NCBI GenBank assembly: GCA_025351825.1
Contig: JANXVE010000059.1
Span: forward strand, 1 to 45,837
DNA length: 45,837 nucleotides
Origin: Chamaesiphon sp. 341R_metabat_111
Lineage (GTDB): Bacteria > Cyanobacteriota > Cyanobacteriia > Cyanobacteriales > Chamaesiphonaceae
Direction: 5' to 3'
Below the pieces are notes generated by a model. The model had not been told where the DNA came from and did no database searches. It saw only the letters and a list, made by a program, of their open reading frames with translations. The position numbers were made by a program, and so were the translations under genes. Of this stretch, positions 1 to 45,837 are shown one piece after another. Within the stretch, counting starts at the first letter, position 1; each line of letters starts with the position of its first letter.

Positions 1-37
1 CCCACTTTTGTAAGCAGGTTCTGTACAATATCCATAG

Positions 38-89
38 AGCAATTCATCTCGTACTTGGTTTCTACTTGTACTTTAAGCGATGAATTGCT
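38..89. repeat. 11-bp perfect inverted repeat at the break of the exporter gene
   Basis: AGCAATTCATC at 38-48 is the exact reverse complement of GATGAATTGCT at 79-89, with a 30-base loop. Terminal hairpins of this kind occur at the ends of IS200/IS605-type elements, and the exporter gene loses family similarity just beside it. The element type is inferred; no transposase is visible in the window. Confidence 0.45.
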
Positions 90-906
90 TTTTTTGTTGC
101 CCTCGACCATTTTTCTTCTCAAAAGGTGTCCGGAGTATTGATACTAGCAAACCCAGTAATAAAAAGAACAACAGATCGCCCAAACCACTGGATAGTGCGA
201 TCGCGCGTTGACTACCGATCCGATATTCACGTAAATTACTAGCAGTGGCTTGCAAATCTGCCTCCAAGAAATCCTCCCGCCGTTGGGAATGAAGTTTGAG
301 TTCTTTGATTCCATCCGTAATTGCCTGAAAATGCTTCATCAGCACGTCATTTTCTTCTCGCGCCCTGTTAAAAAAGCTGATGGCTCGATTAATCAGCAAT
401 TGCACGATACTAATTGCCAATACCAGAAATACTACTGTCCCCAACAGCACCCAAATCGACAACCAGCCGAGATAAACCAGGGACGCAAAAATGATCGCCA
501 GATTGATACACAGCGTCGGCACACTAAATACCGCAGCAGAAATCGCCTGAATATCTTCCGTTAGCGTCACCAGCAACTTACTCGCACCCAGTTCCTCTAG
601 ATGCCGCAATGGTGAAGCCAAAATCCAGCCGCTAATCCGCAGCCGCAATTTGTACACCGCATCTTGAGCCAACTGCACCAGTAAAAACTGTGACGTGAGA
701 TTAGTTACCAATACCACCGCTACCAGTCCCACAAAGCCCCACAACAACTCTTGAGGTGCTTGAGGGTGTTCGGGAGTGATTTGACCGATCGAGTGATTGA
801 TCAGCGCAATTGCGCCAGCACTGCCAATCCCACTAATTGAACCCGTAACCGCCGCAGCGAGGACACTGATCCAGGAGGATTTGAGGAGGAATTGGATGAG
901 ATTCAT
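73..906 (-). pseudogene. Truncated cyclic-peptide-type ABC exporter (membrane domain only)
   Basis: The 277 residues are the transmembrane domain of a SyrD/PvdE-type exporter, which normally joins about 300 residues of six membrane helices to an ATP-binding domain (about 550 in all). Hydrophobic segments fall near residues 15-40, 50-75, 125-170 and 240-260. Family-like sequence stops near residue 258 (LLVSILRTPFEKK) and gives way to a polar tail ending at a stop, so the ATPase half is missing from this frame. The start fits the family (MNLIQFLLKSSW). A C-rich tandem repeat begins about 5 bases upstream of the ATG. An 11-bp inverted repeat (38-48/79-89) lies at the break, and another frame is open from 110 to the window edge. 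An insertion or deletion broke the gene, but the rest lies outside the window. Confidence 0.7.
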
Positions 907-910
907 CGTT

Positions 911-985
911 TGGGGATGGGGGGTGTGGGAAGTGTGGGGGGTGTGGGGGGTGTGGGAAGTGTGGGGAGTGTGGGAAGTGTGGGGG
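911..985. repeat. G-rich tandem repeat (GTGGGRRGT units)
   Basis: Imperfect 8-9 base units of the form GTGTGGGGG/GTGTGGGAA. Read on the minus strand this is a C-rich leader directly upstream of the exporter start codon at 906. Related arrays lie at 10805-10946, 15236-15285 and 34855-34985. Confidence 0.85.
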
Positions 986-1078
986 AAAATCCCCTCTTGG
1001 GAGCGACGTTTTTATTCTGGGGGAACCCCAGAATAAAAAAACGTCAAGACAGGGGTGCCCGTAGGGCGGGGTGGGTAA
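985..1078 (+). repeat. Composite hairpin repeat, copy A
   Basis: The flanks AATCCCCTC...GGAGCG and AAGACAGGGGT...GGGGTGGGT surround a near-perfect palindrome (1005-1045: GACGTTTTTATTCTGGGG against its complement, with two extra A on the right arm). The same flanks with a different inner stem recur on the minus strand at 29211-29326, and a short form lies at 30731-30778, both inside the GH38 gene. Confidence 0.7.
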
Positions 1079-1139
1079 GATCTACGCCACCAATCTAGTC
1101 CAATTCAATCCAATCTTCCTAAAACCTAAAGCCTAAAGC

Positions 1140-1172
1140 CTAAATAAATAACCCCCAGAAATCCTGAGGGCT
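1140..1172 (-). terminator. Rho-independent terminator of apcD
   Basis: On the minus strand CCCTCAG (1164-1170) pairs with CTGGGGG (1152-1158, one T-G wobble) around a 5-base loop and is followed by TTATTTATTT. It lies 30 bases past the apcD stop. The tandem CCTAAAG repeat at 1119-1146 overlaps the T-rich tail. Confidence 0.6.
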
Positions 1173-1202
1173 ACTTACTAAATGACTAATCACAGAGTTA
1201 GA

Positions 1203-1688
1203 CTAGGAAAAATCCTGAATGATGTAGTCAAAATAGGGAGCTGTAGCTGCTGCATCTTCATCACTGAGCAGATTTAGGGATGCTACTTTGAGTGCGGCGA
1301 TACCATCAGCCATCCCATTGACAGGAACGCCAAGGGAATTATACATGTCCCGCACGCCAATCAGACCAATCTGTTCGATCGGGGTGATGTCACCAGCCAG
1401 TACGCCGTATGTTACCAGTCTCAGGTACCAACCATAATCTCTCAGACACTGAGCGCGTTGTTTCTGACCATAGGAGTTACCACCAGGCGCGATATAGTCA
1501 GGATGTAGCTTCCATAGCTCTTTACTGGCTGCTTCGACAATTTTCTTTTCGGCTGCTGCCAAAATAGTGACGATCCGAATTCTCTGTTCGCCAGTCTGGA
1601 GAAAAGATTGGATATTTTTGAGTTCTCCGCTACTGGGATAGCGCAAAGCATCATCAGCTTTGAGAATAACTTGACTAACTACACTCAT
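1203..1688 (-). CDS. apcD: Allophycocyanin alpha-B subunit
   Basis: Phycobiliprotein of 161 residues, the usual length. ApcD is one of the terminal emitters of the phycobilisome core; it replaces an ApcA subunit and passes energy to the photosystems. The start [13 protein letters not shown], the [11 protein letters not shown] stretch and the chromophore cysteine C81 in [16 protein letters not shown] match ApcD rather than ApcA or ApcF. The end ([12 protein letters not shown]) is intact. It stands alone, as apcD does in most cyanobacteria, with a consensus -10 box 20 bases upstream and a terminator-like hairpin downstream. Confidence 0.95.
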
Positions 1689-1708
1689 ATTATTATTTTC
1701 GATCGACT

Positions 1709-1714
1709 ATTATA
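1709..1714 (-). promoter_or_regulatory. Candidate -10 box of apcD
   Basis: TATAAT on the minus strand, 20 bases before the ATG at 1688, inside an AT-rich stretch. No convincing -35 box stands at the usual distance, so this rests on the -10 match and its position. Confidence 0.4.
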
Positions 1715-1795
1715 GATATTCTATTACAGTAGCCTATCCATTCCCAGCACTACAAGTGAAGGCAAACAGAATTTTTGGCAAATCTTTACAATTTA

Positions 1796-1835
1796 GTTGG
1801 GAGTTGGGAGCGGGGAGTTGGAAGTTGGAAGTTAG
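1796..1835. repeat. GGAGTTGGGAGTTGG-type tandem repeat
   Basis: Imperfect heptamer array (GGGAGTT/GGAAGTT) in the divergent interval between apcD and the first ABC permease. A two-unit version lies at 6649-6660 before the DUF427 gene. Confidence 0.6.
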
Positions 1836-1919
1836 AGAGCACACAGCCACGATAAAACAGACAACCCAAACCTGAAAATCCTCAAATCCTAAAAATCCTG
1901 ATTAAAAGAGGAGTTAAGC

Positions 1920-2708
1920 ATGAAAAAATTAGTCAGACTCTCTAAATCGCTGCTAGTCACTTACTACGCCTACATGCTAGAGTATCGGGCAGAACTTCTA
2001 CTGTGGGCACTTTCGGGATCGTTACCGTTCATTCTGATGGGCGTGTGGAGCGAAGCAGCGCGGCAGGCAGATTTTGGGCTGTCATCGATCGAGTTTGCCC
2101 GATATTTTCTGGCAGTATATTTAGTCCGGCAAATTACTGTGGTTTGGGTGATCTGGGATTTTGAGCGGGAGATTATCAATGGGAAGTTATCGTTTCGATT
2201 GTTACAGCCATTAGATCCTGTCTGGCATCATATCGCCTCCCATGTGGGCGAACGCTTTGCCAGGTTGCCATTTATTGCGGGACTAATCACGTTATTCTTT
2301 GCTCTGTATCCCAGTGCATTTTGGCTACCTAGCTTACCCACTGTCGGACTGTTTGCGATCGCAGGTATCGGTGCATTTATCTTACAGTTCGCAGTTCAAT
2401 ATACCTTTGCCATGTTTGCATTCTGGACAGAAAAAGCTAGTTCGATTCAGGAAGTATGGTTTTTAGTACATCTCTTTTTGTCAGGTGCAATTGCACCGTT
2501 AGAACTTTTCCCACCATCGATGAGAGCGATTTTGATGTGGACACCATTTCCGTACATTATCAATTTTCCTGCGAGTATCTTAACTGGGTTAAAAGTCGAT
2601 CTTGGCCATGATTTTGGGATGATGTCGCTCTGGATCGGTATATTTGCGATCGTCAATCGCTGGCTCTGGCGCAAGGGCTTACGTCAATATTCAGGCATGG
2701 GAGCGTAA
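1920..2708 (+). CDS. ABC-2 family transporter permease
   Basis: Membrane protein of 262 residues with about six hydrophobic segments. The N-terminal layout (a short cytoplasmic start, then YMLEYRAELLLWALSG) is that of the ABC2_membrane_6/COG4587-type permeases. GAGGAG at 1908-1913 is a good ribosome binding site 6 bases before the ATG. A second, related permease follows at 2908, so the two probably form the membrane heterodimer of one exporter. Their ATPase is not in this window and must be encoded elsewhere. Substrate unknown. Confidence 0.8.
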   Translation: MKKLVRLSKSLLVTYYAYMLEYRAELLLWALSGSLPFILMGVWSEAARQADFGLSSIEFARYFLAVYLVRQITVVWVIWDFEREIINGKLSFRLLQPLDPVWHHIASHVGERFARLPFIAGLITLFFALYPSAFWLPSLPTVGLFAIAGIGAFILQFAVQYTFAMFAFWTEKASSIQEVWFLVHLFLSGAIAPLELFPPSMRAILMWTPFPYIINFPASILTGLKVDLGHDFGMMSLWIGIFAIVNRWLWRKGLRQYSGMGA

Positions 2709-2741
2709 TTAGTTGATAATTGATAGTTGATAGTTGATAGC
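2709..2741. repeat. TTGATAGTTGATAG tandem repeat
   Basis: A 7-8 base unit (TTGATAG/TTGATAAT) repeated just after the first permease stop. The complement of the same array stands at 4353-4393. Confidence 0.6.
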
Positions 2742-2761
2742 TATTAAAACTATTACGAGTA

Positions 2762-2845
2762 GATCTGTAGGTTGGGTTGCGGATGCGCGCTCGTCGGGTT
2801 TCCCGACGGATTAGCGCACCAAGCAGAAGAATGAAACCCAACACA
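2762..2845. repeat. Interspersed hairpin element, related to 8795-8885
   Basis: Begins with GATCTGTAGGTTGGGTTG, identical to the left end of the element at 8795, and ends with a decayed AACCCAAC arm. The centre holds a perfect stem, CGTCGGG TTT CCCGACG (2792-2808). It separates the two permease genes. Confidence 0.7.
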
Positions 2846-2907
2846 CTCAGCCAAGGACATCAAATTTAAAGATAAACCCAATGCTAAACCACTAAACCAC
2901 TAAAAAC

Positions 2908-3690
2908 ATGTCCCGATATCTAAACCTAATTCAAATTTTTTGGAAAACAGCGATTTCTGCTGAATTAGAGTACCGACTGAATTTTGTTTTTGCCGCCTTA
3001 AGTAGTTTAGGTGGATTGGCGGGGAGTTTATTTAGTTTATTCCTATTTTATCGCAAAGGTTATAACTTCCAAGGTTGGCGATGGGAAGAGGCGTTGATTG
3101 TGGTGGGAATTTTCACACTATTAGAGGGATTTTCAAGTACATTCCTCGCCAGCAATCTCAGCCGCATTGTCAAACATATTCAAGATGGAACTCTCGATTT
3201 TGTCCTCCTCAAGCCGATAAATTCACAGTTTTGGCTGTCTTTTCATAGCTTCTCTTTGTGGGGGGTGCCGGATCTGTTATTTGGATTGGCGATTATTTTC
3301 TATGCTGGAAGCCTGTTAGGAGTCGGCATTGGTGCTTATTTCTTGGCGGCAATCCCACTGATATTTGGTGTGGTAATCATGTATAGCCTCTGGTTTATGC
3401 TCGGTGCGACTAGTATTTGGTTTACCAAAATTTATAATATGACAGAAGTGCTCAAAGGCTTGTTGGCAGCGGGACGGTTCCCAATTGGGGCTTATCCAGC
3501 TACCTATCGGTTCTTTTTTACATTTGTGGTGCCAGTAACGTTTCTGACGACGGTACCTGCGGAGACACTGCTGGGGCGGGGCAATCCGCTATGGGTTGCT
3601 GGTGGGGGCTGTTTGGCGATCGTGCTGCTGATTTTATCGAGTCGCGTCTGGCAATTTGCCCTGAGATTTTACACTAGTGCTTCTAGCTAA
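2908..3690 (+). CDS. ABC-2 family transporter permease
   Basis: Membrane protein of 260 residues, about six hydrophobic segments, same family as the gene at 1920. It has the typical HIQDGTLDFVLLKPINSQFW segment (residues 91-110) between the second and third helices; the first permease shows the matching stretch INGKLSFRLLQPLDPVWH. Same strand and 199 bases downstream of its partner, with a repeat element between, so co-transcription is likely but the spacing is unusual for an operon. The nucleotide-binding subunit is not in the window. Confidence 0.8.
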   Translation: MSRYLNLIQIFWKTAISAELEYRLNFVFAALSSLGGLAGSLFSLFLFYRKGYNFQGWRWEEALIVVGIFTLLEGFSSTFLASNLSRIVKHIQDGTLDFVLLKPINSQFWLSFHSFSLWGVPDLLFGLAIIFYAGSLLGVGIGAYFLAAIPLIFGVVIMYSLWFMLGATSIWFTKIYNMTEVLKGLLAAGRFPIGAYPATYRFFFTFVVPVTFLTTVPAETLLGRGNPLWVAGGGCLAIVLLILSSRVWQFALRFYTSASS

Positions 3691-3736
3691 ATTAGAATTA
3701 ACGTGTTTTGGGCTAAACCTTTTATAATTAGGGGAT

Positions 3737-4252
3737 ATGAATAACTATTTAGTCGCAGTATTATCCGATCGAATCCAAGCTGAATCCGCATATACAATGT
3801 TGGAAAAACAAGGATTACCATTAAACAAAATTAACATTCTCGGTCGCGGTTACAAAACTGCTGATGAATTTGGGCTGATCGATCCAAATGATGTCGCCCA
3901 GAAACAGGCAAAACTAATGGCAAGTTGGTTGATTCCCTTTGGTTTTATTGCTGGAGTTGGCTTTAGTCTCCAAACAAATCTCCATACATTTGCTTGGGCA
4001 GGAGAAATAGGCGATCGAATCATCGGTGGATTGCTCGGTGCCATCGGCGGCGCGATGGGTAGTGTATTCATCGGTGGTGGCGGTGGGATTGCCTTTGGAA
4101 GTGGCGACGCGCTGCCATACCGCAACCGCATCAATGCCGGAAAGTACCTAATCGTAGTCGAAGGTTCACAGTTATTGCTCCAACAAGCAACAACAGTTCT
4201 CCGCAAATTCGATCCAGAAAACATTCAAAGCTATATTGACATGTATCAATAG
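3737..4252 (+). CDS. Conserved cyanobacterial membrane protein with glycine-rich segment
   Basis: 171 residues. The first 45 (YLVAVLSDRIQAESAYTMLE) resemble the short alpha/beta domain found at the start of general-stress 17M-like proteins. Two hydrophobic stretches follow (about 67-85 and 95-125), the second very glycine-rich (GGLLGAIGGAMGSVFIGGGG). The last 40 residues (KYLIVVEGSQLLLQQA) look like a second small alpha/beta unit. I recognise the architecture but no function. It stands alone on its strand between the permease pair and the S4 gene. Confidence 0.7.
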   Translation: MNNYLVAVLSDRIQAESAYTMLEKQGLPLNKINILGRGYKTADEFGLIDPNDVAQKQAKLMASWLIPFGFIAGVGFSLQTNLHTFAWAGEIGDRIIGGLLGAIGGAMGSVFIGGGGGIAFGSGDALPYRNRINAGKYLIVVEGSQLLLQQATTVLRKFDPENIQSYIDMYQ

Positions 4253-4352
4253 ACATTTAGGCTTGTATTTCTAATAGGTAAAGACAGCGTCAAAACATAC
4301 TTTTACTGAAGTTTTAGTAAGTTCGATTAACCTAGCCTTGTAAATTGTTAAC

Positions 4353-4393
4353 TATTAGCTATCAATTATCAACTATCAACTATCAACTAAACC
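4353..4393. repeat. TATCAACTATCAACT tandem repeat
   Basis: Units of ATCAACT/ATCAATT, the complement of the array at 2709-2741. It runs up to 6 bases before the true start of the S4 gene and adds 18 spurious codons to the longest reading frame. Confidence 0.7.
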
Positions 4394-4398
4394 AACCA

Positions 4399-5178
4399 AT
4401 GTTACCGAGAGAAGAATTATTAAAACGAGTTGAAAATCGTGAAATCGTTGCCAGAATCATCGATTTAGCCGAGCAAGCGATCAAAACTTGGGAAGTAGTC
4501 GAAACCGACTTCCTCTCCCCACCAGAAATTGCTGAAGTTCGGGAAGTATTTAGCCGTCTCTCCGATATTGAAATCATCGCCACAGGTGGCTATCCCCAAG
4601 CCGAACGGCAACGTCTGGGCATCTGTCGGAGCGAATTACCATTTGAACCCAGTCAAGTCCCCTTAGCCGCCGTACACATCGCAGGTAACTTCTTATTCGA
4701 TCCGCCTACCCATCGGGACTTTTTGGGTTCGATGCTGGGCTGTGGCATCGTTAGAGACAAAACAGGTGATATTATCGTCCTCGGCGAACAGGGTGCTCAA
4801 GCGATCGTCGCACCCGAATTGGTACCGTTTTTAGAAACCAATTTGGTTCAAGTTCGATCTGTTCCTGTCAAAACTAGACAGATCGATCTGAGCGAATTAA
4901 AGATTCGCGAACCGAAGAAAAAGGAGATGGTAACAACTGAAGCTTCAATGCGATTAGATGCGATCGCATCCGCCGGATTTGGCATGTCTCGCAGTAAGAT
5001 GGTTGATATCATTTCCAGCGGTGATGTGCGAGTAAATTGGAAAGATGTCAGTCAATCTTCCCACGCCCTCAAAGCAGGCGATCTAGTTGCAATTCGCGGC
5101 AAAGGTAGACTAGAAATCGGCGAAGTCGCCATCACCAAAAAGGAAAGATATCGCATTAACTTAACTAGATTTATTTAA
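4399..5178 (+). CDS. Photosystem II S4 domain protein (YlmH-like RNA-binding)
   Basis: 259 residues from the ATG at 4399. An upstream ATG at 4345 would add 18 residues encoded by a tandem repeat and is rejected. The protein matches the cyanobacterial/plastid 'PS II S4' family: an N-terminal YlmH-type domain (about 1-165, with GICRSELPF and FLGSMLGCGIVRDKTGDI) and a C-terminal S4 RNA-binding domain (about 185-240, MRLDAIASAGFGMSRSKMV...ISSGDVRVNW). S4 domains bind structured RNA. The name reflects conservation in oxygenic phototrophs rather than a proven photosystem role. Confidence 0.85.
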   Translation: MLPREELLKRVENREIVARIIDLAEQAIKTWEVVETDFLSPPEIAEVREVFSRLSDIEIIATGGYPQAERQRLGICRSELPFEPSQVPLAAVHIAGNFLFDPPTHRDFLGSMLGCGIVRDKTGDIIVLGEQGAQAIVAPELVPFLETNLVQVRSVPVKTRQIDLSELKIREPKKKEMVTTEASMRLDAIASAGFGMSRSKMVDIISSGDVRVNWKDVSQSSHALKAGDLVAIRGKGRLEIGEVAITKKERYRINLTRFI

Positions 5179-5187
5179 TTAAAGCGG

Positions 5188-5220
5188 AGATTATAGACAG
5201 TTGGCACTGCCCACCCCACG
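5188..5220. repeat. Interspersed repeat AGATTATAG...GGCACTGCCCACCC
   Basis: Shares AGATTATAG and the core CAGTGCCCACCC/CACTGCCCACCC with 26113-26148, where the core folds as GGTGGGC AGT GCCCACC. The palindrome has decayed here. Confidence 0.5.
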
Positions 5221-5290
5221 TTTAGCTAAAGCCCAAAGCCTAAAACCCAATTAATGAGAAGCAGCGGTTTAAATCTCCATCCTAAAAACC

Positions 5291-5322
5291 CAATTCTCAA
5301 CTCTCAATTCTCAATTCTCAAT
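5291..5322. repeat. CAATTCTC tandem repeat before the DUF3531 gene
   Basis: Four imperfect CAATTCTC/CAACTCTC units ending 10 bases before the ATG at 5332. The same array precedes the methyltransferase gene (26151-26192). It replaces any recognisable ribosome binding site at both genes. Confidence 0.7.
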
Positions 5323-5331
5323 TAATTTAAC

Positions 5332-5784
5332 ATGCAAGTTCAATTTCGCGAATTCAGTCAATTTGATGTCTGGTTTTGGCTAGAGTTTGTCAATGTCCCA
5401 TCAGAACAAGAAAAAAAACTAGTTGAAGAAGTTTTTTCCTCATGGTTTTTCTTGGGTAAATTAGGTGGTTTTAATGCCGAGAATAGTCAAGTTCAAGAAA
5501 CAGGTTTGGATCTGAGCTATATGGACTATGACAATGATGCTGCGGACAGCAGCATGATGTCCGTTATGCACAATATGGGTGACTTTGAATATGAAGGCAA
5601 TTGGGCACGTTGCTGGATGGATTTAGGCACTAGTGATGCGATCGCACTCGACGTTCTGATCAATTCGCTCTCTCAATTAAATACAGAATACGTCGAAATT
5701 GTTCAGATGTATGTTGGCGGCGAAAATGAAGACTGGGAGATCGATCCTAGTTATAAGGAATCACTATTTCAGGATATTAATTAA
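5332..5784 (+). CDS. DUF3531 family protein
   Basis: 150 residues, the usual length of DUF3531 proteins, which are found in cyanobacteria and plants and have no firm function. The aromatic-rich start (FREFSQFDVWFWLEF), the internal LGKLGGFNAENSQVQE segment and the acidic middle (LSYMDYDNDAADSS, residues 62-75) fit. It has no signal peptide or membrane segment, so it is probably soluble and cytoplasmic. The family assignment is from memory of the pattern; the gene itself is secure. It is monocistronic, with a hairpin 50 bases after the stop. Confidence 0.7.
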   Translation: MQVQFREFSQFDVWFWLEFVNVPSEQEKKLVEEVFSSWFFLGKLGGFNAENSQVQETGLDLSYMDYDNDAADSSMMSVMHNMGDFEYEGNWARCWMDLGTSDAIALDVLINSLSQLNTEYVEIVQMYVGGENEDWEIDPSYKESLFQDIN

Positions 5785-5834
5785 AATCTCGATCGCTGAA
5801 ACAAAGAAGTCGGGAGCGAAAGTCTATGACTTAG

Positions 5835-5897
5835 GCAGACTAGTAATTAGGGGCTTGTAATTTAATAAACTACCAGTCCCCCCGTCCCCTAGTCTGC
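5835..5897. terminator. Long hairpin between convergent genes
   Basis: GCAGACTAG (5835-5843) pairs exactly with CTAGTCTGC (5889-5897), with an inner AGGGG/CCCC helix possible. It lies between the DUF3531 gene and the minus-strand gene at 5908, where a two-way terminator is expected. It could also be an interspersed repeat. Confidence 0.5.
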
Positions 5898-5907
5898 TTT
5901 CATTAAC

Positions 5908-6276
5908 TCAAACTGGATCGAGCGGCTGACAAAATAAATTCACACCCGATTCATGAACGTAAAGTAATACGGGTAGAATTAACAAAGTTGGGCAGACTTT
6001 CAACGATATAAAGTGTTGAAATAACGGCACGAAATTACCGTTCACCATATCATTCCGAAATTCCGATCGACAGATTGCTACTCGACATTTTTTTGCCAAA
6101 CCTTTCAACCATTCGCTATTGGCAATATCTGGCTGCTGTCCGACGCGGATGGCTAGAGCCATCGCCGCGTCTTCGAGATCGCCTTCGCAGTCAGCAATAG
6201 TTTCTAGACTGATCGTGGCCTCTGGGATATCTGCAAATTGTGCTTGTAACTCCTCAATAATTTGCAAATCTATCAT
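5908..6276 (-). CDS. Hypothetical protein (conserved-looking, cyanobacterial)
   Basis: 122 residues, not recognised. The first 45 are acidic and helical (IIEELQAQFADIPEATISLETIADCEGDLEDAAMALA). The spacing of short helices recalls CUE/UBA-like three-helix folds, but this is only a resemblance. The middle is basic (KGLAKKCRVAICRSEFR) and the end carries a hydrophobic stretch (LKVCPTLLILPVLLYV), perhaps a membrane-associated helix. The frame shows normal cyanobacterial codon use over its whole length. Single gene. Confidence 0.5.
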   Translation of the reverse strand: MIDLQIIEELQAQFADIPEATISLETIADCEGDLEDAAMALAIRVGQQPDIANSEWLKGLAKKCRVAICRSEFRNDMVNGNFVPLFQHFISLKVCPTLLILPVLLYVHESGVNLFCQPLDPV

Positions 6277-6359
6277 GTTAGTGCTCAGAAATAAGAGGCT
6301 TTTAGTTTTAGATTTTGGGCTTTAGTAAATTCTATTCTGTACGCCCCAAGATCTCAACT

Positions 6360-6641
6360 TCATGAAACTTTGACACCTTTCCAAAAAGCAACATGACCTG
6401 CAATATTTTTAGCTGCATCTTTAGGCTCTGGATAATACCAAGCTGCATCTGGATTTGTTTGACCATCTACTTCAATACTGTAGTAGCTACATAGCCCTTT
6501 CCAGCCACAAGTGCTGTGAGTATTGCTATCTTTAAAATATTCTTTATTTATACTATCAGCCGGAAAATATTGATTGTTATCTACCACCACTGTGGCATCG
6601 CTTTCTGCTAATGTAACACCGTTCCAGGTTGCTTTTGTCAT
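6360..6641 (-). CDS. DUF427 domain protein
   Basis: 93 residues forming one complete DUF427 domain (also called NTP_transf_9). The family pattern is clear: ATWNGVTLAESDATVVVDNNQYFP at the start, then STCGWKGLCSYYSIEVDG (residues 43-60) and AAWYYPEPKDAAKNIAGHVAFW near the end. These small beta-barrel proteins have no established reaction. Single gene, preceded by two GGGAGTT repeat units. Confidence 0.85.
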   Translation of the reverse strand: MTKATWNGVTLAESDATVVVDNNQYFPADSINKEYFKDSNTHSTCGWKGLCSYYSIEVDGQTNPDAAWYYPEPKDAAKNIAGHVAFWKGVKVS

Positions 6642-6743
6642 GATTTAGTTGGGAGTTGGGAGAATTAAAACTCAGTAGTCGTTACAAACTCTACTTTTCA
6701 ACAAGTTAGACTTATGTGATAACCAGTATGAGAATCGCTATAT

Positions 6744-7838
6744 TTACTGAACAACTGGCTGCTGCGATGCTAATTTAGCACTTACCGACGCACCGATTAG
6801 ATCGGCTAATAGATCGGCACTATTAATCACACCGAGCGAACTGGTATTCGATGCCATCGTTTTGAGGCGTTGAGAATTTTCGAGCAAATTGAGCACTTCA
6901 GTCTCCAAAAATTGAGCTGTCAGGCTTTCTTGTCTAAACAGCAACGCACCATGAGCCGCAGCCAGCACATTCGCATTATAGTATTGGTGATCCTCTGCCG
7001 CATAGGGATAGGGAATCAAAATTGAGGGTGTGCGGGTAATCATTAGCTCGTTCAGTGTGGCTGCACCAGCCCGACTAATCGCCAGATCTGCGCGCTGGAA
7101 CAGTCCTGCCATATTGTCATAGAAGGGCAAGACGATATATTGAGGATGATCTATTTTTTCGGTTGGCTCATTCGCGCCGCCGACAATGTGGACGATCGTT
7201 GCACCAGCTTCTAACCAGCTACCGACACATTCGCGAATCATCTGATTGAGGGCTACAGCACCCTGAGAGCCACCAACAACGACGATTAGTGGACTGGTTG
7301 CGGGAATCGGTAAATCGAGGGGCTGTGGGCTGAGGAACTGCTCACGACAGGGGGTGCCCAGATAGACGGTGCGAGCGCGAGGCAGGTATTTGATTGTCTC
7401 GACAAAACCGACGGCTACCTTGGTACAAAATGGACTCATCCAGCGGGTAACTTTGCCTGGGAGCGCATTTGACTCGTGTAGAAAAACTGGTAAGCCGAGG
7501 GAATAGCCCGCGAGAATAGCTGGTGCCGAAATGTAGCCACCAGTACTAAACACAGCGTCAAATTGACCCTGTTTGAGCAGTTTGCGAACTGTAAAAATCC
7601 CTTTGATTAAACCAGCAATGGTTTTGAGTGTACCCAATCCAGGTTTGCCCTGAAAGCCACCGACTTTGATAATGTGGAGCGGGTACTCTTTTGGAACTAA
7701 CTTTGATTCGAGCCTGTCGGGTACACCTAACCACTCGATATCATACCCAGTCAGCTTCTGAGCAACTGCGAGTCCAGGGAACACATGTCCCCCAGTTCCA
7801 CTTGCAGCAATTAGTAGCTTGGTAGCAGCTTTAGACAC
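6744..7838 (-). CDS. murG: UDP-GlcNAc:lipid I N-acetylglucosaminyltransferase MurG
   Basis: 364 residues, normal for MurG. It transfers GlcNAc to lipid I on the inner face of the cytoplasmic membrane to make lipid II for peptidoglycan. The N-terminal glycine loop GTGGHVFPGLAVA (residues 14-26) and the C-terminal donor-binding motifs (VVGGSQGAVALN, ISRAGAATLNELM, IPYPYAAEDHQYYNA) are intact. Translation starts at a GTG (7836-7838), chosen because it gives the family N-terminus; no strong ribosome binding site is visible. It stands away from other mur genes, as is common in cyanobacteria, and is divergent from the gene at 7962. Confidence 0.95.
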   Translation of the reverse strand: MSKAATKLLIAASGTGGHVFPGLAVAQKLTGYDIEWLGVPDRLESKLVPKEYPLHIIKVGGFQGKPGLGTLKTIAGLIKGIFTVRKLLKQGQFDAVFSTGGYISAPAILAGYSLGLPVFLHESNALPGKVTRWMSPFCTKVAVGFVETIKYLPRARTVYLGTPCREQFLSPQPLDLPIPATSPLIVVVGGSQGAVALNQMIRECVGSWLEAGATIVHIVGGANEPTEKIDHPQYIVLPFYDNMAGLFQRADLAISRAGAATLNELMITRTPSILIPYPYAAEDHQYYNANVLAAAHGALLFRQESLTAQFLETEVLNLLENSQRLKTMASNTSSLGVINSADLLADLIGASVSAKLASQQPVVQ

Positions 7839-7961
7839 TAGTATTTTTGATTCCTCTCCAGCGACACAGACATTCTAGCGGTTGGTGTAACCTTTCCGCT
7901 AGGGCAACCCTTCGTTCTGTTATCCTATTGTGTAATCTCGATGTTCCATTATTTATCTACT

Positions 7962-8744
7962 ATGCTCAAAAAATCTTGGGATCGACTGGCAATCGCAGCA
8001 ATCGTTGTTGGTTGTCAACAGGCTGTAATGTCTCCCGCTCAGGCACAGAGTTCGGCTTCTGCACCGATGGCACTCAAGTCGATGCTCACCAAGATCGATA
8101 CAGCGGCAAATCAACGCAAGTTACCAGAACTTTTGCGCTATTACAGCCCTGACTTTACGACTGGCGATGGCTTGAGTAGAGCTGTCTGGCAACAGTCGCT
8201 AGGTCAATTTTGGCAGAGTTATAGCAACCTCAATTACACTACTACTCTCAAAAGCTGGCAGGGTGGGAGTAATAACTACACGGCAAATACGATTACCAAA
8301 ATTACTGGCACCCAGAATATCAATGGTAGGGTATTAAATCTGCTATCGACGATCGAGTCTAGTCAAAAAATTGTCGGTGGACAAATCATCCAGCAACAAG
8401 TCCTCCAAGAACGCACACAGGTATCCAGTGGTGCCAAACCACCAACGATCGAACTCAACTTACCTGATAAGATGCAAACTAATGCTGAATATAGTCTAGA
8501 TGCGATCGTTACGGAACCCCTCGGTGAAGATGTATTAATGGGCACGACAATCGAACAACCAGTCACCGCTCAAAGTTATGGTCAATCAGCCAACTATAAA
8601 CTAGAATTGCTCACTGCTGGCGGCTTGTTCAAAACTGCCCGCGCTCCAGGTAAATCTGGCGATTATTGGTTCTCGACGATCTTTATTCGCCCTGCGGGGA
8701 TGACAACTCTTACTCAGCGGGTACGGGTGGTGAAGGGGAGGTAG
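7962..8744 (+). CDS. Secreted NTF2-like domain protein
   Basis: 260 residues from the ATG at 7962 (MLKKSWDRLAIAAIVVG); an in-frame ATG seven codons upstream adds nothing to the signal. A clear signal peptide ends at SPAQAQ (about residue 29). Residues 40-130 look like an NTF2/SnoaL-type fold (ALKSMLTKIDTAANQRKLPELLRYYSPDF) and the remainder is beta-rich. Such cyanobacterial exported proteins are of unknown function; periplasm is inferred. Flanked by murG, divergent, and by a MITE-like repeat downstream. Confidence 0.65.
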   Translation: MLKKSWDRLAIAAIVVGCQQAVMSPAQAQSSASAPMALKSMLTKIDTAANQRKLPELLRYYSPDFTTGDGLSRAVWQQSLGQFWQSYSNLNYTTTLKSWQGGSNNYTANTITKITGTQNINGRVLNLLSTIESSQKIVGGQIIQQQVLQERTQVSSGAKPPTIELNLPDKMQTNAEYSLDAIVTEPLGEDVLMGTTIEQPVTAQSYGQSANYKLELLTAGGLFKTARAPGKSGDYWFSTIFIRPAGMTTLTQRVRVVKGR

Positions 8745-8794
8745 AGGACTGGGAGACTCGGAGACTGGGGGAAAGAAACATTCACAGAGCTGTA

Positions 8795-8885
8795 GATCTG
8801 TAGGTTGGGTTGCGCGGAGCAAAACTCAACAATAACATCCTGGTTAAGTGCGTTGGGTTTCATTCTTCAACCCAACCTACAGATC
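8795..8885. repeat. MITE-like hairpin element with perfect 18-bp inverted ends
   Basis: GATCTGTAGGTTGGGTTG (8795-8812) and CAACCCAACCTACAGATC (8868-8885) are exact reverse complements enclosing 55 bases. A partly decayed relative lies at 2762-2845. It carries no coding capacity and sits between convergent genes. Confidence 0.8.
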
Positions 8886-8935
8886 CTAACTCTATAGCTA
8901 AACCACTAGCAACTAAACCACTAAACCACTAAAAA

Positions 8936-9751
8936 TCATTTCCCCAACAATTTAACCACCCCAATCCCGCCAAAATACAGAGCTAAAACTGCACCTGCCA
9001 GTAAGCTCTGCGTGAGTGGATCTGTAGATGGGGTGACGATTGCTCCAACTACCATCGATCCGACTACCACGCTTTGCCAAGCGGAGAGCATCAGCTTGGA
9101 GGAGAGAATTCCCAGCAGGGACAGTAAAATCTGGACGACGGGCAACTCAAACAGCAACCCCGTGGCGAATAGTAACACTAGCACGAACTCAAAGTAGCGA
9201 TCGATCGACCAAGCCTGTTCCACAACATCGGCACCATAGCCAATCAGAAAATTGAGCGCGGCAGGGATAAGTAAATAATAAGCGAAGGCAATCCCTCCCA
9301 CAAATAATACCGAAGAACCCATCACCACAGGTAGCACCAGTTGCCGTTCGCGCTTCGTCAATCCAGGAATCACAAATTGAATTACTTGATAAAGTACAAC
9401 CGGACTGGCAACTAATAAGCCACAGTAGCCAGCCACTTTCACCGAGACAAAAAAGTACTCACCTGGAGCAAGCTGAAGAAACTTAATCCCCGCCGCAGGT
9501 ATTTCTAGAACTTGGACGATTTGTTTAGCATAGACGAAACAGCCCAACGCCCCGATCGCAACGGCAATAATTCCATAAAAAATCCGCTGCCGGAGTTCTT
9601 CCAAATGATCGAAAAAAGACATCTCCGAATCCTCTGTCGGAAATTCGTCTAGCTGGCTGTCAACCATAGGTAGACTTGGATCTGGAGACCACAGTGCAGT
9701 ACTCAATTCGGGATTAGTCGTCTGAAAATCGCTATCTACTTCTGAACTCAT
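8936..9751 (-). CDS. tatC: Twin-arginine translocase subunit TatC
   Basis: 271 residues with six hydrophobic segments. TatC is the receptor of the twin-arginine pathway, which exports folded proteins across plasma and thylakoid membranes. The cytoplasmic hallmark FFDHLEELRQRI (residues 46-57) precedes helix 1, and the loop motifs SPVVLYQVIQFVIPGLTKRER and FELPVV are in order. The N-terminus is about 40 residues longer than in bacterial TatC and acidic; a second ATG at residue 44 (MSFFDHLEEL) would give the short form, so the start is not certain. No tatA is nearby. Confidence 0.95.
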   Translation of the reverse strand: MSSEVDSDFQTTNPELSTALWSPDPSLPMVDSQLDEFPTEDSEMSFFDHLEELRQRIFYGIIAVAIGALGCFVYAKQIVQVLEIPAAGIKFLQLAPGEYFFVSVKVAGYCGLLVASPVVLYQVIQFVIPGLTKRERQLVLPVVMGSSVLFVGGIAFAYYLLIPAALNFLIGYGADVVEQAWSIDRYFEFVLVLLFATGLLFELPVVQILLSLLGILSSKLMLSAWQSVVVGSMVVGAIVTPSTDPLTQSLLAGAVLALYFGGIGVVKLLGK

Positions 9752-9967
9752 CGCAGCGGCTTAGTCTGAACTTCTGCTCTCATCTTACCCGATCGACAGA
9801 TGTGGTGAAATCAAAAGATCCAGGTAAAAACCACTTCAAATGCTAATAATTGTGAGCTATGTAACAACTCTCGACCCATTATTGGATAGAATATAAGCAG
9901 TGGTGTCACACAAATTGTCTAGCAACTAGGCGATCGACACCAATATTGAGTTAAATACATTCATTAC

Positions 9968-10153
9968 ATGGAATCTAGTGTCCCACCTGGCAAGTCTCAA
10001 ACCGAACCCCCGCGAAACAAGTGGGGTGAGTTCTGGGGCAGTGCGATCGCAATCTTTACGTTGATCCTACCAGTTGTGGCGATCGTTCATTACTCGCCAA
10101 CTAGCCAAGTCCAAGCTTTACCAACATTACCATCGACACCGCGACCTCAATAG
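9968..10153 (+). CDS. Small single-span membrane protein
   Basis: 61 residues: a polar, proline-containing N-terminus, one hydrophobic helix (GSAIAIFTLILPVVAIVHYS, about 24-43) and a proline/threonine-rich tail. The frame contains a HIP1 octamer (GCGATCGC at 10042-10049) and reads in good codons. I do not recognise the family. It lies divergent from tatC and 111 bases before ppa. Confidence 0.5.
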   Translation: MESSVPPGKSQTEPPRNKWGEFWGSAIAIFTLILPVVAIVHYSPTSQVQALPTLPSTPRPQ

Positions 10154-10263
10154 CTCCAGACAGATTCAGTATGAATCGCTATGTGTCCAGTTCCCAATTC
10201 CGAGTAAAATGCAGCTAGGGAGATTAATTTCTCCTAATTTTTATTGAATTGGAGCATTTTGTT

Positions 10264-10776
10264 TTGGACTTAGCCCTCATCCCCGCTCAACCTAAATTCG
10301 GCATCATCAACGTTTTAATCGAAATTTCGGCTGGTAGCAAAAACAAGTACGAATTTGACAAAGATCTGAATGCAATGGCACTCGATCGAGTACTATCTTC
10401 CTCAGTTCACTATCCCTGTGACTACGGCTTTATCCCCAATACTTTGGGCAACGATGGCGATCCCCTCGATGCCATGATTATCATCGATGAACCTACTTTT
10501 CCTGGCTGCGTAATTGCCGCCCGCCCAATTGGAATGCTCGAAATGATCGATGGTGGCGATCGAGATGAGAAGATTCTCTGTGTAGCTGATAAAGATCCCA
10601 ACTACGCTCACGTCAAATCCCTCAAAGATATTCCCCAACATCGCTTGGACGAAATTTCCGAATTCTTTAAAACCTACAAAAATCTAGAGAAAAAAGTAAC
10701 CGAAATCCTCGGCTGGAAAGATGTCGATGCAGTTATGCCTCTGGTTCAAGAATGTGTCGCTGCGGCGAAGAAGTAG
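10264..10776 (+). CDS. ppa: Inorganic pyrophosphatase
   Basis: Family I soluble pyrophosphatase, 170 residues from a TTG at 10264; it splits pyrophosphate to phosphate and so pulls biosynthetic reactions forward. The signature NDGDPLDAM with its metal-binding aspartates is present, as are KYEFDKD and the [12 protein letters not shown] segment. The start is set by the family N-terminus (M-D-L-x-x-IPAQP) and by GGAG at 10251-10254, 9 bases upstream; an in-frame TTG at 10249 would overlap that ribosome binding site. A G-rich/C-rich repeat separates it from panD. Confidence 0.95.
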
Positions 10777-10804
10777 ATTGTCGTGCTGAATGATCGGTTG
10801 AAAT

Positions 10805-10946
10805 AGGGAAGGGTGGGGGGTGTGGGAGGATAGGGAAGGATAGGAGGACGGGCAAGAACGCAAGCGTTCCATATTTCTTCCGACACCCCCCACACCCCCA
10901 CACCCCCCACACCTCCCACACCCCCCACACCTCCCACACCCCCTCC
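10805..10946. repeat. Bipartite G-rich/C-rich minisatellite with palindromic centre
   Basis: A G-rich arm (10805-10852, GGGTGGGGGGTGTGGGAGGA type) and a C-rich arm (10881-10946, CACACCTCCCACACCCC units) flank the perfect palindrome GAACGC AA GCGTTC (10856-10869). The two arms could pair into one large hairpin. The C-rich arm ends directly at the panD start codon. The array in mutS2 (34855-34985) has the same two-arm plan. Confidence 0.8.
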
Positions 10947-11327
10947 ATGCTCCGTACCCTACTAGCCGCAAAAATCCACAGTTGCACGATCACAGATGCT
11001 AACCTCCAATACATGGGTAGCATTAGTATCGACGAACTGTTGTTGACTGCGGTTGGGATCGTTCCTTATGAACAGGTGCAAGTAGTCAATGTAAATAATG
11101 GCGAAAGATTCATTACTTATGCAATTGCAGCGGTGGCGGGTTCTGGATCGATCGAATTGAACGGTGCTGCCGCTAGACTGGGCATTAAGGGCGATAAGTT
11201 GATTATTATGACCTACGCTCAATTTAGTGAATCTGAGGCTCAGAGTCATCATCCTAGAGTAGTTCTAGTAGACGAGCACAACCACATTACCGAAACAAAG
11301 TCATACATTCCCACTGGTTTGGGCTAA
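10947..11327 (+). CDS. panD: Aspartate 1-decarboxylase
   Basis: 126 residues, complete. PanD makes beta-alanine from L-aspartate for pantothenate and coenzyme A. It is made as a proenzyme that cuts itself between G24 and S25 (QYMGSISID), turning the serine into the catalytic pyruvoyl group; K9, in the conserved AAKIH, is also present. The ATG is preceded with no gap by the C-rich arm of a tandem repeat, so no Shine-Dalgarno site exists. It probably depends on leaderless-type or unstructured-leader initiation, or on read-through from ppa, 170 bases upstream. Confidence 0.95.
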
Positions 11328-11681
11328 TATTTCCAAGCCGTAATTTTTTAGTTGCTAATAGTTGTCATTTGCTAATTGGATCTGATATAGTATTTAAGCG
11401 GTGGTGGTAAATACCCCCATTGAAAAATTTTGGTTGAGTTTCGCATTCGATCGACTTTTAAAGGGGTTTTAGGGCATCATAGGCTAGTAGAAATAATTTC
11501 TACTTGACTGGTACAACGCAGCTAACTGGAGACAGAAATAGCTCTGTACCTAATTAAAAAGGGTTTAACGCCCGTTGCTTTTGAGAATTATTAGTAAGTT
11601 ACGACAGTAATAACTAAAGTAACAAGAATTATTTGCAGCAGCGATCGAGACGGCCATCTATTTTAGAGTATCAACTCAAGA
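11328..11681. other. 354-base intergenic leader of the iron-type operon
   Basis: No coding frame of interest. It is AT-rich, contains the 19-bp palindrome listed at 11486-11504 and a TTGAGAATTATTAG stretch (about 11580-11593), and probably carries the promoter of the ferredoxin-ferritin-porin operon. No clear -35/-10 pair could be fixed. Confidence 0.5.
11486..11504. promoter_or_regulatory. 19-bp palindrome, candidate Fur-type operator
   Basis: AGTAGAAATAATTTCTACT is a perfect inverted repeat (9 + 1 + 9). Its length, AT-rich centre and position 180 bases before an iron-storage/iron-porin operon suit a Fur-family site. Binding by Fur is inference; the core differs from the classical GATAATGATAATCATTATC. 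Confidence 0.45.
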
Positions 11682-12368
11682 ATGAACAAGCAGCACAAAC
11701 TAATCAAGCCACTCACAGGTCATTTTCTCGGCTGGGGAGACGACAGTACACCCCACCGTTATATCAAGCTAGCCACCAGTAGCGGCGAACAGACAGTCAA
11801 AGTTGCTAAAAGCCTCCGTCCCCAAATTCAGGACTGGCAACCAGGGATGTGGTTGACATTGCTCAGTCAGGAGCGCACCTCTCTAGCGACAGGTGAGAAA
11901 AAAATTAAAATCAAACAGTTATTAATTTTACCGAGTATCTATCCATTCGACAGGATCGATCGTGAATTACCGCCGACTGATGAGTGCAAAGTTAGTATGC
12001 CAGTCGAACCAACCAAAATTCGTATTTGCCAGGGTTCAAGTTGTCGCAGAAGTGGTAGTGAAAAGATTTGTCGATCGATGCAAGCATATCTCGAAAACAA
12101 CAATTTAACGGAGAAAGTGAAGATAGAAACAGTAAAATGTCTGCACCAATGCAAAGCAGCTCCACATGCGATATTTTGTAGTCCAAGTAATGCAATATTA
12201 CCAGGCAAAACTCACTACCGCCAACTTCAGACTAGTCAGGTACAAGTAATGCTAGCAAAACATTTTCCCGTTGCAGCATCCCCAGTACCAATTGGTTCTA
12301 ATCTGATTGAAAAGATTAGTAATTATCTCAGTCAGCAGCGCATCTCCATCTCCAATAATCTCTCATAG
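11682..12368 (+). CDS. Thioredoxin-like [2Fe-2S] ferredoxin domain protein
   Basis: 228 residues. The C-terminal half is a thioredoxin-like [2Fe-2S] ferredoxin fold with its four cluster ligands in the usual C-x4-C and C-x3-C pattern: CQGSSC (about residues 115-120) and CLHQC (about 151-155). The N-terminal 90 residues (TGHFLGWGDDSTPHRYIKLAT...GMWLTLLSQE) form a separate beta-rich domain often seen before this ferredoxin in cyanobacteria. First gene of an operon with a ferritin (14 bases downstream) and a porin. By analogy with bacterioferritin-associated ferredoxin it may pass electrons to release stored iron; that role is inferred from context only. Confidence 0.75.
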   Translation: MNKQHKLIKPLTGHFLGWGDDSTPHRYIKLATSSGEQTVKVAKSLRPQIQDWQPGMWLTLLSQERTSLATGEKKIKIKQLLILPSIYPFDRIDRELPPTDECKVSMPVEPTKIRICQGSSCRRSGSEKICRSMQAYLENNNLTEKVKIETVKCLHQCKAAPHAIFCSPSNAILPGKTHYRQLQTSQVQVMLAKHFPVAASPVPIGSNLIEKISNYLSQQRISISNNLS

Positions 12369-12382
12369 CTTCAACTTTTATA

Positions 12383-12820
12383 ATGATGCAAGATCTAGAC
12401 CAAGAAAAAGCGATTGATGTGCTCCGTACGATTATGGAATTTGAGTTGGCTGGAGTCGTTCGGTATACCCATTATGCTTTGATGATAACTGGACCGAATC
12501 GGATTCCGATCGTTGATTTCTTCAAAGCTCAAGCGACAGAATCACTCCTTCATGCCCAGCAAGTCGGCGAGATTTTGACAGGATTAGAAGGTCATCCATC
12601 CCTCCAAATCACTCAAATGGAGGAAACTCATAAACACTCTGTTCGAGACATTCTCACCGAGAGTTTGGCTCATGAAACAAACGCCTTGAACATGTATAAG
12701 AAGCTGCTTAATGTTGTCGAAGATGCGAGTGTTTATCTGGAAGAATTTGCCCGCACGATGATCGGTAATGAAGAGCTACATACGATCGAAATCAAAAAAA
12801 TGTTACGCGATTTTAGCTAG
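12383..12820 (+). CDS. Ferritin-like (bacterioferritin-type) protein
   Basis: 145 residues, a four-helix bundle of bacterioferritin size. Candidate metal ligands are E21 (EFELAGVVRYTHY), E53/H57 (TESLLHAQQ), E98 (AHETNALNMY) and the ExxH E130/H133 (NEELHTIEI). The first site has one extra residue between Glu and His (E-S-L-L-H) compared with the standard ExxH, so a normal ferroxidase centre is not certain. There are two consecutive ATG codons at the start. It lies between the [2Fe-2S] ferredoxin and the porin, which supports an iron-storage or iron-transfer role. Confidence 0.75.
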   Translation: MMQDLDQEKAIDVLRTIMEFELAGVVRYTHYALMITGPNRIPIVDFFKAQATESLLHAQQVGEILTGLEGHPSLQITQMEETHKHSVRDILTESLAHETNALNMYKKLLNVVEDASVYLEEFARTMIGNEELHTIEIKKMLRDFS

Positions 12821-12865
12821 TTGGCTACAACCCCTTACCCTTTATCTATCTCAGGAACAAATCTT

Positions 12866-14332
12866 TTGAAACGACAATTAAACTGGCTGACAGTCACCGC
12901 AGGTAGCATGTTAGCCACCCTCCTGCTCATCTCTGGTGCTCAAGCAGCCGAATCTTTTGCGGCTACACCCACTTCAGCCAGCTCCAGCTTGATTGCCAAC
13001 CATAACCCTAGCGACAGCCGTCAACTAATCGCCTCCAGGAAAAAGAAACGCCTCAAGAAAAAAGTTAAATCTAGACCAAAAACAACTGCAACAGCTCCAA
13101 CGACAACTACGCCCGCAACTTTACCAACAGATCTCACTCAAACTACCCCAGCACCACCAGCACCAACTCCCCCAGCACCACCAGCACCTGTCGCACCACC
13201 AGTAGAAACTCCTCCAGCACCTGTCGCACCACCAGTAGAAGCCCCAAAAGCCACAACTCCAGCTCCAAATCAGTTCTCCCTAACTACGAAGCTACAAGGA
13301 CAAGTAATTTTTGGAGCGACTGGAACAGTTGGTGGTGACTTCAGCCGCAACACAGCTCTTGGTGCTCGGAGCAGACTCGAACTCAAAACTGATATCGGTG
13401 GTGGTACGCTCACAACTCGGCTGCAAGCAGTGGGCTTAGGTTTATCCAATAAAGCACCCACAGCGGGAACTGCTGCGGTTGCGACTCCTGAAGGTAGCTT
13501 ATCCTGGACTGATGGTAGCACTGGCAATAGTATCGGAGTTGACGCACTCAAGTATGAATTTGCGCTATCTCCTCAAACACAGGTAGTCGTTGCCGCAAAT
13601 GCTGGTGCATCCGATGACTTCACCGATACCATCAATCCTTACTTTGACGGCGATGGTGCCAGCGGTTCGATCTCTGCTTTTGGTAATCGTCCCTCCATTT
13701 ACTACACGGTTCAAGGTGCTGGTGTTGGCATTCGCCATAAATTAAGCGACAGTACTGAACTCAGTGTTGGCTATTTATCCAGTACTGCGGCTAATCCGAC
13801 AGCAGGAAATGGACTACTTGGTGGTAGCTATGGTGCGATGGCCCAGCTTACCATCAAAGCAGGCGAAAATTCTAAAGTTGGGGTCACATACACGCGAACG
13901 CTAAATGCCAATCCTGGGACAGGCAGTACGAATGCCAATCCAGAAGCAGCCGGAAACAGCAATAACTTTGGACTGCAAGGTTCTTTTCAATTAAGTCCTG
14001 AATTCACCTTGGGTGGTTGGGCTGGTTATACCCAAAACCAAGCTGCTGGTGGTGACAGACAGATCTGGAACTGGGCGGTGACTGCGGCAGCTCCAAACTT
14101 CGGTGGTAAAGGTAACTTAGCTGGTTTCTTAGTCGGACAGGAGCCACGGGTTGCTTCTTCGAGTAATGGCACTACAGACGAAAAGTCTGGATTACATATT
14201 GAGGGTTTTTATCAGATGAAAATCAATGATAATCTCAGCATCACTCCAGGACTAATCTATCTGACAGCACCCAATCAAGCACCTGGAAATAGTGCGGTGA
14301 TTGGTGCGTTGAGAAGTACATTCACTTTCTAA
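12866..14332 (+). CDS. OprB-type cyanobacterial porin (iron uptake porin family), no SLH domain
   Basis: 488 residues from a TTG at 12866, preceded by AGGA (12853-12856) at 9 bases. This start gives a classic signal peptide (MKRQLNWLTVTAG...GAQA), whereas the TTG at 12821 adds 15 residues directly after the ferritin stop. After cleavage comes a lysine/arginine-rich patch (RKKKRLKKKVKSRPK), about 75 residues of proline/alanine/threonine repeats (APPAP, VAPPVE), then the beta-barrel from NQFSLTTKLQG to the terminal phenylalanine (LRSTFTF). Related cyanobacterial iron uptake porins normally carry an SLH domain in place of the basic/proline region. Outer membrane. A hairpin terminator follows. 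Confidence 0.85.
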   Translation: MKRQLNWLTVTAGSMLATLLLISGAQAAESFAATPTSASSSLIANHNPSDSRQLIASRKKKRLKKKVKSRPKTTATAPTTTTPATLPTDLTQTTPAPPAPTPPAPPAPVAPPVETPPAPVAPPVEAPKATTPAPNQFSLTTKLQGQVIFGATGTVGGDFSRNTALGARSRLELKTDIGGGTLTTRLQAVGLGLSNKAPTAGTAAVATPEGSLSWTDGSTGNSIGVDALKYEFALSPQTQVVVAANAGASDDFTDTINPYFDGDGASGSISAFGNRPSIYYTVQGAGVGIRHKLSDSTELSVGYLSSTAANPTAGNGLLGGSYGAMAQLTIKAGENSKVGVTYTRTLNANPGTGSTNANPEAAGNSNNFGLQGSFQLSPEFTLGGWAGYTQNQAAGGDRQIWNWAVTAAAPNFGGKGNLAGFLVGQEPRVASSSNGTTDEKSGLHIEGFYQMKINDNLSITPGLIYLTAPNQAPGNSAVIGALRSTFTF

Positions 14333-14347
14333 TCCTGAAGAATACTC

Positions 14348-14399
14348 AATAAAAATATAGAGCTGGGTAATGAATTACCTCACCTCTATATTTTTATTG
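14348..14399 (+). terminator. Terminator of the iron-type operon
   Basis: CAATAAAAATATAGAG (14348-14363) and CTCTATATTTTTATTG (14384-14399) are perfectly complementary over 16 bases, with an inner GGTAAT/ATTACC helix. It starts 15 bases after the porin stop; the right arm contains TTTTTATT. Confidence 0.7.
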
Positions 14400-14441
14400 G
14401 ACTTATACTGCTAACTGCTAACAGCTCACACGACAATATCC

Positions 14442-14948
14442 ATGTTAATGTCTCTCTCCATCTCCATTACTGCTGTTGGTGCTATTTTATTTTTTAGTCG
14501 TCGGCTACTGTGCTATCTCAGACACTTCCAACAAGTTGATTATAGTAAAGAGCAGTTTAGAGATTGGATCTTTGGAAATGGCATCTACGATAAAAAAGGT
14601 AGTCTGATTTCGGCGATTGCTGCCTTAACAATCGAGCTAACCAGGGAAAACATTGTCATCTCGCTGGTCGTTTCGACACTCGCGACCCTTGTATTATTAT
14701 GGGTAGGTTTAGCTGAAGATAACCCCATGGAAACAGGATTATTCAGGCTCCAAATCACCACACAATCCGCAGGAATATACAATATTGGTTTAGGTTTATA
14801 CTCGATTTTAGTAGCAATATCATTTTGGGTTACTTACGCACTCGGTGCTGGTGATGATATTGCTTGTTATTGGTTAGTCGTGATTATTTCGATTCAGTCT
14901 TCACCAATTTGGCTAGTTATTTCCAATAGTTTATGGAAACGGACTTAG
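14442..14948 (+). CDS. Hypothetical membrane protein
   Basis: 168 residues with four hydrophobic segments (about 5-25, 75-93, 112-137, 140-160). The first is followed by a basic amphipathic stretch ([20 protein letters not shown]) that recalls the N-terminal membrane region of some MurF-linked proteins, but this is not enough for a function. It ends tail to tail with the moaD-like gene, overlapping by 4 bases (14945-14948). Confidence 0.55.
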
Positions 14949-15220
14949 CCACCAGCTACTGCTGGAACGATACTCACTTGGTCGCCGTCAGCGAGTGGTG
15001 TCTCGGTGCCATTGAGAAAGCGGATATCTTCATCATTGACATAGAAATTCAGGAAGCGGCGCAATTGTCCGCTATCGTCACAAAGTCTAGCTTTGACTCC
15101 AGGACAACTAACTTCGAGCGCGTCTAATAATTCGGCGATACTCTTGCCTTCACACTCAATCGTAGCTTTATCGCTAGTAAATTTTTGGAGTGCAGTTGGA
15201 ACTAATACTTTTACAGTCAT
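14945..15220 (-). CDS. MoaD/ThiS family ubiquitin-like sulfur carrier
   Basis: 91 residues with a beta-grasp layout and the C-terminal diglycine (PAVAGG) at which such carriers are adenylated and charged with sulfur. The [14 protein letters not shown] ending is typical of the MoaD-like branch. It lies 122 bases downstream of thrC on the same strand. In mycobacteria a similar carrier (CysO) sits beside a PLP-dependent cysteine synthase; thrC is also a PLP enzyme of that fold type, so a shared job is possible but unproven. The ATG follows a C-rich repeat leader and has no clear ribosome binding site. Confidence 0.8.
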
Positions 15221-15235
15221 TTGATGATGGATGAG

Positions 15236-15285
15236 GAAGTGTGGGGAGTGTGGGAGGTGTGGGGAGTGTGGGAGGTGTGGGGAGG
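15236..15285. repeat. G-rich tandem repeat upstream of the moaD-like gene
   Basis: Alternating GTGTGGGGA/GTGTGGGAG units. On the coding (minus) strand it is C-rich and ends about 16 bases before the ATG at 15220, the same placement as at 911-985 and before panD. Confidence 0.8.
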
Positions 15286-15342
15286 AAGATGCTTTATTTC
15301 TCTACCTTTTCCCCCTTGCCTGCGTACCCTAAAGCCTAAAGC

Positions 15343-16641
15343 CTAAACTAACGTTTGTTGCCAATCGAGGCGGTTGAGGGTCTGAGAACGCTCTAGAGCG
15401 CGCTCAAAGCTGTCTAATTTGGCTTCGATCGCAAATGGCTCATTTACATAACCTTGGATCGACTCCTGGGTCTTGAGGCCGTTGCCTGTGATATAGACGA
15501 CGGTAGTTTCATCAGGATGGATTTTACCAGCTTCGATCAGCTTCTTGAGGACGGCGACGGTAGTACCACCTGCGGTTTCGGTGAAGATGCCTTCGGTTTC
15601 GGCCAGGAGTTTCATCCCTTCGATGATTTCAGCATCGGTGACTGATTCAATGTTGCCATTGGTCTTGCGGGCGAGTTCTAGGGCGTAGATCCCATCGGCT
15701 GGGTTGCCAATTGCGATCGATTTGGCGATTGTATTTGGCTTAACTGGGACGACAAAATCACGACCTTCGGCGTATGCTTGAGCGATGGGGGAACAGCCTT
15801 CAGCTTGCGCGCCGCTGAACCGGACTGGCTTATCTTCGACTAAGCCGATTTTGACGAATTCTTGGAAACCTTTGTGAATCTTGGTAAATAGTGAGCCAGA
15901 TGCCAATGGTGCGACGATATGATCTGGCAGTTCCCAGCCGAGTTGTTCGGCAACTTCATAACCGAGAGTCTTGGAACCTTCAGAGTAATAGGGACGCAGA
16001 TTGATATTTACAAATCCCCAACCGTAAGTATTGGCGACTTCACAACACAAGCGATTTACTTGGTCATAGTTACCTTGCACAGCCATCACCGTTGGCCCGT
16101 AAATTACAGTGCCCAGCACTTTACCCGCTTCTAGATCCGCAGGGATAAATACACAACAGTCTAAACCAGCATGAGCAGCAATTGCAGCAGTGGAATTTGC
16201 TAAGTTGCCAGTACTCGCACAGGAAATAGTCGAGAAGCCAAATTCTTTTGCTTTGGACAGGGCGACAGATACGACCCGATCCTTGAAGCTCAAGGTGGGC
16301 ATGTTGACGGCATCATTTTTGATGTAGAGATTTTTGATGCCGAGGCGACGGGCGAGGCGATTCGCTTTGAGTAATGGTGTCATACCTGTACCGACATCGA
16401 CAATGTGCTCGTCGGGAACAGGTAATAAATCTTTGTACCGCCAAATTGAATTGGGGCCAGCTTTGATGCTTTCGCGGGTTACTTTGGTACGGAGGTAATC
16501 ATAATCATATTGCACTTCCAATGGCCCAAAACAAAGTTCGCAAATGTGGGTAGCTTTGAGTTCATACTCAGTACCGCATTCTTTGCAGGCTAGTCCTTTG
16601 GCGGCAGTAGTTCTGGTGCTGTTTAAGGTTGCTTGGGTCAT
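15343..16641 (-). CDS. thrC: Threonine synthase
   Basis: 432 residues from the ATG at 16641 (MTQATLNSTRTTAAKG); a longer frame from 16716 adds 25 residues unlike the family. The enzyme turns O-phosphohomoserine into threonine using PLP. The N-terminal zinc-ribbon-like motif (CKECGTEYELKATHICELC) is typical of the plant/cyanobacterial type. The PLP lysine lies in LSFKDRVV, and STGNLANSTAA is the phosphate-binding loop. Full length. The moaD-like gene follows on the same strand after a G-rich repeat. Confidence 0.95.
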   Translation of the reverse strand: MTQATLNSTRTTAAKGLACKECGTEYELKATHICELCFGPLEVQYDYDYLRTKVTRESIKAGPNSIWRYKDLLPVPDEHIVDVGTGMTPLLKANRLARRLGIKNLYIKNDAVNMPTLSFKDRVVSVALSKAKEFGFSTISCASTGNLANSTAAIAAHAGLDCCVFIPADLEAGKVLGTVIYGPTVMAVQGNYDQVNRLCCEVANTYGWGFVNINLRPYYSEGSKTLGYEVAEQLGWELPDHIVAPLASGSLFTKIHKGFQEFVKIGLVEDKPVRFSGAQAEGCSPIAQAYAEGRDFVVPVKPNTIAKSIAIGNPADGIYALELARKTNGNIESVTDAEIIEGMKLLAETEGIFTETAGGTTVAVLKKLIEAGKIHPDETTVVYITGNGLKTQESIQGYVNEPFAIEAKLDSFERALERSQTLNRLDWQQTLV

Positions 16642-16755
16642 GGTGGGATGTCGCGATGAATTTGATATCCGTTTGCTTGTTGGAATAAACATAACATGAC
16701 TCGATCGACCCGTCAAACATACCCGACTAATTTAGTCGGGTATGTTTGAAATAGT

Positions 16756-17118
16756 TCAGCTTATTGCCTTTGACATATCACCATCCAATCCCAATGCCTC
16801 CCGCAACAATGGGCGCAACTCCTGCGGTAATGCCAGAAATATCCGCTTATCTTGAGGATTTTGCTTGTATTTGACCCCTGCGGCTACCATCTTCAGAGCC
16901 AATCCTAACTCTGGATGCGGTTTACCCAATTCTTGCCACATTTTCAGCCACTCATTGGCGGTGACGATCTCACTGGCAAAACTGTCACTCTCAAACCTGG
17001 CGATGCTAATTACGCTGTGGTAAATTGGTATTGGATGGGTCAAAACCTCAGAAAATGAAGCAAAACGATGACAATACTCGCTTCTGAATCCACCATCGCA
17101 AATAAAAACGATCCACAC
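16756..17118 (-). CDS. Doubtful hypothetical; possible C-terminal remnant of a larger protein
   Basis: The 120-residue frame opens with a GTG and has no good ribosome binding site. The first 40 residues look random. Residues 45-115 (NEWLKMWQELGKPHPELGLALKMVAAGVKYKQNPQDKRIFLALPQELRPLLREALGL) look like real protein, reminiscent of the C-terminal tail of cyanobacterial TPR-type proteins. The gene is best read as the end of a once longer gene whose upstream part (17119-17391) is lost or scrambled. Confidence 0.35.
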   Translation of the reverse strand: MWIVFICDGGFRSEYCHRFASFSEVLTHPIPIYHSVISIARFESDSFASEIVTANEWLKMWQELGKPHPELGLALKMVAAGVKYKQNPQDKRIFLALPQELRPLLREALGLDGDMSKAIS

Positions 17119-17391
17119 AAAGAACGAATGCGTGCGATTGCGTACAACCTGGATATGCTATTTCCTGGTGTCTATATTTGGTGGGGATTGCTTGTCCTAA
17201 AATTTGGCGGGCATGAACCAGACGATTCCCCTCATCGTTATCCTGGATCGATCGATAGTCGGGTTGGTTTTGCCATAGTTTTTCCAGGCTACAAAATATT
17301 TACGACTTATAAGGGTTCTTATGACCCTCGATAAACATCAGATTGATGGTTTGTCTGAGTTTTCGAGCAAGATGTGTAATAACGTAAGTAT
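17119..17391. other. Stretch without a recognisable gene
   Basis: A plus-strand frame (17068-17334) exists but its translation shows no recognisable fold and overlaps the doubtful frame at 16756. I see no repeat or RNA gene here. It may be decayed coding sequence. Confidence 0.3.
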
Positions 17392-17928
17392 CTAATACAC
17401 CAATCGATCGACTAATCCAGGTAGTTTAGTTTTACCAATCCCGCATTTTAATTTAGTTAGGAAAGTCAAGTTCCTAATCTGCTCGACAGATCGATATTTG
17501 ATAATTGACTGGGCGAGCGTTGCTGGTTCAATTTTACTAAAGACAGTAATATTTGCTTTGATATTCTCAAAAGCTGCTATTAATTCTACTTCTGATGCTT
17601 GATTGAGATTGACTTTAAGAGTTGTTCCGGCCTCAACTTTGAGTTGAACAGCCATCTCATCATCAACAACTATACAATAGACAAAATCTAATTTAGCTTG
17701 TTGAGCTGCGATTAAGATTTGGCTGTTTAACACCGCAGTATATTTATCTTCTTTCAGGAGCTTGACCATTACAGGTAAAATATTTTTGCCAGAAATAGCT
17801 AGTTCAGCAGCAATGGCATTAATTACCATCACTTCTGCACTAGATTTACCTTGAATAAATTTGCATGGTAAGCGTAAAACTTGCCCTAAAGGGGTATTGG
17901 TGCTACGTCGCTCTAGAATTGATACCAT
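17392..17928 (-). CDS. ParB-like protein with helix-hairpin-helix-like C-terminus
   Basis: 178 residues. Residues 12-100 follow the ParB/sulfiredoxin N-domain pattern: a PCKFIQ strand, AIAAELAISGKNILPVMVKLLKEDKYTAV, then the position of the GERR CTP-binding motif, which reads VLNSQILIAAQ. That motif is therefore absent. Residues 103-178 resemble paired helix-hairpin-helix units (LKVNLNQASEVELIAAF...LAQSIIKYRS; LKCGIGKTKLPGLVDRL) that bind DNA without sequence preference. It lies 51 bases after the ParA fusion on the same strand, so the two look like a ParA/ParB pair. The function (partition or something else) is open. Confidence 0.6.
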   Translation of the reverse strand: MVSILERRSTNTPLGQVLRLPCKFIQGKSSAEVMVINAIAAELAISGKNILPVMVKLLKEDKYTAVLNSQILIAAQQAKLDFVYCIVVDDEMAVQLKVEAGTTLKVNLNQASEVELIAAFENIKANITVFSKIEPATLAQSIIKYRSVEQIRNLTFLTKLKCGIGKTKLPGLVDRLVY

Positions 17929-17979
17929 AATAAGTTACCTCAATTTGATTAGTAGATCGGACAGGAAAATTAAACAAGC

Positions 17980-19428
17980 TTATTTATCTGTATAGTTATG
18001 ACCTAGAAAAACTTCAGTAGTTAACTTGTGAAACAACTTAGTGATTTGAGAATTTTGCCAACAGATGACTGGCTTCTCTTGAAATTCTGCCTGTTTAGTT
18101 TGAGCAAAGTTAATTAAGCGTGTATTTACTTGTTTGCCTGTAAATCTTTGCTGCTCAATTACATCAGCAATTGATTTCTCTATGCCCACACCAATATGAG
18201 TTGGGCAAAGACTGTATAGTAATCCTAAATTCCAAGGGCCGACAGTGAAATTATCAGCCTTGTCACGCATAGTTTGAAGTGTCGGGATTACCTTTGAGGA
18301 AAGCTCGATCGCGTGTTTTAAAGATTTAGCTCCTAGATCGAACGGCAAGAGAATAGTGTCCGCAGTACATAATAAACACTGAGCTAATTTGTCCGACTTA
18401 GGCGAAGCATCGATAAAGATATAATCATAATTTTCACGAATTAGATCGAGAATATTGTTAAAGATAACATGTGCTGCTTGAGGACGAGTACTATTATCAT
18501 TAATATTGTTTAAATAATCTTTTGATGAAGACAGTAGAGATAAGTGGAAACTTCGACCATCACTAGTCGCAAAACTCTTGATTTGAATTGATTTTGTCAG
18601 GATATCTTTAGCTCGATCTAATTCCTGGAGTTGAAGCTGGTCATAAACGCGATCGAAATAATCAGGTGCATAATTTTCTTTCAGACCAATTCCACTAGTC
18701 AGATCGTTTTGTGGGTCTAGATCGATTAATAGGACTCGCTTACCAGCTAGAGCTAGGCAAGAAGCAACGTTGATGGTATTAGTAGTTTTGGCAACGCCAC
18801 CTTTACTGTTCCAAATTGCTGTCACCAAAGCTGATGGCGGAGCTTGCAAACAGTGTGCTAACTCTTTCAATAATTTTGGTAGGCTAGTTTTGTTAACGCG
18901 CCTGATGGTTGTCATGGGAATAACTAATCCATCTACTCGTCGCCATAGTTGGAAGAAATCACCGTTAAATACTAATCCGTAACTAGCCAGGTGACTGGGA
19001 TTGACCCTGGTAATATCTAAGTATTGAATAATTCCATTATTATTAGATCTAACTGGTAACCCGACAGCATCTTTATATAAAGGGCTATTCTGGCACGTAG
19101 TCACAAAATTTACATCGCTTACTTCTGCTAAAGCTGATTCGCGCTTTTTAATTTCTATTGCTAATACAGGGGGCTGTGTTGGGTCGCTATAAATTAAATA
19201 ATCCGGCACTAACCCAGCACCAATACGAGGTGTATTTTTAATTTGGTGATGATTTAGTCCTAAATAGTCGAAGAGTCTCACCATGAAAGTAGCTCCCAAA
19301 TCTGCCTCTGGGTAGCTTGTCGGGATACTCGCCCAAAGATCGACAATTTTTTTGGAGCTAGTTTTAGCTGGTGGTGGGGTAGCCGTAATCACGAAATCTC
19401 TGCTCCTTGAAGATGATGGTTCAGTCAC
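17980..19428 (-). CDS. ParA-type ATPase fused to an N-terminal PD-(D/E)xK nuclease-like domain
   Basis: 482 residues in two domains. Residues about 28-190 resemble the HsdR_N restriction-enzyme domain: a helical E41 region, then VPDYLIY (D76) and LAIEIKKR (E92-x-K94) at PD-(D/E)xK spacing. Residues about 200-480 are a ParA ATPase with the deviant Walker A KGGVAKTT (209-216), LLIDLDPQNDLTSG, and a later YIFIDASPKSD. ParA proteins form ATP-dependent dimers on DNA and move cargo; a nuclease-like extension is unusual. The ParB-like partner follows by 51 bases. No replication, integrase or plasmid genes are adjacent, so this is a chromosomal or integrated locus. Whether the nuclease fold is active cannot be told from sequence. 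Confidence 0.8.
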   Translation of the reverse strand: MTEPSSSRSRDFVITATPPPAKTSSKKIVDLWASIPTSYPEADLGATFMVRLFDYLGLNHHQIKNTPRIGAGLVPDYLIYSDPTQPPVLAIEIKKRESALAEVSDVNFVTTCQNSPLYKDAVGLPVRSNNNGIIQYLDITRVNPSHLASYGLVFNGDFFQLWRRVDGLVIPMTTIRRVNKTSLPKLLKELAHCLQAPPSALVTAIWNSKGGVAKTTNTINVASCLALAGKRVLLIDLDPQNDLTSGIGLKENYAPDYFDRVYDQLQLQELDRAKDILTKSIQIKSFATSDGRSFHLSLLSSSKDYLNNINDNSTRPQAAHVIFNNILDLIRENYDYIFIDASPKSDKLAQCLLCTADTILLPFDLGAKSLKHAIELSSKVIPTLQTMRDKADNFTVGPWNLGLLYSLCPTHIGVGIEKSIADVIEQQRFTGKQVNTRLINFAQTKQAEFQEKPVICWQNSQITKLFHKLTTEVFLGHNYTDK

Positions 19429-19764
19429 GTAGCATCGATCTCAATTTACGACACTCTCGATCGTGACTAAACAGATATTCAAGCAATTTCAACTAGAAAC
19501 AGGACATTTTGAAGTAATATTTATCAGCATTTACTCACCGTTGATATTTTTGTAAGCTTACATCGCAGCGTTTCGATCGGACTTCAAACTGAGCTGCCTC
19601 GACTCCAACTGGTATCCTGCAAACCGATAAAAATGCTCTAACAGGGTATATCGATCGATTCAAACCCTCCAAGTAAATAAAATCTGCAATGCCGTTGCGA
19701 TTATTGCGAATAATCTGTTAAGATTTAGCCTATTCCCCAATATTGGATTGCCAACGGTTAAATT
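19429..19764. other. 336-base divergent intergenic region
   Basis: Separates the parA-like operon (minus) from the HTH/PIN pair (plus), so it should hold both promoters. I see several CGATCG sites and the palindrome listed at 19699-19715. No convincing parS-like iterated site was found. Confidence 0.4.
19699..19715. promoter_or_regulatory. Palindrome GATTATT GCG AATAATC, candidate TA operator
   Basis: Perfect 7-bp arms with a 3-base centre, 49 bases before the start of the HTH antitoxin. Antitoxins commonly repress their own operon at such sites; binding here is inference. Confidence 0.4.
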
Positions 19765-20220
19765 ATGGGCAACCTCAATTATCCTGCCTACATCCCCAGT
19801 GAAGACGACACCAAACTCTCCCAAGAGAGCAGCCGCATCCTGACTACCTATCTCAGTCCCAACGTCCACCAGATTGAGATTGTCGAAGCAGATGGTAACA
19901 AACATTCAGCCACCATCCCCGCTGCCGCCTACCGCTTACTCGTTGATGCTTTAACCCAAATGGCTCAGGGTAATGCCGTCAGCCTAATCCCGATTCATGC
20001 CGAACTCACGACTCAAGAAGCAGCCGATTTACTCAATGTCTCCCGACCATACCTAATCAAACAAATCGAACTAGGTGAAATCCCGCATCATAAAATCGGC
20101 AAACACCGCCGGATTAATTTCAACGATCTGATGGTTTATAAAGACCGGATCGATCTCGCGACAGCGCAAGGGTTAGATGAAATGGTGACAATTTCTCAAG
20201 AGCTAGGACTATACGACTGA
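19765..20220 (+). CDS. Antitoxin with excisionase-family helix-turn-helix
   Basis: 151 residues. The HTH lies at about 80-120 (LTTQEAADLLNVSRPYLIKQIELGEIPHHKIGKHRRI), the MerR/excisionase-like type found in antitoxins that pair with PIN toxins. The N-terminal 75 residues contain a small beta-rich segment (VHQIEIVEADGNKHSATIPA). The stop TGA shares one base with the start of the PIN toxin gene. The palindrome 49 bases upstream is a candidate autoregulatory site. Confidence 0.8.
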   Translation: MGNLNYPAYIPSEDDTKLSQESSRILTTYLSPNVHQIEIVEADGNKHSATIPAAAYRLLVDALTQMAQGNAVSLIPIHAELTTQEAADLLNVSRPYLIKQIELGEIPHHKIGKHRRINFNDLMVYKDRIDLATAQGLDEMVTISQELGLYD

Positions 20221-20792
20221 TGGCTGCTAATATCGCAGTAGTCTATGATGCTTGCGTTCTATATCCTGCCCCTTTACGCGATTTGTTAGTCCAATTGGCG
20301 ACAACCGGAATTTTTCGAGCAAAATGGACGGAGCTGATTCATGATGAGTGGACGCGAAATCTGTTAATCAAGCGTCCCGACTTGAATGCTGACAGAATCG
20401 CACGGCTGAGAGTCTTGATGAATCAGAATGTGCCCGATTCTCTAGTCACAGATTTCGAGGATTTGATTTCTACCCTGGAGTTACCCGACTCTGATGATTG
20501 CCACGTTCTAGCTGCCGCAATTAGGGCAGACGCTAAAATTATTGTCACTTTTAACCTCAAGGATTTTCCAAATCCAATCCTTGTCAGATATGGAATAGTC
20601 GCCCAACACCCAGATGTGTTTATTGGCGATCTCATCGAGCGATATCCTTACCAAGTCTTACAAGCTGTTAATACGATTTTAGCTCGATTGAAAAATCCAC
20701 CCCAGACTTTTGAGAATCATCTGGAAATTTTAGCAAATCAGGGCTTGCAAACTTCCGTTGCGATGCTCCGCGATCTTCGCTACGAGAGCTAA
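20220..20792 (+). CDS. PIN-domain toxin
   Basis: 190 residues. The PIN fold occupies the first 130: acidic residues at AVVYDACVLYP (D9), the central EDLIS/DSDDCHVLAAAIRADA segment and the late VTFNLKDFP. These acidic residues hold the metal of the RNase site. The HDEW segment and C-terminal extension match the PIN_3-type toxins that pair with excisionase-like HTH antitoxins. Translationally coupled to the antitoxin by a one-base overlap. RNase activity on tRNA or mRNA is the family expectation. Confidence 0.85.
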   Translation: MAANIAVVYDACVLYPAPLRDLLVQLATTGIFRAKWTELIHDEWTRNLLIKRPDLNADRIARLRVLMNQNVPDSLVTDFEDLISTLELPDSDDCHVLAAAIRADAKIIVTFNLKDFPNPILVRYGIVAQHPDVFIGDLIERYPYQVLQAVNTILARLKNPPQTFENHLEILANQGLQTSVAMLRDLRYES

Positions 20793-20807
20793 TTTATCCA
20801 TCATCCA

Positions 20808-21608
20808 CTATTCACTAATTTCCCGTTGACGTACATATCCAGCAATGCCGCGTTGGGAAGTTTTGATAAAGTCGCAGATTTCGGTGACTAGTGGTGAATC
20901 GAATTCTGTTTCCAATCTGATTAAAGCTTCAGGGATAAGTAGATTGGACTGATAGAGAATTTTGAAGGCGCGTTTGAGTATCAACCTTTGTTCTGAGGTA
21001 AGTCCAGCGCGACGCAATCCGACGCTATTCAATCCCATCACTTTATTGAGCGTCGTGCTGCGCGTCATGCAAAAGGGGGGAATGTCTTTGTGCGCTGCCG
21101 AACCGCCTGCCATCATTACCAGTCTACCGACTCTGGCAAATTGATGAATTAGACAATTGCCGCTAATGAATGCGCGATCTCCAACTTCGACATAACCCGC
21201 GAGGAGTGCGCCGTTGGCAACTATCACATCGTTACCGAGTTGGACATTGTGAGCGAGGTGGCTGTATGCCATCAGGAGGCAGTTATTACCGACAGTTGTC
21301 TTTGTACCTGGTTTAGTACCGCGATGGATAGTTACGCCTTCTCTGAGGGTGCAATTGTCGCCGACTTTGACATAGCTCGGCTCATCTTTGTAAGCCACAT
21401 CTTGAGGAGTATCGCCAAGCACGACATTTGCATGTATGTGGCAATTTTGACCGATCGAGGTGTATGGCAACAGGGTCACATGAGCATCTAAAATACAGTT
21501 GTCCCCAATCTCTACATCATGTCGGATGTAGCAAAATGGACCGATCGAGACATTAGCACCAATTTTAGCACCAGACTCGATCGCGGCTGTCGGATGTATT
21601 TGACTCAT
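20808..21608 (-). CDS. lpxA: Acyl-ACP--UDP-GlcNAc O-acyltransferase
   Basis: 266 residues from the ATG at 21608 (MSQIHPTAAIESGAKIG); a longer frame from 21656 overlaps pam68 and is rejected. LpxA adds the first acyl chain to UDP-GlcNAc for lipid A. The left-handed beta-helix hexapeptide repeats span about 5-185, the catalytic histidine lies in MAYSHLAHNVQLGND, and the C-terminal helical domain (GLRRAGLTSEQRLILKRAF) is complete. It is only 4 bases after pam68 on the same strand. No lpxD, fabZ or lpxB lies in the window, unlike the usual enterobacterial cluster. Confidence 0.95.
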   Translation of the reverse strand: MSQIHPTAAIESGAKIGANVSIGPFCYIRHDVEIGDNCILDAHVTLLPYTSIGQNCHIHANVVLGDTPQDVAYKDEPSYVKVGDNCTLREGVTIHRGTKPGTKTTVGNNCLLMAYSHLAHNVQLGNDVIVANGALLAGYVEVGDRAFISGNCLIHQFARVGRLVMMAGGSAAHKDIPPFCMTRSTTLNKVMGLNSVGLRRAGLTSEQRLILKRAFKILYQSNLLIPEALIRLETEFDSPLVTEICDFIKTSQRGIAGYVRQREISE

Positions 21609-21612
21609 AAAA

Positions 21613-22086
21613 TTAGCGATTGCTGGCTTCCATCTCTTTGGAGGCGCGATAAGCATCCTTCATTCTGCCAAAGTTGACTTTAAATTCGGCGACACCGAGG
21701 AGACTACCTTTGGTATCTTCTTCTTCATCCCAACAGGCGGAAAGGATGCCGTAAGTTAATCCCAGTACGCTCAACCCCAAACAACCCATACTCATTAGCA
21801 AGACTACCGTATTGGGGAGTCTAAACCAGTTATTGGCGATCGCCAAATAACCGATAATAAAGACTGACATCCCCATCAGCACGGGGATGCCGCAGAATAC
21901 CAGCACCCGCCGAATCATCCGCTGACTGACAATCTCAGGAATAAAGCCAGAACCCTGCTCCGCCATTGCTGGTGGTGGGGTGGTTGGATTCACGATTGTT
22001 ACTCCTTTTGGCGCGGACGATCTACGCTGCTTCCGATTTTTTTTCGGCTCGAATGGTACCGATGGGCGAGGATTCTCAGCAGTCAT
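21613..22086 (-). CDS. PAM68-type photosystem II assembly protein
   Basis: 157 residues: a basic N-terminus (EPKKNRKQRRSSAPK), two transmembrane helices (about 58-82 and 90-115), and the acidic-then-polar tail (CWDEEEDTKGSLLGVAEFKVNFGRMKDAY) that marks the PAM68/DUF3464 family. In plants and cyanobacteria PAM68 helps assemble CP47 into photosystem II in the thylakoid membrane. It follows rpsO by 114 bases on the same strand and precedes lpxA by 4. An ACTAGCCACTAG-type repeat lies between it and rpsO (about 22142-22186). Confidence 0.85.
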   Translation of the reverse strand: MTAENPRPSVPFEPKKNRKQRRSSAPKGVTIVNPTTPPPAMAEQGSGFIPEIVSQRMIRRVLVFCGIPVLMGMSVFIIGYLAIANNWFRLPNTVVLLMSMGCLGLSVLGLTYGILSACWDEEEDTKGSLLGVAEFKVNFGRMKDAYRASKEMEASNR

Positions 22087-22141
22087 AATTATCAGTTGGT
22101 GGCGATTTTAAGTATCTGTAATAAAATAAAATACTTTATAG

Positions 22142-22186
22142 CTACTAGCTACTAGCCACTACTTTCAAGCCACTAGCCACTAGTTA
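22142..22186. repeat. TAGCTACTAGCCACTA tandem repeat
   Basis: Units of CTAGCCACTA/CTAGCTACTA between rpsO and pam68. The related AAACCACTAAACCACTAAA stands at 2883-2904 and 8896-8933. Confidence 0.55.
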
Positions 22187-22200
22187 TCATGTTCGAGTCA

Positions 22201-22476
22201 TTATTTGACGCGACGAATGCCGAGGCTATCCGCGAGGTTTTGGTAACGTTGAACGCTTTCAGTGTTGATGAACGCCAATAAACGTTTGCGTTGCCCGATC
22301 ATTTTTAATAAGCCTCGGCGAGACGCATGATCGCTTTTGTTGGCTTTGAGGTGTTCGCTCAGGCGGTTGATTCTTTCAGTCAGCATGGCGACTTGCAGAT
22401 CGGAGGAGCCTGTATCGGTTGCGTGCAACTGATGTGCGGACATGATTTCTTGTTTGCGTTCTTGGGTTAAGCTCAT
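22201..22476 (-). CDS. rpsO: 30S ribosomal protein S15
   Basis: 91 residues, normal for S15, which binds 16S rRNA early in assembly of the small-subunit platform. The conserved HATDTGSSDLQVAMLTERI and LSEHLKANKSDHASRRGLL segments and the C-terminal YQNLADSLGIRRVK are intact. Single ribosomal gene followed on the same strand by pam68 and divergent from rseP. Confidence 0.98.
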   Translation of the reverse strand: MSLTQERKQEIMSAHQLHATDTGSSDLQVAMLTERINRLSEHLKANKSDHASRRGLLKMIGQRKRLLAFINTESVQRYQNLADSLGIRRVK

Positions 22477-22579
22477 GAATACAGAGAAATTTTGATTAAA
22501 TTTTGCAGCTTACTATTTTAGCATTTAACCGTTGATTTTGACTAGAATGAAGAGATAAAGGTCAGGAATAAGGGAAGAT

Positions 22580-23668
22580 ATGTCAACACTGGCGGCGATT
22601 GGAGTTCTAGCGTTATTAATTTTCGTGCATGAGTTGGGTCACTTTTTGGCAGCGAGATTACAGGGGATCTATGCCAATAAATTCTCGATCGGTTTTGGGC
22701 CAGTATTATTGAAGTATCAGGGTAAGCAGACTGAATACGCGCTCCGAGCATTACCACTGGGTGGTTTTGTGGGGTTTCCCGATGACGATCCTGAGAGTGA
22801 TATTCCGCCAACGGATCCTAATCTACTCAGCAATCGACCAGTCCTCGATCGAGCGATCGTCATCAGTGCGGGTGTAATTGCCAACCTAATTTTCGCTTAT
22901 TTCTTGCTCGTAGTCCAGGTCAGCGTAATTGGATTTCAGCAAATCGATTATCATCCTGGTGTTACTGTCGCCGGAATCACCAATGCATCAAGTTCGGCTG
23001 GTAAGGCGGGGCTTCAAGCAAATGATGCAGTTTTAGCGGTAAATAGCGAGCAACTAGGTGAAGGCAGACCTGCAATTACCAAATTGATGGCAGAGATTCA
23101 AAACCATCCCAATCAGGCAATTACCTTCCAAATTAAGCGTGGTGACAAGGTATTAGATCTGCAAGTTACGCCTGATGCCACCGCTGATAACAAAGGTCAA
23201 ATTGGTGTCAGACTCGTGCCCAATGCCGATATTATCATCAATCGATCGATTAACCTCATTGATGCACTCAAAAAAGGAGCTGTTGAATTTGAACGAGTAA
23301 TTGTCCTAACCGTTCAGGGTTTAGCTCAATTAGTTACCAATTTTGGCGAGACAGCGACTCAAATTGCGGGACCGATCAAAATTGTCGAAATTGGTTCGAC
23401 GATTGCAGAGAATAACATCGCGGGACTGCTGCAATTTGGCGCGCTGATTAGTGTCAATCTAGCAGTAATGAATACACTGCCATTACCCGCTTTGGATGGC
23501 GGTCAACTGGCGTTTTTATTGCTTGAAGGATTGATGGGCAAACCATTGCCAATGAAGATTCAAGAAACTGTGATGCAAACTGGTCTATTTTTACTGCTAG
23601 GATTGGGAGTATTTCTGGTAATTCGCGATACAGCGAATCTCTCCAGTGTTCAGCAATTCTTTAAATAG
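22580..23668 (+). CDS. rseP: RseP-type site-2 protease (M50 metalloprotease)
   Basis: 362 residues. The zinc site HELGH (H17-H21) lies in the first helix, a PDZ domain spans about 105-190, and the third zinc ligand sits in NTLPLPALDGGQL (about residue 306). Such proteases cut membrane-bound anti-sigma factors or signal peptides within the bilayer. One PDZ domain is typical of the cyanobacterial form. It heads a four-gene membrane operon: the next gene starts 5 bases after its stop. Confidence 0.93.
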   Translation: MSTLAAIGVLALLIFVHELGHFLAARLQGIYANKFSIGFGPVLLKYQGKQTEYALRALPLGGFVGFPDDDPESDIPPTDPNLLSNRPVLDRAIVISAGVIANLIFAYFLLVVQVSVIGFQQIDYHPGVTVAGITNASSSAGKAGLQANDAVLAVNSEQLGEGRPAITKLMAEIQNHPNQAITFQIKRGDKVLDLQVTPDATADNKGQIGVRLVPNADIIINRSINLIDALKKGAVEFERVIVLTVQGLAQLVTNFGETATQIAGPIKIVEIGSTIAENNIAGLLQFGALISVNLAVMNTLPLPALDGGQLAFLLLEGLMGKPLPMKIQETVMQTGLFLLLGLGVFLVIRDTANLSSVQQFFK

Positions 23669-23673
23669 CATCG

Positions 23674-24618
23674 ATGGCAAAAAATAACTACGATCCAGTT
23701 GGGACACTCAGTGTTGGTAATGTTGTCACTACTAGCATTACTTTATACAAATCCAATTTCAAGCGTTATTTTCAAGTGTCACTGCGAGCAACTGGTTGGT
23801 TGCTTGCAATCGTGCTGGTCATTCTAGTTGCAGCATCAGCGGGTGGCGTTTTATACGGAATCACTAATTCCTGGCTAGTGACGATTCCAGTTGCGATTGG
23901 ATTGGTAGTTGGCACCTTGTATTGTTCGGCTAAATATGCCACAAATCGAGCGGTAATTTGTCGATTAGCCTATCAAGAACTGATCGATGAACCAGAGACT
24001 GTTGCTGTTGCTACCCAAAAGTTATTACCTCGGACTTGGGGATTTTTGAGACTTGCGTGGCTGATTACCCTGTACATCTGTTTAGTCGCCATTGTTGCTT
24101 GTACTGTCTTGACCATTGTCGTGCTAACTGTGACCGCGATCTTGGTTGATGGACTCAAATTGACAGTTGAAAACCCCATAGCTTTTGTCGGTATTGGTCT
24201 AGCGGGAGTCGGTGCATTTGTGGCACTGATTGCAATCTTAATCCGCTACTATGCCTATTGGTTTGTCGCAGAATTACCCCTAGCAGTCGAACAAACTAAA
24301 TCGGCAAATGCTAGTATTGCGCGAAGTAAGCAGTTGATTTCGGTTGCTGTAGGTAGGGTAATCTTGATTGTGACGATCGCCTTTTTGATGATGATCCCAA
24401 TTAACACACTGGGTAATGCTCCTAGCCTCATCGGTCAAACGATGCTCAGTGCCTCGACAGATGCCGCAACTCAAGCAATCGGCGGTGCCTTAATGCTGGG
24501 TGGGTTCGTACTCAATTTACTCAGCGAATTATTTATCATGCCGTTCTGGCAAATAATTAAATCGATCGTTTATTACGATCTCCGCAATCGACGCGAAGGT
24601 GGCGACTTAACTATTTAG
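23674..24618 (+). CDS. Multi-span membrane protein, function unknown
   Basis: 314 residues with about six hydrophobic segments and a soluble N-terminus (VGTLSVGNVVTTSITLYKSNFKRYFQVSLRAT). This opening resembles the membrane domain found with glycerophosphodiester phosphodiesterases and in many uncharacterised proteins. It lies 5 bases after rseP and 20 before the RDD gene, so it is co-transcribed with both. No catalytic motif seen. Confidence 0.7.
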   Translation: MAKNNYDPVGTLSVGNVVTTSITLYKSNFKRYFQVSLRATGWLLAIVLVILVAASAGGVLYGITNSWLVTIPVAIGLVVGTLYCSAKYATNRAVICRLAYQELIDEPETVAVATQKLLPRTWGFLRLAWLITLYICLVAIVACTVLTIVVLTVTAILVDGLKLTVENPIAFVGIGLAGVGAFVALIAILIRYYAYWFVAELPLAVEQTKSANASIARSKQLISVAVGRVILIVTIAFLMMIPINTLGNAPSLIGQTMLSASTDAATQAIGGALMLGGFVLNLLSELFIMPFWQIIKSIVYYDLRNRREGGDLTI

Positions 24619-24638
24619 CTAGCACCAAAAATTGCTGT

Positions 24639-25409
24639 ATGAAATTCTTAAATCGAGTTAAATCTCGCACACCAGAAAGTGTTGAACTAGAGTTCGTCTT
24701 AGCTGGATTGGGCAACCGTATTTATGCCCTAATTATTGACTATTTAATTTGGAGTTCGATCCTAATAATAATTTTAATATTGTGGGCATTTTTATTTGCT
24801 CAAATAGCTTGGCTCCAATCTGAACCGATTCGGCTTTGGGTAGTTGCAATTCAACTATTGATTCTATTCGGGGTGTATATTGGCTACTTTATTTTTTTTG
24901 AAACCCTGTGGCGCGGTCAAACTCCAGGCAAGAGATATGTTAAAATTAGGGTAATTAGAGAAGATGGTCGGAATGTGGGGATCCAACAATCGATTTTACG
25001 AGCGCTACTGCGTCCGATCGATGATATTCTCTGTTTAGGATTTTTATTTATTCTATTTTCTGCTCAAGAAAAGAGACTGGGTGATTGGGTGGCTGGGACA
25101 ATCTTGATTCAAGAAGGACAAGCTGTTAGCAAACAAAAGATCGAGATTTCCCCAGCAGCTACAGATGTTGCAAATCGGATTGTTGAAACGGGAAAAATTG
25201 CGGCACTTACACCCGAACAATTTGCCACAGTTCGTAAATATCTCTATCGTTATCCTACATTAGCTCCTGGTGCTAGGAGGAGCGTCAGCGATAAGCTAGC
25301 CAATCAATTACTAGAGCGAATCGATCTTGCCGATGCACCACCAACGATCGATTCTCACCTCATAATTGAAGCAATTTATCTCGCTTATCAACAACAGTTT
25401 CGGGAATAG
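24639..25409 (+). CDS. RDD family membrane protein
   Basis: 256 residues. An RDD domain fills the first 165: an R-x3-A-x3-D motif (NRIYALIIDYLIWS) in helix 1, the middle TLWRGQTPGKRYVKIRVIRE loop, and LRALLRPIDDILCLGF. The C-terminal 90 residues are soluble and helical. RDD proteins are poorly known; some act in Na+/H+ exchange. Third gene of the rseP operon. A GGGAATA tandem repeat (25403-25430) follows its stop. Confidence 0.85.
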   Translation: MKFLNRVKSRTPESVELEFVLAGLGNRIYALIIDYLIWSSILIIILILWAFLFAQIAWLQSEPIRLWVVAIQLLILFGVYIGYFIFFETLWRGQTPGKRYVKIRVIREDGRNVGIQQSILRALLRPIDDILCLGFLFILFSAQEKRLGDWVAGTILIQEGQAVSKQKIEISPAATDVANRIVETGKIAALTPEQFATVRKYLYRYPTLAPGARRSVSDKLANQLLERIDLADAPPTIDSHLIIEAIYLAYQQQFRE

Positions 25410-25430
25410 GGAATAGGGAATAGGGAATAG
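25403..25430. repeat. GGGAATA tandem repeat (four units)
   Basis: Near-perfect heptamer array starting at the end of the RDD gene, before the DUF2301 gene. Confidence 0.7.
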
Positions 25431-25445
25431 TAAAGAGATAAATAT

Positions 25446-26099
25446 ATGCAAACGATCGAATCAGAAGTCTATCAAGGACAGTTTGGCACATTTACAGTTA
25501 CCGATCGAGATCGTCAGAGTGTGGTGATTTATCGCAGTGCTTTGATGGTGGCGGCGGTAAGTTTTGGAATCGGGGCAATTGCTGCGTTATCGCAATTTAT
25601 TCAGCCAGATAGTGCGAACCCAAATGTGGTAGATCTAATCACATTTTTATATATTACGTTCTCGATTGGATTGGGAATTGCTCTGGCGACGATTCATATT
25701 TACATGGCAGCTTTACACCGCGCTTTGCAAATATTTTGGGCGATTGGGAGTGTGAGTGCGATCGGTTGTGCGGTATATTATCAGCAGCCAATTGGATCGA
25801 TCGTTTATCAGCATCCAATTACTATTTTAGGTATTGGGTTTACGTTCGCTGCATTGACGGGGATCTTCTTTAAAGAAGCTTTTTGCTTCAACCGATTTGA
25901 AACCAAAATTCTGACATTTCTGGTGCCAGCCTTATTATTAGGACATCTGACTAGCCTACTTCCTCAAGCTGTCGAAGCTAGTTTATTAGCAGTTTGGGCA
26001 GGATTATTTTTAGTATTTGCAATCCGCAAAGCCATTCGATCAATTCCGCCCGATCTCGGTGATAAGTCAGTATTTGAATACTTAAAAAACCAGAAATAA
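25446..26099 (+). CDS. DUF2301 integral membrane protein
   Basis: 217 residues with about six transmembrane helices after a 30-residue polar start (VYQGQFGTFTVTDRDRQSVVIYRSALMVAA). The segment FTFAALTGIFFKEAFCFNRFETK (about 135-157) is the DUF2301 hallmark as I know it. Function unknown. Last gene of the rseP membrane operon, 36 bases after the RDD gene, with an AT-rich start region and no strong ribosome binding site. Confidence 0.7.
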   Translation: MQTIESEVYQGQFGTFTVTDRDRQSVVIYRSALMVAAVSFGIGAIAALSQFIQPDSANPNVVDLITFLYITFSIGLGIALATIHIYMAALHRALQIFWAIGSVSAIGCAVYYQQPIGSIVYQHPITILGIGFTFAALTGIFFKEAFCFNRFETKILTFLVPALLLGHLTSLLPQAVEASLLAVWAGLFLVFAIRKAIRSIPPDLGDKSVFEYLKNQK

Positions 26100-26112
26100 A
26101 TTTAGATTGTCA

Positions 26113-26148
26113 GCGCAGATTATAGCTGGTGGGCAGTGCCCACCCTAC
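26113..26148. repeat. Interspersed hairpin repeat GGTGGGCAGTGCCCACC
   Basis: Perfect stem GGTGGGC AGT GCCCACC preceded by CAGATTATAG. The related decayed copy is at 5188-5220. It may also terminate the rseP operon. Confidence 0.6.
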
Positions 26149-26150
26149 AA

Positions 26151-26192
26151 CTCAATTCTCAATTCTCAATTCTCAATTCTCAATTCTCAATT
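26151..26192. repeat. CAATTCTC tandem repeat before the methyltransferase gene
   Basis: Five near-perfect CAATTCTC units followed by AATTAATTATCC and the ATG at 26201; the counterpart is at 5291-5322. Confidence 0.75.
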
Positions 26193-26200
26193 AATTATCC

Positions 26201-26896
26201 ATGTTCAGTTCCTTACCAACACAAGCTCATGACTGGGCTGATGAGATCGATCGAGTCAAACAGAGATTCGATCGAGAATTTAGACAAGAACCATTCGATT
26301 TGCCCGCAGAAGTAGAGGCGATGCCTATTTTTAGGGAGTGGATTAGTCGTAATCTCAGTGATAAGATTACGTCACCATTTTGGGAATTAGCTGGATTCAA
26401 AAAGAATCATCGCTGCCTCGATATTGGCTGCGGGGTTAGCTTCTTGATTTATAATTGGCGGGAATGGGAGACATATTTTTATGGGCAAGAGATTGGGCTT
26501 ACTGCTCGTAACGCGCTCAATTCGAGGGGATCTCAATTAAATTCTAAGTTATTTAAAGGTGTAAAAGCGGGGGCAGCTCATCAATTGCAATATGAAAATG
26601 ATACATTCGATCGGGCGATCGCAACTGGCTTTAGCTGTTATTACCCGCCCGAATATTGGAAGCTAGTATTGCAAGAAGTCAAACGAGTATTGAAACCAGA
26701 TGGTGTGTTTGTGTTTGATGCGATCGATCCAACTGCCGAACTAGCTGAAAATTGGGCAATTTTGGAGATGTATTTAGGTGCTGAAGTTTTCCTATCGCCA
26801 TTAGAACAATTCACCGAACTAGTCAAAGAAACAGGTGGGAAAGTAACTAAAACTCAATCTGGCGAGCTATTTCAGATGTATCAAGTTAGTTTTTAG
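26201..26896 (+). CDS. SAM-dependent methyltransferase (class I)
   Basis: 231 residues. The SAM-binding motif I is CLDIGCGVSFL (about 73-83); motif II/III regions are QLQYENDTFDRAIATGFSCYY and VKRVLKPDGVFVFDAIDP. The substrate cannot be told from the sequence. The leading 70 residues (LPTQAHDWADEIDRVKQRFDREFR) are helical. No neighbouring biosynthetic genes suggest a pathway. Convergent with the small gene at 26901, stops 4 bases apart. Confidence 0.8.
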   Translation: MFSSLPTQAHDWADEIDRVKQRFDREFRQEPFDLPAEVEAMPIFREWISRNLSDKITSPFWELAGFKKNHRCLDIGCGVSFLIYNWREWETYFYGQEIGLTARNALNSRGSQLNSKLFKGVKAGAAHQLQYENDTFDRAIATGFSCYYPPEYWKLVLQEVKRVLKPDGVFVFDAIDPTAELAENWAILEMYLGAEVFLSPLEQFTELVKETGGKVTKTQSGELFQMYQVSF

Positions 26897-26900
26897 ACGA

Positions 26901-27242
26901 TTAAAATTTTACCTTGCGATACAACCACTGAGCAATTAGCCGTGGGCAATTCTTACAAAACCATCGCCAAGCAAATACCTTGGCAACTGGCTTCGATCTT
27001 TTGGCAATGAATCTCGCCACAGCATTGACTGGTCGAAATCGCACTTTTTTATTAATTAAATTAACCGAACCAATATCATATAAGCAATCGATAATTAATT
27101 TAATTGTCGCTTCCTCCCGCCCGCACAAACTCGTTAGCAAAATTAAGACTTCCTGGATCCGCTCCGCCTCAAGCTGACTTCGAGCTGACTGTGCCGATAA
27201 GTTGACAATTGGTTGACTGGGAACGGAAATAATCTTATTCAT
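26901..27242 (-). CDS. Hypothetical basic protein
   Basis: 113 residues, not recognised. The N-terminal half is helical and acidic to neutral (SARSQLEAERIQEVLILLTSLCGREEATIKLIIDCLYD). The C-terminal half is strongly basic with aromatics (FIAKRSKPVAKVFAWRWFCKNCPRLIAQWLYRKVKF). The pattern and the ATG position suggest a real small cyanobacterial protein, perhaps membrane- or nucleic-acid-associated. Confidence 0.55.
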   Translation of the reverse strand: MNKIISVPSQPIVNLSAQSARSQLEAERIQEVLILLTSLCGREEATIKLIIDCLYDIGSVNLINKKVRFRPVNAVARFIAKRSKPVAKVFAWRWFCKNCPRLIAQWLYRKVKF

Positions 27243-27478
27243 GATGCGCTATCGATTTTCGAGGATCTAGCTAGGCAGACTTGTTTATTTCAAATCTTTG
27301 CAGTCTGCAACATTAGTATTGTATAACCTATAGAGGGTAACTCCTTTTAACTCTCACAGGTCAAAAGCGAAAGAATTCTTGTGTTTTAGCAATACTGAGA
27401 CAGTCAATGGGAACTATAAAGATCGGTCAGAGCTGTACCCAGATCCATCGCTCCGATCGTAACTACCGATAATCGATC

Positions 27479-28147
27479 ATGACAACTAAAAAACGTTCCA
27501 ATAAATCGCTTTATAAACTCAGCTTAGTGGTTAAAGCCGTCGGAGATCGATCGATGGCTGCATTGCTGCTATTGTTGTTTTCTCCGATTTTGGTAGTAGT
27601 GGCGATTCTCGTCCGGCAGCGGATGGGTAGCCCGATTGTCTTTACCCAAGAGCGTCCTGGTGAAAATGGTCGCATCTTCACCGTCTATAAGTTTCGGACA
27701 ATGACTGGGGATTGCGACGCACAAGGCAATTTGCTCTCTGACGAAAAGCGGCTGATTCCCTTGGGACAATTTTTCCGCAAGGCTAGCTTAGATGAGCTAC
27801 CACAACTGGTTAATGTATTGCTGGGGGATATGAGTTTTGTCGGCCCTAGACCACTGCTGGTAAGATATCTGGAGCGGTACAACTCCGAGCAGGCACGTCG
27901 TCATGATGTACTGCCAGGAATTACTGGTTGGGCACAGATAAATGGCCGAAACGCGCTCACCTGGGACGAAAAATTTAGGTTGGATCTCTGGTATGTGGAC
28001 AATTGGAGTTTGTGGTTGGACTTGAAGATTTTGCTGCTGACAGTCAAGAAGGTATTCAAGCGGGAAGGGATCAGTCAGAATGCCAATATCGTGGGGATGG
28101 AGGAGTTTATGGGGAACGATCCTAAACTAGAACAAGAAATTAATTAA
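27479..28147 (+). CDS. Bacterial sugar transferase (monotopic phosphoglycosyl transferase)
   Basis: 222 residues. These enzymes move a phosphosugar onto undecaprenyl phosphate to begin extracellular polysaccharide or glycan synthesis. There is a single hydrophobic re-entrant helix (AALLLLLFSPILVVVAILV, about 29-47), then TQERPGENGRIFTVYKFRTM and SLDELPQLVNVLLGDMSFVGPRPL, the family's catalytic core. It is the short form without the extra N-terminal helices of WbaP. Its stop overlaps the stop of the convergent GH38 gene (28144-28147). Confidence 0.88.
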   Translation: MTTKKRSNKSLYKLSLVVKAVGDRSMAALLLLLFSPILVVVAILVRQRMGSPIVFTQERPGENGRIFTVYKFRTMTGDCDAQGNLLSDEKRLIPLGQFFRKASLDELPQLVNVLLGDMSFVGPRPLLVRYLERYNSEQARRHDVLPGITGWAQINGRNALTWDEKFRLDLWYVDNWSLWLDLKILLLTVKKVFKREGISQNANIVGMEEFMGNDPKLEQEIN

Positions 28148-31100
28148 GTTGCTAATACAAAACTCCGAATTTGCCAGGGTTTAACAATTGGCTCTACATC
28201 CTCTGCCGCTGGTTCTTCGAGTAAATTTACCACTCGATCGATCCTTAAGTTCAGATCTCCCGTTATATCAATTTGTCCTTCAACACCATGACACTCATAA
28301 CACCGCAATATCCAAGACTTATCTGGAGTTTCTGACGGTTTGAATGCCATTAAGACTAGATTATCTGCCTCCAAATCGATGAAACTATTCGTCGATGCTA
28401 AATCTCTGTCTACATCTGTTTTCGCCCGTGAAGCTAATTGCAGTACTTGCAGCGGTGAATTCAACTCCAGTCCCTTTCTCACCGTGTGAGCCGCCTGCCA
28501 ACTGCCACTGTGTGGATAAATTGCGTAGGTGAATTGATGATATCCTCGATCGGCATTCGGATTTGGCCACTTGCTACTGCGAAGTAAAGTCAGTCGCAGG
28601 TAATCTGTCCCAGCATCATAGCCATATTTACAATCATTCAAAATACTTACGCCATACTCACCATTGCGATCCGTGAGATCTGCCCAGCGATGCATGGGCA
28701 ATTCCCATTTAGCTTGCTCGGTAGGTGTTTTGGGGAGAGTTGGACGCTCGATGGCACCGCAGGCAGTTTCAGACGTGGAAATATCCGCAGCCAGGTTCAG
28801 AGGGAAATTAGCTTTGACTAGGATATGTTCGGCTTGCCAATCGACACTGGTTTCGATGCGGACGATCGAGCTGTGAGCATCTAAGATATAGTCTTGAGTA
28901 AAATCACATCCAGCTAATTCCCGCACCACTCGTAAGCGTTGACGAATCACACCGTTTTCGATCCACTCGATCGATCTTAATTCACTTGGTGGCAATGGTT
29001 TCTCTGCATATTTAGGATCGATATTCCACGCACCCCAATATTGTCCGCCGTCTTGGAAAGCTTGGAGTTGATTTGCACCTGTGGACGCGAAGATCTGGCG
29101 ATTGTTGAGGATATCGTAAATGCTGGCAATGTCTCCAGTTTCGGGATTAATTTTTACTTCTACAAATTGGTTTTTAAAAATAAAACCGCTAGAAGCTAGT
29201 ATTTTGGTTGACCCACCCCCCCCTTCTCTTCGAGACGCTCCGCGAACGGGTACCCCTGTCTTGCAAAGGTGCTTCACTTGGGGAAACCCCAAGACCGCAC
29301 TTTTCGCTCCTTGGAGGGGATTTTTCAGTGCTAGCCAAAATAATTGATAGCCGACGCTGGGTAAATTTGCTGCGAGAAATAATATCTGCTGGGCAGATGA
29401 TTGACTCGGGATTAATTTCCCATTTGCATCAAAAACTTGCCACCCAGTCGAAAATCCAACTTCTTCAAAATTTAGAGGGTATTCAATTACTTCGCTACGC
29501 ACCCAGTTCAGCGCATTGAAAACAACGATCGGAATTGCACCCGCTACTGGTGGCGTTGGGATCTTAATTCGATCGCAAATATCACCCAGCGCATCGCTAA
29601 TCATCCCTGTTGTGACTCGTTCGACTTCTGCCCAGCCTTGATTTGCAGTTACATACACAGGTTCGATCGCTGTACCAGGAATGATATCGTGAAACTGATT
29701 GAATAATGTCTGTTTCCAAGCCGCTTCGATCTGCAATTTTAGATTTTCGGGATAAGCTTGTTTAGTAACGATACAGGCTAAAGATGACCAGAGTTCAGCT
29801 TGATATAATAAATCCTCACATTGACGATTCGATCGCTTTTGATCGGCGTGGGTGGTGAAACAACCGCGATGAAATTCTAGATAGAGTTCATCTTTCCAAA
29901 CTGGTAATAAGTGGCTATCGTTTCTACCCGCTAACTTATCCAGATATTTAACAGCCGTCGTAAATTCTAGCTTGGGAAATACATCCGACTGCGACCATCG
30001 ATCGGCAATTTCCAACATATCACGAGTCGGCCCACCACCATGATCGCCCACGCCAAATAGATACAGTGACTCATTTATCCCCGTACTAGCCTGCCACTTA
30101 CACGCATAATCGATCATCTTGAGTGGATCGATCCCTTCACCAATTGGCGACGACATCAGACTCAAAACTTGACTACCATCGGGCGATTCCCACCAGAATA
30201 ATTGATGGGGAAATTGATTGGTATCATTCCACAAAAACTTCTGCGTCACGAAATAATCGATCCCACCCTGCTTGAGCAACTGTGGTAATTGATGACAAAA
30301 TCCAAACGTATCGGGTAGCCATGCAACTTTCGTCACCGCTCCAAATTTTGACAGATTGTATTGCTGTCCATAAATAATCTGCCGCGCGATCGATTCTCCC
30401 GAAATCAAGTTAAGATCTGGCTCGATCCACATCCCGCCCACTATCTCCCATTTACCCGCCTGCACCTGCTGACAAATACCTGCGAATACCTCCGGCTGAT
30501 TGATTTCCATCCACTCATACAACGCAGGCGTAGAATGGCAAAAAGTCAGATCTGAGAATAGCTGCTGGAGCTTCAATGTCGATCGAAATGTCCGTTCCGC
30601 CACCTCCCAAGTCTCCGCCACCTCCCACAGCCACGCCATATCTAGGTGGGCATGTCCGAGGAGTTGGATCGTTGCGGAGTCCTTTACCCCACCCCAGCCC
30701 TCCCCTTTACAAGGGGAGGGAGCAAGAGAAATCCCCTCCCTGGAGGGGTACCCGCAGGGGGGGGTGGGTAGATCGCTACCAAGTACGATCGATTTAACCT
30801 GCTGCTTAACCGCCAACACCGCCTGAATGAACCGTCTACGATCCACCGTCAACAAATCATAATCGATCGAATCGATTACACCCGCCACATCATTCAACAA
30901 CGAAGAATTAAAACTGGCAATCTGCTTCACCATCACCGCCAATTCATCCGCCAACCAACCAGGCTCAGGATCTAGCGGCTCTGAAGACTCATAAACGACC
31001 TGGGAACGCATCAAAGCACCAACATCGTGCCCAGGACTCACCAACCGCAATCGCAGCTCTAAAGACGTTCCAGGCACCGCCGCAGGCATCAACAACACTC

Positions 31101-31458
31101 GCGGACTATGATCGAACAAATCTCCTTCTTGTACCAACACCCCATCGACAAACACCTGCGCCAACTCCGCCCACCAAGTAAATGCCAACCGACAAACTAA
31201 ACCACTGACTGGATAGCCCTGAATCTGAGTAGGAATTACCAATGTTTGAGCCAGCCAAATCTCCTGCTGTCCACGTTCCCAGGCAATTTGCCCCTTTTCA
31301 TTCAAACTTACTCGATCCCATTGACTCAGATCTCTATCTAGAGATCCACACCCCAGCGACATCCGCCAATCAGTTAAGATATCGATCTGACTTAAGCTCC
31401 GCAATCGTTCAATTGCAGCCAGGATCGAAGATACAAAACTTTGTTCGGAATCATTCAT
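28144..31458 (-). CDS. Alpha-mannosidase, glycoside hydrolase family 38
   Basis: 1104 residues. GH38 enzymes are zinc-dependent retaining alpha-mannosidases. The zinc-binding H-x-D pair is in GHAHLDMAWLWE (about 265-275) and the nucleophile aspartate in AWLPDTFGFCHQLP (about 383). The catalytic half is followed by the beta-sandwich half (KINPETGDIASIYD...). Two in-frame stretches are encoded by interspersed repeats: about residues 227-262 (SDLPTPPCGYPSREG..., 30675-30778) and about 711-750 (GFPQVKHLCKTGVPVRGASR, 29211-29326). Both fall outside the active-site motifs. A possible role is turnover of mannose-rich storage or surface glycans. Confidence 0.9.
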   Translation of the reverse strand: MNDSEQSFVSSILAAIERLRSLSQIDILTDWRMSLGCGSLDRDLSQWDRVSLNEKGQIAWERGQQEIWLAQTLVIPTQIQGYPVSGLVCRLAFTWWAELAQVFVDGVLVQEGDLFDHSPRVLLMPAAVPGTSLELRLRLVSPGHDVGALMRSQVVYESSEPLDPEPGWLADELAVMVKQIASFNSSLLNDVAGVIDSIDYDLLTVDRRRFIQAVLAVKQQVKSIVLGSDLPTPPCGYPSREGISLAPSPCKGEGWGGVKDSATIQLLGHAHLDMAWLWEVAETWEVAERTFRSTLKLQQLFSDLTFCHSTPALYEWMEINQPEVFAGICQQVQAGKWEIVGGMWIEPDLNLISGESIARQIIYGQQYNLSKFGAVTKVAWLPDTFGFCHQLPQLLKQGGIDYFVTQKFLWNDTNQFPHQLFWWESPDGSQVLSLMSSPIGEGIDPLKMIDYACKWQASTGINESLYLFGVGDHGGGPTRDMLEIADRWSQSDVFPKLEFTTAVKYLDKLAGRNDSHLLPVWKDELYLEFHRGCFTTHADQKRSNRQCEDLLYQAELWSSLACIVTKQAYPENLKLQIEAAWKQTLFNQFHDIIPGTAIEPVYVTANQGWAEVERVTTGMISDALGDICDRIKIPTPPVAGAIPIVVFNALNWVRSEVIEYPLNFEEVGFSTGWQVFDANGKLIPSQSSAQQILFLAANLPSVGYQLFWLALKNPLQGAKSAVLGFPQVKHLCKTGVPVRGASRREGGGGSTKILASSGFIFKNQFVEVKINPETGDIASIYDILNNRQIFASTGANQLQAFQDGGQYWGAWNIDPKYAEKPLPPSELRSIEWIENGVIRQRLRVVRELAGCDFTQDYILDAHSSIVRIETSVDWQAEHILVKANFPLNLAADISTSETACGAIERPTLPKTPTEQAKWELPMHRWADLTDRNGEYGVSILNDCKYGYDAGTDYLRLTLLRSSKWPNPNADRGYHQFTYAIYPHSGSWQAAHTVRKGLELNSPLQVLQLASRAKTDVDRDLASTNSFIDLEADNLVLMAFKPSETPDKSWILRCYECHGVEGQIDITGDLNLRIDRVVNLLEEPAAEDVEPIVKPWQIRSFVLAT
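29211..29326 (-). repeat. Composite hairpin repeat, copy B, inside the GH38 gene
   Basis: Read on the minus strand: AATCCCCTCCAAGGAGCG, an inner palindrome (CTTGGGGTTTCCCCAAG), AAGACAGGGGTACCCG, a GTTCGCGGAGCGTCTC repeat unit, and GGGGGGTGGGT. Same flanks as copy A (985-1078). It adds about 39 codons without breaking the frame. Confidence 0.75.
30675..30778 (+). repeat. Composite hairpin repeat, copy C with adjoining CCCTCCCC palindrome, inside the GH38 gene
   Basis: Contains CCCTCCCCTTTACAAGGGG (stem CCCCTT/AAGGGG) and GAAATCCCCTCCCTGGAGGGGTACCCGC followed by GGGGGGGGTGGGT, the short form of the family at 985 and 29211. It encodes about 35 extra residues, in frame, shortly before the zinc-binding motif. 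Confidence 0.7.
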
Positions 31459-31489
31459 AAGTTCGCTAGAATCATTAAATTAGTCGATC

Positions 31490-33085
31490 GTGGATAGTCA
31501 AATCCAAATTGCTATGTCTGGAAATTACCAAAGCCGAGTTTTTACCTTTATTAGTAAGCGTACCAATCGCTTCAAGGATACCTGTGCTCAGGGTTTTCGA
31601 CATATCAAAGTAGCGGTGGTTTGGAGTGGTCAAGCATTACTATATCCTTTCCACCTACTCGCGCAGACCACAAAAATCTTTCAGCCTCAAATTGCGCCGC
31701 CAGCAGAAAAGCTAATACTGCCACCAGTTTCCGATATTAACATCGAACAGGCTCTAGAGTTGGTTGTAGATGCTGGATATCCGATTGTAATTGCCGAGGG
31801 TGGATCTTTGACAACGGCAGATTCGTGGGAAGGAAGTCGCCAACAGCCAGTTGCCACAACTACTCGTTCGCGTAGCGTCTCTGGAAGAGAATCGATCGTT
31901 GTCAGCGAAGATTCATCAAATCTGGGGTCTTACGATCCCGATACCGATGATTGGGAAGTTGCTTCATATAGTCCCCGTAGATCTCAACAAGTAGTTACTA
32001 AAAAGCCAGTTATTCAGGGATTGAGTTCGTTATTAATCGATCGACAATTGGTGCTAGTAACAACCGAAAATGAAATCTTAGATATTCTCACTAATTCCCA
32101 GCAGCAGGAAATTCGGCGCAGAATTGGCAGCGATATAGCGATCGATTGGTATCGATGGAGTACCGGAGAAATACTCGTTGGCGGAGCCTCTCTGTTCGCG
32201 GAGCGTCTGCCTCAGCAGAAAGAGAATCGTCATTCACTAGATTCTCTTCCAGAGACGCTACGCGAACAATTAGCTGGTACTCAACAATTATCACTCACTA
32301 GTGGACATGATCGACCACAACTAGCGATCGCCAGTAGTGAAGATCGATCTTCAAATTTACTTACTCGATTCCAAGAGTGGCTCCAGAGCTTCACCGTCAA
32401 ACCTAACGAAACAATTATTCAATTAAGCGAGCTTAACACTGAAAAACTAGATCGAATCGAATCAAAACTACCCCGCCAAATTGCGCCTGGTAGTTATAAT
32501 TTCATACCTCAACCACCGTCGATCGATCGATTTTTCGATCTGCCTCAACTCCCACCAATTAATGAACCAGAACCACCAATTATTCCTGTTAATTCAATCC
32601 AACAGACATTAGTTGAGTTCCAGCCACAGTGGTTAAAAAAATGGTGGAACTATTATCGGGAGTATCTATCTATTCCCACTACAGATTTTGATGAATTTGA
32701 ACGCGATCGAATTATTCATCAACCAGCAGAATTTCAATTAACAAAGATAGAAGAACACAGTCAAAATAGAATCGAGCGTGGAGATTCCACCAATCGACTT
32801 GTCATAGGCGATGCTGTGCGTTCGCGTAGCGTCTCTGGAAGAGAATCGAATGAAATTACACAAGATCGATCTAAGTCCAACCAAAATTCAGGTAAATTAG
32901 ATCGCAAGATTTTTCAAAATGTCGAACATAATCCAGACTGGATCGAAACTGAAGCTGAACGAGTCGGCTACAGCCAGTCGCCAATTACTAAATTACTAGA
33001 ATGGATCGATCTTATCTGCTTAAGAATTGAAATTTGGTTAATCAGAATATGGGCCGCAATTACCAACGATCGATCTAAGATTTAA
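31490..33085 (+). CDS. Hypothetical cyanobacterial protein invaded by in-frame repeats
   Basis: 531 residues, not recognised. A basic start (SRVFTFISKRTNRFK) and a conserved-looking block at 80-105 (ISDINIEQALELVVDAGYP type) precede a long, disordered, serine/proline/acid-rich middle. The end has an amphipathic or hydrophobic helix pair (LLEWIDLICLRIEIWLIRIWAAI), probably membrane-associated. Three copies of one 28-30-base interspersed repeat lie inside: residues about 126-135 and 444-453 (both RSRSVSGRES) and, inverted, about 251-260 (DSLPETLREQ); a fourth, diverged unit encodes LFAERLPQQKE. The frame stays open across all of them. It starts 31 bases from the divergent GH38 gene. Confidence 0.6.
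   Translation: MDSQIQIAMSGNYQSRVFTFISKRTNRFKDTCAQGFRHIKVAVVWSGQALLYPFHLLAQTTKIFQPQIAPPAEKLILPPVSDINIEQALELVVDAGYPIVIAEGGSLTTADSWEGSRQQPVATTTRSRSVSGRESIVVSEDSSNLGSYDPDTDDWEVASYSPRRSQQVVTKKPVIQGLSSLLIDRQLVLVTTENEILDILTNSQQQEIRRRIGSDIAIDWYRWSTGEILVGGASLFAERLPQQKENRHSLDSLPETLREQLAGTQQLSLTSGHDRPQLAIASSEDRSSNLLTRFQEWLQSFTVKPNETIIQLSELNTEKLDRIESKLPRQIAPGSYNFIPQPPSIDRFFDLPQLPPINEPEPPIIPVNSIQQTLVEFQPQWLKKWWNYYREYLSIPTTDFDEFERDRIIHQPAEFQLTKIEEHSQNRIERGDSTNRLVIGDAVRSRSVSGRESNEITQDRSKSNQNSGKLDRKIFQNVEHNPDWIETEAERVGYSQSPITKLLEWIDLICLRIEIWLIRIWAAITNDRSKI
31865..31894 (+). repeat. GTTCGCGTAGCGTCTC interspersed repeat, copy 1
   Basis: A 30-base unit identical to 32819-32848; core GTTCGCGTAGCGTCTC followed by TGGAAGAGAATCG. 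Inside the open gene at 31490. Confidence 0.85.
32240..32267 (-). repeat. GTTCGCGTAGCGTCTC interspersed repeat, inverted copy
   Basis: 28 bases that are the exact reverse complement of copies 1 and 3. A diverged direct unit (GTTCGCGGAGCGTCTG) lies 40 bases before it, at 32194-32209. Confidence 0.85.
32819..32848 (+). repeat. GTTCGCGTAGCGTCTC interspersed repeat, copy 3
   Basis: Identical over 30 bases to 31865-31894, same orientation and same reading frame (both encode RSRSVSGRES). Confidence 0.85.
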
Positions 33086-33140
33086 AAATAGGGCAAGCTA
33101 TTACTTGCTATTTACAACGGAAAGTCTTTATTCTAAAACA

Positions 33141-33368
33141 TTAAGCAGCGAAGTGAAGGACTTCAATTTCAGCATTTTCATCTACAACTCGCTCGGCACG
33201 ATCGAGAACAGATTTAGTAGTGTTTTGACTGAGATAATATTCACCACAATTTTCACAAATATCAGCAGGTACGCCTTTAAGAATGATAATGCAATTATCT
33301 CGCTCTAGAGTAATGGTAGCATTGCCAGTATAGGTAGTTCCGTGTTTACAAAGGACACATTTCATCAA
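33141..33368 (-). CDS. MqsA/YgiT-type zinc-finger antitoxin
   Basis: 75 residues. The zinc finger is C-x2-C (CVLC, residues 4-7) with a second C-x2-C (CENCGEYYLS, 38-41), the YgiT/MqsA N-terminal domain alone, without the HTH half of E. coli MqsA. It directly follows the DUF4258 gene with one base between. Such pairs are annotated as toxin-antitoxin modules with DUF4258 as the likely toxin. Confidence 0.8.
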   Translation of the reverse strand: MMKCVLCKHGTTYTGNATITLERDNCIIILKGVPADICENCGEYYLSQNTTKSVLDRAERVVDENAEIEVLHFAA

Positions 33369-33369
33369 T

Positions 33370-33651
33370 TTATTTCCTAGTGCTAAAATTATTCAACCAG
33401 ATTGCTGGGTCTGGATTATAAGCAGTGATAACGTAAACTATGTTTGTGGATTCATCAATTGAATAAACTACATGAATCGGACAGTTGTTGATAAAGCTGA
33501 GGATGAGACAACTAGCAAAAGGAGTATCATCTGGATATGACTCGATAATTACCCCTTCGTTAATAGCAGCTTCAACTTCTACTTCAGATATCTTCCGTGA
33601 GAACATTCGCCTGATTGCATGGCTTGAGAACACGAGAGTAAGATCTATCAC
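33370..33651 (-). CDS. DUF4258 domain protein, likely RelE/MqsR-like toxin
   Basis: 93 residues. The DUF4258 pattern is clear: FSSHAIRRMFSRKISEVEVEAAI at the start (the H-x-x-R-x-x-x-R segment), INEGVIIESYPDD, then PIHVVYSIDESTNIVYVITAYNPDP. The fold resembles small ribosome-dependent RNases. It precedes the MqsA-type antitoxin gene by one base on the same strand, the toxin-first order typical of this pairing. Confidence 0.8.
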   Translation of the reverse strand: MIDLTLVFSSHAIRRMFSRKISEVEVEAAINEGVIIESYPDDTPFASCLILSFINNCPIHVVYSIDESTNIVYVITAYNPDPAIWLNNFSTRK

Positions 33652-33693
33652 TGCACTAAAATTGTAACTACTAAACCTTATTTTAATCTGGAC

Positions 33694-33713
33694 AAATAGT
33701 TAATTAACTATTT
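33694..33713. terminator. 20-bp perfect palindrome at the mutS2 stop codon
   Basis: AAATAGTTAATTAACTATTT is self-complementary over all 20 bases and includes the mutS2 stop. It lies between mutS2 and the TA pair. It could act as a weak terminator or a binding site; as it has no G/C stem, the call is tentative. Confidence 0.3.
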
Positions 33714-36218
33714 AAGATAGGCGATCGTCACACCACCACCACCATCTTTTTCACCTGCCAATTCAAATCGAGCTACTTGTGGATGATAGCCCAAAAATTC
33801 ATGCACCCCCTGACGAAGTTTACCAGTACCTTTGCCATGAATCACCCACATAATTCCTGACTCATAAGCCCGCCCAATTCCCTTTTCAAGTTCTGGCTCG
33901 GCGTTTTCCACGCGCTGACCCCGAATATCTACTGTATTTATTGATGTCCGAATTGCCACAACTGAGGATTTAGCGATCGCTTTACCCGCAACTTTAGCTC
34001 CTGATTTTTTCTCGACTGGAGCAGCTTTTTCACCCGTTAATGATTCAATATCTACCAGGGCGACATTCATTTTCATCATCCCAAATTTGACATTGAGATT
34101 ACCATTTTCATCTACCTTGCTAATTACTTCCGCTTTCTGCCCGATTTTGGGAATGCGGATCCGATCGCCAATCTGCGGATTGAAGCCTGGAGGCGGCTTG
34201 GGAGTCGATTTAGCTTGAAGATGAAGGTTTGTGAGTCCATCTAGTCCAGCGGTGGCTTGCTGGGCAGCCTGAGCGGTCTGAGGGCCTTGCTGGAGCTGGC
34301 GAATCACCTGGGCGATCTCCCCTTTCGCTTCAGCTATGGCAGCTTGAATCGCCCGTTCTTGATTTAATTTCAGCTCCTGTTCTCGCGCCTGCAATTGCGC
34401 CGCTTTTTGGGAAACTTCTAGATAAAATGCTTCCGCCTGTTTCAAGATTTGAGCAGCTTCATTCGCTTTAGCTTCCTGAGTCCGCCGCTGTGCTTCTAGT
34501 CCAGCAATTACTTCATTTACCTCCTGCGTTGCACCCAAAACTACCTGAGATTTGGCACTATCGATTACATCCTGATTCAATCCCAACCTTTGAGCGATCG
34601 AGAGTGCATTCGATCGACCTGGAATCCCCCATAGTAAACGATAAGTCGGCGCAAGTTTGACATCATCAAACTCCACCGAAGCATTCTCAAACCGACTGTC
34701 TTGATACTTGAGAGCCTTCAATTCACCATAGTGAGTAGACGCGATCGTCAACATCGCTCGATCGGCTAAATACTGCAATAATGCGATCGCCAGTGCGCTA
34801 CCCTCAGCAGGATCGGTTCCGGCTCCAACTTCGTCGAGGAGGATGAGGGCGGAGGGAGTGTGGGAGTGCGGGAGCGTGGGAGCGTCGGGGCGTGGGAGCA
34901 TGGGAGACTGGATAGTGTCAACATTCTCTTCGTGCTCACGTGCCCCCGCGCCCCCGTGCCCCCGTGCCCCCATCCCCTCCCCAACTGCATCCAAAATCCG
35001 TCCAATCCGGCGAATATGTCCTGAAAAAGTGGAAAGACTTTGCTGGAGCGATTGTTCGTCGCCGATGTCAGCGAGAATGAGATCGAACCAGGGAATCTCG
35101 ACTGGCTCACGTGCGGGGATAAATAGCCCCACCTTGGCCATTAAAGCGACAATTGCGAGGGTTTTGAGGGTGACGGTTTTGCCGCCCGTGTTCGGGCCTG
35201 TAATGGTGACTACGCGGATGTCTGGACGAATCGACAGATCGATCGGTACTACTTCTGGTCCCTCTTCATGTCGGTGTTGCCAGATCAGTAAGGGGTGGCG
35301 GAGTTGGCGGAGGGTAATATATTCATTGATGGATCGATCGATCAGTCGCGGTGGATTTGCTTCCAACCACAGGCTATATCTGGCTCTGGCTGTGGCTAGA
35401 TCGATCGTGGTAGCAACTACCAGCAGATGTTCTAAATCTTCGACAACCTCAGTGATCTTCGCCGTCAGAGCTGTCAAAACTAGTTCGATTTCTCGTTGCT
35501 CCTGGCGTTGGAGTTGACGCATTTGATTGCCCAGATTAACGATCTGATGGGGTTCAATGTACAGCGTCGAACCACTCCCAGAACTATCGTGGACTACCCC
35601 AGGAATTGTATCCTTGTGAGAAGCTTTAACTGGAATGACAAATCGATCGCTCCGTTGGGTAATTAATGGCTGTTGGATCGCATTAGACTGACGCTGCATC
35701 AGACTATTGAGCAGCTTGTAAATCTTTTCTCTAAACCCTTTGAGCTGCACCCGCACCTGGGCTAATTTCGCACTCGATCGATCCGTAACATCACCGCGAT
35801 CGTCGATACAATGATAGATATCCTGCTCGATCTCTGGATACGTCCGCACATCAGCGATTAAACCCTGCAACACCGGAATATTTTCCGCACCATCCAACGT
35901 CCGCCGCAGCTTTCGCATCCCCGCCAAAGTAGTCGCAATCTCATGCAGCTCTTTCCCCGACAGCATCCCTTGCACCGCCGCCCGCTCCAGCGCGTCACCA
36001 AAATCTTCAATCCCATCCAGGGACAATCCACCAGTCAGACTGGTTTCTAACTCATACACTTCCTTTGTTTGCGCCAGTAGATTTAGGCTGACACTCGGCT
36101 GCTGGGGAATCACCAAATTTCGCGCTGCAATCGTCCCCAATTTAGTCGCCGCAAATGTCGCCACCTGCTGACACAATCGCGACCATTCCAATAATTCTAA
36201 TGTCTCTGCCTGAATCAC
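33708..36218 (-). CDS. mutS2: Endonuclease MutS2
   Basis: 836 residues, slightly longer than usual. MutS2 binds branched DNA or collided ribosomes and has an ATPase and a C-terminal Smr nuclease domain. Walker A is GPNTGGKTVTLKTLA (about 340), the signature region SLQQSLSTFSGHIRRIGRILD (about 390-410), Walker B LILLDEVGAGTDPAEGSALA (about 458), a coiled-coil (QAEAFYLEVSQKAAQLQAREQE), and the Smr domain (VDIRGQRVENAEPELE...VIHGKGTGKLRQGV) is complete. About 40 residues between signature and Walker B (GMGARGHGGAGAREHE...PTLPHSHTP) are encoded by a G-rich/C-rich minisatellite and are not part of the family fold. Confidence 0.95.
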   Translation of the reverse strand: MIQAETLELLEWSRLCQQVATFAATKLGTIAARNLVIPQQPSVSLNLLAQTKEVYELETSLTGGLSLDGIEDFGDALERAAVQGMLSGKELHEIATTLAGMRKLRRTLDGAENIPVLQGLIADVRTYPEIEQDIYHCIDDRGDVTDRSSAKLAQVRVQLKGFREKIYKLLNSLMQRQSNAIQQPLITQRSDRFVIPVKASHKDTIPGVVHDSSGSGSTLYIEPHQIVNLGNQMRQLQRQEQREIELVLTALTAKITEVVEDLEHLLVVATTIDLATARARYSLWLEANPPRLIDRSINEYITLRQLRHPLLIWQHRHEEGPEVVPIDLSIRPDIRVVTITGPNTGGKTVTLKTLAIVALMAKVGLFIPAREPVEIPWFDLILADIGDEQSLQQSLSTFSGHIRRIGRILDAVGEGMGARGHGGAGAREHEENVDTIQSPMLPRPDAPTLPHSHTPSALILLDEVGAGTDPAEGSALAIALLQYLADRAMLTIASTHYGELKALKYQDSRFENASVEFDDVKLAPTYRLLWGIPGRSNALSIAQRLGLNQDVIDSAKSQVVLGATQEVNEVIAGLEAQRRTQEAKANEAAQILKQAEAFYLEVSQKAAQLQAREQELKLNQERAIQAAIAEAKGEIAQVIRQLQQGPQTAQAAQQATAGLDGLTNLHLQAKSTPKPPPGFNPQIGDRIRIPKIGQKAEVISKVDENGNLNVKFGMMKMNVALVDIESLTGEKAAPVEKKSGAKVAGKAIAKSSVVAIRTSINTVDIRGQRVENAEPELEKGIGRAYESGIMWVIHGKGTGKLRQGVHEFLGYHPQVARFELAGEKDGGGGVTIAYLK
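34855..34985. repeat. G-rich/C-rich minisatellite inside mutS2
   Basis: G-rich arm 34855-34912 (GTGGGAGCGTGGGAGCGTC type) and C-rich arm 34936-34985 (CCCCCGTGCCCCCGTGCCCC), the same two-arm plan as 10805-10946. The array is translated in frame within the MutS2 ATPase domain. Confidence 0.8.
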
Positions 36219-36324
36219 TACGCTATACTCGATCGTGCATTTCTAACCATTATAGGTGTTGCCGATCGGGGATTTGCAAGATCCAAACATAACTAATTTA
36301 GGTGAAATATTTAATCAGAGGAAA

Positions 36325-36356
36325 TTGTCATCAGATTACACCGATCTATATATAAT
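36325..36356 (+). promoter_or_regulatory. Candidate promoter of the DUF4282 gene
   Basis: TTGTCA (36325-36330) and TATAAT (36351-36356) stand 20 bases apart, longer than ideal. The TATAAT lies 30 bases before the ATG at 36386. Confidence 0.4.
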
Positions 36357-36385
36357 GAGGGCTGTATCCACCAAAAGCACAGCTC

Positions 36386-36694
36386 ATGAACCAAAGAAAA
36401 TCTTTTTTCGAGGCACTCTTTGATTTTTCGTTTAGTAGCTTTATCGCTACCAAAGTAATTGGAATTCTCTATATTATCTCGATTGTAATATCTTCAATTG
36501 TCTGCCTCTTTCTATTGCTTGGTTCGTTTAACAGTGGGATCGGCGGTGTCTTTGCTGGCTTAATTGGCGTACCGCTATTATGGATTTTCAATGTAATCAT
36601 CAGTAGGCTTAGTTTAGAGTCGTTGATTGCATCGATTAAGACATCGGAAAACACGGCTCGTGTAGCAGAAATGATGCAAAACCAAAATTCATAA
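36386..36694 (+). CDS. DUF4282 domain membrane protein
   Basis: 102 residues, the usual size of DUF4282 proteins: a short soluble start containing the FFEALFDFSFSSFIATKVIGILY segment, two transmembrane helices (about 23-45 and 50-72), then RLSLESLIASIKTSENTARVAEM. No known function. Own promoter-like element upstream and a two-way hairpin terminator just after the stop. Confidence 0.8.
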   Translation: MNQRKSFFEALFDFSFSSFIATKVIGILYIISIVISSIVCLFLLLGSFNSGIGGVFAGLIGVPLLWIFNVIISRLSLESLIASIKTSENTARVAEMMQNQNS

Positions 36695-36700
36695 CCAGGA

Positions 36701-36724
36701 GAGAGGATGATATCCCATCCTCTC
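36701..36724. terminator. Bidirectional terminator between the DUF4282 gene and larC
   Basis: GAGAGGATG (36701-36709) pairs perfectly with CATCCTCTC (36716-36724) around 6 bases; AAATATTTTTC follows on the plus strand. The hairpin lies between convergent genes. Confidence 0.75.
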
Positions 36725-36739
36725 GGCTTAAATATTTTT

Positions 36740-38107
36740 CTACTCTACGTTATGCCAAGCCATTAGTGCTAATTGATAAACCTCAATCCAGGGCACCTGA
36801 TATTTTTGGGCTATTGCTGCACAATCATCGTACTCAGGTTGAACATTGGTAATTGAATCATCAGCAACTAGATTATTGCGAGCAATTTTTACGCGAACGA
36901 TCCCATATTTAGTCACCACAGATTCTATTTTTCTGGGTAAGATCGATCGAGTCTGTCGATCGTGACGAATACCAATCGTACTAGTTTCTTTGAAGATAAT
37001 TTGTTCGCAGTCGATCGATCGATCTAACGGACAAATAACTGTGAGTAATATACCCGACCGAGATTTTTTCATCCCAATTGGCTGGGTAAATACATCCGCC
37101 GCTCCAGCTTTAAATAATAGATCGAAAATATACCCGATCGCTTGAGGATTGAGATCGTCAATTTGGGTAGTCAAAACTTCGATCGTTTCTAAACAATCTT
37201 GGCGCACGGGCGAAGACAAAACCGATCCAGTTTCCGTGCCCAACCACAGCCGTAAAATATTTGGAATCGGTAGCTGAATCGTCCCCGCACCCAAACCAAT
37301 CTGCTGGAGTTGCATCGTTGGCGGTGTGCCAAATTCAGTCGCCAAAGTCACCGCAATCGCTGCACCTGTGGGCGTGACTAGCTCTCGATCGATCCCATTG
37401 CTATATACTGGCACCTGCCGAGCCGAAAGTAATTTTAGCACCGCAGGTACAGGCACGGGCAAAATCCCATGTGCCGCCCGCACTGTGCCGCCACCTGTGG
37501 GCAATGGGGAACAGTAGATTTTATCGATATCTAGATAATCCAAGCCCAAACAAGTCCCAACAATATCGACGATCGCATCCACCGCCCCAACCTCGTGAAA
37601 ATGTACCTCAGATGGGTCAATTCCGTGAACTGCACCCTCCGCGATCGCCAATTGACGGAAAACATCCAAACTCCACTGCATCGTTCTAGCGGGCAAATTT
37701 GCCGCATTTATTAGCTTTTCGATTTCAGGTAAATTCCGTTGGGGCGTATCGTAATGATGGTGATCTGAATCTTTAGCTACGGTATTAGTTGGTGTGGGAT
37801 GATGGTCGTGAGCATGTCCATGTTCATGGTCATGTGAATGTTCGTGCTCGTGAGAATGCTCATCATGATGAGAATGTTTATGCTCGTGATTTGATGAACT
37901 TATCGCAGTTAAATCTACATGTACCTTAGTTGCTATTTGCCCATTGTGATGAATTTTTTCGGCCCAAATATGATACTCAGAACTAATCCCCAATCGATCG
38001 AGTTGAGTGATTAAATATTCTACAGGTACGCCAGCATCTACCAATGCCCCCAAACACATATCCCCAGCGATTCCAGTTTGGCATTCTAAGTAGGCGATTT
38101 TAGTCAT
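36740..38107 (-). CDS. larC: Nickel insertion protein LarC (DUF111)
   Basis: 455 residues. LarC loads nickel into the pincer cofactor of lactate racemase and related enzymes. The family start AYLECQTGIAGDMCLGALVDAG, the SEVHFHEVGAVDAIVDIVG motif and the C-terminal KKSRSGILLTVIC segment are present. A 35-residue histidine-rich insert (about 72-110, repeated H-E-H-x-H/D-H) is a plausible metal store. The gene is uninterrupted, unlike the ribosomally frameshifted larC1/larC2 of lactobacilli. No larB, larE or larA lies in the window. Confidence 0.9.
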   Translation of the reverse strand: MTKIAYLECQTGIAGDMCLGALVDAGVPVEYLITQLDRLGISSEYHIWAEKIHHNGQIATKVHVDLTAISSSNHEHKHSHHDEHSHEHEHSHDHEHGHAHDHHPTPTNTVAKDSDHHHYDTPQRNLPEIEKLINAANLPARTMQWSLDVFRQLAIAEGAVHGIDPSEVHFHEVGAVDAIVDIVGTCLGLDYLDIDKIYCSPLPTGGGTVRAAHGILPVPVPAVLKLLSARQVPVYSNGIDRELVTPTGAAIAVTLATEFGTPPTMQLQQIGLGAGTIQLPIPNILRLWLGTETGSVLSSPVRQDCLETIEVLTTQIDDLNPQAIGYIFDLLFKAGAADVFTQPIGMKKSRSGILLTVICPLDRSIDCEQIIFKETSTIGIRHDRQTRSILPRKIESVVTKYGIVRVKIARNNLVADDSITNVQPEYDDCAAIAQKYQVPWIEVYQLALMAWHNVE

Positions 38108-38210
38108 GTGGGAAATACAGAGTAGGTTGCTGACTTAACGATTAATTTCAATTGGTGTCGATCGAACAGATTTCGACTAATAATTTAATTATCAACGATC
38201 GACTAAAATT

Positions 38211-38852
38211 ATGGCTACCATCTACGAAGTTCATCCACAGACACCCCAGATTAGAAAAATTGATGAGATCGTAGCAGCATTGAGAAATGGAGCGGTGATG
38301 CTATATCCCACAGACACAGTTTACGCGATCGGCTGCGATCTCACATCAAAAACAGGAGTCGATCGAGTCCGCCAGATCAAGAAAATGTCCAACGATAAAC
38401 CCCTAACTTTCTTGTGTCAGTCGCTCTCCAATATCTCCGAATATGCAGTAGTCTCCGATCCTGCTTATCGGTTGATGAAGCACCTAATTCCTGGTACATA
38501 TACATTTATCTTACCAGCCACCAAACTAGTACCGAAACTCGCCCAAGATCCCAAACGCAAAACCACTGGCATTAGAGTACCCAAACATCCACTCTGCCAA
38601 ATTCTGCTAGAAAGCATGGGCAATCCCATGATTTCGGCATCCGCACACATCCAAGATGAAGACGGAGATCGACCGACTTTAGGTGTAGAAAAAGCGAGAT
38701 TATTCGACCATCTAGACAAACTGGTAGATATCATCATCGATGACGGCTCAGAACCAGGCATGGAAGGCTCAACCATCCTAGATATGACGATTGACCCTCC
38801 TGAAGTAATTCGGGAGGGTCTAGGCTATGCTGAAGTGGCATCCTGGCTGTAA
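38211..38852 (+). CDS. Sua5/YciO/YrdC family protein, L-threonylcarbamoyladenylate synthase type
   Basis: 213 residues, close to YrdC/YciO length. The family makes threonylcarbamoyl-AMP for the t6A modification of tRNAs reading ANN codons. The substrate-binding KMSNDKPLTFLCQSLSNIS and LYPTDTVYAIGCDL (about 31-44) are conserved, as are RKTTGIRVPKHP and GSTILDM. The short length without the Sua5 domain suggests the YrdC or YciO branch; I cannot separate them. Divergent from larC. Confidence 0.85.
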   Translation: MATIYEVHPQTPQIRKIDEIVAALRNGAVMLYPTDTVYAIGCDLTSKTGVDRVRQIKKMSNDKPLTFLCQSLSNISEYAVVSDPAYRLMKHLIPGTYTFILPATKLVPKLAQDPKRKTTGIRVPKHPLCQILLESMGNPMISASAHIQDEDGDRPTLGVEKARLFDHLDKLVDIIIDDGSEPGMEGSTILDMTIDPPEVIREGLGYAEVASWL

Positions 38853-38879
38853 ATGAGATACTGCTGGAATTAATATTCG

Positions 38880-38999
38880 ATCGTGTCGCTTCACAATTCT
38901 GATTCACCCACCCTTGGATCGTGGTTTTGTGCTCAAGCTGCGTGCGCCAGAACGATCGATGGTAATGTCGATCGCGAAGTGTGCCGTAATCATGCCTCA
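38880..38999 (-). pseudogene. Ghost of the retropepsin-like module (compare 40362-41008)
   Basis: On the minus strand TTIQGWVNQNCEA (about 38885-38925) matches the start of the protein at 40733 (MMQGIVNQNCEAII) at 9 of 11 positions, then similarity ends. The preceding bases may be the end of its partner gene. Only a stub survives, between a Sua5-type gene and an orphan antitoxin. Confidence 0.5.
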
Positions 39000-39431
39000 T
39001 CTAGTTGTTGCAAGAATCACCGCATCAAGATTGCCACTGCGTAGCTCATCCAATGGCATTTTTTGCTCGTCTAAGCGTGGATTGGGTGACAATAAACAAA
39101 AAAGTTTCTCCCAGTCAGAGTAAGTATGATTCAAATGCTTTAAAACCTGTGGTAGACCAGGTAAGATCTGACCAGCGTCGGTAAATTGCCAGATTGGATA
39201 GAGATGTCGATCCTGCCACCACAACCCAATAATTTCACATTCTTCGCGCAGTTTGTCTAAAGACTGGACACTCTCCACTCTAATTATTTGAACGACTTTC
39301 TCCGCATCCCAGTAACCACCTTCTGAGACGAGTAATTCCCACTGAAGATCGAGGATATTTAGATTCGATCCCGTCACTTTTTGGCGATCGCTATGACTCG
39401 GTAGGCTGATATTTTCATCTCGATCGGACAT
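38997..39431 (-). CDS. Orphan protein with MbcA/ParS/Xre-antitoxin-like C-terminus
   Basis: 144 residues. Residues about 105-140 (SDWEKLFCLLSPNPRLDEQKMPLDELRSGNLDAV) match the toxin-binding end of MbcA/ParS/Xre antitoxins, which normally pair with RES-domain toxins. The first part (LLVSEGGYWDAEKVVQIIRVESVQSLDKLREE) could be a degenerate DNA-binding region. No RES toxin is adjacent on either side, so it is an orphan. Similarity is from pattern only. Confidence 0.5.
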   Translation of the reverse strand: MSDRDENISLPSHSDRQKVTGSNLNILDLQWELLVSEGGYWDAEKVVQIIRVESVQSLDKLREECEIIGLWWQDRHLYPIWQFTDAGQILPGLPQVLKHLNHTYSDWEKLFCLLSPNPRLDEQKMPLDELRSGNLDAVILATTR

Positions 39432-39473
39432 GGATTTTTGCTCCAGTTGGGTGTGTTGTAGGTAATCAAAATC

Positions 39474-39554
39474 TCAATTAAACAAAGTATACCCGCAAGT
39501 ATTTGCCACAGACCCCAAATCGACCAACAGAATGTCACCTCTATGAGGATTCAC
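39474..39554 (-). pseudogene. Truncated mazF-like gene (26 codons)
   Basis: From a GTG at 39554 the frame reads VNPHRGDILLVDLGSVANTC, then leaves the family and stops. It is nearly the same as the start of the toxin at 41577 (MNPNRGEVWLVDLGSVAKV), and the DNA is also similar (CCACAGACCCCAAATCGAC against CCACAGAACCCAAATCGAC). It begins directly after the stop of the intact mazF at 39555. Confidence 0.75.
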
Positions 39555-39890
39555 TTAACCGACAATTTCATTTAATCCGCTAACAATTACAGCTAGTTCC
39601 TCTGAAGAAACTTGGCTGATTCGCTCGCCCAATCTATCTATTGATAATGTCCGAATCTGGCTAATTTTTACCCAAGACTGTTTTGGTAAAGCCACTGATT
39701 CAATTAAAAAAGTCAGCGGAAATTCGGCCTTTGGAGCTTGACTCGTCAGAGCCAGAGCAATTACTGTTCCTGAATACCGATTGAATACGTCCTGGCTGAT
39801 AATCAATACTGGACTAGTACCAGATTGTTCGCGTCCGCGTGTGGAATTGAGATTTGCCCACCAGATCTCTCCTCTTAGTATGTCGGCCAT
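39555..39890 (-). CDS. MazF/PemK-type toxin
   Basis: 111 residues from the ATG at 39890 ([16 protein letters not shown]); a longer frame from 39959 runs back through the antitoxin gene and is rejected. MazF toxins are sequence-specific mRNA endonucleases. [27 protein letters not shown] and [19 protein letters not shown] carry the family core, including the basic pair in RGREQSG. It overlaps the antitoxin by 16 bases. Confidence 0.85.
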
Positions 39891-40117
39891 TGAGCTAAAT
39901 CTCCTTCGATCCCTTCTTCTGCTAATTGTTGTTCTATTCGTGGATCGAGTTTTGCACATTCACTGGCTAACCGAGTCTGACGCAATAGGAAGAGTTTATC
40001 GGTTAATGCTTCTTGGATTGCTTTACTCCGATTGGGAAATACTCTTTGTGAGACTAATAGATCTACTTTAGATAATAGGTCTGAGTCGATCGTGATTGCG
40101 ACTTTGTTAGTTGCCAT
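39875..40117 (-). CDS. Ribbon-helix-helix (CopG/MazE-like) antitoxin
   Basis: 80 residues. The ribbon-helix-helix is [37 protein letters not shown] (about 2-38), the normal DNA-binding part; the acidic tail ([21 protein letters not shown]) would bind the toxin. It is the first gene of the pair, overlapping mazF by 16 bases. Confidence 0.85.
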
Positions 40118-40216
40118 ACATCATTAGAGATTTAGCGGTATGACAAATCATCATACCGCTTCAAAAGCTTTGTTGTCAATTACCGATCGAATCAGCATCG
40201 ATCGAGATTAAACCGT

Positions 40217-40288
40217 CTAAATCGATCGGTCATTAGCTCTATTTGATGTGACGATTCGTTCTAATTCTGGTGGGAGAGTGACTTCCAT
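40217..40288 (-). pseudogene. ParD-like antitoxin stub (23 codons)
   Basis: From the ATG at 40288 the frame reads MEVTLPPELERIVTSNRAND and then stops. The first 13 residues are the ribbon strand and first helix of ParD-type antitoxins; the rest of the gene and any ParE partner are gone. Confidence 0.6.
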
Positions 40289-40361
40289 AATATCTGCTGT
40301 CGTGCTGTCGCGGGAAGGGTGTCCATCTGCCAGACCCAGTAAATTCTGTCCATATCTCTTT

Positions 40362-40733
40362 TCATACCAAGGATTCGATTGTTACCATCCCACCTTCAAT
40401 AGCTTCAATCTGAACTTTAAACCCATAAAGTAAGCTCATTCCGACTAGGGGAGCGGCTTCGGAAGCAGCTACATCAATAATCTGGATCTAACCATCCCAA
40501 ATTACTGTGGCTTTGTACATCTCAAAAATCACTTCGCTGCCATCGCCTAAAGTACCAACATCACGGAAATGCCAGGGTAATCCGAGCACAGAGATCCTAG
40601 CCATTGGCAGAGAGAGAAAACCTGTAAATCCTGTATCGATAACAGCCTCAACCATTTGTTTCGGAGCATTTTCATGACCGATTGCTACTCGAATGATGGC
40701 TTCACAATTTTGATTGACGATTCCTTGCATCAT
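40362..40733 (-). pseudogene. Clan AA (retropepsin-like) aspartic protease with an in-frame TAG
   Basis: From the ATG at 40733 the frame encodes MMQGIVNQNCEAIIRVAI, the catalytic VIDTGFTGFLSLP and ends at KATVIWDG-TAG (40488-40490). In the same frame past the TAG the sequence continues as IQIIDVAASEAAPLVGMSLLYGFKVQIEAIEGG and stops at 40362, which is the usual C-terminal half of these proteins. One CAG-to-TAG change would explain the stop. The partner gene at 40730 overlaps by ATGA and looks intact. Read-through is possible but untested. Confidence 0.8.
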
Positions 40734-41008
40734 GCTGTTGTCTTCAAACTTTGAGAACCAAAGCGGTAGACTGCTCGATGTCCGATCCGAATTACCCAAG
40801 GTTGAGCATCTGGGTATCGATCGTAAAGTCGATCGACTGCGGCGATCGGTTTGTCGGCTATTTCAAATGCTCCAGTTTCAATATCGATCGCGACGATCTT
40901 GCCTCGATCGATCTCTTCATCGATTTGTTGACGCACTTGGGATTGATAAATCTCGTCGCCACGTTGGGCAAATTCTTCTTTGCTGTAGCGGGGTTGCCGA
41001 ATTGTCAT
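40730..41008 (-). CDS. Partner protein of the retropepsin-like module
   Basis: 92 residues: a helical start (RYSKEEFAQRGDEIYQSQVRQQID), GKIVAIDIETGAFEIADKPIAAVDRLYDRYPDAQPWVIRIGHRAVYRFG. This short protein regularly precedes clan AA aspartic proteases in cyanobacteria and is coupled to it here by an ATGA overlap (40730-40733). The pair resembles a TA module in size and layout, but no activity is known to me. Confidence 0.65.
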   Translation of the reverse strand: MTIRQPRYSKEEFAQRGDEIYQSQVRQQIDEEIDRGKIVAIDIETGAFEIADKPIAAVDRLYDRYPDAQPWVIRIGHRAVYRFGSQSLKTTA

Positions 41009-41113
41009 GAGCTTGACCTCGTTTCAACTTTATCTCTTTATTTTAACTCAAGCGATCGAACTATCGAATTGTTAGCAATCGATCGATAGTCCAAAGCTCG
41101 ATTCTCAGGATGA

Positions 41114-41171
41114 GAGGCTACGCCAACGAATATCATCACGATTCAGCAAAGCCGAGGCTACGCCAATGAAT
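41114..41171. repeat. Two GAGGCTACGCCAAYGAAT units
   Basis: 18-base direct repeats at 41114-41131 and 41154-41171 with one mismatch. GGCTACGC is similar to the inverted form of the GTAGCGTC repeat core found elsewhere in this window. Confidence 0.6.
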
Positions 41172-41232
41172 CCTTTCACCATCAACGTTCCACGAAACCA
41201 CCCTAAAATCATCACCATCGATCGATATCATA

Positions 41233-41577
41233 TCAATTCTCATCCTCTTCATCAAAATTTGGTTCCTTAAATCCCAACCAGAATAGAATTATTTCTTCTA
41301 TTTCGCCTAATTGCTCTGGGGTGAGGTTTCCTAATTTACGGATTAGTTTTGCGTGAGGGATTGTAATGATGTTTTGGACATCGAAAGCACCAGGTCGAAG
41401 GAATCTTACTGCGATCTCGACTTCAAATCTCGAACCTCGTGAACTTGTCGTGTGTGGAATGAGTGTTGTTAAGGCACGGTCACGATCCAATGCTGGAATA
41501 CTGACAACTAAACATGGTCTGACTTTCGCCACAGAACCCAAATCGACTAACCAAACTTCACCCCGATTAGGATTCAT
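41233..41577 (-). CDS. MazF/PemK-type toxin (second locus)
   Basis: 114 residues. MNPNRGEVWLVDLGSVAKVRPCLVVSIP is the standard PemK/MazF beta-barrel start with the R-P pair; TTLIPHTTSS and IPHAKLIRKLGNLT carry the rest of the active-site region. The acidic tail (EEDEN) is unusual. Overlaps the antitoxin gene by 11 bases. The stub at 39474 is a near copy of its first 18 codons. Confidence 0.85.
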   Translation of the reverse strand: MNPNRGEVWLVDLGSVAKVRPCLVVSIPALDRDRALTTLIPHTTSSRGSRFEVEIAVRFLRPGAFDVQNIITIPHAKLIRKLGNLTPEQLGEIEEIILFWLGFKEPNFDEEDEN

Positions 41578-41761
41578 ATGCAGATTCTTCTTCGTCTAAC
41601 TGTAGAAAAATTTCTTCAGCACTCAGCACCAATTCCTCATCGGTCAATGGTGGGAAGTCTAAATAAGCCGTCCGCTTGAAAATCTCTGATGCTAAATCTA
41701 GTCGCTCTGAGTCTGTCAGTCGATCGAATGTAGTCAGGAAATCTTGTACAACAGGAGTCAT
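41567..41761 (-). CDS. Antitoxin partner of the second MazF
   Basis: 64 residues from the ATG at 41761 (MTPVVQDFLTTFDRLTDSERLDLASEIFKR); a longer frame from 41788 exists, but the shorter one fits these helical antitoxins. The acidic C-terminus (LSAEEIFLQLDEEESAYES) would bind the toxin. It overlaps the toxin start by 11 bases. Confidence 0.75.
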   Translation of the reverse strand: MTPVVQDFLTTFDRLTDSERLDLASEIFKRTAYLDFPPLTDEELVLSAEEIFLQLDEEESAYES

Positions 41762-41876
41762 CGTTTCTCTCCTTTTCAATATCTTCACAGCATAACACCA
41801 CTCAAGCTGTCTGAGCGATCGAGACTAAAGCCGATCGATCTCAAGATCGAAAGCACTATCTACAGTAGCTAAATCC

Positions 41877-42122
41877 TCATTCTTCGCCGAGCCAAAATTC
41901 ATCTGGTAATAGTTCGTCAAAATCATCGCTCATTTTCATTGCGCCACGATTTAGCCCCAAAATTCTTGGAGATGATGCCGATAGGTATCGATCGGGTGTT
42001 GCCGATCCGTCAAGAGACTGAATAAAGGCTAGAACGCTCAGTTGCATTGGTTCGGGGATTTTCTCTAGTTCCCGAATTATCGATTCGTTCGCGTAGCGTC
42101 CGCTTTGCAGAATCATACTCAT
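41877..42122 (-). CDS. Orphan DUF2281-type antitoxin with repeat-derived N-terminus
   Basis: 81 residues. The C-terminal LNRGAMKMSDDFDELLPDEFWLGEE is the DUF2281 signature, and REFEKIPEPMQLSVLAFIQ-like helix precedes it (here RELEKIPEPMQLSVLAFIQS). Residues about 5-13 (LQSGRYANE) are encoded by a GTTCGCGTAGCGTC interspersed repeat at 42087-42100. No PIN toxin follows, so it is an orphan. Confidence 0.7.
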   Translation of the reverse strand: MSMILQSGRYANESIIRELEKIPEPMQLSVLAFIQSLDGSATPDRYLSASSPRILGLNRGAMKMSDDFDELLPDEFWLGEE

Positions 42123-42257
42123 GATGCGATGGGGCAGATTGAATATGATTCAATTTTACCATTCCCACATCTAGGCAACAAGGATCGATCCATAACCCGA
42201 AAATCGATCTAATTTTGAAAGTTTCCCGATCTGTGGAAAATATGTGCGTATATAGCT

Positions 42258-42533
42258 ATGTTACTTCACAAATTAGAATCGAGGCACTTTTTTATGAATG
42301 AGATGGTTACTTACAAGACTGAAGTGCTTGAATTTAATGGTGAGAGATACACCGTGTTGTTCAGAGCGCGAATGGATGGAGAGTTCTACGACTTACTTGC
42401 AACTAATGAGTTGAAAACAAAAAAATACATTGGCACTTATTCAAAAGAAGTTGCAGATGATTTTAAAAATACTACTCGTAAAAGCCTTGAAAATATAGTG
42501 TTTCAGCTCCTCAAAGATGAAATTGTCAAGTAA
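42258..42533 (+). CDS. Hypothetical protein, first gene of the HNH-DGQHR operon
   Basis: 91 residues, perhaps 79 if the second ATG (MNEMVTYKTEVLEF, at 42294) is used. A beta-rich pattern (TEVLEFNGERYTVLFRARMDGEFYDLLATNELKTKKYIG) then a helix (SLENIVFQLLKDEIVK). Not recognised. It is AT-rich and lies 33 bases before the HNH gene on the same strand. Confidence 0.5.
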   Translation: MLLHKLESRHFFMNEMVTYKTEVLEFNGERYTVLFRARMDGEFYDLLATNELKTKKYIGTYSKEVADDFKNTTRKSLENIVFQLLKDEIVK

Positions 42534-42566
42534 ATTGCCTGATTTGTAATAGTTCGCCATCTACTT

Positions 42567-43076
42567 ATGTCACGAGACACTAATCGTCTAAACATAGAAA
42601 AACTCACTACACAGTTGGGTTTAGATCCAAATCTCTTTTTGCACGAAATACATTGGATTTTAGAAGAAGAGAGAATTAATAAAGTTACACCAACTTTGGA
42701 ACAATTTCAGGATTGGAATAGACAAAAAGATGGGCTAAATCAATTCTGGAAATATGCCAATAGTAAACTTTGTATCGAACTAACAGCCGAGGAAGCACAA
42801 TATATCTGGAATTGTATAGACCTGACATTAAATACACGCCAACGGAAGGTCTTTACTTTTGAAGATTATTTGACAATCGCTATTAGATCAGAACAAAAAT
42901 GCGAGCTTTGTGGAAAGCAACCACCTGAAGTAACTCTTGAAATTGATCATATATTACCAGTATCTAAAGGTGGGACTAATTCTACATTCAATCTACGTTT
43001 TTTATGCCAACACCATAATCGTTCGAGAGGTAATCGCTTTCGATGGTCGGATATTTGGCGACGTACAACTTTATAG
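42567..43076 (+). CDS. HNH endonuclease
   Basis: 169 residues. The HNH domain is at the C-terminus: CELCGK (C112, C115), LEIDHILPVSKGGTN (D127-H128), LRFLCQHHNRSRGNR (C147, H149-H150). The first 100 residues are helical (LGLDPNLFLHEIHWILEEERIN) and may bind a partner or DNA. Second gene of a plus-strand trio; the DGQHR gene begins 18 bases later. AT-rich codon use like its neighbours, unlike the housekeeping genes. Confidence 0.85.
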   Translation: MSRDTNRLNIEKLTTQLGLDPNLFLHEIHWILEEERINKVTPTLEQFQDWNRQKDGLNQFWKYANSKLCIELTAEEAQYIWNCIDLTLNTRQRKVFTFEDYLTIAIRSEQKCELCGKQPPEVTLEIDHILPVSKGGTNSTFNLRFLCQHHNRSRGNRFRWSDIWRRTTL

Positions 43077-43094
43077 TTAATATTAAAAAGATTT

Positions 43095-44134
43095 ATGAAA
43101 CAAGTTAGAGCCTTAATTATCAAGCAAAAAGGATCGATTCTATACTGCTTTACAATGAATGCTGTAGAATTAGAACCTTTGTGTTTTGTGGAAGCTATGT
43201 CTCGTGATAACCAGAAAGGTTTACAGCGTGTTGCAGAGCCATCAAGAATTAAAGAAATTGGAGAATATCTTGCAGACGCAGAAGATTGTCTATTACCCAA
43301 CAATATTATTCTTAACTTAAAATCAGATGTTATAATTGAACCCGACAGTGATGGTAAAATGGCAACTATCACTTTCCCATCTGAGCAAGGTGAGTACGCT
43401 TTTGTTGTAGATGGACAACATCGTATATTCTCTTTCAATGATACATATCGTCGATTAGAAAAAGATATAACTTTTGAGCTGCCAGTAGTAGCATTTCACA
43501 ACGCATGTGCTGAGGTTGTTGGCGCGATATTTGTATCTATCAACAGCAATCAAAAGCCAGTAAATAAAGATCTAATGACTCAAATGAAATTGATTTTGGG
43601 GTTGTTAGATAATGATATTGACAAGGCATGTATTGAGTTAATTCATTCTCTAGATGAAGACCCTAATTCTCCACTAAAAAATCGTATACTTAGACTGCCA
43701 AAAGAGACAAATAAATGGATTAAGACTAATCAATTATTGCCAGTTTTCAAAGGATTTCTATTACCAGGTGGATGTTTGGACGATAAAAAACCTTTGAACG
43801 AAAACGAATTCTCATTGTTTATCTTCAAGCAATTTCTAAAATATTTCCTGAGGCATGGAATGATGAAAAATGCAAAGAGTATCCTCTTCTTAAACCGAGT
43901 AGTTTGCAAATAACTTTTGGTTTGTTAGAGTATGCTATGCAGCGTTGTGACTTCAAGGAAAATTCTTCATACACATTTGAGACTTTTACTCGTCAGCTTG
44001 AACCACTGACCGAAATTACCTTACTTAATAATTGGAAAAAATCTTCTGTTGACGAGGCTCTTTCAACTCAACCTAAGAGGGGAATGTTTTTTGGGCAACT
44101 TAAAGCAGCGTTAAAAATTAAGCCTCCCGCATAA
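43095..44134 (+). pseudogene. DGQHR-domain protein (DndB-like) interrupted by a -1 frameshift
   Basis: The first frame (43095-43913) carries FVVDGQHRIFSF (D106-R110), and VAEPSRIKEIGEYLADAEDCLLPNNIILNL upstream of it, the typical DGQHR-family N-terminal half. After LFIFK (about 43829) the family-like sequence continues in another frame: SKIFPEAWNDEKCKEYPLLKPSSLQITFGLLEYAMQ, open to 44134. One base lost near 43829 (AAGGCAATT to AAGCAATT) would restore a single protein of about 346 residues. DGQHR proteins include DndB and DpdB of DNA-modification defence systems. No dnd or dpd genes are in the window. Confidence 0.8.
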
Positions 44135-44151
44135 AGTCAATTTAAAAGTTA

Positions 44152-44170
44152 GGGTGGGTATTTCCCACCC
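44152..44170 (+). terminator. Hairpin after the DGQHR gene
   Basis: GGGTGGG TATTT CCCACCC, perfect 7-bp stem 18 bases after the stop at 44134. It has no U-tract and resembles the TGGGTATTTCCCACC interspersed repeats of cyanobacteria. Confidence 0.4.
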
Positions 44171-44194
44171 TGCAAGTTATGGATAGAAAGATTT

Positions 44195-44420
44195 CTAACT
44201 CCCGCCAATTCTTGCCACATCGCGAGAATTCTCCTCAAACGCAGCATCGAGCGCATCATCACCACTCAACCCCGAAGCCAGCGCATTCTGAATCGCTTGC
44301 AACACCCGCTTGTAGTCACGCGGCATCACCTTCACAAATTTCGGTACCATCGCCTCCCAATTTGCTAGCACTTCGGCTGCTTTCTGACTCTGGGTATACT
44401 GGGCATGTTTAGCAATCGAA
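44195..44420 (-). pseudogene. Duplicated 3' end of gltB
   Basis: About 225 bases aligning with the end of the native gene (45265-45490). By hand count about 19 mismatches in 215 bases, nearly all synonymous: both encode [20 protein letters not shown] or near-identical, to ARIGGS and a TAG. The similarity stops near 44417, where the PIN toxin's last codons begin. As the differences are mostly silent, the fragment probably came from another functional gltB rather than a recent copy of this one. Confidence 0.85.
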
Positions 44421-44421
44421 C

Positions 44422-44832
44422 TTAGCCCATAAAAGCTTGAGGCGTGATAATTGAGATACCCCTGAAAGGATCGAGTACTAGCAAATCAGCATCACCCGTG
44501 ACAATACATTTAGCATCACCGCTTACAGCTAATTCCAGAAACTTGTTATCCTTCGCGTCACGGCAGTCAGTAACGACTTCCATAACTTCAACAATTATGG
44601 CATCCTCTACAAATTTAGCCAGAAATTGTAACCGCCCTTCCGCTGAAATATACCGCTCAAACTTGGGGCGGCGCAACACATTGTCAAGTTCAACCAGGAT
44701 AGAATCAGACACCAAAACAGTGCCGCGCAAAAAGGCTAGATCGAAAGCTTGCCGAGGAACAGATCGTGGTGACAATACCGCGCTGACAATCACATTAGTA
44801 TCCAAGACAAAGAGATCGCTACTCTTCACCAA
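44422..44832 (-). CDS. PIN-domain toxin (VapC-like, COG1569 type)
   Basis: 136 residues. [18 protein letters not shown] holds the first acidic residue; [50 protein letters not shown] carry the others. The gene ends in ITPQAFMG just at the junction with the duplicated gltB end (44417), so a few C-terminal residues may have been replaced. It overlaps the antitoxin gene by 14 bases. Confidence 0.8.
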
Positions 44833-45049
44833 GTAGAGTCTCCAAAATTTGAGGCGTTAGCCCCCTCGCTTCCGCTTTTGCCCCGATATCATCCATGATT
44901 TGTGGTAACAAAACGTCAGATGGCGCAAATAGTTCGCGGACACGTAACGATAAGAGCAACTGGATCTTCTGTTGTTGTTCTACTGATGCTTGGCTATAGG
45001 CAAGAGCAGTAGAGTCGTCAACAGGAATAGAAATCGTAGTGTTTGTCAT
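44819..45049 (-). CDS. Antitoxin partner of the PIN toxin
   Basis: 76 residues from the ATG at 45049 (MTNTTISIPVDDSTALAYSQAS); a longer frame begins at 45100. Typical of the short antitoxins paired with COG1569 PIN toxins: an N-terminal strand then SVEQQQKIQLLLSLRVRELF and an acidic tail. It lies 215 bases from the gltB stop on the same strand. Confidence 0.75.
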   Translation of the reverse strand: MTNTTISIPVDDSTALAYSQASVEQQQKIQLLLSLRVRELFAPSDVLLPQIMDDIGAKAEARGLTPQILETLLGEE

Positions 45050-45264
45050 CACTGGTTTCCTTAACTTCAAATGAACAGCAGCTACTAACTCAAATGGCAT
45101 TATAGTTCGCTAACCTGCCTCGTCCCAATCGGCTAGGGCAATACAGCAATTATATACTGGCGAATTCAGCTTAATGCCTAGATCGTAATCGATCGATATT
45201 AGTCAGCAGAGAAAATATGAATACTTTTCCTGCTGACGAGAGAAGGCAAATTCAGACTATATAT

Positions 45265-45837
45265 CTAACTTCCGCCAATCCGCGCCACGTCGCGAGAATT
45301 TTCCTCAAAAGCAGCATCGAGCGCATCATCACCACTCAACCCTGAAGCCAGCGCATTCTGAATCGCTTGCAACACCCGCTTATAGTCACGCGGCATCACC
45401 TTCACAAACTTCGGCACCATTGCCTCCCAATTTGCTAGTACCTCTGCCGCTTTCTGACTCTGGGTATATTGGGCATGTTTGGAAATTGAATCCTTCAACT
45501 TCCCAATCTCCTCAGTATCCGTCAGCGTTTCCAAGCCCACCATCTGGGTATTACAGCGCGTCGGGAAATCACCCTGCTCGTCGAGGATATACGCAACACC
45601 GCCGCTCATACCCGCTGCGAAATTGCGTCCGGTTTTACCTAGTACGATCACTTGTCCGCCTGTCATGTATTCACACCCATGATCGCCGATCGATTCCACC
45701 ACAGCACTCACACCAGAATTACGGACACAGAACCGTTCGCCAGCCATGCCGTTGATGTAAATTTCGCCGCTGGTAGCTCCGTAGAGAGCGACGTTGCCGA
45801 CGATAACGTTTTCGGCGGCGATGAAGGTGGATTTGGG
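45265..45837 (-). CDS. gltB: Glutamate synthase large subunit, C-terminal part (partial)
   Basis: The gene runs off the window end; about 190 C-terminal residues are visible. Glutamate synthase converts glutamine and 2-oxoglutarate to two glutamates. The visible part is the GXGXG beta-helix domain ([36 protein letters not shown]) and the C-terminal helix to ARIGGS. Whether it is the ferredoxin- or NADH-dependent form cannot be decided from this part. Its 3' end has a 90 percent similar copy at 44195-44420. Confidence 0.92.

Follow-up and report, generated by a model that had tools for sequence, protein, structure and literature searches.

The described systems closest to the locus presented here are the type I ParABS partition systems (ParA/Soj and ParB/Spo0J; plasmids P1 and F), the ParA-ParT-parS system of SCP2 from Streptomyces, and the N-terminal domain of the HsdR subunit of type I restriction enzymes. 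Type Ia ParA proteins have an N-terminal DNA-binding domain of the helix-turn-helix type. According to PMC12704722, GxxR is the nucleotide P motif of ParB and LG(K/R)G(L/F/I) is its ParA-binding motif, the latter being absent from P1 ParB too. The same source describes divergent ParB folds that are often found on plasmids and that show altered nucleotide motifs and domain fusions, including fusions to HNH. As for SCP2, PMC12260392 indicates that CTP-free partners can serve partition. Here we analyze a pair of genes from Chamaesiphon sp. 341R_metabat_111 in which a ParA ATPase is fused to a nuclease-like domain and is accompanied by a ParB-like protein. The window, that is, the whole stretch of DNA analyzed, comprises 45,837 nucleotides of contig JANXVE010000059.1.

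Results

Organization of the locus

The pair lies on the minus strand, within a stretch that is absent from another genome of the genus. Its features are the following:

17980-19428, minus strand: gene of the PD-(D/E)xK-like domain and ParA ATPase fusion (ORF, 482 aa from GTG 19428)
18859-19347, minus strand: N-terminal PD-(D/E)xK-like domain (about residues 28-190; E41, D76, E92, K94, R96, Y136, N155)
17989-18834, minus strand: ParA ATPase (residues 199-480; KGGVAKTT, DLDPQND, FIDASP)
17392-17928, minus strand: ParB-like partner gene (ORF, 178 aa; ParB/Srx fold 16-103, ComEA-type HhH 104-178)
16752-20823, no strand: insertion stretch, missing in G389, a genome of the same genus (the pair, an ORF of 120 aa and an HTH-PIN gene pair)

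The initial annotation, made from the letters and their translations, had reported a 482-residue frame with D76, E92, K94, KGGVAKTT and IDLDPQND, paired with a ParB-like protein, and we found all of these as described, the partner ORF being of 178 aa. The fusion probably starts at the second GTG (19392, codon 13), which would give a protein of about 470 aa, because an AAGGAG sequence (19408-19403) lies ten bases upstream of it and the closest homologue (L008) begins at the matching position. Residue numbers throughout this work are those of the 482-aa frame from GTG 19428. It had also been stated that there are no replication or integrase genes nearby. This held for the ORFs between 14000 and 23500, whose content was judged from their translations, six of them being also scanned with Pfam, but it did not hold for the homologues, which sit on plasmids. 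Neither HsdM nor HsdS was recognized among those same ORFs. The flanks of the window locus are ordinary genes, named from their translations, such as a threonine-synthase-like gene (thrC side) and lpxA.

In G389, a match to window positions 14946-16751 is followed by 435 bases and then by a match to 20824-22476. Because this congener has an empty site, the window copy is a chromosomal insertion. These flanks are joined in G389 only, and in the other same-genus genomes they are apart or on separate contigs. Of the nine genomes of the genus, the window's included, only this one and G390 were found to contain DNA that matches the larger part of the pair. The contig of G390 is L008 in reverse orientation, and its neighboring genes differ from those of the window.

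The ParA half

Residues 199-480 correspond, judging from motifs and modeled fold, to a complete ParA ATPase. Pfam assigned AAA_31 to residues 201-375 (6.6e-33), and the deviant Walker A motif KGGVAKTT that marks ParA-type ATPases is present. K209, K214, D236, D238 and D340 are each conserved in 25/25 rows of the homologue alignment, K209 and K214 being the ParA signature lysines. The closest solved fold to the ATPase half of the model was Soj (Z 24.2, rmsd 2.6, 249 aligned), and McdA was among the closer ones (Z 21.4).

The N-terminal domain

No Pfam family was assigned to residues 1-200 of the window fusion. When 20 aligned N-domains of the family were compared with Pfam at E values up to 1, HSDR_N matched six of them (best 8.2e-5) and HSDR_N_2 matched three (best 2.9e-6), the window member itself matching neither, and two divergent plasmid members (L092 and L093) exceeded the curated cut-off of HSDR_N_2 (25.5 vs 25 bits). 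Profile comparison with hhalign aligned the family N-domain with HsdR over 43 columns (E 5.1e-5), D76, E92 and K94 landing on the HsdR motif, and with the N-domain of a second family of fusions, described below, at 22% identity over 96 columns (E 9.4e-5); the second family in turn matched HsdR at E 2.1e-4. The hhalign probabilities were modest (67% for HsdR and 59% for the second family), and the controls gave 0.21 or worse with reversed profiles and 0.013 or worse with 120 column shuffles (three sets of 40). As the HsdR set consisted of nine sequences chosen by the motif itself, one of them (L167) doubtful, that comparison leans towards the motif, whereas the comparison with the second family does not. 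The Pfam matches of the homologues, together with profile scores far better than those of shuffled controls, support the assignment of the N-domain to the HsdR_N/PD-(D/E)xK kind, as had been proposed in the initial annotation.

In the AlphaFold2 model the N-domain has a pLDDT of about 90 and comprises H41-55, E63-65, E77-79, E89-93, helices 98-122 and E150-154, a predicted order of elements that fits the PD-(D/E)xK fold. Fold searches with the full fusion model (Foldseek, VIA-align) returned match lists occupied by the ParA half. In a viral structure library, the two matches passing 0.001 were both of the ParA type, and a protein named "type I restriction R N-terminal domain" appeared only weakly, at E 0.075. 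No solved structure was found by sequence for the window N-domain below E 0.1. A match of 7ue2 to the second-family N-domain (5.2e-8) was set aside since it is made up of four weak repeats, each scoring some 12 bits; going by its name, 7ue2 is presumably a designed repeat protein.

The putative active site is highly conserved. The alignment used contains 25 rows, that is, the 29 ParA rows collected minus two duplicates, one row apparently interrupted by a transposase and one with a stop. E41, E92, K94, R96, Y118, Y136, N155 and Q160 are identical in all of them, and position 76 is D in 23 of the 25, K in one and N in another. The two rows without D76 (L020 and L021) are closely related, and no partner gene was found beside them by tblastn. 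E92, K94 and R96 were also invariant in a smaller alignment of 15 homologues. The homologues are thus far from always lacking D76, E92 and K94 (23/25, 25/25 and 25/25), which the initial annotation had named as a finding that would refute its reading. In the second family D, E and K are each present in 30/30 sequences. Because the complete catalytic set is kept in two distant families, we judge that the N-domain is likelier to cut DNA than not. With L008 as the reference, dN/dS was 0.13-0.16 in the N-domain, as against 0.09-0.10 in the ATPase and 0.09-0.12 in the partner.

The ParB-like partner

A conserved ParB-like partner in the neighborhood of the homologues was to be looked for according to the initial annotation. 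Of the 29 ParA rows, which include two duplicates, 26 have a partner next to them by tblastn. The rows without it are L020, L021 and L023, the last of which ends at a contig edge. Pfam gave nothing above cut-off for the window partner; at E values up to 1, ParB_N was found in 5/13 partners (best 0.025) and HHH_3 in 3/13 (best 1.3e-4), and no solved structure was found by sequence below E 0.1. Its ParB-like nature was borne out by the predicted structure (mean pLDDT 81.8, pTM 0.51), in which residues 16-103 match Myxococcus ParB (7bnk_A; Z 12.3, rmsd 2.4, 85 aligned) and also Caulobacter ParB, Noc, KorB and PadC, the ParB folds having Z values of 11-12. Residues 104-178 match ComEA (8dss_B; Z 7.9, rmsd 2.0, 62 aligned, 29% identity); this helix-hairpin-helix (HhH) call is weaker than the ParB call because of its Z of 7.9 and the small size of a helical domain. 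The weak ComEA score agrees with the HHH_3 matches in 3/13 partners.

Several ParB features are missing from these proteins. GxxR is absent at the aligned place from all 26 partner rows (two of them duplicates), and none of 13 partners has the ParA-binding motif, the corresponding region reading LGQVL, LGQIR, LGRVL, LGELQ, LGKVI and the like. The central HTH and C-terminal dimer domains of canonical ParB were not encountered, residues 104-178 being modeled as a ComEA-type HhH. On reading the alignment, the C-terminal part seems to be duplicated after a proline-rich linker in the partners of L009, L010, L012 and L022. In relatives, the partner has Rho_N/SAP-like ends.

Distribution of the window family

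The window family is present in 6/386 cyanobacterial genomes at 1e-40, the window genome included. It was also found in five plasmid records representing four different plasmids, namely pLBA of Leptolyngbya boryana (two records), ABRG53g of Pseudanabaena, pPg_01 of P. galeata and unnamed10 of Nostoc, and the Nostoc plasmids unnamed9 and unnamed4 have pairs that are more distant. A chromosomal location, given in the initial annotation as a trait of the system, is therefore not supported as a defining one, and the association of homologues with plasmids that was to be looked for is real, the tie to phages coming from pLBA only. ABRG53g is a plasmid of 12.6 kb with an annotated CyRepA1 replication gene, and none of its 16 other proteins matches a partition family at 0.001. 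In pLBA, a scan of 10 of its 108 annotated features identified terminase (9.8e-100), portal (1.1e-20) and major head (1.3e-10) genes, so that this replicon looks like a phage-plasmid. Nostoc unnamed10 also carries annotated ParA, ParB and ParG, and unnamed9 carries annotated ParM/StbA and, in addition, an ATPase ascribed to chromosome segregation; because of these other partition genes, the pair may have another job on those two plasmids. Three other plasmid ParA matches were read, and each is an annotated ATPase/ParA adjoining a ParB gene.

Of 58 genome-contig loci, 16 cover the N-domain and all of these are cyanobacterial by title. The remaining 42 match only from residue 152 on, and we did not take them as spread of the fusion outside Cyanobacteria, in a scan whose patterns came from one sequence and which distant fusions outside the phylum could escape. 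When 19 such or viral loci were examined, 18 had 63 codons or fewer before the P-loop and one had no frame. A link to phages was likewise not retained, as none of the phage records covers 80% of the query ParA. The first 15 of the 110 phage matches all begin no earlier than residue 156, in 17 viral contigs only the ATPase is matched, and the N-domain alignments of both families have no relative in viral contigs.

A second family of fusions

The same genome encodes, on contig C76, a 459-aa fusion of HSDR_N_2 (26.8 bits, cut-off 25) and ParA (AAA_31, 2.1e-53) at locus L098, directly followed by a 302-aa protein with ParB_N (6.5e-9). This second family is distantly related to that of the window, with about 22% identity in the aligned N-domain. 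At 1e-30 it is matched in 59 of the 386 sampled cyanobacterial genomes, and in 48 the fusion is present, as judged from the match table and from the stretches read (35 single alignments, nine with two alignments in one frame, three partial ones and G151, which has a 503-aa frame holding the D...ExK motif). In the others we found a fragment of the fusion (G080), the two halves in adjacent but distinct frames (G300, G286 and G013), or an ATPase match without such an N-domain (seven genomes: G011, G213, G123, G111, G360, G118 and G121).

The partner is directly downstream in 29 of the 30 second-family loci fetched, that of L107 being truncated, and in 28 of the 30 its frame was found by script to start five bases or fewer from the ParA stop, the partner of L115 having been added on reading. 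Beyond the pair, no neighbor family is common to more than three of 18 regions. In four of the genomes with an ATPase only (G011, G213, G123 and G111) the ParB-like gene is directly downstream of a plain ParA gene, and no N-domain was seen within the 5.8-9.5 kb examined. G121 likewise has the partner directly downstream; its ParA frame extends upstream by some 250 residues resembling a helicase end, and at its edge the stretch contains another, separate gene of the HsdR_N-ParA type. Because relatives without the N-domain keep the ParA/ParB-like operon (4/4 read), the N-domain is a module that is added to, or lost from, this operon. Twelve second-family loci, picked from few-contig assemblies, are all on contigs of 2.6-7.1 Mb, and among the best 5000 plasmid records only one covers 80% of the second-family fusion, with 24.7% identity and in two pieces.

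Genomic context

The neighbors of the pair were scanned with Pfam and PADLOC in 14 loci (L008-L010, L012-L018, L022, L143, L144 and L146, leaving out L011, L019-L021 and L023), taking from each flank at most three proteins of no more than 700 aa, 64 of the 65 in all. These 64 proteins matched 68 Pfam families and, at 1e-10, 41 PADLOC models, and a ParA-type ATPase domain is present in two of them. Among the first 25 families of each set, defence genes formed no evident cluster, in counts that have no baseline. With PADLOC, the pair itself gave only one weak match, that of PDC-M28B to its ATPase half (2e-6), and the partner none. The defence role suggested in the initial annotation has little support, as no PADLOC system model fits the pair and no defence cluster is evident among its 64 neighbors. 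No clear array of centromere-like repeats was seen around the pair in the window or on ABRG53g and unnamed10, in a search that a single site would escape. Some inverted repeats do occur near the pair, for example at 9032-9165 of L088, without a significance figure.

Discussion

The explanation that we consider the best, and moderately probable, is that the pair serves DNA maintenance as a ParABS-like module whose ParA bears a probably catalytic PD-(D/E)xK domain. Its computed basis is the fusion, the residue conservation, the predicted fold of the partner, the operon, the plasmid carriage and the optional character of the N-domain in the sister family. According to this, of the functions offered in the initial annotation it is element maintenance that fits best, since the pair is found on four distinct plasmids. 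From these data we infer partition activity, contact between ParA and the partner, DNA binding, and cutting and its control, which could be combined as follows. The ParB-like partner would hold on to the cargo DNA by its HhH domain, without a CTP clamp, and would stimulate and follow nucleoid-bound ParA-ATP. The HsdR_N-type domain would occupy the N-terminus of ParA, the place of the DNA-binding domain in type Ia proteins, where it would engage DNA and probably cut it, under the control of the ATP state of ParA and of the partner; one example of such a role would be the processing or removal of DNA without a cognate complex. Several observations stand against this explanation: a centromere array that was looked for and not seen, the other partition genes on unnamed10 and unnamed9, the location of second-family loci on contigs of 2.6-7.1 Mb with a single plasmid record covering 80% of that fusion, the partner without the ParA-binding, nucleotide and HTH features of canonical ParB, the absence of a Pfam match for the window N-domain and the loss of the D in L020 and L021, where no partner was found.

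A serious rival to cutting, which we regard as a real possibility that falls short of probable, is that the nuclease-fold domain only binds DNA (operator, centromere or nucleoid), replacing the HTH of type Ia proteins in an otherwise ordinary partition system. Such a role agrees with the partner using a general DNA-binding fold too, the HhH, and with L020 and L021 having kept E and K after losing D. Furthermore, the four plain ATPase-only operons read keep the partner, and as these relatives do without the N-domain, the core of the module does not need cutting. However, E41, E92 and K94 are conserved in 25/25 rows, D76 in 23/25 and D, E and K in 30/30 sequences of a family of about 22% identity, and in our judgement a whole catalytic set is seldom kept for binding alone. 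The nuclease could instead be directed at competing replicons or at DNA entering the cell, ParA and the partner serving to sense DNA without the resident complex. This defence or plasmid-exclusion function, which we hold to be decidedly unlikely, could account for a restriction-type domain with conserved active-site residues, for the patchy occurrence as an accessory element, the site being empty in a congener, for the presence of other partition genes on the same plasmid (unnamed10) and for the large contigs on which the second-family loci were read. It is at odds with the presence of the pair on a plasmid with phage head genes (pLBA), with the existence of ATPase-only versions and with the PADLOC results, in which the pair has only a weak match in its ATPase half and the first 25 of the 41 models found among the 64 neighbors hit two proteins or fewer each and are mostly methyltransferase models.

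The McdAB system positions carboxysomes, and a similar function in positioning a non-DNA cargo or the chromosome, with the N-domain tethering ParA to the nucleoid, might also be considered given that the ATPase half has McdA among its closer solved folds (Z 21.4) and that the second-family loci read are on chromosome-sized contigs. We find this very improbable: the partner has a predicted DNA-binding HhH domain, or Rho_N/SAP-like ends in relatives, and the window family is patchy (6/386 genomes) and carried on plasmids. Returning to a DNA-maintenance module, its ParA might go further and be a regulated DNA cutter that carries its own replicon and cuts DNA uncovered by the partner. This built-in enforcement is an unlikely but testable idea, and if true it would amount to incompatibility, plasmid exclusion or the clearing of unpartitioned copies. 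As there are natural fusions, versions with the halves in separate frames and ParA-only versions, the role of the domain can be tested by swapping it. If the N-domain cuts, it would also offer a direct handle on plasmid coexistence and mutual exclusion in cyanobacteria.

Our literature searches found no account of an HsdR-ParA fusion and no description of a partition machine with built-in DNA cutting, so that a ParA with a nuclease-type domain would be, as far as these searches show, new to the field. In the main text of the review on ParA-family partitioning, PMC9178275, the word "nuclease" is not used, and "hsdr" and "helix-hairpin-helix" have no occurrence in the main text of PMC12704722.

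With type I ParABS the pair shares the ParA fold with its deviant Walker motifs, the ParB-like gene directly downstream and plasmid carriage. Unlike in those systems, ParA of the window family bears a PD-(D/E)xK-like N-domain, the partner has no GxxR, LG(K/R)GL or HTH but instead a predicted HhH, and no parS was found. Because the partner fails in GxxR, the ParA-binding motif and the HTH domain, the pair is not a plain member of ParABS. The SCP2 system combines, as here, a plasmid ParA with a CTP-free ParB-like partner, but ParT has no CTPase fold and keeps the middle DNA-binding domain of ParB (PMC12260392), whereas the window-family partner keeps the ParB fold without the nucleotide motif and has a predicted HhH as its DNA-binding domain; the available part of that text makes no mention of a nuclease domain on SCP2 ParA. 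The N-domain aligns in D...ExK with that of type I restriction HsdR (HSDR_N/HSDR_N_2), and homologues match these Pfam families, but the locus has no helicase domain, HsdM or HsdS and the N-domain is fused to ParA, all of which indicates that the fusion is not a type I restriction enzyme. Finally, in the fusions described in PMC12704722 the nuclease-like domain is on the ParB side, whereas here it is on ParA and, if it cuts, DNA segregation and DNA destruction would be joined in one enzyme.

Genes and repeats around the pair

The HsdR_N-like/ParA fusion and its ParB-like partner are adjoined by two genes that run divergently from them, and further features lie in or near the same inserted stretch.

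19765-20792, plus strand: excisionase-type HTH gene, then PIN-domain gene (family-model matches)
16756-17118, minus strand: 120-aa ORF in the inserted stretch
15235-15287: short repeat between moaD-like and thrC-like genes

The HTH gene matched TIGR01764 (1.1e-14) and the PIN-domain gene matched the RSP_2648 family model, under that model's cut-off, and together they look like a toxin-antitoxin-type pair. Both lie within the stretch that is absent from the same-genus genome G389, and DNA resembling theirs is present elsewhere in another sampled cyanobacterial genome, G391, in which one place is also 92% like part of the DNA of the 120-aa ORF. The family search with this ORF gave no match. The intergenic repeat has many further copies in this and other cyanobacterial genomes.

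Related fusion loci

L098:6284-8571, on contig C76 of this genome: a second fusion of HSDR_N_2 and ParA, paired with a ParB_N protein
L145:6207-8838: window-family copy, apparently with a transposase gene inside, and a short, 77-aa partner

The family of the L098 fusion, distantly related to that of the window, is common across cyanobacterial genomes. Genes that we read as dnaJ-, uvrB- and ilvB-like adjoin the L098 pair. Also in this second family, the ParA frame of genome G121 (L193:4277-5854) extends upstream by ∼250 residues that resemble the final part of a helicase, and this may be a different fusion. In the second-family loci L194, L195, and L196 the N-domain and the ATPase occupy separate neighboring frames; these may be genuine split genes, or frameshifts may have separated them.

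The L145 copy, apparently broken by the transposase gene, is a decaying locus. Finally, the Leptolyngbya boryana plasmid pLBA (NZ_AP014639.1; L188/L090), which carries the window's family, has the appearance of a phage-plasmid, with genes for terminase, portal, and major head proteins.
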